Position numbers and translations under genes: made by a program
DNA from: Verrucomicrobiia bacterium
GTDB lineage: Bacteria > Omnitrophota > Omnitrophia > Omnitrophales > Aquincolibacteriaceae
Assembly (NCBI GenBank): GCA_035495615.1
Contig: DATJFP010000075.1
Span: 1 to 37,554, forward strand
Direction: 5' to 3'
Length of the DNA: 37,554 bases
The notes under the pieces: model-generated
Told to the model about the DNA's origin: nothing
What the model saw: the letters and a program-made list of their open reading frames with translations, nothing else
The model's database searches: none
Shown: piece by piece, positions 1 through 37,554 of the stretch
Numbering within the stretch: position 1 is the stretch's first letter
Layout of the letters: each line of letters opens with the position of its first letter

Positions 1-795
1 GCAAAGGTCCCGGGCCTTTTCGATCACGCGAAAAAAAACCTCGAAGGCGCGGCTGTCCATGTCGAGGTCCGCAGACGGCTGCGGCCCTGAACTTTCCTGT
101 TTGAGCCCGCGGAGTGCCCGTCTTGCCATGAAGCGAAAAACTTTGACCGACGGCCAGCTCCTCCACGCCAGCGCGGGCGGCGGCTCCAAGCGGCGCGCCT
201 GCGGATTTTCCAAAACCGGAGCCGACAGCAGCGCCTGGACGTCTTTGTCCGAAGGCCGGCGCAGGATCATGTCTTCCATGTCCTGGTCGAGTTCCGTGAA
301 AAAAAGCACGGCCTTAGGTTTCAGAGCCAGGCCGGTTTCTTCCAGGCGCGCGAGTTCGAACGGCGGATAATCCCCTTGCACGCCCAGGTTCGCGGCACGC
401 AGCCCGGAACGCCTTTCCAGATTTTCGGAAAGCGTGTCCCGGAAATCCAGGCCGTGGCCGTACACCATGGAATCGCCGAGAAGCACGAGGTCCGCCCGCG
501 TGAAAAAATCATCGTCGCGGATGCCGAGCGCATTGGTCCGGTGCTCCCAGCGGTAGCCGTTGTAAAACATGGAAGCCCGGAAGTCCGGCTTCAGGCGGTG
601 CAGCGGCGAAGGAGGGACCTGATAATAAATGTCGCCTGGCCCGAAACCGTAGCGGCCGAGGATGAGATTCTGGAGCGGCATGGGAAAATGCGCCGAAAAA
701 AGGCGGAGGGAAACGTCAAAGACAGCCCAGCACGCCGCTGTCATGACGAGAAACGCGGCCAGGCGTGGAAAAAGTCCCCGCAACCGCGTTCTCAC
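1..795 (-). CDS. SGNH/GDSL-type hydrolase-like protein, cut by the left edge
   Basis: 265 codons remain and the reading frame is still open at base 1, so the C-terminus is missing. A GTG start at 793-795 overlaps the uppP stop codon (GTGA), which suggests translational coupling. One membrane segment or signal anchor lies at about residues 10-33. At residues 105-115 the frame reads LVLLGDSMVYGHG; the GDS with Ser109 matches block I of SGNH hydrolases, followed by the NLGVQGDYP stretch usual for the second block. Proteins of this kind often modify acyl groups on envelope polysaccharides. The catalytic Asp-His pair would lie beyond the edge and cannot be checked, so the family is clear but activity and substrate are not. 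Confidence 0.75.
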   Translation of the reverse strand, partial: MRTRLRGLFPRLAAFLVMTAACWAVFDVSLRLFSAHFPMPLQNLILGRYGFGPGDIYYQVPPSPLHRLKPDFRASMFYNGYRWEHRTNALGIRDDDFFTRADLVLLGDSMVYGHGLDFRDTLSENLERRSGLRAANLGVQGDYPPFELARLEETGLALKPKAVLFFTELDQDMEDMILRRPSDKDVQALLSAPVLENPQARRLEPPPALAWRSWPSVKVFRFMARRALRGLKQESSGPQPSADLDMDSRAFEVFFRVIEKARDLC

Positions 796-1562
796 TTCAC
801 CAGCAGCCAAAAGGCGAGCGCCGCGAGAATGCGGTAGACGCCGAAAGAAGTGAAGCCGTGATTTTTAATGAGAGCCAGCAGAAAACGAATCGCCAGGATC
901 GCCACCGCGAAAGAAACCACGAATCCCACGGCCAGGACTTGCCAGTCCGCCCCGGAAAAAGACGCGCCATGCTTGAGAAGATCCAGTGCGGTCGCGGCGA
1001 GCATGGTGGGAACGGCGAGAAGAAATGAGTATTCAGTGACGGTCTTGCGCTTCAATCCCAGCAGCATGCCTCCGCAGATCGTGGCCGCGGCGCGGGAAAC
1101 CCCCGGCACCATGGCCAGGGACTGCGCCAGGCCGATGATCGCGGCCTGCCGGTACGTAATGGATTTCAAGTCTTCCGAAGCTCCGGGCTTTTCGCGGTAA
1201 ACGCGCTCGATCAAAATCATGATGATGCCGCCCACGAAAAGAGAGACCAGAACCACCGGCGCGCCGGTCACGAGTATTTTCTTGATGATCTTATACAGCA
1301 CGAAGCCCACGACGGCTGTCGGAATAAATCCCGCCGCGACGCGCTTGGCGATTTCGAAATCCGCGAAGACGCGGCGCGCATACAGGACCACGACCGCGAG
1401 GATGGCGCCGACCTGGATCGCGATTTCGAAGCTGGCGATGAAGTCCGTCTGCTGGAGGCCGAGAAGGCGCGCCGTCAGGATCAGGTGCCCCGTGGAGGAA
1501 ATCGGAAGAAACTCGGTAATGCCTTCAACAATGCCGAAGACGAGCGCGTGAAACACATTCAT
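792..1562 (-). CDS. uppP: Undecaprenyl-diphosphatase UppP (BacA family)
   Basis: 256 residues, the usual family length. UppP removes a phosphate from undecaprenyl diphosphate, recycling the lipid carrier used for peptidoglycan and surface polysaccharides; it is an integral inner-membrane enzyme. The conserved N-terminal motif EGITEFLPISSTGHL is at residues 13-27 and the second motif, PGVSRAAAT, at 153-161 with Arg157. The second motif usually reads PGTSRSGAT, so this is a mild variant. About eight membrane helices are visible. The ATG is preceded by AAAAGGAA. It follows the CDP-glycerol-type transferase gene by 79 bases and overlaps the SGNH gene by four, which fits an envelope-polymer operon. 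Confidence 0.93.
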   Translation of the reverse strand: MNVFHALVFGIVEGITEFLPISSTGHLILTARLLGLQQTDFIASFEIAIQVGAILAVVVLYARRVFADFEIAKRVAAGFIPTAVVGFVLYKIIKKILVTGAPVVLVSLFVGGIIMILIERVYREKPGASEDLKSITYRQAAIIGLAQSLAMVPGVSRAAATICGGMLLGLKRKTVTEYSFLLAVPTMLAATALDLLKHGASFSGADWQVLAVGFVVSFAVAILAIRFLLALIKNHGFTSFGVYRILAALAFWLLVK

Positions 1563-1641
1563 GAATGATTCCTTTTCCGGGGGGACGGGTTAAAAGATGC
1601 CCTACTGTAAAGAAAGCCGCCCCAAAAATCAATCCGAGTTT

Positions 1642-2787
1642 TCATGACGGAATCCGTAGGATTTTTTCGAATTCCTTCTTCATTCGGGACGCGGCCTCGC
1701 CGGGATGAGGGTAGATTTGCCGGGCGGTTTCGTTTAAGAAAGCGTGCGGATAATCCCGGAACGCGCGATCCAGAACCGTTTCCATATCTTCCGGAACGTC
1801 AAGCCGGGGCAGCCCTGCGGCAAGCCGGACAAGGAGCGAATGCCTGTCGAAACGTCCGGCGTCGATCGGGACATAAATCAGAGGTTTGCCGAGCAGCGCA
1901 AAAGCCAGCGAGAGCGATGTGAAATCGCTGACCGCGGCGTCCGCGGCGATCAAAAACGGTTCGAGCGGCTCGTCGGGATCCAAGACGCGCAGGCCGCGCG
2001 CTTTCTGCTCTTCCATCAGCTCCAGGAATCCGGGCTCCACCCAGAGGTTGGGATGGGCACTCACAATAAAATGCCTGCCGCTACCTTGCAGCCGCGCGGC
2101 CTGGTCCAGCAGCGCGCGCCCGTATTTCTTCATGAGCCCCTCCGGATAAAAAGAGCTCATGATCAACACGGCCTTTTCCCCTTCCGGAATCCCCAGCTCG
2201 CGGCGAAACCGTTCCCTCTCAGGCCGCAGCGCCAGCATCCGGTCGACCCCCAGGCAGCCGGTAACTTTGACGGCCTCTTTCAGGGCGGGAAAATCCCGGG
2301 CCGCGGCGGACGCGTTGGATTCGTTGTCGAACAGGATCGCGCGGTAAGCGGAATGCCCCTGGGCATCGAAGGCCCAGCGGTCAAAGCGGTGCACGCGGCC
2401 GTTTTCTTTGAGCCGCATGACCAGAAGCCCGTGGGGCATGTAAACGACCGGAACGCCCGCGGGCATGGCCCCCTGCTCATACACATGGTCTGCCACCAAG
2501 ATAAGGTCCCAGGCGCGCCGCGAAATACGGTCCGCGGGCAAATAAGGAAGACCGCATCGCTCGGCGATATTTCCCGGTGCGGACAGGGTGTGAGACAGCG
2601 GAAAAAAAGAAAGAAAGACCTCGTGGCGGGATGCATCGAACAACGGAAGCGCGCGGGACAAGTAACCCGCGGTCAATTCATTGTGCGCGCAAAACAGGAT
2701 TTGTTTTTTTTCCCCGGAAACGGGCCGTTGCCCGGAGCGCAGCAAAGAAGAAAGGCCGGAACGGCAGGCCTGAAGGAGGTTTTTCAT
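1642..2787 (-). CDS. CDP-glycerol glycerophosphotransferase-like protein
   Basis: 381 residues with a two-lobed glycosyltransferase layout. The N-terminal half carries ILFCAHNELTAGYLSRAL and a VVYMPHGLLVM segment typical of the TagB/TagF and CDP-glycerol transferase group. The C-terminal half has VLIMSSFYPEG, FIVSAHPNLW, then AADAAVSDFTSLSLAFALLG, which matches the family's nucleotide-binding 'aDvvisDySSv.fdf.ll.kP' block. Such enzymes add glycerol-phosphate or similar units to envelope polymers. It sits 18 bases downstream of the PilZ gene and upstream of uppP. No membrane segment is evident, so it is probably cytosolic or peripheral. The acceptor, and whether CDP-glycerol is the true donor, cannot be read from the sequence. 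Confidence 0.7.
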   Translation of the reverse strand: MKNLLQACRSGLSSLLRSGQRPVSGEKKQILFCAHNELTAGYLSRALPLFDASRHEVFLSFFPLSHTLSAPGNIAERCGLPYLPADRISRRAWDLILVADHVYEQGAMPAGVPVVYMPHGLLVMRLKENGRVHRFDRWAFDAQGHSAYRAILFDNESNASAAARDFPALKEAVKVTGCLGVDRMLALRPERERFRRELGIPEGEKAVLIMSSFYPEGLMKKYGRALLDQAARLQGSGRHFIVSAHPNLWVEPGFLELMEEQKARGLRVLDPDEPLEPFLIAADAAVSDFTSLSLAFALLGKPLIYVPIDAGRFDRHSLLVRLAAGLPRLDVPEDMETVLDRAFRDYPHAFLNETARQIYPHPGEAASRMKKEFEKILRIPS

Positions 2788-2805
2788 GAGGACTTCCAGG
2801 GCAGC

Positions 2806-3204
2806 TTAACAGGCAAAATAATCGTTGAGCTTTTTCAGTCCTTCGACGGCCACGGGGGAAAACTGGATGCCGACGCCCACGTCATCGCAGCGGACGACTT
2901 TTCCGTCCACGATGATCACCGGCGCACCGCGAAGCGGCCCGCCGAGGGAAATCCGGCAGCGGCAGGGATAACCGATCGGAAGGCGGTCGGCGCAGAGGAC
3001 GAAAATGCCTTTGACGCTGATGTCTTTGGTCCATCCGCTGATCTGAGCCTTGGTTTCGGAAGAAACCTCGGCCTCGAGGCGCACGACGACTCTCTGGAAT
3101 TCGCGTCTTTCCTGTTTGCTGAAGCGGGGGTACTCGCGTCTTTCTTTACCGGCCAATGACCACCTCGTCTCCCTCATTATCGGCCGCAGGCGGCGGAAGT
3201 TCAC
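2806..3204 (-). CDS. PilZ domain protein, probable cyclic-di-GMP sensor
   Basis: 132 residues made almost entirely of one PilZ domain. Both nucleotide-binding signatures are present: RxxxR as Arg34-Glu-Phe-Gln-Arg38, and DxSxxG as Asp61, Ser63, Gly66. The C-terminal VRCDDVGVGIQF strand is also typical. PilZ domains bind cyclic-di-GMP and often control envelope-polymer synthesis or motility. Here the next gene downstream, 18 bases away, is a CDP-glycerol-type transferase, so a role in regulating it is a reasonable inference. The start is uncertain: Met10 (MRETRW) is an alternative to the first codon. Confidence 0.85.
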   Translation of the reverse strand: MNFRRLRPIMRETRWSLAGKERREYPRFSKQERREFQRVVVRLEAEVSSETKAQISGWTKDISVKGIFVLCADRLPIGYPCRCRISLGGPLRGAPVIIVDGKVVRCDDVGVGIQFSPVAVEGLKKLNDYFAC

Positions 3205-3239
3205 CGCAAACCCGGCGGCAGGCCCCGAGGGACAAAGGA

Positions 3240-3461
3240 CTAAAAGTGAAAAGACTCCTCGGCTTCGAGCTTGAATTTGATTTTCACTTCGTTGAGTTTC
3301 TTTTCGATGGCCAGAAACATCTGTTTGACCTCGTCCTGGCTGTACTCATAACTGTGTTTGTTGCCGCAATGGCCGAGGATTTCCAGCTTCTTGATGACCT
3401 CGGTCGTCCGCTTGGAAGCCAGCCGCTTAAAGCGGTCCTTTTTGCTGTCTACGGTCTCCAT
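3240..3461 (-). CDS. Small conserved-type protein of unknown function
   Basis: 73 residues, charged and mostly helical by eye, with DRFKRLASKRTTEVIKKL followed by LGHCGNKHSYEY and an amphipathic C-terminal helix. The pattern resembles short uncharacterised proteins with 'RLA.KRT..V...L..LGN...Y.Y' that I recall from other bacteria, but I cannot name a family. No signal peptide or membrane segment is seen. It lies 35 bases upstream of the PilZ gene on the same strand and may be the first gene of that envelope run. The 188 bases upstream separate it from the divergent lipoprotein gene at 3650. Confidence 0.6.
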   Translation of the reverse strand: METVDSKKDRFKRLASKRTTEVIKKLEILGHCGNKHSYEYSQDEVKQMFLAIEKKLNEVKIKFKLEAEESFHF

Positions 3462-3574
3462 GATGTCCCCCGTTGTTCAACGAATGATAACCGGTCACGG
3501 TCAGAAAACGATCTTATGAAAAGGAATAGCACATGAGGGGCCGTCAGGCAAGACAGGCAGGCGATTCTTTCTGC

Positions 3575-3602
3575 TTGAGCCGGAGAGAAAACCTTATATG
3601 AT
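3575..3602 (+). promoter_or_regulatory. Sigma-70-type promoter for the HExxH lipoprotein gene
   Basis: TTGAGC (3575-3580) and TATGAT (3597-3602) are separated by 16 bases, close to the -35/-10 consensus. Transcription would start near 3609, giving a leader of about 40 bases before the ATG at 3650. CGGAG lies 5-10 bases before that start codon. The rest of 3462-3649 shows nothing else definite. Confidence 0.45.
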
Positions 3603-3649
3603 AGAGCCGCTTACGGTCCCGGACCTCAACCCCTAACCCGGAGAAACTT

Positions 3650-4471
3650 ATGGACTCCTTCCGCCGCTTCCTGAAGCCCGCCGCTCTTATCCTTTGCCTG
3701 ACGTTTTGCGTTTCCGCTTCGGGATGCGCGCGCCTCAAACCAAACGAATATGCCGAATACGGCTACAAAGGCGAGGCCACGGTCAAAGAAGGAAAACGCA
3801 TCCTGATCCTGGACTGGCTGGGCAACATCGTCGGCGCCTTCAGCAAACTGATCCTCTGGAACTGGAAAGTGGAGCGCCATTGGGTCCGGGAAGAATCCCA
3901 ACAGGCCATTCAGGATTACATCGCGAAAAACAAAGACACCCTCGGCGACGTGCAGGTGCAGCTCAACCGCTATGCGCCGCAGGATGCGTGGCCGCGGCTC
4001 ATCCACAACAAAGGCGTCAAATGGCCGTACCGCGTCTTCATCGGCTCCTTCGTCGTCCTTTTCATCGACACGCTTTTTGTCGACCGCATTTTCGGAGCCG
4101 ACTACTACAATCCCTACACGCACACGGTTTATCTTTTCTCCGACATTCCGTCGGTGGCGCTGCACGAACTCGGGCATGCGAAAGATTTCGGGGAGAGGCG
4201 CTACCGCGGCTCGTACGGCCTCTTCCGCATCATTCCTTTCGCCAATCTCTATCAGGAATGGATCGCGACAGACAAGGCCTTTTCGTACATCCGCGAAGAG
4301 AAACAGGTGGACCGCGAAATCGAAGCCTATAAAATTCTCTATCCTGCCTACGGCACGTACGTGGGCGGCTACTTCGTTCCCTATGGTTCTATCGCAGGGG
4401 CGATCGTGGGGCATATTTGGGGGCGCGCCGAGGCGCATGATCTCGAACAGCGCGTCCACGCCACGGCATGA
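3650..4471 (+). CDS. Lipoprotein with an HExxH zinc-protease-like motif
   Basis: 273 residues. A signal sequence ends in a lipobox-like ASGC with Cys26, so the protein is probably lipid-anchored after export. A further hydrophobic stretch runs at about 128-145. VALHELGHAKDFGE contains HELGH at 172-176, the zinc-binding motif of metallopeptidases; Glu203 or a residue in DREIEAY (221-227) could be the third ligand. The stop overlaps the start of the cation/proton antiporter gene by four bases (ATGA), so the two are probably co-translated. I do not recognise the family. A peptidase role is inference from one motif. Confidence 0.7.
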   Translation: MDSFRRFLKPAALILCLTFCVSASGCARLKPNEYAEYGYKGEATVKEGKRILILDWLGNIVGAFSKLILWNWKVERHWVREESQQAIQDYIAKNKDTLGDVQVQLNRYAPQDAWPRLIHNKGVKWPYRVFIGSFVVLFIDTLFVDRIFGADYYNPYTHTVYLFSDIPSVALHELGHAKDFGERRYRGSYGLFRIIPFANLYQEWIATDKAFSYIREEKQVDREIEAYKILYPAYGTYVGGYFVPYGSIAGAIVGHIWGRAEAHDLEQRVHATA

Positions 4472-5883
4472 GCGTCCGTTCCGGCCTCCGTTTATATGCC
4501 GCGATGCTGGTGATCTTCGCGGCGGCCATGGGCCTGGTGCTGAAAGCCGGCCAGGGGTTGCATTCGCAGCCTTCGGCGGCAGCCGTTGACGCGGGTTTTC
4601 CGGAAGCATCATCCGCGGCGAAGTCCAGCGCCGCCACGCTGTCCGGACATTTCCGCGAGAACTTCCAAAGCCCCTTCGGGCTTTTGCTCGTCCAGATTCT
4701 TCTTATCGTCTCCCTGGCAAAAGCGTTTGGGAAAGCAGCCCCTTTTTTCCATCAGCCTCCGGTCATGGGCGAAATCATCGCGGGCATCGTGCTCGGGCCC
4801 TCTTTTTTTGGCTGGGTCCTGCCGGGACTGCATGAACAGATTTTTCCCGCGGCCTCCTTCCAGAGCCTGCGCCTGCTGAGCCAGATCGGCATTCTCATTT
4901 TCATGTTTCTCGTGGGAATGGATGTGGATACCGCCGCGCTCAGGACGCGCGCGCACGCGGCCGTGACGATCAGCCATGCCGGCATCGTGGTCCCTTATTT
5001 TTTGGGCATGCTGCTCTCGCTTTATCTCTACCCGCGCTATGCCGCCGCAGGAACTTCGTTCACGTGTTTCGCGCTTTTCATGGGCATTGCCATGAGCATC
5101 ACGGCTTTTCCCGTGCTGGCACGGATCCTGGACGAACGGGGCATTTCCGCCACACCGATGGGAACGCTCGCCATTGCCTGCGCGGCCACCGACGACGTCA
5201 GCGCCTGGATCATTTTGGCGGCGGTCGTGGCTGTCGCTTCTTCCGGCACGGCAGGGGTCCTTCTGGCCATTGCGGCGCTGTCGGCGGCCTTCACCCTCTT
5301 CATGCTGATCCCCGCGCGCCGGTACCTGACACGCGCTTATAAAGAAAAAAAGACATTCAGCCACGACGATTTCATGGCCGCCATGCTCTTTCTCTTCGCT
5401 TCGGCGCTTATCACGAAGCTGCTCGGGCTGCATTCCCTCTTCGGCGCCTTTCTGGCGGGCGTCGCGATTTCCCGGCTGGAGGGCTTGAAACATTTCCTGG
5501 CCGGGCGCATCCAGGATTTTGGAGTCTTCCTGCTTCCGCTTTTTTTCGCTTTCACCGGCCTTCGGACGCAGATCGGGCTGCTCTCGAATCCTGCTTCATG
5601 GGGAGCCTGTCTGCTGATCATGGTCACGGCAATCGTGGGAAAACTGGGCGGGACAAGCGCTGCCGCGCGAAAGACCGGCATGAGCTGGAAAGATTCGCTG
5701 GCGATCGGCACGCTGATGAATACGCGCGGGCTGATGGAGCTCATCGTGCTAAATCTGGGGTATGACATGGGGATTTTGTCTTCGGAGATCTTCGCGATGA
5801 TGGTCCTGATGGCCCTGGCCACGACGCTGATGACCTCGCCCTCCCTCACCTTGCTGTCCCGCTTTACCGGCTCCGAGTACTAG
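4468..5883 (+). CDS. CPA2-family cation/proton antiporter (KefB/NapA type)
   Basis: 471 residues. After a separate N-terminal hydrophobic segment (about residues 8-28) and a linker, the Na+/H+ exchanger domain runs from about 70 to 465 with some 11-12 helices. Diagnostic stretches include PPVMGEIIAGIVLGPSFFG, GILIFMFLVGMDVD, ACAATDDVSAWIILA (family-typical TDD) and NTRGLMELIVLNLGYD. It exchanges K+ or Na+ for protons across the inner membrane. No TrkA-N or other C-terminal regulatory domain is present, unlike KefB/KefC. The gene overlaps the HExxH lipoprotein gene. Ion preference cannot be read from the sequence. Confidence 0.88.
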   Translation: MSVRSGLRLYAAMLVIFAAAMGLVLKAGQGLHSQPSAAAVDAGFPEASSAAKSSAATLSGHFRENFQSPFGLLLVQILLIVSLAKAFGKAAPFFHQPPVMGEIIAGIVLGPSFFGWVLPGLHEQIFPAASFQSLRLLSQIGILIFMFLVGMDVDTAALRTRAHAAVTISHAGIVVPYFLGMLLSLYLYPRYAAAGTSFTCFALFMGIAMSITAFPVLARILDERGISATPMGTLAIACAATDDVSAWIILAAVVAVASSGTAGVLLAIAALSAAFTLFMLIPARRYLTRAYKEKKTFSHDDFMAAMLFLFASALITKLLGLHSLFGAFLAGVAISRLEGLKHFLAGRIQDFGVFLLPLFFAFTGLRTQIGLLSNPASWGACLLIMVTAIVGKLGGTSAAARKTGMSWKDSLAIGTLMNTRGLMELIVLNLGYDMGILSSEIFAMMVLMALATTLMTSPSLTLLSRFTGSEY

Positions 5884-5904
5884 CCCGAGTTCAACGGAAA
5901 GATA

Positions 5905-6795
5905 TCAGGAAATGGAATCCACGTCTTCGCGGATGACGATTTGGTCGCCGGAAGCGGTCTGGACCGTGTAATAAACGTCGTCTTCGTACACGACCTTGCC
6001 GCGGACAGTTTGTCCGTTCTTGAGGTGGAATTTTTTGGCGCCGGTCATGTCCGCCTCCGCAGCGGGCGCGGGAGCGGAAGCAGGCGCGGCCGCTGCCGCC
6101 TTGGCCGCGGGCGGCTTGCGTTCGGGAGCCGCCGTTTCAACAACCGCATGGCCGTGATGGGACAGCGACGGCGCATGCCATTTTGATTTTCCGGGCTTGC
6201 CGCCGGACAGGCCCAATCTCTGGACAGCAAAAAAACCTCCGCCGATAAGGAGAAGAAGCACAAGGATGACTTGTAATTTGTCTCCTATTTTATTTCCCGG
6301 AGCAGGCGCGGCGGACGCAGGAACTTCGGCGCCGGGAACGCCCGCAAGCGCGGGACGCGGAAGGCCGGTGATCGGATCAAGGGCTTGATAGTTCACGGGC
6401 GCGGCGCCGGCGCCGAGCTCGACAAGTTCATGATAGCTGAAGGTGCCGCGGACACCGTTGATGAACTGCATGATGAGGATGAACATCATGAAGTTAACGC
6501 GGTTACCGAGTTTGATCGTGTAAAAGGCTTCGAAAAAATAAAGGACCATCGCCGCAAGCGCCGCGATCCGCATCTTCCGCAGCGTTCCGATGCCGAGGAT
6601 CAAAAAAATGAAGGCGTCCAGGTAAGCCCCGCTGTCCAGACCCGGCATGATATTGAAATAGCCCATGCTCTGGCAGAAAGCGATGATGGCCGTTGCGCCG
6701 CCGACCAGGAAACACGCGGCCGCGCCCTGATCGCTCGCCTTCTTCGTACCCGCGAGGTCCTGAAGATCCGGCCAATAATACTCTTTGATGTTCAT
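5905..6795 (-). CDS. Membrane protein of unknown function with a small C-terminal beta domain
   Basis: 296 residues. Four membrane helices fall in the first 130 residues (for example AACFLVGGATAIIAFC and MVLYFFEAFYTI), followed by a proline/alanine-rich stretch and a fifth helix (LQVILVLLLLIGGGFFAV). A long Ala/Pro-rich linker leads to a final domain of about 45 residues, FHLKNGQTVRGKVVYEDD and onward, which looks like a small beta-barrel: 'LKNG..v.G.vv.e.dd.y.vq...G...i...dV.sI'. That module recurs in many bacterial proteins of unknown role. The ATG is preceded by AAAAGGA. The gene is divergent from the one at 6962. Confidence 0.7.
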   Translation of the reverse strand: MNIKEYYWPDLQDLAGTKKASDQGAAACFLVGGATAIIAFCQSMGYFNIMPGLDSGAYLDAFIFLILGIGTLRKMRIAALAAMVLYFFEAFYTIKLGNRVNFMMFILIMQFINGVRGTFSYHELVELGAGAAPVNYQALDPITGLPRPALAGVPGAEVPASAAPAPGNKIGDKLQVILVLLLLIGGGFFAVQRLGLSGGKPGKSKWHAPSLSHHGHAVVETAAPERKPPAAKAAAAAPASAPAPAAEADMTGAKKFHLKNGQTVRGKVVYEDDVYYTVQTASGDQIVIREDVDSIS

Positions 6796-6961
6796 GGGGG
6801 GTCCTTTTAAATCCAGGGTGTTTGAATTAAAAGATACCCGCCCGGCGCTTCAAAAAGCAAACCGGACGGCCCGGGAAGGCCTTGAAAGGAGGGACTTTTT
6901 AAAGCGCGCTAAGATGACCTTTCCTTTGATTTTTGAGGCATCTTCTTTTAGAATGCCGCCC

Positions 6962-7390
6962 ATGGCCGACGAACATCATAAAAGCTTCTGGACCACCCTT
7001 CCCGGACTCCTGACCGGCATTGCCAGCCTCACCACGGCGATGGTCGCGCTCATGACTTTCATGTCCGCGCAAAGAGCGAATAATAAACCCGCCGAAAACC
7101 AGGTCGACGACATCAGCCATTGCCGGGAGATCGTGGGCGATTGGGCCTGGTTCACCGGAGGCGTGGCCAAGATCGGGGAAGACGGTTCCTTAATGTGGAA
7201 ATACGACGCGGCCAATACGATTCCTCCCGTGGGAGGGCAATGGACGTGCATCGGCCCCAAAAAACATCACACGTTCACCCTGAGCTGGGCGCATGGACTG
7301 ACCGATACGGTCATGCTTTCGCCGGACGGCAAAAGCCTGGCTGGCACGAATCTGACCGGCGCGCGCGTTTCCGCCACGCGCCGCGCTTAA
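6962..7390 (+). CDS. Membrane-anchored protein of unknown function
   Basis: 142 residues from the ATG at 6962. One membrane segment (TTLPGLLTGIASLTTAMVAL) lies near the N-terminus. The soluble part resembles a small beta-sandwich that would face the periplasm: EIVGDWAWFTGGVAKIGEDG, then GGQWTCIGPKKHHTFTLSW, then DTVMLSPDGKSLAGTN. The pattern 'G.W.w......i..dG........g.W.......y...W......D...lS.dg..L.G.N' is seen in small secreted bacterial proteins of unknown role. In-frame ATGs at 6914 and 6953 are alternatives; none has a well-placed ribosome site. Its end is 7 bases from the convergent VWA gene. Confidence 0.6.
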   Translation: MADEHHKSFWTTLPGLLTGIASLTTAMVALMTFMSAQRANNKPAENQVDDISHCREIVGDWAWFTGGVAKIGEDGSLMWKYDAANTIPPVGGQWTCIGPKKHHTFTLSWAHGLTDTVMLSPDGKSLAGTNLTGARVSATRRA

Positions 7391-7397
7391 ATCCCGC

Positions 7398-8960
7398 TTA
7401 ACTCTCCAAACTTCCCGAGGCCTGAAGCTCCTTGAAGCTGCACCAGCCTCCGCCGTGCGTGTCGATCAGTTTCACCTTCAGGAATTTTGCTTTGACCGGC
7501 TGTTCGAATTTATATTCCTGGTAAGGATTGCCGGCAAAGACCATGTTCGTAGTCTCGAATTTTCCCACTGAAGTCCAGGGACCGGACGGCGCGGCTTCCG
7601 AAACGCTGAACTCAATCGTCTTGCAGTTGACGTTGCTGGCTTCCAGGATGGGCACCGCCACCTTGGTGAGGAGCGCGGTCTTGCCGCCTTCGAAACCGTA
7701 AATCGCCTCGTCGTTGGGATAAAAATCGCCGCTCTCCCCCACGGCTCCGTCGTGGCCGTCGATCAGATTTTTCATGTTGTCGCGGCTTCCGGCGATGAAC
7801 TGGCCGCCGTTTTCCGCGGCAAGCAGGTTGATCTCGGGCTTGGGCCTCTTGGCGGCTTCGGCCTGGAATTCCTCCTCGCTCAGATACTTGCCGTAGGCCT
7901 TCCATTCATAATTCGTGGGATTGCCGCCGCCGACGCTCTTGCCGACCTGCACGCGAAGATAGCGAAGAACCGCGGGCGGTTGGATTTGGAATTCCTGATA
8001 GATGTTCCCGAAGTAAACCTTGTTCTGCACCTTGAACTCCGCGATCGGGAAAAATCCTTTTTCGGGGCTGTCCAGGGAGGCAAACAATTTCATGTCGCTC
8101 GGGTTGTAATCGCTGACCTCAAAAATCGGGACCGCAAATTTCTCCAAAAGCACCGGCTGCTTGAAAGCAAAAACCGCCTCGCTGCCGGAAGGCAGGACTT
8201 TGTACTCTTTTTCGTCGCCGTCGATCATGTAAGCAAAGTCCTGGGTGCTGGAAGAAACGATCGTCGTGCCGTTTGCCGCGGAGAGAATATTGTCGCCGCC
8301 GCCTTTCTGCGCGGTGAGAAGCTTGGTTTTCTCCGCCACTTCTTCGAGCGACTTCTTGAGCTCGCCCGCGTCCTTGGCTTCCACGAAAGTGCCGGACGTC
8401 ATTTCCGCGAGCTTCTTCAGCTGGCCTTTGGCCGCGTCGCTCGCGTCAAAGCCGATGGCGTGGATCGTGAACTCGATGCCGCGGGCTTTCAGGTCCTGGA
8501 TCACGGCCACGGGGTCTTTGCCGCAGGTTTCTTCGCCGTCGGAGATCAGCACGATCGTCTTTTTAACGTCCGCGGCCTGAGTGAAGTCGCCGCCCGCCTG
8601 CTCGAGCGAATACCCCAGCGCCGTCATGCCGTAAGACTTCAGGGCCTGGACTTCGGTGGTCATGCGTCCGGCATCGAAATCGCTGATGGGAACAAGCAGT
8701 TTGGAATCCGTGCAGGATTCGCGGATGTTTTCCTGCACCGGAGTCACGCCGAACACGCGAAGGCCTACGCGCGAGCCCGGGCTGATCTGGCCGGCCACGG
8801 TCGTGAGCGCCTGCTTGGCCTCGTCCAGTTTGGTCGTGCCGCGCGGCGCATCGTTCATGCTGCCGGACGCGTCGAAAACGATCTCGATTTCCCCGGGCGT
8901 CTGGGCGAAAAGAGGCAGGGAAAAACAAAAAAGGCTGATGGCGAGAAAGGCGGTCCTCAT
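7398..8960 (-). CDS. Secreted von Willebrand factor A protein with two discoidin-like repeats
   Basis: 520 residues from the ATG at 8958-8960, chosen because GGAGGAATC precedes it and a clean signal peptide follows (cleavage near FAQ, residue 20). A longer in-frame extension upstream lacks such signals. The VWA domain carries the MIDAS motif DASGS at 30-34 and SDGEE later, so it should bind a divalent metal. Two related beta-sandwich repeats follow at about 220-365 and 375-515. Matching blocks are NILSAANG/NLLAAENG, LEKFAVPIFEVS/LTKVAVPILEAS and YFGNIYQEFQ/FAGNPYQEYK; they look like F5/8 type C (discoidin) modules. A role in adhesion or ligand binding in the periplasm or outside the cell is likely. 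Confidence 0.8.
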   Translation of the reverse strand: MRTAFLAISLFCFSLPLFAQTPGEIEIVFDASGSMNDAPRGTTKLDEAKQALTTVAGQISPGSRVGLRVFGVTPVQENIRESCTDSKLLVPISDFDAGRMTTEVQALKSYGMTALGYSLEQAGGDFTQAADVKKTIVLISDGEETCGKDPVAVIQDLKARGIEFTIHAIGFDASDAAKGQLKKLAEMTSGTFVEAKDAGELKKSLEEVAEKTKLLTAQKGGGDNILSAANGTTIVSSSTQDFAYMIDGDEKEYKVLPSGSEAVFAFKQPVLLEKFAVPIFEVSDYNPSDMKLFASLDSPEKGFFPIAEFKVQNKVYFGNIYQEFQIQPPAVLRYLRVQVGKSVGGGNPTNYEWKAYGKYLSEEEFQAEAAKRPKPEINLLAAENGGQFIAGSRDNMKNLIDGHDGAVGESGDFYPNDEAIYGFEGGKTALLTKVAVPILEASNVNCKTIEFSVSEAAPSGPWTSVGKFETTNMVFAGNPYQEYKFEQPVKAKFLKVKLIDTHGGGWCSFKELQASGSLES

Positions 8961-9076
8961 GATTCCTCCGTTAATGGCTGGACGGGATGATAGCCTGTGA
9001 AAACTGGCGGATTCTACCATAACCGGAGGGAAACAAGAACGCCCTCGCCAAAAGAAAATTTTCTACTTTCCCCTTG

Positions 9077-9100
9077 ATAAACGGACGATCGTCCGTTTAT
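9077..9100. promoter_or_regulatory. 24-bp perfect palindrome, probable LexA-type operator
   Basis: A perfect inverted repeat centred between 9088 and 9089; its inner 20 bases read AAACGGACGATCGTCCGTTT. It ends 9 bases before the ATG of the LexA-like gene, so a bound dimer would block transcription or initiation of that gene and the overlapping polymerase. Autoregulation through such a site is the rule for LexA-family repressors. The sequence matches neither the E. coli nor the Bacillus SOS box. The divergent VWA gene starts 117 bases away and could also be affected. Confidence 0.65.
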
Positions 9101-9109
9101 TATTAGGCC

Positions 9110-9697
9110 ATGGCCAGGCCCCTGGATATTCCTTCCTGCGTGGGAAAAATGAAAGGGTTCGTGCAGGCGCACGGACGGCTCCCCACTTTTTCCGAAGCTC
9201 AGAAACTGCTGGGCTATCGTTCCAAAGGCGGCGTCTCGAATCTCATGGCGCACCTGGCGCGGCACCGCTTCGTGGAAAAAGACCGCCACGGGAAACGGGT
9301 GCCCACTTCCCTTTTGAAGAGCGGCCTGAAGCTCCTGGGCGCGGTGCAGGCGGGCTTCCCCTCGCCCGCGGAAGAAGAACTCATCGATACGCTGTCGCTC
9401 GACGAATTCCTGGTCCCCAACCGCGAGGCCAGTTACCTGGTGAAAGTGACGGGCGACTCCATGATCGAAGCGGGCATCTTCCCGGACGATCTCATTATCG
9501 TCGAGCGCGGTCGCTCGCCGAAAAGCGGCGACATCGTCATCGCCCAGATCGACGGCGAATGGACCCTGAAATATTTCGAAAAAACAGCGGGCGGCGTGGT
9601 GCTGCGCCCGGCCAATAAAAAATATCCCCCCCTTTACCCGAAAGGCGAGCTCATCGTCGCCGGAGTGGTGGTGGCCAATGTACGAAAATACCGCTGA
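9110..9697 (+). CDS. LexA/UmuD-like repressor with S24 self-cleavage domain
   Basis: 195 residues. The N-terminal 70 residues form a winged-helix-like region (LPTFSEAQKLLGYRSKGGVSN, with the pattern of LexA 'PT..Eia..lG..S...V...l..L'). The C-terminal half is peptidase S24: cleavage site Ala81-Gly82, nucleophile Ser117 in GDSM, general base Lys154 in WTLKYF. LexA proteins repress SOS genes and cut themselves when bound to RecA filaments. The next gene, a Y-family polymerase, overlaps the 3' end by 20 bases, so this is a damage-inducible mutagenesis cassette like umuDC, but with a DNA-binding LexA-like partner. This may be a dedicated repressor rather than the chromosomal master LexA. Confidence 0.88.
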   Translation: MARPLDIPSCVGKMKGFVQAHGRLPTFSEAQKLLGYRSKGGVSNLMAHLARHRFVEKDRHGKRVPTSLLKSGLKLLGAVQAGFPSPAEEELIDTLSLDEFLVPNREASYLVKVTGDSMIEAGIFPDDLIIVERGRSPKSGDIVIAQIDGEWTLKYFEKTAGGVVLRPANKKYPPLYPKGELIVAGVVVANVRKYR

Positions 9698-11009
9698 CGC
9701 TTCCCGTCCCTGGACGCTCGTTTCTTTTCCGAATGCCGTGGTGCACGTCGACTGTAACGCTTTCTTTACGTCCGTGGAGCAGGCGCTCGATCCTTCCCTG
9801 AAAGGCAAGCCCGTCATCACGGGAAAAGAGCGCGGGATCGTGGCGTGCGCGAGCTACGAAGCCAAGGCGCTCGGCATCAAGCGCCCCATGCGCCTGTGGG
9901 ACGCGCGCAAGATCTGCCCGCAGCTGGTGTGCCTTCCCAGCGATTACGAAACCTACAGCCTTTATTCCAAACGCATGTTCGAAATCCTGCGCCGCTTCAC
10001 GCCCGCCGTGGAAGAGTCTTCCATGGACGAAGGCTTCGCGAATCTGACGGGCATGAGGCGCGTGCACCACAAAGGTTACGCGGAAATCGCGTGGGACATG
10101 AAGAGCGCGATCCAGCGCGAGCTGGGGCTCACGGTGTCGCTGGGCCTGGGGGTCACCAAAACCCTGGCCAAAATCATTTCCGCCGAAAAAAAGCCGGACG
10201 GCTTCACCGTGGTGCGCGCCCGTGAGCTGCACACCTATCTTGCGGGTGTCGCGGCCGGACGCGTGTGCGGGCTCGGCCCCAACAGCGTCGCCCTGTTGAA
10301 AAAATACGGCGTGCACACGGCGCTCGATTACGCGCTGCGGCCGGAAGCCTGGACGAAAAAACTCCTCGGCAAGACCGGCGTGGAGCTGTGGCATGAGCTG
10401 CGCGGCGAATGGGTCTATCCCCTCGTCACCGAAGAAAAGCACGATTACGGCTCGATCAGCAAGTGCAAGACGTTCACCCCGCCGTCTTCCGACAAAAACT
10501 TCGTGCGCGCCCAGCTTGTCCGCAACATCGAGTCCGCGTTCATCAAGATGCGCCGGCACAAGCTGCGCGCCCGCGGCATGGCCGTTTTCCTGCGCGAAAA
10601 AGATTTCAGCAGCGAGGGCGTGGAAGCCCTGCTCGACCGCTCCACCTCTTCCACGATCGAGGCCGCGCGCCTGGGCGTGCAGCTTTTCGAAAAGATTTTC
10701 CGTCCCAACACCGCCTACCGGTTGACGGGCATCGCGCTTTTCAAGCTCGAGTCCGGCCAGCACAGCCAGTATTCGCTTTTCGACGACGTGCCGCGCATCG
10801 AGTCGCTGAAAGCCGTGGACAAAGTCATCGATGAGGCTAACAGGCATTACGGCAAACACAGCCTGCGCCTGGGCACCGGGCTTTGGCTGGCGGCGCATGC
10901 CCAGCATCTTTCCGAGCGCGGCGACCTTCCGGAACGGAAAAAGCAGCTGCTGCCGGGTGAAACCGCGCGCCGGCGTATCGGCATTCCCGTTTGGAAAATC
11001 AAAGTCTAG
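9678..11009 (+). CDS. Y-family DNA polymerase (DinB/UmuC-like), translesion synthesis
   Basis: 443 residues. Catalytic carboxylates are visible: Asp25 in HVDCNAFFTSVEQ and Asp117-Glu118 in SSMDEGF, with the fingers segment VACASYEAKALGIKRPM. The palm, thumb helix-hairpin-helix (VCGLGPNSVALLKKYGV) and little-finger regions follow. A QYSLF segment near residue 365 resembles a sliding-clamp binding motif. It copies past damaged bases at low fidelity. The gene begins inside the end of the LexA-like gene and is surely co-expressed with it. It stops 4 bases from the convergent pfkA gene with no obvious terminator between. Length is closer to DinB plus a tail than to minimal DinB. Confidence 0.9.
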   Translation: MYENTADASRPWTLVSFPNAVVHVDCNAFFTSVEQALDPSLKGKPVITGKERGIVACASYEAKALGIKRPMRLWDARKICPQLVCLPSDYETYSLYSKRMFEILRRFTPAVEESSMDEGFANLTGMRRVHHKGYAEIAWDMKSAIQRELGLTVSLGLGVTKTLAKIISAEKKPDGFTVVRARELHTYLAGVAAGRVCGLGPNSVALLKKYGVHTALDYALRPEAWTKKLLGKTGVELWHELRGEWVYPLVTEEKHDYGSISKCKTFTPPSSDKNFVRAQLVRNIESAFIKMRRHKLRARGMAVFLREKDFSSEGVEALLDRSTSSTIEAARLGVQLFEKIFRPNTAYRLTGIALFKLESGQHSQYSLFDDVPRIESLKAVDKVIDEANRHYGKHSLRLGTGLWLAAHAQHLSERGDLPERKKQLLPGETARRRIGIPVWKIKV

Positions 11010-11013
11010 AAGT

Positions 11014-11991
11014 CTAGGTGGAGAGATGGGGAACGAGGCCCATCAGGAACGAGGAGAGTTTCTTTTTCTTCAAGGTCAGCGGAAACGGCACGAGAACCAG
11101 CTCACCCCGGATCTTGCCCGCGGCGCCGCTTTTGTCTTCGAGAAGTTTTTCGAAAGCATAGGCACCCAGCTCCGTGCCGAGGATCCTGTCCTGCACCTTG
11201 GGCGAGCCGCCGCGCTGAACATGGCCCAGGATGGTCAGGCGGTATTCGAACCCCGTATACGCCTGGAGTTTTTCCGCCACTTCCCCGGCGCCGCCCTGGC
11301 AGCCTTCGGCCACAACCACAATGCTGCTGGTCTTTCCTCTCTTGCGGGCCTCGGCCAGGCGCCGGGCCACGCGGCGAAGATCCTGCCGGACTTCCGGCAC
11401 GAAGATTTCCTCGGCGCCGCCCGCGATGCCCGCGGACAGTGCGATAAAGCCGGCTTCCCGGCCCATCACCTCGAGAACGAAAAAGCGGTCATGGGATTCG
11501 GCCGTGTCGCGCAGCTTGTCGATCGCTTCCAGGGCCGTGTCCACCGCCGTCGCGTATCCCACCGTGTCGTCGGTTCCATCCAGGTCATTGTCGATGGTTC
11601 CGGGAACGCCCGTGATCGGGCCTTTCCAGATTTTGCCGAGGTCGATCGCGCCGCGGTAGGTGCCATCGCCGCCGATGACGATGAGGCCGTCGATGCCGGC
11701 ACGCTCCAGATTCTCTTTCGCCTTGCGCAGGCCGGCCGCGGTTTCAAATTCCTTGCAGCGCGATGTCTTCAGAATGGTGCCGCCGCGCTGGATAATGTTG
11801 GATACCGCGCGCGGGCCCATGTCCAAAAAGTCGTTTTGGATCAGCCCCTGATACCCGTGCCTTACGCCGATGGGACGGATACCGCGCGCATGCGCGCACC
11901 GCACGATCGCGCGGAGGGCGGCATTCATGCCCGGCGCGTCGCCGCCGCTGGTCAGGACGGCGATCCGCTCTTTTTTCTTTTTAGCTTTCAT
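11014..11991 (-). CDS. pfkA: ATP-dependent 6-phosphofructokinase
   Basis: 325 residues, the standard bacterial length. It phosphorylates fructose-6-phosphate to the 1,6-bisphosphate in glycolysis. The ATP site TSGGDAPGMNAALR is at 14-27, GGDGTYRGA at 107-115 and PGTIDND at 130-136, with the catalytic base Asp134. The Gly in GGDG and the Gly in PGTIDND are the residues expected for ATP use; pyrophosphate-dependent enzymes have Asp and Lys there. MGREAGFIA contributes to the sugar-phosphate site. A 53-residue lipoprotein gene lies 32 bases upstream on the same strand. The C-terminal tail is Lys-rich. Confidence 0.95.
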   Translation of the reverse strand: MKAKKKKERIAVLTSGGDAPGMNAALRAIVRCAHARGIRPIGVRHGYQGLIQNDFLDMGPRAVSNIIQRGGTILKTSRCKEFETAAGLRKAKENLERAGIDGLIVIGGDGTYRGAIDLGKIWKGPITGVPGTIDNDLDGTDDTVGYATAVDTALEAIDKLRDTAESHDRFFVLEVMGREAGFIALSAGIAGGAEEIFVPEVRQDLRRVARRLAEARKRGKTSSIVVVAEGCQGGAGEVAEKLQAYTGFEYRLTILGHVQRGGSPKVQDRILGTELGAYAFEKLLEDKSGAAGKIRGELVLVPFPLTLKKKKLSSFLMGLVPHLST

Positions 11992-12023
11992 GAGGGTTCC
12001 CTATTGCAGGAGTGAGTTTACCC

Positions 12024-12185
12024 TCAATGCCCATCGACGACAACGACTTTGTCGTCGTCATGATTCGCCACGGCCGCGCCCGTTGCCGCGCCGCCCGCGA
12101 ACCACAACGGGGCGCATCCCGAAAAAAACGCCGCATAAGCAGCCAGCAGAATCGCCCCTGATATCTTCCGTACAATCGGTTTCAT
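12024..12185 (-). CDS. Small lipoprotein, 53 residues
   Basis: The start is fixed by AAAGGAGCGGCT directly before the ATG at 12183-12185. The frame reads a signal sequence with lipobox FSGC (Cys24), then PLWFAGGAATGAAVANHDDDK and a VVVVDGH tail. The glycine/alanine stretch after the lipobox resembles that of small outer-membrane lipoproteins. It is followed 32 bases later by pfkA. Near the end, the coding strand contains a GAC/GTC inverted repeat (about 12039-12059) that could fold into a hairpin. Function unknown. Confidence 0.7.
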   Translation of the reverse strand: MKPIVRKISGAILLAAYAAFFSGCAPLWFAGGAATGAAVANHDDDKVVVVDGH

Positions 12186-12268
12186 AGCCGCTCCTTTCGT
12201 TGTTTCCTTTTTTGCAAGAGCCGTACCGCTCCTTGATAAAGCGCGTCAGAAAGTTTTCGCGGCTTTTC

Positions 12269-12302
12269 TTGTCTGATTTTCAAGGCAAATTGTCTGACTT
12301 TC
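12269..12302. repeat. Two direct TTGTCTGAYTTTC boxes, 21 bp apart
   Basis: TTGTCTGATTTTC at 12269-12281 and TTGTCTGACTTTC at 12290-12302 differ at one base and are spaced exactly 21 bases start to start, about two helical turns. A related GTCAGA in the opposite sense sits at 12245-12250. They lie some 60-90 bases upstream of a sigma-54-like promoter, where enhancer-binding activators usually sit. An activator-binding role is inference. Confidence 0.45.
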
Positions 12303-12358
12303 CGGGCGAGGTTTTCTGTTTTGCCGCGCTTTTCTCTCTCTGCGGAAGACCGCGGTTG

Positions 12359-12375
12359 CTGGCACAGAACGTGCA
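12359..12375 (+). promoter_or_regulatory. Sigma-54-type (-24/-12) promoter
   Basis: CTGGCACAGAACGTGCA matches YTGGCACGRNNNTTGCW at all but two defined positions, with both the -24 GG and the -12 GC in exact spacing. Transcription would start near 12386, and the downstream gene starts at 12405 behind AAGGAGAA. I see no competing sigma-70 pair here. The remaining parts of 12186-12404 hold only the two upstream boxes and the ribosome site of the divergent lipoprotein gene. Confidence 0.6.
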
Positions 12376-12404
12376 AAAGCATCCTGCAAATGAAGGAGAA
12401 CGTC

Positions 12405-12638
12405 ATGAAAAGAATCCTGCTTTCACTTTTGATCGCGGTGCTTGCCGTTCCGTCCGTTTACGCGGCCGGAGACGATTGCCAGCCCGGCCAGCGCAAGGAC
12501 GCCAAAGGAAAATGCATTGCGGACGTGGAGCCGGCACAAACCGCTCCCGCAGCCGACACGGCGTCCAAGGACGGCACTTCCACGACAGGCGGCCAGCCCT
12601 TGGGCTCCGCGGGCATGGGCTCCGGCGCTCCGTCCTGA
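12405..12638 (+). CDS. Small exported protein of unknown function
   Basis: 77 residues from the ATG at 12405, preceded by AAGGAGAACGTC. The signal peptide MKRILLSLLIAVLAVPSVYA is followed by a short region with two cysteines (DDCQPGQRKDAKGKC), which could form a disulfide, and then a low-complexity Ala/Thr/Gly/Ser tail. Probably periplasmic. It lies directly behind the sigma-54-like promoter and ahead of sodC, from which it is separated by a large hairpin. No family recognised. Confidence 0.65.
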   Translation: MKRILLSLLIAVLAVPSVYAAGDDCQPGQRKDAKGKCIADVEPAQTAPAADTASKDGTSTTGGQPLGSAGMGSGAPS

Positions 12639-12715
12639 TTTACGAGGCTCGCCCGCGGAGACTGCCGCGAAAGACTTGATCTTTGCGCGGAGTTTGACGC
12701 CGGCGATGCCTCTTC

Positions 12716-12771
12716 CAGTACCGGTTTCCCGCGGGACACATCCATGCCCGTCTCCCCGGGAACCGGTACTG
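12716..12771 (+). terminator. Large inverted repeat between the small exported protein and sodC
   Basis: CAGTACCGGTT (12716-12726) pairs perfectly with AACCGGTACTG (12761-12771), and the stem can be extended by CCCG/CGGG-type pairs. TTTAAATTA follows. It could terminate the upstream transcript or act as an attenuator or stabilising structure ahead of sodC. The T-run is short, so I am not sure it is a true intrinsic terminator. No promoter for sodC is clear in 12639-12809. Confidence 0.45.
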
Positions 12772-12809
12772 TTTAAATTATCCAACAAAGGAACAGAGAG
12801 GAGACGGCG

Positions 12810-13340
12810 ATGTCCCATGGCGATCTTGTTGCAAAAAGTCTTACCGGAATGGCGGTTGTTGTCTTTTGTACGGCGGGTACGGCCGTGGCCGCGAGCGTCG
12901 ACGTGGCGCTCCAGCCCACGGATCCGTCTTTTAAGGCGCAAGGGACCGTGACGCTGACCGAAACCGCGGACGGCCTTGCCGTGCGCGCCCAGGTCAGCCA
13001 AGCGTCCCCCGGCAAACACGGATTTCACATCCATGAAAACGGAAGCTGCGCGGACAAAGGAAACGCGGCCGGAAGCCACTTCAATCCGGACAAGCTCCCG
13101 CACGGAGACGTCGTGCGAAGCGGCCTTACCGCGGCGCACGCGGGCGATCTCGGGAACCTGGAAGTCGCCGAAGACGGCACCGGGATGCTCGACACGCAGG
13201 TCAAAGGGCTCACCCTGAGCGAAGGCAAATATTCCGTGAGGGGCCGTGCGGTGGTTCTGCACGAAAAAGAAGATGATTTCGGCCAGCCGTCGGGAAATGC
13301 CGGCGGCAGGATCGCGTGCGGTGTCATTCCTGAAAAATAA
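12810..13340 (+). CDS. sodC: Cu/Zn superoxide dismutase, exported
   Basis: 176 residues with a signal sequence (hydrophobic 10-27, cleavage near AVAA), so the enzyme works in the periplasm, turning superoxide into peroxide and oxygen. All metal ligands are present: His73, His75 and His151 for copper, His90 as the bridge, His98, His110 and Asp113 for zinc. The disulfide pair Cys80-Cys170 and the active-site Arg167 (GGRIACGVI) are intact. AGAGGAGACGGCG precedes the ATG. It is followed by an entericidin-like gene 27 bases on. The mature enzyme should be functional. Confidence 0.95.
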   Translation: MSHGDLVAKSLTGMAVVVFCTAGTAVAASVDVALQPTDPSFKAQGTVTLTETADGLAVRAQVSQASPGKHGFHIHENGSCADKGNAAGSHFNPDKLPHGDVVRSGLTAAHAGDLGNLEVAEDGTGMLDTQVKGLTLSEGKYSVRGRAVVLHEKEDDFGQPSGNAGGRIACGVIPEK

Positions 13341-13367
13341 TAACTTTTTTACCCAAGGAGGAAGACC

Positions 13368-13496
13368 ATGAAAAACTTCGTTGCATTGGCCATGATTCTC
13401 GTTCTTCTCGGCGTCGCCACCGGCTGCGAAACCATGCACGGCGCGGGAAAAGACATTGAAAATGCCGGCGAGACCATTCAGGACGGGTCCCGCTAA
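13368..13496 (+). CDS. Entericidin-like small lipoprotein
   Basis: 42 residues. The start is fixed by AAGGAGGAAGACC before the ATG. The signal sequence ends in lipobox ATGC (Cys20), followed by ETMHGAGKDIENAGETIQDG. The 'C.T..G.GkDi...G..I' pattern is that of the entericidin EcnA/EcnB family, small membrane lipoproteins linked to stress responses. It lies downstream of sodC and before a strong double hairpin, so it is probably the last gene of the sodC transcript. Confidence 0.85.
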   Translation: MKNFVALAMILVLLGVATGCETMHGAGKDIENAGETIQDGSR

Positions 13497-13508
13497 CGAT
13501 CCGGGAAA

Positions 13509-13573
13509 AGCCGGATGCCCATCCGGCTTGGGCGGCGGCGGGCCTCAAAGGCTTGCCGCCGCCGTTTTATTTT
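13509..13573. terminator. Double hairpin, bidirectional terminator
   Basis: AGCCGGATG (13509-13517) pairs with CATCCGGCT (13520-13528); read on the minus strand this stem is followed by TTTTC. GGCGGCGGC (13531-13539) pairs with GCCGCCGCC (13555-13563) and is followed by GTTTTATTTT on the plus strand. Together they separate the plus-strand sodC/entericidin unit from the convergent minus-strand genes. Confidence 0.8.
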
Positions 13574-13582
13574 GAGCTTCCG

Positions 13583-14002
13583 CTAGACGCCCTTCTTGTT
13601 CCCGAACAAATTCTCGATCTTGTCCACGCGGTTGGACCACAGCACCACTTCCGAGGCTTGGAGCACGTCTTCCTCGGAATCGAAGTAGGATCTTTTTTCG
13701 GCGAGCTTGCTGTATTCGTCCACGAGGTTTTTGCGGGCCGTCTTTTCCATGTCTTCTTCGGCGAGCCGCTTTTGGATGTCGAGCATGGCGTCTCTCAGCC
13801 TTTTCTGCGCGTCTCGGAGCTTGTCCCGGTAATCGTCGGCCGCCTTCTTGTAATTCTCTTTGCTTTGCGCGATAGCCGCTTCGTCCGCCGGACCGAAATC
13901 GACTTTCACGGGCGCATTTTTTTCCGAAATGCCGGGGCCGACAAAAGCGGTCGCAGCCAGAAAAAAACACGATGCGAGCATCCCTCTCAGGACGTATTTC
14001 AC
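13583..14002 (-). CDS. Exported coiled-coil protein of unknown function
   Basis: 139 residues with a GTG start behind GGAGAGAAAA. The signal peptide (MKYVLRGMLASCFFLAATAF) is followed by a long charged helical region, roughly residues 45-115, rich in Lys, Glu, Asp and Ala with heptad-like spacing (YRDKLRDAQKRLRDAMLDIQ). Probably a periplasmic helical protein. It does not show the LTxxQ motif of Spy/CpxP chaperones. It follows the gene at 14021 by 18 bases, so the two are likely one operon. Confidence 0.65.
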   Translation of the reverse strand: MKYVLRGMLASCFFLAATAFVGPGISEKNAPVKVDFGPADEAAIAQSKENYKKAADDYRDKLRDAQKRLRDAMLDIQKRLAEEDMEKTARKNLVDEYSKLAEKRSYFDSEEDVLQASEVVLWSNRVDKIENLFGNKKGV

Positions 14003-14020
14003 GGGATTTTCTCTCCAGGA

Positions 14021-14533
14021 TTAAGCGCGGGGCTCAATATTGTCGGTGACTCGGAGCACGGTGCGGTTCATCGCGTCGAAAGCCACGATCTTCCGGAACA
14101 CCTGTTTTTTGCCGCGGTATTCGTATTCCACGATCATTTCCGATTGCAGCTGGCCCATTCCCGGCTCCGTCCTTTTATTCTGGCGGCGGATGCCGTTGGC
14201 CGCGGCCAGTTTTTCGACTTCTTCATAGGTCATGCCTTCACGCACGACGAAGAATCCCCAGGCGCGCCTTTCGTTGTAATCCTGCTGTTCGTCCTCGATT
14301 TTTTCCTCTTCGAGGGCGGTCAGCGAAGGCGCCGGAGACGGGGGCAGGCCGGCCTGGGCCTGCAGTGAAGCGGAAACGCTTTGCGAGATAGAGGGAGCTG
14401 CCGCGGGAGCCGGCGGGCCTTTTCCGTCCCCTTCGATCAGGACGGCATTGCCCTGTGTGACAACCCGGTCTTCCGCTGAAAGAACCGGGCACAGCAGGCA
14501 GCAGCACAACAGCGCGAGCATCCAGATTCTCAC
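14021..14533 (-). CDS. Exported protein, paralogue of the one at 33576-34085
   Basis: 170 residues, GTG start behind GAAGGAGG. The signal peptide ends near SAE. A Pro/Ala/Ser-rich linker leads to a folded C-terminal part: WGFFVVREGMTYEEVEKLAA, then EYEYRGKKQVFRKIVAFDA, then RTVLRV. The first part resembles the SmpA/OmlA-like pattern 'v..Gmt.eeV..l.G'. The last 40 residues match the C-terminus of the protein at 33576-34085 (DYEYRNEKVVVRKKIIFEA and WTVLRV). Function unknown; probably periplasmic. Confidence 0.65.
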   Translation of the reverse strand: MRIWMLALLCCCLLCPVLSAEDRVVTQGNAVLIEGDGKGPPAPAAAPSISQSVSASLQAQAGLPPSPAPSLTALEEEKIEDEQQDYNERRAWGFFVVREGMTYEEVEKLAAANGIRRQNKRTEPGMGQLQSEMIVEYEYRGKKQVFRKIVAFDAMNRTVLRVTDNIEPRA

Positions 14534-14725
14534 AAAGCCTCCTTCGCCCTGGGGTTAAGGGCAGCAATTTGGAATCAATAATTATGCCAAGGAAAGGTCC
14601 GCGCCGGCCCGCGTTTTTGAAGCGCTTCGCGGTTCCGGACCGGCGCAGTTGTACGGAATTCATGCGCGAGTGTCCGACATCTCCGACACTTCTCTGTTCC
14701 GCCGGGGGCCGAAGCCTTCGTAAGG

Positions 14726-14742
14726 TTGGTACGAATCTTGTC
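14726..14742 (+). promoter_or_regulatory. Promoter of the hemerythrin gene, sigma factor ambiguous
   Basis: TTGGTACGAATCTTGTC fits the -24 half of a sigma-54 promoter well but has GT in place of the near-invariant GC at -12. The same region also reads as a weak sigma-70 pair, TTGGTA then 17 bases then TTTATT. Upstream, TCCGACA occurs twice (14673-14679 and 14682-14688), a possible activator site, and GAAGCGCTTC at 14619-14628 is a perfect palindrome. Nothing else is seen in 14534-14798. Confidence 0.3.
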
Positions 14743-14798
14743 TCAAACTTTATTAAGACCCGAGAATTCATTTTGGAAACATTCGAAAGGAGCGTCTC

Positions 14799-15290
14799 AT
14801 GAAAACCATCACGGAATCAGGCTCAGAAGACCGCAACAAGCGCGGAAAGCCCGGAGACAGCCCGACCGGGCTGCTGCATGAGGACCATCAAAAAGTGCAG
14901 GCGCTTTTCCATCAATACGAAAAGGCCGCGTCGGGTCAAAAGACCGAGATCTTCGAGAACGTGGCCAAGGAACTGAAAATCCATACGGCCGTGGAAAAAG
15001 AAATTTTCTATCCGGTGGTCTGGGAGAACACGAACGCGGACGAGCTGGTGAAAAAAGCCGCCGAAGAACACCGCGTGCTGGATTCGCTGCTGGAAGAGCT
15101 GGAAGACATGAAAGTGGACGACGCCGACTTCAGCGCCAAATTCAACATGCTTCAGGCCAGCATGGCCCACCACATCGAAGCGGAAGAGGCCGAGTTGTTC
15201 CCGAAATTCGAACAGTCGCCGATCGACCAGGCGGCTGTCGCCAAAAGCATGCGCGAAAGAAGGAAGGCGCTGCGGGAAAAAGCCGCCTAG
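14799..15290 (+). CDS. Hemerythrin HHE domain protein
   Basis: 163 residues, ATG behind GAAAGGAGCGTCTC. A four-helix HHE domain fills residues 22-140. Candidate di-iron ligands are His27, His62 with Glu66 (HTAVE), His91 (EEHRVLD) and His125 with Glu129 (HHIEAEE). Such proteins bind oxygen or respond to nitric oxide and oxidative stress in the cytoplasm. The tail is basic (MRERRKALREKAA). Its stop codon overlaps the stop of the convergent DUF2237 gene (CTAG). Nearby sodC supports a stress role. Confidence 0.88.
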   Translation: MKTITESGSEDRNKRGKPGDSPTGLLHEDHQKVQALFHQYEKAASGQKTEIFENVAKELKIHTAVEKEIFYPVVWENTNADELVKKAAEEHRVLDSLLEELEDMKVDDADFSAKFNMLQASMAHHIEAEEAELFPKFEQSPIDQAAVAKSMRERRKALREKAA

Positions 15291-15649
15291 ACTTTGAGGG
15301 CGTGCTTCTTGAGGGCGGAAAAGTCCACGTGTTCGAGCGCGAGGATATGCGTGGCCTCGAGATCCACGGGAGGCGCGGCGCCGGCTTCATAGGCTTCCTG
15401 CCAGCGGGACGCGCACAGACACCAGCGGTCGCCGGGCTTCAGGCCGGGAAACTCCATTTCGGGGCTCGGTGTCGTGAGATCATTGCCCCGCGAACGTGAG
15501 AACTCAAGGAACTCCCGCGTCATTTCCGCGCACACGACGTGCACGCCCAGGTCCCCGGGCCCGGTGTTGCAGCGGCCGTCCCGGTAAAAACCCGTTGCTT
15601 CGCAGCACGGCTTCAATTCCCCGCCTAAAACGTTTTTCGCCTGAGCCAT
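15287..15649 (-). CDS. DUF2237 family protein
   Basis: 120 residues, the full length of the family. Typical blocks are NVLGGELKPCC, GFYRDGRCNTGPGDLGVHVVC, RGNDLTTP and PGLKPGDRWCLCASRWQEA, then APPVDLEATH. Several cysteines (in PCC, RCNTG, VVC, WCLC) are conserved in the family and could bind a metal, but the function is unknown. It is a soluble cytosolic protein by eye. It stands alone between convergent hemerythrin and an upstream membrane-protein gene. Confidence 0.9.
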   Translation of the reverse strand: MAQAKNVLGGELKPCCEATGFYRDGRCNTGPGDLGVHVVCAEMTREFLEFSRSRGNDLTTPSPEMEFPGLKPGDRWCLCASRWQEAYEAGAAPPVDLEATHILALEHVDFSALKKHALKV

Positions 15650-15680
15650 AGAGCGAATATAGTGAAAAGCCCGTTCCCGA

Positions 15681-16829
15681 TCAAGCCTGATTTTCCCGGC
15701 CGAGCAGCATGAAGGGCAGACTCATGAGGAAAATCGCGGTATCGAAGACAAACAGAGTGAATGCGGTTTCCCATGCGCCCCACCCCGAATAAACGATGGA
15801 TTTGGCAATGGCGAAAAAAGCCAGGTAAAAAGCCGCGGCCAGCGCGCAGGCCAGGATCAGCGGATTCAGCCCGGGTCCGGAAAAAACTTCCGCCTTGATG
15901 ACGAGCAGCAGGACCAGCCACAGGAAAAGAAAAAGCGAGCCTCCGAGGATGAGGATGCCGGCGAGCGTCATGTCCGGCGCGGGCGGTGACTGAAACCATT
16001 TCGTGGACACGTTCCAGGTATTGACGGCGCAGACGCCGGGGCCGAAAAATGCGAAGCCCAGACGCTGGAACCAGGTTGAAGAGATCGGAAACGGAGGCTT
16101 GCCGCCGTCGACCAGAAAAAACGCGCCGAGCATGATGGCCATGCCTCCCGCGCCGCCCCACATCTGGTCTCTCAAGGTCCACCAATCCACCGGGCCCGGG
16201 AGCAGGCCTTTGTCGCCGTAATAAAGGATGACGACTGCGCCCAGGAAGCCGAGTCCGAATCCCAGCAGGCCGCAAAGTCCGAGGACCGTGACGGACGCGG
16301 CCTTCACGATCAAAAAATTGTAGGCCTGGAGCACGAGGATGAGCAGCGTAAACGTGATGAAGATGGCCGCATTGGATTCGCCCAGCTTGAAGATCGCGAT
16401 CAAGGCGGCGACGCCGAGCCCGATAATCAAGAGATAGTCGCGCGCCTGCAAAGGCTTTTCGGAAAGGGCATAGCCGAGGTAAGTCGCCCCGATGCATCCC
16501 CAGCTTGCGCCGGTGAACAGAATCGAAAGAAGCTGCGGAATGCACGACGCGAGGCTGGGCTGCTGCAGGATGTAATCGATCGTCGCGCCGTAAGGAATGT
16601 TTTCGCCTCCGAGCACGAAACCCAGGATGCCGAAGAAAGCGGCCTGAGCGAAAGAACGGCGGCTGGATTTCCAGGGCACTGCGCACGTGACGGCCGCTCC
16701 CGCGAGAGCGCCCGCAGCCGCGGCGCCCCATTCATGGCCGAATTGGCCTCGGACAGGCCAGGCAAAACTCATCATGACGGTCCCGAGCAGGACGGCAAGG
16801 ATGCGGTAAAAGAGCGTATTGACGTTCAC
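15681..16829 (-). CDS. Polytopic membrane protein of unknown function
   Basis: 382 residues, GTG start behind a strong AAAAGGAGGTCCC. About ten or eleven membrane helices. Short motifs such as SFAWPVRGQFGHEWGAA near the N-terminus and DWWTLRDQMWGGAGGMAIMLGAF in the middle suggest conserved polar residues in the membrane (Arg, His, Glu, Trp), as in a transporter or enzyme. I do not recognise the family. It is divergent from the 2OG-oxygenase gene at 16902, and the 72 bases between hold both ribosome sites and an AT-rich stretch (AATTATTA) but no clear promoter. Confidence 0.7.
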   Translation of the reverse strand: MNVNTLFYRILAVLLGTVMMSFAWPVRGQFGHEWGAAAAGALAGAAVTCAVPWKSSRRSFAQAAFFGILGFVLGGENIPYGATIDYILQQPSLASCIPQLLSILFTGASWGCIGATYLGYALSEKPLQARDYLLIIGLGVAALIAIFKLGESNAAIFITFTLLILVLQAYNFLIVKAASVTVLGLCGLLGFGLGFLGAVVILYYGDKGLLPGPVDWWTLRDQMWGGAGGMAIMLGAFFLVDGGKPPFPISSTWFQRLGFAFFGPGVCAVNTWNVSTKWFQSPPAPDMTLAGILILGGSLFLFLWLVLLLVIKAEVFSGPGLNPLILACALAAAFYLAFFAIAKSIVYSGWGAWETAFTLFVFDTAIFLMSLPFMLLGRENQA

Positions 16830-16901
16830 GGGACCTCCTTTTTTAGTGTATCATTCTGAATTATTACGGCAGGACGCCGCCAAATCTTCGGAGAAAGAAC
16901 G

Positions 16902-17534
16902 ATGAAAAGCTACGTGATGCCCCGCGACAACGCCCTGATCCAGAAGGCCTATGACGACAAGGGCTACGTTTCCGTGGACGATTTTCTGCCTGAGGACGCG
17001 GCCCAGGAACTCGTGAAGCGCTGGGACAACACGACCTGGGAAGAAATCAATCAGGTGCGCCCGGATCATTACAAGCACGTGTTCGCCACGCAAAGCCCTT
17101 TTCTCCCCCGCCCGGAAGAAGCGTACATGGCGCGCTTCGACAGGTCGAAACCCATCGAGGAAGCCGCGGACTTCAAGGCTTTCTTCCAGAAGCATTTCAT
17201 TCCCATGATGGACAAAGTGACGGGAAAAAAGATGCAGCATTTCGACGCGCGCTGCTACCGCCTGAGGCCGGGGCAGTTTTACCGCGCGCACATCGACGAC
17301 TATGCGGGCGAGGTCGGGATGATTTATTATTTCAATACGCGCTGGTGCTGGGATTGGGGCGGGCTTTTGATGGTGACGCTGGACAATGACCCGGACTTCT
17401 GCGACGTGATCTATCCGAAATTCAACCGGCTGGTGCTTCTCAACCACCGGACGTTCCGTTTTCCGCACTTCATCAATCCGGTCACGGATTACGCGAAAAC
17501 GCCGCGTTACACCATCGTGGCATTCTGCAAATAA
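16902..17534 (+). CDS. 2-oxoglutarate/Fe(II)-dependent oxygenase, prolyl-hydroxylase-like
   Basis: 210 residues. The iron triad is visible: His130 and Asp132 in RAHIDD, His189 in RFPHFINPV, and Arg202 in PRYTIVAF for 2-oxoglutarate. The double-stranded beta-helix blocks RCYRLRPGQFYRAH, GMIYYFNTRWCWDWGG and FNRLVLLNHRTFRFPH match the P4Hc/2OG-FeII_Oxy group, which hydroxylates proteins or small molecules. No signal peptide, so cytosolic. Bacterial homologues can act on elongation factor Tu or ribosomal proteins, but no substrate can be assigned here. It ends one base from the convergent glycosyltransferase gene. Confidence 0.88.
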   Translation: MKSYVMPRDNALIQKAYDDKGYVSVDDFLPEDAAQELVKRWDNTTWEEINQVRPDHYKHVFATQSPFLPRPEEAYMARFDRSKPIEEAADFKAFFQKHFIPMMDKVTGKKMQHFDARCYRLRPGQFYRAHIDDYAGEVGMIYYFNTRWCWDWGGLLMVTLDNDPDFCDVIYPKFNRLVLLNHRTFRFPHFINPVTDYAKTPRYTIVAFCK

Positions 17535-17535
17535 G

Positions 17536-19197
17536 CTAGTCCACGGTCCGGATCAGCATCTTGCCGTAGGCATGACTCAGGACTTCGTACTTCTTCAGGC
17601 CGCTTCCTTTTAGAACCTCGAACTGATCTTCTTTCATCAGGCAGAACATCCGCTTGCCGCCTTCGTTGAAAATCCGGGACATGGCATCCGCCGACATGAA
17701 CCATTTCTTGCTGTCGGCCTCATTCTCCGGCTCCTCGCTTTCCTGGGTCAGCGTGCCGCGGTTATCGCCGATCACGGCCACGCGGCGGCGCAAATGGAAC
17801 GGAAAATCGGAAAAGGTATCCGGAGAAGCGAAAACCGCCGCGACACCGTCGGTTCCCAGGAGCGGCTCGATCAGGCGCGCTTCTTCATACGTGCTCTCGA
17901 AAGGATTGAGGGTCTTCATTCCGACGAAGGTGGTCATGAGCACACCGTAAACGATGACGGCCGTGCCCGCGAAAGCCGCTTTGAATCTTCCTTTGAAACC
18001 CAGCCACGCCGCGGGAAACAGCATCAGCACGAAAACGGATCCCGCGAAAAGCAAAGGCTTCAGGGCCCGCGCGGTTTCATCCAAGTCCCCGAGCAGCGCG
18101 TAAAGCGCGAGTCCCGCGGCTCCCGCCGCGGAAACGGCGAGCAGCGACGCCCACGTTCTTTTCGCGGCTTTCACGACCAAAGCTGAGGCGTTCCCGCTGC
18201 TGAGCGAAGAAAAGAAAAGGCCGAGAAGCATGGCCAGCGGCACGCTGAGCGGAAGAATGTAATACGGCAGCTTGGAGCGCGGGATGCTGAAGAACACGAA
18301 AACCCCGAGGATCCAAGCAATCAGGAACTTCACTTTGTCCCGCGGGAATTCGCCGGACTTCAGGCCGGAAACCACGCCGGCCGGAATGAAGAGCGACCAC
18401 GGGAACGCCACGCCGAAAAGGATGGGCACGAAAAACCAGAAAGGCCGGACCCTTCCGAAAGTCTTCGTCGCGAAACGGGCAAACTGGTGTTTCAGGAAAA
18501 AGACCTCGAAAAATTCCGGTTCCCGCCGCCAGACCGCGAGAAAACACGGCAGGGCCGTAGCCGTCACGATCAGGATTCCCCACGGAATGTGCATCTTGAG
18601 AATTTCTCCGAGGCGCCGCGTCCATACGAGGAATGCCAGAAAAATGAGGCCCGGCAGCACGATGCCGATCAGCCCCTTGGTCAAGACGGCCAGCCCCATG
18701 AAAAAATACGCAGGCAGGTACAAATGGCGTTTTTGTTCAAAGCATGCCGCCATCAGAAAGAAAATCGCACAGCTCAGCCAGAGAGTCAGGACCATGTCGA
18801 TGACCGCAAACCGGCCCACCAGGACATAGCCGACCGACGTCGCGAGAATCACGGCGCTATGTCCAGCGGCGCTTCCCGAAAAAAAACGGCGCGCGAAAAA
18901 ATAAGTCAGCAAAAGCCCCAGAAGAGCGGCGGCGATGGCCGGCAGCCGGGCGCTCACGCTGCTGACCCCGAAGAGAACGTAAGCCGCCGCGTTGGGAAGA
19001 AAGGCAAAGGGCGGTTTTTCCAAGTAATCGACGTAGTTGAAAGAAGGGACGACGAGCTCGCGGCGTTCGAACATCTCGCGGGCAATTTCGCCGTGGCGGC
19101 CTTCATCCTGCGACCAGAGGGGAATCTCGTTGGACTTATAAAAAAAGAGAAGAAGCGCGGCGGCAGCAAGGCCGAGCACGACGAGCGTTTTCTTCAC
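17536..19197 (-). CDS. ArnT-like GT-C glycosyltransferase (PMT family)
   Basis: 553 residues from a GTG at 19195-19197 that overlaps the PAP2 stop (GTGA) and has GGGGAGAG at the right distance; a GTG at 19203 is the alternative. The first periplasmic loop has SQDEGRHGEIAREMFERREL, where Asp-Glu is the metal/donor-binding acidic pair of ArnT-type enzymes, then YLEKPPFAFLPNAAAY. About 12 helices and a periplasmic C-terminal domain follow. These enzymes move a sugar from a polyprenyl-phosphate donor onto lipid A or another envelope acceptor. Coupling to a PAP2 phosphatase gene fits lipid-linked chemistry. The acceptor is not known. Confidence 0.88.
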   Translation of the reverse strand: MKKTLVVLGLAAAALLLFFYKSNEIPLWSQDEGRHGEIAREMFERRELVVPSFNYVDYLEKPPFAFLPNAAAYVLFGVSSVSARLPAIAAALLGLLLTYFFARRFFSGSAAGHSAVILATSVGYVLVGRFAVIDMVLTLWLSCAIFFLMAACFEQKRHLYLPAYFFMGLAVLTKGLIGIVLPGLIFLAFLVWTRRLGEILKMHIPWGILIVTATALPCFLAVWRREPEFFEVFFLKHQFARFATKTFGRVRPFWFFVPILFGVAFPWSLFIPAGVVSGLKSGEFPRDKVKFLIAWILGVFVFFSIPRSKLPYYILPLSVPLAMLLGLFFSSLSSGNASALVVKAAKRTWASLLAVSAAGAAGLALYALLGDLDETARALKPLLFAGSVFVLMLFPAAWLGFKGRFKAAFAGTAVIVYGVLMTTFVGMKTLNPFESTYEEARLIEPLLGTDGVAAVFASPDTFSDFPFHLRRRVAVIGDNRGTLTQESEEPENEADSKKWFMSADAMSRIFNEGGKRMFCLMKEDQFEVLKGSGLKKYEVLSHAYGKMLIRTVD

Positions 19198-19925
19198 CGG
19201 CACTCTCCCCGGGTTTTCAGGCTGCGCCATACGGCCATGGCCATGACGGCGCCGAGCCCCAGGGCGAAAAGCGTGTCCGAAGGCCAATGCTTGTTCAGGC
19301 TGACGCGGGAAAACGCCGTGGCCAAAGGCAAAAGTACCAGCGCCCATCTCAAAGGGTTCGGCGCGGCAGTGCAGAAAAGGTAGAAGCTCATGCCGGAAAC
19401 AACGGCCACGTCGCCGGAGGGAAAACTCTGGAAGGCGCGGTCGTCCTGGAAGAGGCCCGCTCCGTTAAAAAAAGAAAAGGGCCCGAGATCCGCATAAGGG
19501 CGCGCGCGCAGCAGGATGAATTTGAGCGCGTACGCCAGGGTCGAAGCAAGGGCCGCGGAAAAAATCATCCCCCGCCCCGCGTCCTGCAGGCTGCCGCGTT
19601 TGCCTAGAACACCGGCCAGGTAACAAAGGCCCGCCGCGAGCCAGGGATGCATGTGCCTGCCGAGCGTACCGCCGAAGGAAAATAACGCGGGAGCAACAGG
19701 GAGGGTCGTAGAGCGGACCGCATTCAGCACGACAGTGTCGGCCAGAGAAAAAAGTGCGGCAAACAGGGACAAAAAGGCCAAGGCCGCGAGCATGGGTCGT
19801 TTATCGGCAAGGAGGAAAGCACGGAAAGCCCGCGGCAGTTCTCCCGTGCTCCATTCGCGGGCAAGGATCAGGACCACGCAAAAAAGGGCAATCAGCTTAG
19901 GCAGCATTCCGGCAATCGATGTCAT
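19194..19925 (-). CDS. PAP2-superfamily phosphatase with a PSGD variant motif
   Basis: 243 residues, about six helices. The three phosphatase motifs are in order: KFILLRARP (KX6RP), FPSGDVA and SRVSLNKHWPSD (SRX5HX3D). The middle motif is normally PSGH; here Asp replaces the His that acts as general acid. The other catalytic residues are intact. The family removes phosphate from lipid phosphates such as undecaprenyl diphosphate, phosphatidylglycerol phosphate or lipid A. It is translationally coupled to the ArnT-like glycosyltransferase. The ATG at 19923-19925 is the only plausible start. Confidence 0.85.
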   Translation of the reverse strand: MTSIAGMLPKLIALFCVVLILAREWSTGELPRAFRAFLLADKRPMLAALAFLSLFAALFSLADTVVLNAVRSTTLPVAPALFSFGGTLGRHMHPWLAAGLCYLAGVLGKRGSLQDAGRGMIFSAALASTLAYALKFILLRARPYADLGPFSFFNGAGLFQDDRAFQSFPSGDVAVVSGMSFYLFCTAAPNPLRWALVLLPLATAFSRVSLNKHWPSDTLFALGLGAVMAMAVWRSLKTRGECR

Positions 19926-19998
19926 TTCTTCCCCTTGTTTCGTCCGGAATGCAACCCTATTCCGAAAGCAGGATTATACCGAATTCAGCGCCCCGATT

Positions 19999-20745
19999 CT
20001 ACAAACGCTTGCGCCGATTCTCCAGTTTCGTCTCCTGGGCAACGGCGAGGATTAAGACGAAACAAAAAAACAAGGAAGATCCCACGGTCCCTAAATTCAA
20101 ACCTCCTTTGGCCGCAGGCTTGGTCAGGACATCGCCGAAAGTGGCTCCGAAAGGCCGGGTCAGGACAAAGGCGATCCAAAAAAGAAAAGTCCCGGAAATC
20201 CTCGTGGAAAAATGCAGCAGCACGATGAGGAGGAGCAGCCCCGACAGGACGGCGGCGCTTTTGACGAATCCCAGCCCCAGATTGTCCGCAAGGAAATCCC
20301 CGGCGGCGGTGCCCAGCGTGTTGGCGATGAGGAAGGCCGCCCAATAAAAAATTTCGGAGGAGGGCGACGCGATGAAGTCGACATCGATGGACTTATCTTT
20401 TCGATACCAAACCGCCAGAACCGCGATAAGCGCCGCGACCAGGACCAGCGATCCCCAGGCATACCCCAATCCCAGCGTGCGGTCGATGAAATCCGAAACC
20501 GCCGTTCCCGCGATCGCGCTTGCCGTAAACGTCAGCCAGTAGGCGAAAGGGTTGTAGCCCGGGATGAAAAGCTTGACGGCGAGAAAGACGAGAAAAAGGC
20601 TCATGAAAATCAGGATGGTTGCGCCGTAGCCGAGATTAAAAGTCATCGAAAACATGTCCGCACCCGTTTCCCCCAAAGTCGTGGATGCGATTTTGATGAC
20701 CCAATACAGTAAAATGATGTGAGGCACTCTGTTTTTCGATTCCAT
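19999..20745 (-). CDS. COG4705-like membrane protein with internal repeats
   Basis: 248 residues with about eight helices. A motif recurs four times: STTLGETGADMFSMTFNLGYG, AGTAVSDFIDRTLGLGY, LGTAAGDFLADNLGLGF and FGATFGDVLTKPAAKGGLNLG, so the protein is built from quasi-repeats each placing a conserved Gly/Thr and Asp in the membrane. This is the pattern of the uncharacterised COG4705 'membrane-anchored' proteins, for which a transport role has been suggested but not shown. It is divergent from the acyltransferase gene. Confidence 0.8.
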   Translation of the reverse strand: MESKNRVPHIILLYWVIKIASTTLGETGADMFSMTFNLGYGATILIFMSLFLVFLAVKLFIPGYNPFAYWLTFTASAIAGTAVSDFIDRTLGLGYAWGSLVLVAALIAVLAVWYRKDKSIDVDFIASPSSEIFYWAAFLIANTLGTAAGDFLADNLGLGFVKSAAVLSGLLLLIVLLHFSTRISGTFLFWIAFVLTRPFGATFGDVLTKPAAKGGLNLGTVGSSLFFCFVLILAVAQETKLENRRKRL

Positions 20746-20767
20746 GTCCGTCCCCTTTAGGGCACCT

Positions 20768-20773
20768 ATTATA
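20768..20773 (-). promoter_or_regulatory. TATAAT -10 element for the COG4705-like gene
   Basis: On the minus strand a perfect TATAAT lies at 20773-20768, about 25 bases before the start codon at 20745. No convincing -35 hexamer sits 16-18 bases upstream. The core (ATTATAAT) is palindromic, so it could also serve the plus-strand acyltransferase gene. Confidence 0.4.
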
Positions 20774-20842
20774 ATGGAAAATCCTTCCGGGCGCGAATGC
20801 CGGCACCTTGATTTTTTCCGGCAACCTGCCGTCTTTTAAAGC

Positions 20843-21940
20843 GTGACTCAGAATGCCGTCAAAATCCGTTCGTGGTCTTCGATCGAAGTGCTTCGCACGC
20901 TCGCCTGCTTCGGCGTGGTCTGCCTTCATACGCGCCCGTTTCTGGATGGGCCGTTCAGAGATTCGCCTTGGTATGCCGCGGGCGTGGCGCTCCACGCCTG
21001 GGGGCGCTTTGCCGTGCCCGTTTTTTTCATGATCTCCGGATTTTTCTTCGGCAACGCGTGCCGTGAAAACGCCGGGGAAGAAGGCCGGCTTTTACGGCGC
21101 TTCGCGCTGAAAGTCGGGCGGTATTTTCTTTTGTGGTGCGCGGTCTACGCCGTTTTTCCCGACCGCTGGGCGGAAATCACGCTCGAGCGGGGTTTCAAGA
21201 ACGGCCTGATCAAAACCCTTTCCTGGCATCTCGCGGACGCCCCCGGCGAAATCGCCGGCCATTTCTGGGCGTTTCTCATGAGCGGCACGCAGCTGCACCT
21301 CTGGTTCCTGCCCGCGCTTCTGGTCAGCGTCGCGATCATCGTGTTCTTCGTCAAGATGCGGCGGATCGGACTGCTTCTGCCTCTGTCAGCCGCGGGTTTC
21401 GTGCTCGCCGCGTGGTGGGGCCGCTATGAATTTCTCGTGGCCCACGGCCAAACTTTTCTTCCCCAGCCCAATTATCTTCTCAGCAGGCTGGGCTTTCTCT
21501 GCGGGCTTGTGTACGTGGTCTGGGGATGGCGTTACGGATTTAAAAAGGAAGTGCCTCGGCGAGGACTGTCGATCGCCTGCGTTCTGGTGGGAATCGCGGC
21601 CATGGCGATCGAGGAAGCCGCATTCGCCAGCCGGGATTATCAGCTGATCTCCGACAACATCATGCCCGGCGTCGCGCTCTTTTCCATCGGAGTTTTCGGG
21701 CTGGCGCTCCATTTTCCGAAAGCCGGACAAGGCACGCCGCTGGAACGCTGGGGCATTTATACGCTCGGCATTTATCTAGGGCACATCGTCGTGCGGGAAG
21801 CCGTCGCGCTTTCGAAGCCCGCGATTGCCGGCCTTTCCCCCTGGGGCTGGGAAATATTTTTCCCCTTCGGAGTTTTCTTCGTGTCGCTGGGGCTGGCGAT
21901 ACTGCTGCGGAAAATGCCGTTTCTGCGGGCGTGGGTCTGA
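20843..21940 (+). CDS. Acyltransferase 3 family membrane protein (OafA/WecH-like)
   Basis: 365 residues with about ten helices. A GTG start at 20843 gives the family's usual N-terminus: IEVLRTLACFGVVCLHTRPF, with the near-universal His in the first helix, then RFAVPVFFMISGFFFG. LHLWFLPALLVSV and the C-terminal LGIYLGHIVV segment are also typical. These enzymes transfer acetyl or other acyl groups to surface sugars. No C-terminal SGNH domain is fused. The ribosome site before the GTG is poor. Substrate unknown. Confidence 0.85.
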   Translation: MTQNAVKIRSWSSIEVLRTLACFGVVCLHTRPFLDGPFRDSPWYAAGVALHAWGRFAVPVFFMISGFFFGNACRENAGEEGRLLRRFALKVGRYFLLWCAVYAVFPDRWAEITLERGFKNGLIKTLSWHLADAPGEIAGHFWAFLMSGTQLHLWFLPALLVSVAIIVFFVKMRRIGLLLPLSAAGFVLAAWWGRYEFLVAHGQTFLPQPNYLLSRLGFLCGLVYVVWGWRYGFKKEVPRRGLSIACVLVGIAAMAIEEAAFASRDYQLISDNIMPGVALFSIGVFGLALHFPKAGQGTPLERWGIYTLGIYLGHIVVREAVALSKPAIAGLSPWGWEIFFPFGVFFVSLGLAILLRKMPFLRAWV

Positions 21941-21949
21941 GACTTCCCG

Positions 21950-22309
21950 TCAAAACCTGAGAAGTTTGGATTGAAGCATGTGGAAATGGGGCCGCTTGGG
22001 ATCGTAGATCACGTCGACCGTGAACTTCCCTTCCAACTGATCGAATTCCTTGCGGGTCACCCAGCTTTTCCCCGGATAAGTCTTGCCGTCGGAAGCCGTG
22101 TATTTGTAATAAATCTGCGCGTAGCGCTCGGGGAATGTCGGCGTGTAAATCCGCTTTTGCGTGATGGGGGCGCTCACGGGAACGCCGACCTTAGCCAGGT
22201 AAGCCACGAAACGCAGCTCTCGGGAGTGCTGCAAATGAAGGCAAAAAAGCTGGGCCACGATGGCCATCCCGACAACAGCGCCGCCGATTAAATAAGGACG
22301 ATTCTTCAT
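21950..22309 (-). CDS. DUF3592-like membrane-anchored protein
   Basis: 119 residues from the ATG at 22307-22309, chosen for the GGAGGAGGTGCC directly before it. One N-terminal membrane segment (IGGAVVGMAIVAQLFCLHL) is followed by a small beta domain: YYKYTASDGKTYPGKSWV, then GKFTVDVIYDPKRPHFHML. That order, 'Y.Y...dG..y.g......v.G..v.V.YdP..P....l', is the DUF3592 pattern. Function unknown. It is divergent from the pilin gene. Confidence 0.65.
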   Translation of the reverse strand: MKNRPYLIGGAVVGMAIVAQLFCLHLQHSRELRFVAYLAKVGVPVSAPITQKRIYTPTFPERYAQIYYKYTASDGKTYPGKSWVTRKEFDQLEGKFTVDVIYDPKRPHFHMLQSKLLRF

Positions 22310-22336
22310 GGCACCTCCTCCCCCAGGACTGTTGTA

Positions 22337-22350
22337 ATGCCGGCCGGCAT
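22337..22350. promoter_or_regulatory. 14-bp perfect palindrome between divergent genes
   Basis: ATGCCGGCCGGCAT lies between the divergent DUF3592-like gene (start 22309) and the pilin gene (start 22367). Its position, 16 bases before the pilin ATG, would suit an operator for a dimeric regulator. GC-rich palindromes arise by chance in such DNA, so the call is tentative. Confidence 0.35.
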
Positions 22351-22366
22351 AGGGAACACTTAAAGT

Positions 22367-22552
22367 ATGACCTCGGGTTCTAAAATTTACAAAAAAAGTC
22401 CGGCGTTCTCTCCCGCCAAAGGCCAGGGCATGGCCGAATACGCCCTGATCCTCGGCTTCATGGCCCTTGCGCTGGTCCTCGCGCTCCAGACCTTCCGCGG
22501 CGATCTCGCCAACGTTTTTCAAAACTTCCAGAACGTCGTGAACGGCGGATAA
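22367..22552 (+). CDS. Flp-type (class IVb) pilin
   Basis: 61 residues. A short basic leader ends at Gly19, followed by QGMAEYALILGFMALALVLA. Glu and Tyr at positions +5 and +6 after the predicted prepilin cleavage (Gly19|Gln20) match Flp pilins ('G|ATAIEYGLI'). The hydrophobic helix and short polar tail NVFQNFQNVV complete the fold. Flp pilins form thin adhesive Tad pili or pilus-like structures. No tad/cpa genes are in the window, so this copy stands apart from any assembly locus. Confidence 0.82.
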   Translation: MTSGSKIYKKSPAFSPAKGQGMAEYALILGFMALALVLALQTFRGDLANVFQNFQNVVNGG

Positions 22553-22577
22553 TCCCAAGCCGGAGGTATTAGATTAA

Positions 22578-22638
22578 AATTTCCGCCGTCCGTCCAGCCC
22601 TTTTTGACTTTTCAGGGACGGAAGAGGACGGAGAAATT
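22578..22638. terminator. Long imperfect hairpin between convergent genes
   Basis: AATTTCCGCCGTCC (from 22578) pairs with GGACGGAGAAATT (ending 22638) with one bulge and a mismatch, and an inner CCCT/AGGG stem encloses a T-rich loop. It sits between the pilin gene and the convergent PEP-CTERM gene and probably ends transcripts from one or both sides. Confidence 0.35.
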
Positions 22639-22673
22639 CTTCACGAAAAAGAAATTTGAGGGAAAAAAGGATC

Positions 22674-23453
22674 TTACTTGGAGAAGCGGCGGCGAACCGC
22701 GAGGCCGGCAAGGCCGAGAGACAGAAGCAAAAACGTACCGGGTTCGGGACTTTCCGGAGGATCCTGAGTGATGCCGCCGGTCGTATCGGGACGAAGGATC
22801 TTGAAGATGGAGCCGCCGTGCCCGTCGGAGAGCAGGCCGTTCTGAGGAGCGGCCGCGGGATCGGCCTTCAAAAAATCGGCATTGAAGGCCGCATTGAAAT
22901 CGAGTTCCGTGGGCCTGCCCGAACCTTTGCCCGCGACTCCGTCTTTGGTATAAAAGTCGCCCCACACCGGCGCCTTGCTCGAAAAAAAGCTGTAGGTCAG
23001 GCCGTTGGAAACATCGATCTTGATGCCGTGAACGGTTCCGGGAATGTTCGGATTGGAATTGCCCTGCGTGCCCGGGCCGAAATTATCGATCGAGACTTTG
23101 TCGTCCACGCTGACGCCGTCCACCTGAAAATTCCAGAAGTCGGTGCGCTGGGCGGCCGCGGAAATTTCAAACACCGCGTGGCTGACGCCGCCTGCCGCGG
23201 CTCCTGTTCCCCATTTCGTGCCGTCTTCCGAGGAAAGCGTATAAATATATTCCCAATTGTCCGTGGAAACCTGGGTGATGTTCCATTCGATTTTGAAACC
23301 GTTATCGACCCAGGAGTGCCCCGTGGTCACGACCCCTTCAGGATTGCTGGCGGTCGTAAGGGAACCGGTATAGCTGAGAGCAAAAGCCGAGGCGGCATGA
23401 AGCCCGAGGGCTGCTGCCACAACCGTCAGGAGGAAGAAGGGGCGGATTTTCAT
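22674..23453 (-). CDS. PEP-CTERM protein, exported
   Basis: 259 residues with a signal peptide (cleavage near AFA, about residue 25). The last 24 residues are a clear PEP-CTERM signal: PEPGTFLLLSLG, hydrophobic segment, then RRRFSK. Exosortase (EpsH/XrtA type) recognises this, cuts it and releases or anchors the protein in the extracellular polymer. The body looks like a beta-rich domain of unknown role (NWEYIYTLSSEDGTKWG, HAVFEISAAAQ, WNFQVDGVSVDD). No exosortase gene is in the window, so it must be elsewhere. ATG preceded by AGAGAGG. Confidence 0.85.
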   Translation of the reverse strand: MKIRPFFLLTVVAAALGLHAASAFALSYTGSLTTASNPEGVVTTGHSWVDNGFKIEWNITQVSTDNWEYIYTLSSEDGTKWGTGAAAGGVSHAVFEISAAAQRTDFWNFQVDGVSVDDKVSIDNFGPGTQGNSNPNIPGTVHGIKIDVSNGLTYSFFSSKAPVWGDFYTKDGVAGKGSGRPTELDFNAAFNADFLKADPAAAPQNGLLSDGHGGSIFKILRPDTTGGITQDPPESPEPGTFLLLSLGLAGLAVRRRFSK

Positions 23454-23588
23454 GCCTCTCTATATTACAAATTGCGGGCCAGATTAGAGGAAGCCATACC
23501 TCTGCTAGAAAATGCTACCCTGTAAGGGAATAGACTACACGCGTAGGGTTTATCGCGGGGGCCGGAGACGGCGGGCGCGTGCATTTTT

Positions 23589-24281
23589 TTAGACATTTGA
23601 CTTAAAATTAATACCTTCGGGGTAAGCTTGCCGGAGCAGCTCTTCGAAATCCCGAAGGGAGGAATCCAGAGCGCCGGCGCCGCGGGTCATGGCTTCGTCC
23701 GTGCCTGTGATCAGCACGCTTAAACGGTAATCCGGCGTATAAAGATAGAAGACCCGCTTCTCCGCCTGCCAGGCCCCGTCTTTCACGAATTTGCTGAGGA
23801 CCGTCACGCAGATGAGCTTACCGTTTTCCCGCAGGTCGAGCGTGGATTGGGACTGATGCTTGTCGCCGTAGTATGCATCGTAGACCTTGTCGATGTCTTT
23901 CATCTTGGCCAAAAACTCGTCGCGCGTCATGGCCAGGACGGCATCGCGGTCCATCGGGGCCTTGCCCGCGGAAACCGTGAGGCCCATCTCGGCAGATTGC
24001 CAGACGGCCTCGGCAAAAGGCGGCACGGCCGAATTCTTTTTCAGCGTCTCCACTTCCCCGGCCTCGAGCTTCCGGTAACCGCGGGGCAGCATCAAAACCT
24101 CCAGCTCGGAAGGCGCAGGCGCCTGGGAATCCTGCGGCGCGGTTTCGGAAACTTGTCCGGCCAGCCTTTCCTGACGCGTCTTTTTTTCTCTCAGGATGTT
24201 TTCCAGTTCCAGAGTATCTTCGGAAGGCGTGGCGCAGCCTCCCACGACGAGAATAAGGACAAGCAGCCAAACGGATTTCAT
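23589..24281 (-). CDS. Lipoprotein of unknown function
   Basis: 230 residues from the ATG at 24279-24281 behind AAAGGAACC; an upstream in-frame extension lacks signals. The signal sequence MKSVWLLVLILVVGGC ends at lipobox Cys16. A charged helix and a Gln/Pro-rich linker lead to a folded domain (LPRGYRKLEAGEVETLKKN, EMGLTVSAGKAPMD, TRDEFLAKMKDIDKVYDAYYG, RVFYLYTPDYRLSVLITG). It is the last gene of the run that starts at 28380. No family recognised. Confidence 0.65.
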   Translation of the reverse strand: MKSVWLLVLILVVGGCATPSEDTLELENILREKKTRQERLAGQVSETAPQDSQAPAPSELEVLMLPRGYRKLEAGEVETLKKNSAVPPFAEAVWQSAEMGLTVSAGKAPMDRDAVLAMTRDEFLAKMKDIDKVYDAYYGDKHQSQSTLDLRENGKLICVTVLSKFVKDGAWQAEKRVFYLYTPDYRLSVLITGTDEAMTRGAGALDSSLRDFEELLRQAYPEGINFKSNV

Positions 24282-24292
24282 CTTGGTTCCTT

Positions 24293-24547
24293 TCAGGGTT
24301 TCCGCAAAATAAAAAACAAAACCAAATAAACGAGCGCGAGCGCCGCGGCCCATAGCCGGGCAAGCCTGCAGGTCCAGGCCACGAAAAATTCTTTTTCCTT
24401 CCACCGCCCGGGAAGCCCGAGGGAGGCCCATTTCATGTTGCGGTCGTACGACTTTTCGGCATGGGACGGGGACATCATCCAAAGCGCCAGGGCCAGGAGC
24501 GGCAGCACGATGACGTGCAGCAGTTTCAGCTTGTCGTCCGGGCTCAT
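24293..24547 (-). CDS. Small two-helix membrane protein
   Basis: 84 residues. Helices at about 10-25 (LHVIVLPLLALALWMM) and 62-82 (LWAAALALVYLVLFFIL) flank a polar loop with YDRNMKWASLGLPGRW. The ATG overlaps the stop of the upstream glycosyltransferase gene (ATGA), and the lipoprotein gene follows 11 bases on, so this is a true operon member. Function unknown. Confidence 0.65.
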   Translation of the reverse strand: MSPDDKLKLLHVIVLPLLALALWMMSPSHAEKSYDRNMKWASLGLPGRWKEKEFFVAWTCRLARLWAAALALVYLVLFFILRKP

Positions 24548-26196
24548 GCGGCCTCTTTTCCTTTTTCCGCTTCCTCCCCTGCGCGGTAATAATACCGCAG
24601 GGAAGGGTGGTCCGTGACGGCCTTCAGGATCCCCGCTTCATCAGGCAAAGCGCCCTTCACATAATACCAGTAGAAACTGCTCTTGCCGGTCTCGATGATG
24701 GCGGCCAGAAGGTATCCTTTTTTTTCGGCATAAGCGTGCAGGGTCCGAACCATGACGTTCCATCTTCCGTACCAGTAACGGCCGCCCATGTCGTCGGCGG
24801 CCTCTCCTTTCACCGCGTGAAACATGATCAGGTCCGGCGAAAGGCGTTTGAGATAATCTTCGGTGAGGCCCCGGTGCGCGATGGTTTCATCATACAGCCC
24901 AAGCGCATCCACGGAAAGCCATTCCGAATAATACGGCAGGTATCCCGGCTCGGAAACCACCATGATTCGCCCGGGTTTAGCATACGGCTGCAAAGCCCGG
25001 CCGATCAGGATGCGGTCGGTATCGAGACCCTGGTCATAGGCCACGGCCGCCGACTTAGCGCTGCTGTCCAGCACCAGCAGGAACCCGCCCAGCAGCACGG
25101 CCGGAACCCAGGCTTTTTTGAGCGCGGGCCGCAGCGCCTCCGCGGCAAGAACCGCGAGAAAAAGAAGGCCGGGCACGACCGGCATTTGAAACCGGTGGCC
25201 GATATTCTGCGCCTGGAAAATTAAAAAATAAAGCAGCGGGAAAAAGCACAGCCCGAGAAACGCCAGGAGCGTTTTCCGGCGCAGCGGCGGCGGCATGCGG
25301 GCCGAGCCCAGCAGGATGAGCGCGAGATAAGGCGCCATGTAAACGGAGATCCGTCGCAGGTAGCCCGCGCCGGAAGAAAAGTTTTCGCGGAAAAGCCCTT
25401 TGCCGACCATGGACTTGGCGTAAAACGTGTTGGGCAGGAGATAGCCGAAGTACTGCCACCGCCACAGAAAGTAAACGAATCCCGGCATTACGAAAAAAAG
25501 CAGCGCGTGGCGGCAGAACTGTCCCCTTTCCTCCGGCAGAAGGACCGCGAGGCCGGCGGCAAAAAAGAACGCGTAAAACACCACGCCTTCCGGGCGCGTG
25601 AGCCCGAGCAAAAGCCCTGCCGCCGCCATGACCGCGGAAGCGGCCTCGCGCACGCGCGCAGACGGATCGTCCAGATGCATGAAGGAGATCACGACCGTCG
25701 TCATGAACAACGCGAAAAGCGGTGTCTCGAAGCCCGCCCGGATCTGCAGCGTAAGCGGCGAGAAGACGAGAATCCCGGCCGCGACAAAACCCGGGTGCCA
25801 GGAGACGGAAGCCAGGCGCGCGGTACCAAAAAAAACCGCGAGCCCGGCCGCGGCCAGGCAGAGACCGTTCAGGAGCGGCACCGAAATCTCAAATCCCATG
25901 CCCGCTTTGTAAAAAGCGGCAAGCAGCACCGTCCAAAGAAAAGAAGTCGCGCCTTCCACGGGGTCCATGCCGGGATTCCACGTGAGGCCGTGCCCTTCGG
26001 CGAGATTCCGGGCGAAACGCATGAGGATGTGCGCGTCTTCGGCAAGGTAGAGGTTGAGGGAAGAGAGGAACACGGCCAGCGTGGCCAGAAAAAGGCCGGT
26101 AAAAATCAAAGGCCGCGTCTTCTTACCGCACGAAGCCATGAGCAAAACAGCGCACGCATAGACGGCGAAATTTCTCAAGACGCTTCCGGCCGTCAT
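24544..26196 (-). CDS. GT-C glycosyltransferase-like polytopic membrane protein
   Basis: 550 residues from the ATG at 26194-26196, which shares its A with the upstream CBS stop (TGATG); an ATG at 26217 inside the CBS gene is the alternative. About 11 helices. The first loop has AEDAHILMRFARNLAEGHGLTWN then PVEGATSFLW, the pattern 'DayI..ryarnla.GhGl.wNpG..vEGyt.flw' seen in arabinofuranosyl- and mannosyltransferase-like GT-C proteins. The C-terminal region (residues about 390-540) is soluble and periplasmic. It should transfer a sugar from a polyprenyl-phosphate donor. Donor and acceptor unknown. Confidence 0.78.
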   Translation of the reverse strand: MTAGSVLRNFAVYACAVLLMASCGKKTRPLIFTGLFLATLAVFLSSLNLYLAEDAHILMRFARNLAEGHGLTWNPGMDPVEGATSFLWTVLLAAFYKAGMGFEISVPLLNGLCLAAAGLAVFFGTARLASVSWHPGFVAAGILVFSPLTLQIRAGFETPLFALFMTTVVISFMHLDDPSARVREAASAVMAAAGLLLGLTRPEGVVFYAFFFAAGLAVLLPEERGQFCRHALLFFVMPGFVYFLWRWQYFGYLLPNTFYAKSMVGKGLFRENFSSGAGYLRRISVYMAPYLALILLGSARMPPPLRRKTLLAFLGLCFFPLLYFLIFQAQNIGHRFQMPVVPGLLFLAVLAAEALRPALKKAWVPAVLLGGFLLVLDSSAKSAAVAYDQGLDTDRILIGRALQPYAKPGRIMVVSEPGYLPYYSEWLSVDALGLYDETIAHRGLTEDYLKRLSPDLIMFHAVKGEAADDMGGRYWYGRWNVMVRTLHAYAEKKGYLLAAIIETGKSSFYWYYVKGALPDEAGILKAVTDHPSLRYYYRAGEEAEKGKEAA

Positions 26197-26618
26197 CAAA
26201 GCTGCCGCGCCAGCCATTTTAAAATATCGGTTTCCGTGAGAATGCCGACCACCTTGCGGTCTTTGTCCACCACGGGAATGGCTCCGAACTTATTCCGCGC
26301 CATGATTTCGACGGCCTTGGCAAGCTCGTCGTCGGGACCGAGGGCGACCGGCTCCTGCTTCATGACTCTTTTCAAAACGAATTCGTCCAGGGCCTCGGGC
26401 GCGTAATAAATCCCTTCTTCGGTGAGCCGCGGCGAAAGCGTGCGGTAAAGGTCCCGCTGAGTCACGATCCCCTTCAGCAGGCCGCCCGAGTCGACGACCG
26501 GCAGGTGCCGGATCCCTTTCGTGCGAAACTTTTCCTCAACTTTGCTGAAAGGATCGTCTTCCTGCACCGTGATGACCGGCGACACCATGAGCTCTTTGAT
26601 TTTCATGCCGCGCATCAT
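26196..26618 (-). CDS. Paired CBS-domain protein
   Basis: 140 residues made of two CBS domains: KIKELMVSPVITVQEDDPFS with GIRHLPVVDSGGLLKGIVTQRD, then VMKQEPVALGPDDELAKAVE with KFGAIPVVDKDRKVVGILTETDIL. CBS pairs bind adenine nucleotides and regulate partner proteins, often channels and transporters. The start overlaps the stop of the channel-fusion gene (ATGA), so it is very likely a regulatory partner of that protein. Start could also be Met5 (MKIKEL). Confidence 0.9.
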   Translation of the reverse strand: MMRGMKIKELMVSPVITVQEDDPFSKVEEKFRTKGIRHLPVVDSGGLLKGIVTQRDLYRTLSPRLTEEGIYYAPEALDEFVLKRVMKQEPVALGPDDELAKAVEIMARNKFGAIPVVDKDRKVVGILTETDILKWLARQL

Positions 26619-27904
26619 GAAGCCCGCCCCACCGCGTTTTTTTTCAGGGCCTTGGTGGTGCCCATAAGGTCGTGAAGAAAATACACGACGGCGGCCGCCA
26701 CCATGATGGAAACGGTTTTGTCCGCGATCTCCACGAACATTTTTTCGGCAATGGCCGCGGCCGCCTGATGGCCCGTGAGGCTCAGAAAAAAAGAATAGAC
26801 GCGCATCGTGCCTTCGTAGGGCGGAAGATGCGCGAGGATGGTCGTGGCCTGCACCAGGATGCCGTTCAAAATGCCGGTTGCGATGCCCGCGGCGATCAGG
26901 TGGTAGGGCTTGTAGATCGTGACCCAGCCGCGCTGGTAAAAAAACCAGGTCGCGGCCGCGACGAGCAGGCTGCTGAACATCCAGACCCAGGAAGACCAGC
27001 CCCAGAGGGTGCCGGCGATCAAAAGATTGTACAGCACCGCGGCCGCGGCGCCCGGCCAGAAGCCGCCCAGCAGCACGGCCAGCGACGTGCCCGTGCCGTC
27101 GAAGAAAAACGGGAGTCGTAATTGCATCAGGAGAAGCGAAGCCGCGAAGTTCAACATCACCGCGGCCGCCACCAGGCCCACGGGCCGTTTTCGCAGCGGC
27201 AGGCTGATTTCGCGCACCGCGGCTTTCCTCGGCGGTTTGCCGGTTTCCTCTTCCTCTTCCCGGCCGGACTGGCTCGCGCTGATCAAGCGGCCGATGAGGA
27301 CGGCCACATACGCGACGCCGATGATGATTTCGATGATGACCAGCGAGCGCGCGAAAGGCAAAACCGCCACAATGTCGCCGAATCCGGCCGTGGAAAGCGT
27401 CACGAAGCTGAAATAAATAAACGCCGCGGGGCCGTACGGACCGGCATCATGCGAGAAACGGAAAGCCCCGGGGGACGCGGCTTCGATCAGCAGATAGAAA
27501 ATGCCGAACACCGTGCCGATCAGGACATAGGCGCAGACGGCGCCGTAGATTTCGTTCAGGCCCACGCGGCGCGCGGTCAGCACGCGTTCCAGCAGGGCGA
27601 ACAGCGTGTACATCATGAAAACAGCCGCACAGGCCCGCCCGAACATGTCGATCGCGGGGCTGTTCAGGATGATGTTGCTCCACTGGCAGACCAGGATGGG
27701 CGTAATCAGCAGCATGCCGAGGGCGACGTAGCGCGCGTCGTAACTGATGGCGTAAACGCCCGAGAGCAGGACCGTGGTGTAGAGGATGATGAAGACGACG
27801 CTCGTCACACGCGACGCCTCGAAGAACGGGTAGACGAGGATAAGGAGCAGCAGCGAGACGAGAAACGTCAGCGATTTGTTTTGTTTGAATTGCGCAAGCA
27901 GCAT
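26615..27904 (-). CDS. Potassium-channel-like domain fused to an ECF-like membrane domain
   Basis: 429 residues from the ATG at 27902-27904 (a GTG lies just before it). Residues about 1-210 hold several helices and a two-helix pore with the selectivity-filter segment FVTLSTAGFGDIVAV, an Ion_trans_2-type K+ channel (TxxTxGFGD). After a charged linker (GREEEEETGKPPRK) come some six further helices with FFFDGTGTSLAVLLGGFWPG and AAVLYNLLIAG, then TGILNGILV. These resemble substrate-binding (S) components of ECF transporters. The two halves are in one uninterrupted frame. A CBS protein is co-translated downstream. The ECF link is by pattern only. Confidence 0.75.
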   Translation of the reverse strand: MLLAQFKQNKSLTFLVSLLLLILVYPFFEASRVTSVVFIILYTTVLLSGVYAISYDARYVALGMLLITPILVCQWSNIILNSPAIDMFGRACAAVFMMYTLFALLERVLTARRVGLNEIYGAVCAYVLIGTVFGIFYLLIEAASPGAFRFSHDAGPYGPAAFIYFSFVTLSTAGFGDIVAVLPFARSLVIIEIIIGVAYVAVLIGRLISASQSGREEEEETGKPPRKAAVREISLPLRKRPVGLVAAAVMLNFAASLLLMQLRLPFFFDGTGTSLAVLLGGFWPGAAAAVLYNLLIAGTLWGWSSWVWMFSSLLVAAATWFFYQRGWVTIYKPYHLIAAGIATGILNGILVQATTILAHLPPYEGTMRVYSFFLSLTGHQAAAAIAEKMFVEIADKTVSIMVAAAVVYFLHDLMGTTKALKKNAVGRAS

Positions 27905-27939
27905 CACGAAATCCCGAGCGGTTTGCGAAGACTATGGAA

Positions 27940-28380
27940 CTATTTCAGGGTTTTGGCAAGCGCATTCAGCATGAGAGACCAGGCGGCCTCGACGCGCTCT
28001 TTGAAATGCGCCCAGTCGGGATGCAGCTCGTGCGTCAGCGTCAGCACGCATCCGTCCCCGGCGGGATCGATTTTCACCATGACGACGCTGCGCGCCGGGC
28101 CGTCCTGGCGTACGCCCCAGGTAAAAGCCAGGCGCTTTGGCGGCTCGATCACCAGGTATTCGCCGACATGGTCAACTTCATCGCCGTCGCGGCGCACGAC
28201 AAAGGAAAATCCCCCGCCGACGCGAGGGTCCAGGCCCAGGCTCACGATTTCTTCGTCCCGCACCTCCGGGCCGAACATCCAGTGCCCGATGGAATTCGTG
28301 TCCAGCCACGCATTAAAAACGCGCAGCGGGGAAACGGGATATTCGCGCACGACCGTGGCTTTGATGTTGGGAGAATCCAT
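27940..28380 (-). CDS. SRPBCC/AHSA1-family protein
   Basis: 146 residues covering the whole Bet v 1-like fold. Family blocks are REYPVSPLRVFNAWLDTNSIGHWMF, then DPRVGGGFSF, then HVGEYLVIEPPKRLAFTWG and a C-terminal helix (HFKERVEAAWSLMLNALAKTL). Members bind hydrophobic ligands or act as Hsp90 co-chaperone-like proteins. Cytosolic. The channel-fusion gene follows after about 35 bases on the same strand. No ribosome site precedes the ATG. Confidence 0.88.
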   Translation of the reverse strand: MDSPNIKATVVREYPVSPLRVFNAWLDTNSIGHWMFGPEVRDEEIVSLGLDPRVGGGFSFVVRRDGDEVDHVGEYLVIEPPKRLAFTWGVRQDGPARSVVMVKIDPAGDGCVLTLTHELHPDWAHFKERVEAAWSLMLNALAKTLK

Positions 28381-28386
28381 GAAGCT

Positions 28387-28414
28387 ATTGTACTGTTTGC
28401 GGGAATGGACGCAA
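28387..28414 (-). promoter_or_regulatory. Sigma-70-type promoter giving a nearly leaderless SRPBCC mRNA
   Basis: On the minus strand TTGCGT (28414-28409) and TACAAT (28392-28387) are 16 bases apart. The -10 ends only six bases before the ATG at 28380, so transcription would begin at or next to the start codon. The gene has no Shine-Dalgarno sequence, which agrees. A run of nine C (28517-28525) and no other feature is seen in 28381-28543. Confidence 0.4.
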
Positions 28415-28543
28415 GAGCGGCGGGAAAGACTGAGCGAGTTCGGCGTTCGTGGGATGATTGAAGTTAATGGCCGGATCCGTTTATGTTTCGCGAAATTGGC
28501 CGCCGATGCAGCACGGCCCCCCCCCTTCGCCGGCCATCCGGTA

Positions 28544-31500
28544 TTAGGAGAGGGTCACCTGATGGATCTGGATGTTGGTGTCGCCGTTCTCGGACGCCTT
28601 GTAGAGATCATTGATCCAAAGCAGCTTGATCGAATGTGTGCCCGCGCTCAGCCCCCTGAGCTGAAACTGTCCCTGCTGGTAATCCAGGTCGCTCGCCGGC
28701 ACCGACATTGTCCCCACCTTCACGTTATCGACATACACATCGAGATTAAAATTCTTGTAGCCCGTGGGCAAATGCCAGCCGGGATTTGAAAAGTTTTTGG
28801 CCGACACTTTCAGCGTGTAATCTCCGGCCGTGTTCGTGAGCGCTCGATAAACGAGATATTTGGAGTTTGAGCTCGCCATCCAGTCCGTGCCGATCCTGGT
28901 CCATCCCGAGGACGCAGAAATGACCGAAAGCTCGGTTTGCGCGGGAGCCGCCGCGGTCGTGAAAAAGTTGTCCGAGGAAACCACGCGATTGCCCGACGCA
29001 TCTTGTGAGATCACCCGGTAAAGATAACGCGTCGCGGGCTGAAGGCCGGTCACGGCGACTTGATGCGCGGTCACAAGCGCCGGATCAAGCGCTGTCTGCT
29101 GGCAACTGGTCCCATTCTCGGCGCACCACTCCACCTGGCTTGTCGCAGGCTCGTCCGTGTCCCATTTCAAGGATACGGAGTTTGTCGTGATGTTCGCCGC
29201 CGTCGTGTTGCTCACCGCCGGAGGCGTCGTGTCCTGCGGAGGAAGCGTCGTGAAAAAGTTGTCCGAGGAAACCACGCGATTGCCCGACGCATCTTGTGAG
29301 ATCACCCGATAAAGATAACGCGTCGCGGGCTGAAGGCCGGTCACGGCCACATCATGCGCGGTCTTGAGCGCCGGATCAAGCGTTGTCTGCTGACAATTGG
29401 TCCCATTCTCGGCGCACCACTCCACCTGGCTTGTCGCAGGCTCGTCCGTGTCCCATTTCAAGGATACGGAGTTTGTCGTGATGTTCGCCGCCGTCGTGTT
29501 GCTCACCGCCGGAGGCGTCGTGTCTTGAGGCGGAAGGACGACATTATTCGAGACGAGCAGGACCTGGTGGATCTGGAGGTTGGTGTCGCCGTTCTCGGAC
29601 GCCTTGTAGAGATCGTTGATCCACAGCAGCTTGATCGAATGCGTGCCCAGGCTCAGCCCTTTGAGCTGAAACTGTCCCTGCTGGTAATCCAGGTCGCTCG
29701 CCGGCACCGACATCGTCCCCACCTTCACGTTGTCGACATACACATCGAGATTAAAATTCTTGTAGCCGGTGGGCAGATGCCAGCCGGCACTCGAAAAGTT
29801 TTTGGCCGACACTTTCAGCGTGTAATCGCCTGCCTCATCCACAGGCGCACGGTAAATGAGATATTTGGAGTTGGAACTCGCCATCCAGTCCGTGCCTATC
29901 CTTGTCCATCCGGAGGACGCGGAAATAACCGAAAGCTCGATTTGCGCGGGCGGTGCCGCGGTCGTAAAAAAGCCGTCCGGGGAAACCACGCGGTTGCCCG
30001 TATCATCTTGGGAGATGACGCGGTAAAGGTAACGGGTCGAGGGCTGAAGGCCGTTGACAGCCACGTCATGCGCGGTCTTGAGCGCCGAATCAAACGTCGT
30101 CTGCTGGCAATTCGTGCCGTCTTGGGCGCACCATTCTACCTGGCTTGTCGCAGGCTTGTCGGTGTCCCATTTCAAAGACGCGGAACTTGAAGTAATGTTC
30201 GCCGCCACGGCATTGCTGATCACCGGAGGCGCTGCGGGGTTGGGATGCTCGACCACATGGCCGTCGGGGTAGCGCTCGAAATGCAGGTGCACGCCGTCGG
30301 GATAATATTCGAAGGTTTTCTGCCACACGCCGCCGGCATCGTAATAAATCTGCTCGAACCGGCTGCTCGTGCCCGGCCAGTACGTGAGGTCCGCATAGCT
30401 TCCGTCCGGGAACTTCTTGCGCGAAATCTTTCCGGTGAGATCGTACTCATACCGCACCGCGCCGTCCGTGTCGGCCAGGGCAAGCCAGCGCGTCTTGATT
30501 TCGCCGGTCGTGTAGTAATCCGTGGAAACCGCGGCAAAAGCGTCCACGAGCCCCGCGCCGAACGTATCGTCATAGCCCGGAGCGCCGAGGTCGAGCGACG
30601 AATACTTCAGGCGGCGCGTGACGTCGTCGTAGGTGAGCGTGGGATCGAAGGACCGCATGAGCGCCACGACGCCCGCCACCATGGGCGAGGCCATGGAAGT
30701 GCCCTGCAGCGCCTGGTACTGGTTGCCGGGCTTGAGCGACAGGATGTTGGTGCCGGGCGCGGAAAGGTCCAGGTTCGGCCCGTGGTTGGAAAAGCTGGCC
30801 AGCGTGTTGCTGGAAGTCGTCGCGCCCACGGAGATCACGTTGTCGAGCGACGCGGGAAGGAATTGGCTGACCGGCTGGCCGTTATTGCCCGCGGCCGCCA
30901 CAATCACCGAGCCCTTGCCGATCGCGTAATTGATCATGTCCTGGAATTCCTGGATGCCCTCGGCGGTCATCAGGCTCCTCAGGATGCCGAGCGACATGTT
31001 GATGACCTGCGCGCCCAGGTCCGCGGCGTATTTGATGCCGGCGATCACGTCCGAAATAAATCCCTGGCCGTCGGCGCCGAGCACGCGCACGGGAAGAATC
31101 TTGGCGTTGGGCGCGATGCCCGCGATGCCGATCGCGTTGTCCGCGGCCGCGCCGATGATGCCGGCGACGTGGGTGCCGTGATTGTTGAGATCCGTCGGCG
31201 CCGCGTCGTCGTCCACGAAATCCCATCCGTTCACGTCGTCGACAAAGCCGTTGCCGTCGTCGTCCACCCCGGGAGCGCCGAAATATTCCAGCGCATTCTT
31301 GAAGACGTTTTGCGCGATGTCCTGATGCGCCATGTCGAGGCCGGAATCCACGACCGCCACGGTCACGTTGTCGCCCCGCGTGAACGACCAGGCCTCTTCA
31401 GCGCGCACGCGCGGATGCCACCACATGCCGGCATTCGCGTAAAGAGGATCGTTGCTTTGGGCATCCACTTTGGGAGCATCTTTGGCCGCGGAAGCCGGAG

Positions 31501-31780
31501 AAAGCGTTTTGTTTTCCAGGAAGCTGGAGAACGGGTCCCCCATCACGGGATCGAGGAATTGCAGGGGCTGTTCCGCCTGGTCCGGACTGATTTGTTTGAG
31601 TTCGTCGGGAGAAATCGGGTGGCCCAGGGCGTCCGAGGGAACGTTGGCATTTTGCGCGAAGGCCACGGGAATACCGGAAATGGCAAGGACGGCGCAAAGG
31701 AAAAGAATGGACAAACGATCGCGGAAACTGCGTTTAGGGGAGATCCCACAAAACGAAACAGTCCGTTTTTCTTCGATCAC
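28544..31780 (-). CDS. Secreted subtilisin-like protease with Fn3 and carbohydrate-binding-like modules
   Basis: 1078 residues, GTG start behind GAAGAGG. Signal peptide cleavage near FAQ (43). The S8 domain has Asp145 (VDSGLD), His201 (NHGTHVAG), oxyanion Asn299 and Ser362 (GTSMASP), with the Ca-binding-like DDDGNGFVDD, so it should be active. Residues 424-515 form a Tyr/Asp-rich segment (EIKTRWL, YEYDLTGKISRKKFPDGS). Then come Fn3-1 (about 516-605), a beta-sandwich like a carbohydrate-binding module (about 607-740), Fn3-2 and Fn3-3 (about 748-942) and a second such module to the end. Fn3 units carry WDTDEPATSQVEWC. It probably acts on or near the cell surface. Confidence 0.9.
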   Translation of the reverse strand: MIEEKRTVSFCGISPKRSFRDRLSILFLCAVLAISGIPVAFAQNANVPSDALGHPISPDELKQISPDQAEQPLQFLDPVMGDPFSSFLENKTLSPASAAKDAPKVDAQSNDPLYANAGMWWHPRVRAEEAWSFTRGDNVTVAVVDSGLDMAHQDIAQNVFKNALEYFGAPGVDDDGNGFVDDVNGWDFVDDDAAPTDLNNHGTHVAGIIGAAADNAIGIAGIAPNAKILPVRVLGADGQGFISDVIAGIKYAADLGAQVINMSLGILRSLMTAEGIQEFQDMINYAIGKGSVIVAAAGNNGQPVSQFLPASLDNVISVGATTSSNTLASFSNHGPNLDLSAPGTNILSLKPGNQYQALQGTSMASPMVAGVVALMRSFDPTLTYDDVTRRLKYSSLDLGAPGYDDTFGAGLVDAFAAVSTDYYTTGEIKTRWLALADTDGAVRYEYDLTGKISRKKFPDGSYADLTYWPGTSSRFEQIYYDAGGVWQKTFEYYPDGVHLHFERYPDGHVVEHPNPAAPPVISNAVAANITSSSASLKWDTDKPATSQVEWCAQDGTNCQQTTFDSALKTAHDVAVNGLQPSTRYLYRVISQDDTGNRVVSPDGFFTTAAPPAQIELSVISASSGWTRIGTDWMASSNSKYLIYRAPVDEAGDYTLKVSAKNFSSAGWHLPTGYKNFNLDVYVDNVKVGTMSVPASDLDYQQGQFQLKGLSLGTHSIKLLWINDLYKASENGDTNLQIHQVLLVSNNVVLPPQDTTPPAVSNTTAANITTNSVSLKWDTDEPATSQVEWCAENGTNCQQTTLDPALKTAHDVAVTGLQPATRYLYRVISQDASGNRVVSSDNFFTTLPPQDTTPPAVSNTTAANITTNSVSLKWDTDEPATSQVEWCAENGTSCQQTALDPALVTAHQVAVTGLQPATRYLYRVISQDASGNRVVSSDNFFTTAAAPAQTELSVISASSGWTRIGTDWMASSNSKYLVYRALTNTAGDYTLKVSAKNFSNPGWHLPTGYKNFNLDVYVDNVKVGTMSVPASDLDYQQGQFQLRGLSAGTHSIKLLWINDLYKASENGDTNIQIHQVTLS
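28559..28955 (-). repeat. C-terminal binding module, copy 2
   Basis: This coding stretch repeats at 29564-29960, exactly 1005 bases away, with high DNA identity (shared blocks include the segment coding for YVDNVKVGTMSVPASDLDYQ). The encoded ELSVISASSGWTRIGTDW start and HSIKLLWINDLYKASENGD end look like a CBM6/35-type beta-sandwich. Confidence 0.85.
28956..29537 (-). repeat. Tandem 291-bp repeat coding for two Fn3 modules
   Basis: Bases 28956-29246 and 29247-29537 are two head-to-tail copies of 291 bases (97 codons) in the same frame, nearly identical at DNA level with only a dozen or so visible differences, clustered in the middle. Such closeness points to recent duplication or gene conversion and to possible copy-number change. 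Confidence 0.9.
29564..30240 (-). repeat. Binding module copy 1 plus the oldest Fn3 copy
   Basis: 29564-29960 matches 28559-28955, and 29961 to about 30240 matches 28956-29246, both at an offset of 1005 bases. The unit [Fn3 + binding module] was therefore duplicated as a block. This Fn3 copy has diverged more than the tandem pair at 28956-29537, so the tandem duplication came later. Confidence 0.85.
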
Positions 31781-31908
31781 GAAAAAACCTCTTCCAGAAA
31801 AATTTGCGGACTGCCTAAAGGCGTAGCAGCGTTCTATGCAGGGGAGCTATTTTATCGCCGGGCCAAGGATAAATCTACTCTTTTTTTAATCCATTCCCGG
31901 ACAAGCCC

Positions 31909-32379
31909 TTAAGGCTTTTCGTGAGGGCCATATTCCACTTGAAGGACGCGATAAAGCAGCCGGGTTTCCCGGAAAGCGATGATCACGGAAAAGAAAAAGG
32001 AAAGCAGCCCCAGGGTGAAGAGGGCCACAATGACCGGATACAGCCGCAGCGAAGAGTAGACATTGATCAAGATCAGGATCGACGTGCCGGCGAAACAAAG
32101 GATGCCGCCGTAAAGGCAAAGAACCGCGTTTTTCACCAAAGACGCCCGGCTGAAGAGATATTGGATCTGCGTGGCCAGGTTCGTAAAACGCGTGTCTTCT
32201 TCTTTGCTTCTGACGGGGATAGCCGCCAGCTGCCGGACCTCGAGATTGAGAACGCGGAAGCGGCTGGCAAGATTCGAAAATTTCGTTTGAAAGCCCAGGA
32301 GAAGAAGCGCGGAGCTGGAAATCATGAGCGCCGGCGCAAGAATGTATTGGATTTCCTGGGTAAGTTTCGCTAAATCCAT
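31909..32379 (-). CDS. DUF2721 family membrane protein
   Basis: 156 residues from the ATG at 32377-32379, two bases after the upstream stop. Family pattern is clear: ILAPALMISSSALLLLGFQTKF with a first helix, LASRFRVLNLEVRQL, a long basic/acidic loop, then VKNAVLCLYGGILCFAGTSI and a third helix. An Arg-rich cytosolic tail closes it. Inner-membrane protein of unknown function. The 128 bases after it, before the protease gene, include a TAAAAT stretch (near 31852-31857, minus strand) that may be a -10. Confidence 0.85.
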   Translation of the reverse strand: MDLAKLTQEIQYILAPALMISSSALLLLGFQTKFSNLASRFRVLNLEVRQLAAIPVRSKEEDTRFTNLATQIQYLFSRASLVKNAVLCLYGGILCFAGTSILILINVYSSLRLYPVIVALFTLGLLSFFFSVIIAFRETRLLYRVLQVEYGPHEKP

Positions 32380-32381
32380 TC

Positions 32382-32993
32382 TCAAACTCCAGACGCAGGC
32401 TGCTTGAAAGCTTTATCAAGAAAATCGACGAACGCGGACGCGGCCTTGTCCATGGCCTTCTCGAGATGCCGTTTGCCGCTCAACTCCGTTACGTTCAGGC
32501 CCAGCAGCGACACGCCGCCGTCGGCACGCCGGTAGGCATAGGCCGCCAGAGGTTCTGCGCTCCCCGTCCGTGTCAATTTGAATTCGACCTGGACGTCCGA
32601 GCTTCCGGAGCCAAAGCCCCAGAACCAGCGTTTGAAGGGACTTCCGGGATGGATTTTGGCAATCAGGGTCTCGATCTGGAAGTCGCCGCCCGCGGTTCCG
32701 GTCTTGAAGAAATTCCGGGCCTGAATTTTTTCCTCCAGGTCTTGTTGGAGGCGCCGGCCCAGGAGCGCTTTTTCATCGTCCGAAATCGCGGCGCGCTCGC
32801 CGAAGCGGGGGTCGGAAACGGCAAGCGCCTTCAGGGAATCCGGCACAAGATCCGGCGAGCGGTAGCCGGCGCCGCCGTTATTCCTGATCTGAAGCTGGTC
32901 GAAATTCAGATTCCCGCTTGCGAAAGGCCGGGCGTGAGAAGCGCAGCCCGCGGCGAGGAAAGTCACGATGAGGATTGCGGCGGAATTTTTCAT
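32382..32993 (-). CDS. DUF4410-like lipoprotein
   Basis: 203 residues from the ATG at 32991-32993 behind AAGGTG; the longer in-frame extension overlaps another small gene and lacks signals. The signal sequence MKNSAAILIVTFLAAGC ends at lipobox Cys17. The body has ALLGRRLQQDLEEKIQARN, then GGDFQIETLIAKIHPGSPFKR, then SSDVQVEFKLTRTGSAEPLA and a terminal helix (MDKAASAFVDFLDKAF), the layout of DUF4410. Probably a periplasm-facing lipoprotein of unknown role. Confidence 0.72.
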   Translation of the reverse strand: MKNSAAILIVTFLAAGCASHARPFASGNLNFDQLQIRNNGGAGYRSPDLVPDSLKALAVSDPRFGERAAISDDEKALLGRRLQQDLEEKIQARNFFKTGTAGGDFQIETLIAKIHPGSPFKRWFWGFGSGSSDVQVEFKLTRTGSAEPLAAYAYRRADGGVSLLGLNVTELSGKRHLEKAMDKAASAFVDFLDKAFKQPASGV

Positions 32994-33000
32994 TTTCACC

Positions 33001-33135
33001 TTATCTGCGGATATTTCCGCGTTCACGCCAGAGCCGGTAAGCCCACAAGCCGGCCAGGCCAAAGCCCAGGAGGGTAAGGACCGGCACCGCCGGCTTCTTC
33101 TTCTCGCTGAAAGGATCCACGGCAAAATAAACCAT
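33001..33135 (-). CDS. Small membrane protein, 44 residues
   Basis: The start is supported by GAGGAGGCCGA before the ATG at 33133-33135. The frame reads MVYFAVDPFSEKKKPAVPVL, one membrane helix (LTLLGFGLAGLWAYRLW) and a basic end RERGNIRR. It ends 7 bases before the lipoprotein start, so it belongs to the same operon. Unknown function. Confidence 0.6.
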   Translation of the reverse strand: MVYFAVDPFSEKKKPAVPVLTLLGFGLAGLWAYRLWRERGNIRR

Positions 33136-33195
33136 TCGGCCTCCTCGGTTTGAAATGCGCTGCATGATACCGGACTTCTCTTCCCGGAAAAAAAA

Positions 33196-33564
33196 TTACC
33201 AGCCTGTCTTCAATTTATTGAGCGCCTTTCGCAGTTTTTCCCGGTAATCGGGCTGTGTCCGCACAAGCGCCCCAATGAAGAACGCCGCGGCCCCGTAGCA
33301 GATCAGCAGCCAGGTCTGACGGCTGAAGTACAGGGGAAAAAACGGATTAAAGGCAAGCGCGATCAGCAGAAACCCCGTAGTCCAGTTTTTTTTGGGGAAA
33401 TGCTTCCAGAACATGTGGGCAAGATACGCGGCATCGGCGAACAGCGCCAGCCGCAGCACCTGGTAATAACTGTACTGCAGGTAATAGACGGGCGCGAAAA
33501 CCAGCAGCACGGCCGGGACAACGTAAAACCAGATGGACATCGTGGAAATCTTGGAATCGCTCAT
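33196..33564 (-). CDS. DUF6804-like small membrane protein
   Basis: 122 residues from the ATG at 33562-33564 behind GAGGAGAAAAGGC. Four helices. YYQVLRLALFADAAYLAHMF, then IALAFNPFFPLYFSRQTWLL fit the small-membrane-protein pattern 'YY.lLR...f..a......fNPi.p.....W' that I associate with DUF6804. Charged C-terminal tail (YREKLRKALNKLKTGW). Function unknown. It follows the exported-protein gene at 33576 by 11 bases. Confidence 0.68.
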   Translation of the reverse strand: MSDSKISTMSIWFYVVPAVLLVFAPVYYLQYSYYQVLRLALFADAAYLAHMFWKHFPKKNWTTGFLLIALAFNPFFPLYFSRQTWLLICYGAAAFFIGALVRTQPDYREKLRKALNKLKTGW

Positions 33565-33575
33565 GCCTTTTCTCC

Positions 33576-34085
33576 TCAACGGGAACGCGTGAACTCCTCG
33601 ACGCGAAGCACCGTCCAGCCGCGGGCCTCGAAGATGATTTTTTTTCTGACGACGACCTTTTCGTTCCGGTATTCGTAATCATAAATCCATTCGGGCTCGG
33701 CCTGCGTTTCTCCGGAAGGCGTGGCCTTGATGTCGGAGTACTTGGACGTGCGGAGGAAACCGCAGCCCGAAGCCGTGCTTTCCACTTTCGGGCGCGGGTC
33801 GCCGTGGGAAACGGAAAAGCAGCTCGCCTTCACCCGGGCGTCTTTCAGGTCCTGGTCGATGGCGGGCTCGATGTCTTCGGTGGCCGATTCCTGCGGATTG
33901 ACCGGCGCATCCGGCGTCTCGACCGGGCGGGCGGACGGCTTGTCGTTCTCGATGATCTGCTCGCCTTCGTGGCCGTCCTGCTCGACCCAGCGGCCGACTT
34001 CCATGCCGCCTTCTTTGATAACAAAGGTGGTGCCCAGGGAAAGAAACGCGGCGAGCACGCATAGGATTTTAAGGGACGTTTTCAT
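33576..34085 (-). CDS. Exported protein, paralogue of the one at 14021-14533
   Basis: 169 residues with a signal-like N-terminus (MKTSLKILCVLAAFLSLGTT). An acidic, low-complexity middle (residues about 45-95) leads to a C-terminal block with two cysteines and DYEYRNEKVVVRKKIIFEA, WTVLRVEEF. The last 40 residues align with those of the protein at 14021-14533, so the two share a module of unknown role. AAGGTG precedes the ATG. Confidence 0.65.
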   Translation of the reverse strand: MKTSLKILCVLAAFLSLGTTFVIKEGGMEVGRWVEQDGHEGEQIIENDKPSARPVETPDAPVNPQESATEDIEPAIDQDLKDARVKASCFSVSHGDPRPKVESTASGCGFLRTSKYSDIKATPSGETQAEPEWIYDYEYRNEKVVVRKKIIFEARGWTVLRVEEFTRSR

Positions 34086-34140
34086 GGGGCACCTTAAGAT
34101 ATCGGCGCGGTTTGCAAACGCTGAAGATGGGCCTGCTCTT

Positions 34141-34893
34141 TTAGCCTTTTTCCGGCTCTAGCGTGCCGACGACGGAGCCGAAGGGCGCCTTGAAGACGAT
34201 GCGTAGGGGTTTCCTCGCGGCATCGAGCGTCAGGTAAAACGAGGCGCGTCCCCGCTTTTCCTCTCCTCCCACGCGCGTGACAGGGTCCACGCGCAGGACC
34301 TCCACTTTTTTGCCCTGCCACTTGATCGTCTCGACGCCCACAGTGTCCAGTTCGAGTTCCCATTCCTTCCGGTCCGCGATCAGGACGGTGCGCGCGGGCC
34401 GGTCCGGCGCGAGCTCCTGGCGGCGGGCCCAGAACGCGGCGCTGATCACGTCATGGGCTGCGGCGGGAATATCGAACTCCTGCGTTTCGCCGCTCTTCAG
34501 CGATTCGAAGCGGCCTTTGCGCCGCGGCGCATCAAAGGTCATCTTCTCGTGCGTGTTGAGGATGAGCTCGTCGATTTTTTTCTCGAATTGCAGCGATTCC
34601 AGGGTCACGGCGTCGATCCAGCTCTCGGCCTCGTCGTGCATGGGAAAAATCTTACGCAGGATGCGGTTGGTTTCGATGAACCCGACGGCGTGATAGACCT
34701 CCCTGCCGTCCAGCGTCGTCTTTTCTTCGACCCTTAATTCGCCGGTGCCGACAGGAATCCCAAGCCAGGTGATTTTATAGTGGAGCTTTTCGCCGAGAGG
34801 CAGAGCGGGAGCGGGGTCCTCCGCGCGAGTCGCTCGCGCGGCAAAGAGCCCGCAGGCCGCGGCCAGTAAAACGCAGATCCATCTTCGATGCAT
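34141..34893 (-). CDS. DUF3108 family exported protein
   Basis: 250 residues with a signal peptide (ICVLLAAACGLFAARATRA). DUF3108 blocks are LPLGEKLHYKITWLGIPVGTG, then HAVGFIETNRILRKIFPMHD, then DVISAAFWARRQEL and a final LYLTLD-like strand (SFYLTLDAARKPLRIVFKAP). The family folds as a beta-rich periplasmic protein, related to lipid-handling folds, with no proven role. First gene of the run that ends at 31909. Confidence 0.85.
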   Translation of the reverse strand: MHRRWICVLLAAACGLFAARATRAEDPAPALPLGEKLHYKITWLGIPVGTGELRVEEKTTLDGREVYHAVGFIETNRILRKIFPMHDEAESWIDAVTLESLQFEKKIDELILNTHEKMTFDAPRRKGRFESLKSGETQEFDIPAAAHDVISAAFWARRQELAPDRPARTVLIADRKEWELELDTVGVETIKWQGKKVEVLRVDPVTRVGGEEKRGRASFYLTLDAARKPLRIVFKAPFGSVVGTLEPEKG

Positions 34894-34956
34894 GAAACTC
34901 CATGAGGGAGGACCCGTCTAGATTAAACATTTTCGGCGTTTACGGCAATCCCGAGT

Positions 34957-35991
34957 TTACGAGGGCCGCTCTTCGGGCGTGATCACTAAGGAACGCTTGT
35001 CCGCGCCGCGCAGGACCGTCAGCTCCGCGGCCTGTCCCGCGGGCCGCTCGATCAAGAACTTGTGGAGATCATCGAGTCCCGCGGTTTTCCGGCCGTCGAA
35101 CTCCAGGAGGATGTCTCCCGGCAAAAGGCCCGCCGTTTCCGCGGCACTCCCCTTCTCCACGCTGATCACCAGGATACCGGTCACGGCCTCGAGGTGATAA
35201 AAGCGCACCACGCGGCGCAGGAGCGGCACATTCTGTCCCGCAATGCCGAGATAACCGCGGCGGATGAATCCGTTTTTGATCAGCAGCCCGGCCACGAATT
35301 TCGCGGTATTGATCGCGATGGCGAAGCTGATGCCGCGCGCGGGCTGGATGATGGCCGTGTTCACGCCCACGACTTCCCCGCGTGCGTTGACGAGCGGCCC
35401 GCCGGAATTGCCGGGGTTGAGCGCCGCGTCCGTCTGGATCACATTGTCGATCAGCCTTCCGGTCTGGGCGCGGAAGGAACGCCCCAGCGCGCTGACGACA
35501 CCGGCCGTCACTGTATATTGAAAGCCAAAGGGATTTCCCATGGCAGTGACCAGCTGGCCGGGGCGCAGCTTTTCCGAGTCCCCCAGCGCCGCGGCCGCAA
35601 GACGAGGCGCCGAGATGCGGATGACCGCGAGGTCCGTGTCCGGGTCGTCGCCCACGAGCTGCGCCGAGAAAACCTGCCCGTCCGAAAAAGTGACGTCGAT
35701 CGTGTCCGCGCCGCTCACCACATGGCTGTTGGTCAGAATATAGCCGTCCGGCGTGAAGACAAAGCCCGAACCGCTGCCGCCGGATTGGCGCGGCAGGCGC
35801 GCGTTCGCGGGACCGGGATGGGTTTTCACGACGTCGATGTTGACGACCGACGGATTGATTTTCTCCGCCGCGCCGATCACGGCCGCGGAATAAGCATCCA
35901 AAAGTTCAGCCTCGGGGAGTATCTCTTGCGGCGGCAAAGGATTTTCCGGCGCGCCTTCCGGATTCGTGATCCTGCGGAAAAATGCTTTCAT
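34957..35991 (-). CDS. HtrA/DegP-like serine protease with one PDZ domain, no evident signal peptide
   Basis: 344 residues. Trypsin-like triad: His90 (LTNSHVV), Asp120 (DPDTDLAVIRI) and Ser196 (NPGNSGGPL). One PDZ domain follows at about 245-340 (GILVISVEKGSAAETAGLLPGD). HtrA proteases degrade or refold damaged proteins, normally in the periplasm. Here the N-terminus (MKAFFRRITNPEGAPENPLP) is polar, with no signal peptide or membrane anchor, so it may be cytosolic. GAGGTGGACC before the ATG supports this start, and no longer in-frame start with a signal is seen. Confidence 0.9.
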   Translation of the reverse strand: MKAFFRRITNPEGAPENPLPPQEILPEAELLDAYSAAVIGAAEKINPSVVNIDVVKTHPGPANARLPRQSGGSGSGFVFTPDGYILTNSHVVSGADTIDVTFSDGQVFSAQLVGDDPDTDLAVIRISAPRLAAAALGDSEKLRPGQLVTAMGNPFGFQYTVTAGVVSALGRSFRAQTGRLIDNVIQTDAALNPGNSGGPLVNARGEVVGVNTAIIQPARGISFAIAINTAKFVAGLLIKNGFIRRGYLGIAGQNVPLLRRVVRFYHLEAVTGILVISVEKGSAAETAGLLPGDILLEFDGRKTAGLDDLHKFLIERPAGQAAELTVLRGADKRSLVITPEERPS

Positions 35992-36021
35992 GGTCCACCT
36001 CGCGTTTGGAAAGAAAAAAAC

Positions 36022-36038
36022 TTCAAGACGCGTGCCAC
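36022..36038 (-). promoter_or_regulatory. -24/-12-like sequence upstream of the HtrA-like gene
   Basis: On the minus strand GTGGCACGCGTCTTGAA has a perfect TGGCACG half and TTG at the right spacing, but GA replaces the near-invariant GC at -12. It ends 31 bases before the start codon. It could be a degenerate sigma-54 promoter or chance. Confidence 0.25.
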
Positions 36039-36133
36039 GAATCCGGAGGGCATCATGACGAAGAAATAAGCTGGTGCGGGAAAGAGTTACGGAGAAGCGG
36101 GGGCCGGCCGGCCTGACTTTCTAAAACCTCTTG

Positions 36134-36152
36134 CTGCGCTGCTGCGGCGCAG
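36134..36152 (-). terminator. Weak hairpin after the GH5-like gene
   Basis: On the minus strand CTGCGC pairs with GCGCAG around a seven-base loop and is followed by CAAGAGGTTTTAG. It lies just past the GH5 stop and may end that transcript. The rest of 35992-36160 contains only the HtrA ribosome site and the -24/-12-like sequence. Confidence 0.35.
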
Positions 36153-36160
36153 CTGTATCG

Positions 36161-37554
36161 TTAAGACCCGCGGATGAGGAAGTCATCGATTACGAATTCC
36201 GCGGTGGCGCCGGACGCATTTTCAAATCCGACATCCGTTACCGCCGTGAGATCCGTGTCCGCCAGGCCGAGCGCCTGGAACGGCACATGATATTCCTTCC
36301 AGGTCCCGGCCGTGAGTGTGACGCTCGCGGGGAACGATTTGTTTCCGGCCTTGACCGCGAGCGTGAGCGGGATTTCTTTTCCCGCCTGCGCCCAGAATGT
36401 AAAACCGTCGGCGGCGGTCACGCCATTGTCTTTCCAATGCGCCGGAATCACGGAACGGAACACCGACTGCCCCGGCCCCAGCGTGATGCGCGCGGCGGCG
36501 CGCGACTCGACGTCCGGCGGCAGGTTTTCTTTTTCTCCTTCGATCCTGCCCGAACCGCTCCAGCGTTTGGACACAGCCGCCGGCGCCTTGTCCGGATCGA
36601 ACCGCAGCGCCTCTTTTCCGCTTTCCGGAAGGCTGCCGAGCGCCTCGAACGAATCCACGCCCGAAGCCAGATCGCGCAGCGCCGCGTAATACGGCGTACC
36701 TTTGTTTTCGCGATCGAGAAGCCCCACGAAACGCGGAGAACTTTCGATGCTGCCCACGCGCCACACGTAAAACGCTTCCAGGCCCGGCACCGCGGCATTG
36801 GCCAGACCTTCGTAATCGTAGGCCGCGTCATAATCGTAAATCACGGCCGACGCATCGGAGGTGTCGAGCCAGCGGGTCTTGATCTCGGCCGGGTCGCCGG
36901 CTTCGCGCCAGGCTTTCAATACCGCGTAAGTGAGCGCTCCTTCGGTGCGCAGCCGGGCGCGGTCCGGATAATCTTTTACCGAGGCCAGCAGCGCGGGCGT
37001 CCCCTGCGCGGCAATGCGGTCCATCACGTTCGTCCAGAAAGGGCGAAGGTCGCGCTTGCCCGTATTTTCCCAGACGTAGGGCTCGTAGCCGGGATCCGCA
37101 TTACCGTTGCCGATGACGAGAAATTGCGGAATGGATTCTTCCTGCAGGTGCTGCTTCACCCTTTCGCCGATCTCGAGCGTGCCTTCCCACCGCGTCTGGA
37201 AATCCGCGCGGCCTTTCGAGTCTTTGACATACCACGACGTTGCCACCACCGGCTCGTTCAGGATGTTGTAGCCTTTCACCGCCTCATAGCCGCGCGTTGT
37301 GTCGATCAGGCGGTTCAGGAAAGAAATGTAGGCGTCGCGGAATTCCGGCTTGGTGAGGACGTTGGTGGAGACGCGGAACTCCGGCCGCTTCTGGATCCAG
37401 GCGGGAACCGTCCAGTTGCCGGACACGCCCCAAAAAGAACAGTGGACCGCGATCACGACGCGGATGTTGTGCGTCTCGCAGAATTTGAGGACCTCGTGCA
37501 GGCCGTTCTTCATCAGGTTCTCGTCGAGGCGCCCTTCTTCCGGCTCCCATTCCG
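36161..37554 (-). CDS. GH5-like glycoside hydrolase with C-terminal binding module, cut by the right edge
   Basis: The frame is open to the window end, so the N-terminus is missing; residues EWEPEEGRLDENL precede the first internal Met at 37513 and fit a GH5 beta-2/3 region. LKFCETHNIRVVIAVHCSFWG and YNILNEPV (Asn-Glu, the acid/base, near 37250-37258) are classic. EAFYVWRVGSIESSPRFVGLL matches the last barrel strand with its Trp. The catalytic nucleophile Glu is not obvious; TEG near 36930 is a candidate. The last 150 residues form a beta-sandwich like CBM11/CIA30 modules (FVIDDFLIRG end). Likely a secreted polysaccharide hydrolase. Confidence 0.78.
   Translation of the reverse strand, partial: EWEPEEGRLDENLMKNGLHEVLKFCETHNIRVVIAVHCSFWGVSGNWTVPAWIQKRPEFRVSTNVLTKPEFRDAYISFLNRLIDTTRGYEAVKGYNILNEPVVATSWYVKDSKGRADFQTRWEGTLEIGERVKQHLQEESIPQFLVIGNGNADPGYEPYVWENTGKRDLRPFWTNVMDRIAAQGTPALLASVKDYPDRARLRTEGALTYAVLKAWREAGDPAEIKTRWLDTSDASAVIYDYDAAYDYEGLANAAVPGLEAFYVWRVGSIESSPRFVGLLDRENKGTPYYAALRDLASGVDSFEALGSLPESGKEALRFDPDKAPAAVSKRWSGSGRIEGEKENLPPDVESRAAARITLGPGQSVFRSVIPAHWKDNGVTAADGFTFWAQAGKEIPLTLAVKAGNKSFPASVTLTAGTWKEYHVPFQALGLADTDLTAVTDVGFENASGATAEFVIDDFLIRGS

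Follow-up and report, generated by a model that had tools for sequence, protein, structure and literature searches.

The S-components of ECF importers and their receptor relatives have been linked only recently (PMC11109136). In the 5TMR-LYT sensor histidine kinases and the NRAMP-5TMR proteins (PF07694), the S-component fold has taken on the role of a receptor domain, and MreD has this fold without transport; certain solitary S-components need no ECF module for transport, and some BioY and BtuM proteins were reported to be such motor-less carriers (PMC11109136). According to the same survey, no integral membrane transporter other than NRAMP is found in fusion with the 5TMR fold (PMC11109136). 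In NRAMP-5TMR, the S-fold domain lies C-terminal to the ion transporter (PMC11109136), and the same order is found in the protein described here, in which an S-component-like domain follows a K+-channel-type pore. No published channel/S-component fusion was found in the open-access literature searched, and the NRAMP-5TMR fusion is the closest printed precedent. The protein is encoded in a 37,554-nucleotide stretch of DNA (hereafter the window) from a member of the Omnitrophota, a little-studied phylum.

The fusion protein and its channel half

As proposed in a preliminary description of this DNA, a single frame of 430 codons on the minus strand (26615-27907) joins a channel pore to a second membrane domain, and the pore filter claimed for it is present as TAGFGD. 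The start codon is either GTG at 27907 or ATG at 27904. The protein is laid out as follows:

26615..27907, minus strand: fusion protein of 430 aa, composed of a channel half and an S-component-like half; stop codon TGA at 26615-26617
27278..27907, minus strand: channel half (residues 1-210), four membrane helices, then an outer helix, a pore loop and an inner helix
27374..27391, minus strand: selectivity filter T-A-G-F-G-D (residues 173-178), placed by alignment
27182..27277, minus strand: charged linker (residues 211-242) running from the inner helix to S-component helix 1, placed by hydropathy and charge count
26675..27181, minus strand: S-component-like domain (residues 243-411), placed by NF045596, hhalign, its controls and a joint alignment

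Full-length homologs were found in G011 and G022, two Candidatus Omnitrophica MAGs of the same family as the window (42-43% identity), and in G311, from a different order, where the protein has 575 aa and 43% identity (locus L024 on contig G311:C75, 6462-8186, minus strand). In total, the fusion occurs in four Omnitrophota genomes from two orders. It is real, and neither a chance frame nor an assembly artefact, because collinear versions with 41-44% identity exist in three further genomes; its expected retention in relatives was thereby borne out.

The Pfam model Ion_trans_2 (PF07885) matched residues 154-210 of the window protein (E=2e-9; 37.6 bits against a gathering score of 22.5) and scored 27.4 and 28.3 bits in the relatives at loci L013 and L014 (G011 and G022) and 22.9 bits in G311. 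Solved K+ channels in the PDB were also matched by the channel half in a phmmer search. The pore of the preliminary description therefore stands, but not its restriction to two helices: four hydrophobic helices (residues 13-110) precede the outer helix, pore loop and inner helix (residues 123-210), making a six-helix channel half. No arginine ladder was seen in the fourth helix (ACAAVFMMYTLFALLERVL), and since this helix has a single Arg, it is not a voltage sensor. Pore loop, filter and inner helix are common to the fusion and to the six-helix Ion_trans_2 (PF07885) channels of bacteria, in which the C-terminal place is usually taken by an RCK domain or a CNBD, whereas in the fusion it is taken by a membrane domain. 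Stand-alone relatives of this type, of about 240 aa, occur in Omnitrophota: homologs of the channel half were found as open frames in G016 (241 aa, 37% identity) and G006 (242 aa, 33% identity). The linker that follows the inner helix is about 30 residues long and charged (9 K/R and 6 D/E in residues 207-242), and is predicted to be cytosolic.

When the window protein was compared with the other fusions, identity was 45-50% in the S-domain and 42-53% in the pore. In the alignment, the filter (T-x-G-[YF]-G) is kept as TAGFGD in the window, G011 and G022 and is degenerate in G311 (STGFSG), yet the S-component-like domain of G311 is intact. The G311 protein also carries an N-terminal STAS domain, detected at E=1.7e-4, just under the Pfam cut-off. 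Since the G311 filter has degenerated (TGFSG), K+ conduction is probably not universal among the fusions, and with the filter lost and the S-domain kept, the function that they share may not be K+ conduction; in the G311 lineage, a receptor function may have outlived conduction. A receptor or scaffold, whose pore half would oligomerise while soluble partners (STAS in G311, the CBS protein in the window) receive the signal, would fit this combination, and both the fused STAS domain and the overlap of the CBS gene with the fusion gene in the window speak for it. Nevertheless, we place this alternative on the unlikely side, because T-A-G-F-G-D is kept in three of the four members and, in two of the three comparisons with the window protein, no other part is as well conserved as the pore region (52-53%).

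The S-like domain was never found alone in the 384 Omnitrophota genomes sampled, nor in searches of 47 genomes of the window's order and 81 of G311's order. Wider genome scans by short peptide patterns returned no relatives at first and, in a second scan, only the G022 and G011 loci; these short-pattern scans do not establish the distribution beyond Omnitrophota, nor do they show absence there. A viral scan found no relatives, and in a plasmid search with the G311 fusion every match was confined to the channel half and fell short of 80% coverage of the query. A profile-search match in G213 was read as an RND-type efflux protein and discarded as a false positive.

Homology of the C-terminal membrane domain

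The only consistent curated match of the S-like domain was the NCBIfam family ECF_S_CD3073 (NF045596), which spanned the whole domain with E-values of 5.7e-5 in the window, 0.016 in G022, 0.023 in G011 and 2.9e-7 in G311, at scores (22.9 bits in the window, 30.3 bits in G311) far below the curated equivalog cut-off of 180 bits. A reference set of 11 plasmid ECF-S proteins was gathered by starting from the one plasmid protein that the window domain matched, weakly (E=0.09), and that is annotated as an ECF transporter S component. This starting protein matches PF12822 and CD3073 and, like several other references, is encoded beside EcfT genes. In hhalign, the four fusion S-domains (alignment A7) matched the 11 references (alignment A6) at 98.4% (E=7.3e-15, 170 columns), and the bacterial references alone at 97.4%. 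Controls gave 5.9% (reversed), at most 1.9% (column-shuffled), 0.1% (channel half) and at most 1.9% for 22 hydrophobic reading frames from neighbouring loci, which are not all necessarily genes.

In the joint alignment, the helix-1 Asn was present in 15/15 sequences, and the LP...D..GT pattern and the DK pair were common to both sets; the conserved positions of the fusion domain are N253, L265-P266, D270, G273-T274, L276 and D396-K397. The order of segments (helix-1 Asn, LPxFxDxxGT, GW, DK) is that of CD3073-like ECF S-components, from which the fusion domain differs in being joined to a channel and encoded in a genome without detectable EcfT. The FGGxTGxGT and NP segments of the references are replaced, and the fusion domain has conserved W and Y residues of its own (W302, W307, W309, Y371). 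Taken together, family match and profile comparison show that the second membrane domain is homologous to the S-components of ECF importers, and the ECF-S likeness noted in the preliminary description is upheld at 98.4% against controls of at most 6%.

Of the two checks suggested for this half, profile comparison thus returned an ECF-S match, but structure prediction failed: the AF2 models of the full protein and the C-terminal half, made from an alignment of only three sequences with G311 left out, were of low confidence (pLDDT 43-57). Foldseek with the low-confidence model of the C-terminal half gave no match below 0.001, and PDB sequences gave none below 0.9 against the C-terminal profile. 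Because the models were unusable, we infer the S-component fold of the domain from sequence profiles.

Other families of this fold were also compared. PF07694 (5TMR-LYT) gave no match up to E=10 and the NXR motif between helices 1 and 2 is absent from the fusions, which also differ from 5TMR-LYT proteins in having a K+-channel pore as partner and no kinase. A C-terminal half that is only a passive accessory or assembly domain, or an MreD-like membrane scaffold that binds no ligand, has a precedent in MreD, which combines the fold with lack of transport (PMC11109136). However, the profile match was to ECF-S and not to E. coli MreD or E. coli PyrS/YpdA (0.6% in hhalign), weak negatives both, as each was a single sequence, and polar and aromatic residues are conserved in a way that hints at a site; we regard a passive domain as quite improbable.

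EcfT (CbiQ, PF02361) was not found in the window genome (G000), G011, G022 or G311, which are 84-96% complete, whereas the same search found it in 41 of 145 sampled Omnitrophota. On this contrast, the fusion probably does not belong to an ECF importer in these genomes. ECF transport is patchy across the phylum. EcfT was also absent from the window-family genomes among those listed, and its absence is therefore a trait of the lineage and not specific to the genomes that bear the fusion. At the helix-1 contact, the residue two before the shared Asn (N-2) is G/S/T in 10 of the 11 references and M/L in all four fusions (Fisher p 0.004, a descriptive value only, the sequences being related). Bulky residues at the EcfT contact were reported for receptors and MreD of the S-fold by Partipilo and Slotboom (PMC11109136). 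A strict AXXXA at this site is missing from fusions and ECF-S references alike, hence it is a weak discriminator.

An S-domain without its motor could also be a solitary micronutrient carrier, the channel half providing K+ counter-flow or an anchor. Transport without an ECF module is on record for some S-components (PMC11109136), and the L-P-x-F-x-D-x-x-G-T segment is common to fusions and true S-components. Against such a carrier, which we consider unlikely, stand the replaced FGGxTGxGT segment, the conserved residues peculiar to the fusions (W302, W307, W309 and Y371) and the pore itself, since a selective pore is no obvious partner for a vitamin carrier.

Genes around the fusion

The genes next to the fusion in the window are:

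27940..28380, minus strand: AHSA1/SRPBCC (START-like) gene, Pfam AHSA1 E=4.2e-22, 32 bp upstream of the fusion
26196..26618, minus strand: protein of 140 aa with two CBS domains, Pfam CBS E=4.7e-34, its start overlapping the fusion stop
24544..26217, minus strand: multi-helix membrane protein read as a GT-C glycosyltransferase, overlapping the CBS gene and co-directional with it
24293..24547, minus strand: small membrane protein of 84 aa, with an ATGA overlap with the putative glycosyltransferase gene
23589..24281, minus strand: lipoprotein (MKSVWLLVLILVVGGCATP...), in-frame start at about 24281

The preliminary description was accurate on the arrangement of this cluster: the CBS gene overlaps the fusion stop by ATGA (26615-26618), and the downstream genes are co-directional and overlapping or nearly so. 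It had also proposed an ion- or ligand-gated envelope-modification unit formed with the glycosyltransferase, the small membrane protein and the lipoprotein. The tight co-directional overlap in the window genome favours such a unit, and gating by an ion or ligand is plausible; the envelope-modification part is not supported, as the partners are not conserved. None of them was found at the three other fusion loci, the small membrane protein and the lipoprotein included, and the putative glycosyltransferase has no counterpart there or in 26 other genomes of the family, which makes the unit very improbable. The GT-C label itself found no database support, 24544-26217 having no Pfam, NCBIfam or PDB-sequence match above cut-off, and remains a reading of the sequence. 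Only two distant paralogs (28-30% identity) were found, both in its own genome, and the gene is probably outside the conserved unit. These paralogs lie side by side on the same strand (G000:C17:32421-35307).

The CBS gene adjoins the fusion in the window only. A CBS gene is found some 2.3 kb downstream of the fusion in G311 (L024 3741-4205), and none was seen near it in G011 or G022. Also downstream of the G311 fusion is a gene for a TMEM175-type K+ channel (L024 5385-5969), and in G011 and G022 (genus g12) the fusion gene adjoins a DEAD-box helicase gene.

The AHSA1/SRPBCC gene had not been mentioned before. In G311, an AHSA1-family gene (L024 8161-8607, E=1.9e-30) lies directly upstream and overlaps the fusion. 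Because only 3 and 5 AHSA1 matches exist in the whole window and G311 genomes, respectively, this recurrence is unlikely to be due to chance, a comparison made after seeing the data. The two genes gave no BLAST match at 1e-4 and were not retained as orthologs; the recurrence is at the family level only.

Further out in the window, 28544-31780 (minus strand) encodes a subtilase of 1078 aa that contains three fn3-like repeats and two CBM60-like modules and shows internal self-repetition with few changes, and the product of 22674-23453 (minus strand) is a secreted protein that carries a PEP-CTERM sorting motif (Pfam E=8e-6). Defence-system profiles gave no match.

Proposed gating and comparison with known channels

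We give an about even chance to the fusion being a ligand-regulated cation channel, probably for K+. An S-domain without ECF motor would be joined to the gate-bearing inner helix of a six-helix pore of the tetrameric type, at the position of the RCK or cyclic-nucleotide domains of other K+ channels. A small extracellular ligand would bind the S-domain, and the cytosolic linker would carry the rearrangement of this domain on to the inner helix, changing the open probability. Judging by topology, the inner helix would occupy the place of helix H0 in 5TMR kinases, with which the fusion is predicted to share an out-to-in helix, a cytosolic loop and a six-helix core. The CBS protein of the window genome would probably add a nucleotide-dependent layer of control, the weakest step of the scheme.

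Pore homology, the filter, S-component homology, the conserved fusion, an S-domain never found separately in the genomes sampled and the lack of detectable EcfT in the four genomes all support the ligand-regulated channel; we also count for it that the S-domain is conserved as well as the pore and that N-2 is bulky in all four fusions, as reported for S-fold receptors. Against it are the varying neighbour genes, the G311 filter and the fact that EcfT absence is lineage-wide. More tentatively, and with somewhat less than an even chance, the fusions may represent a natural class of channels gated by an in-membrane nutrient receptor derived from ECF importers, variants of which add STAS or pair with CBS.

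A K+-channel pore joined to an S-component domain would add an electrical output to the S-fold, and the fusion offers a test of whether the conformational change of an S-component drives an effector, as the output would be a current. The ligand-binding module of GluR0 of Synechocystis is of binding-protein origin. As proposed for the fusion, a nutrient-binding module from transport is coupled there to a K+-type filter, TXVGYG (PMC3483616), but GluR0 differs in that this module is a soluble periplasmic-binding-protein-like domain and the pore topology is inverted. That Kir6.2 is regulated by SUR, a large membrane protein, is described as an exception among channels (PMC8688152). In this KATP pair, and in engineered GPCR-channel fusions (PMC8688152), a K+ pore is under the control of a membrane protein that descends from receptors or transporters, as we propose here. 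However, SUR is an ABC protein in its own right, and in the man-made fusions the GPCR is placed N-terminally, whereas the ECF-S domain is fused naturally and C-terminally to its channel; if our reading is true, the Omnitrophota protein would be a natural counterpart to the man-made receptor-channel fusions.
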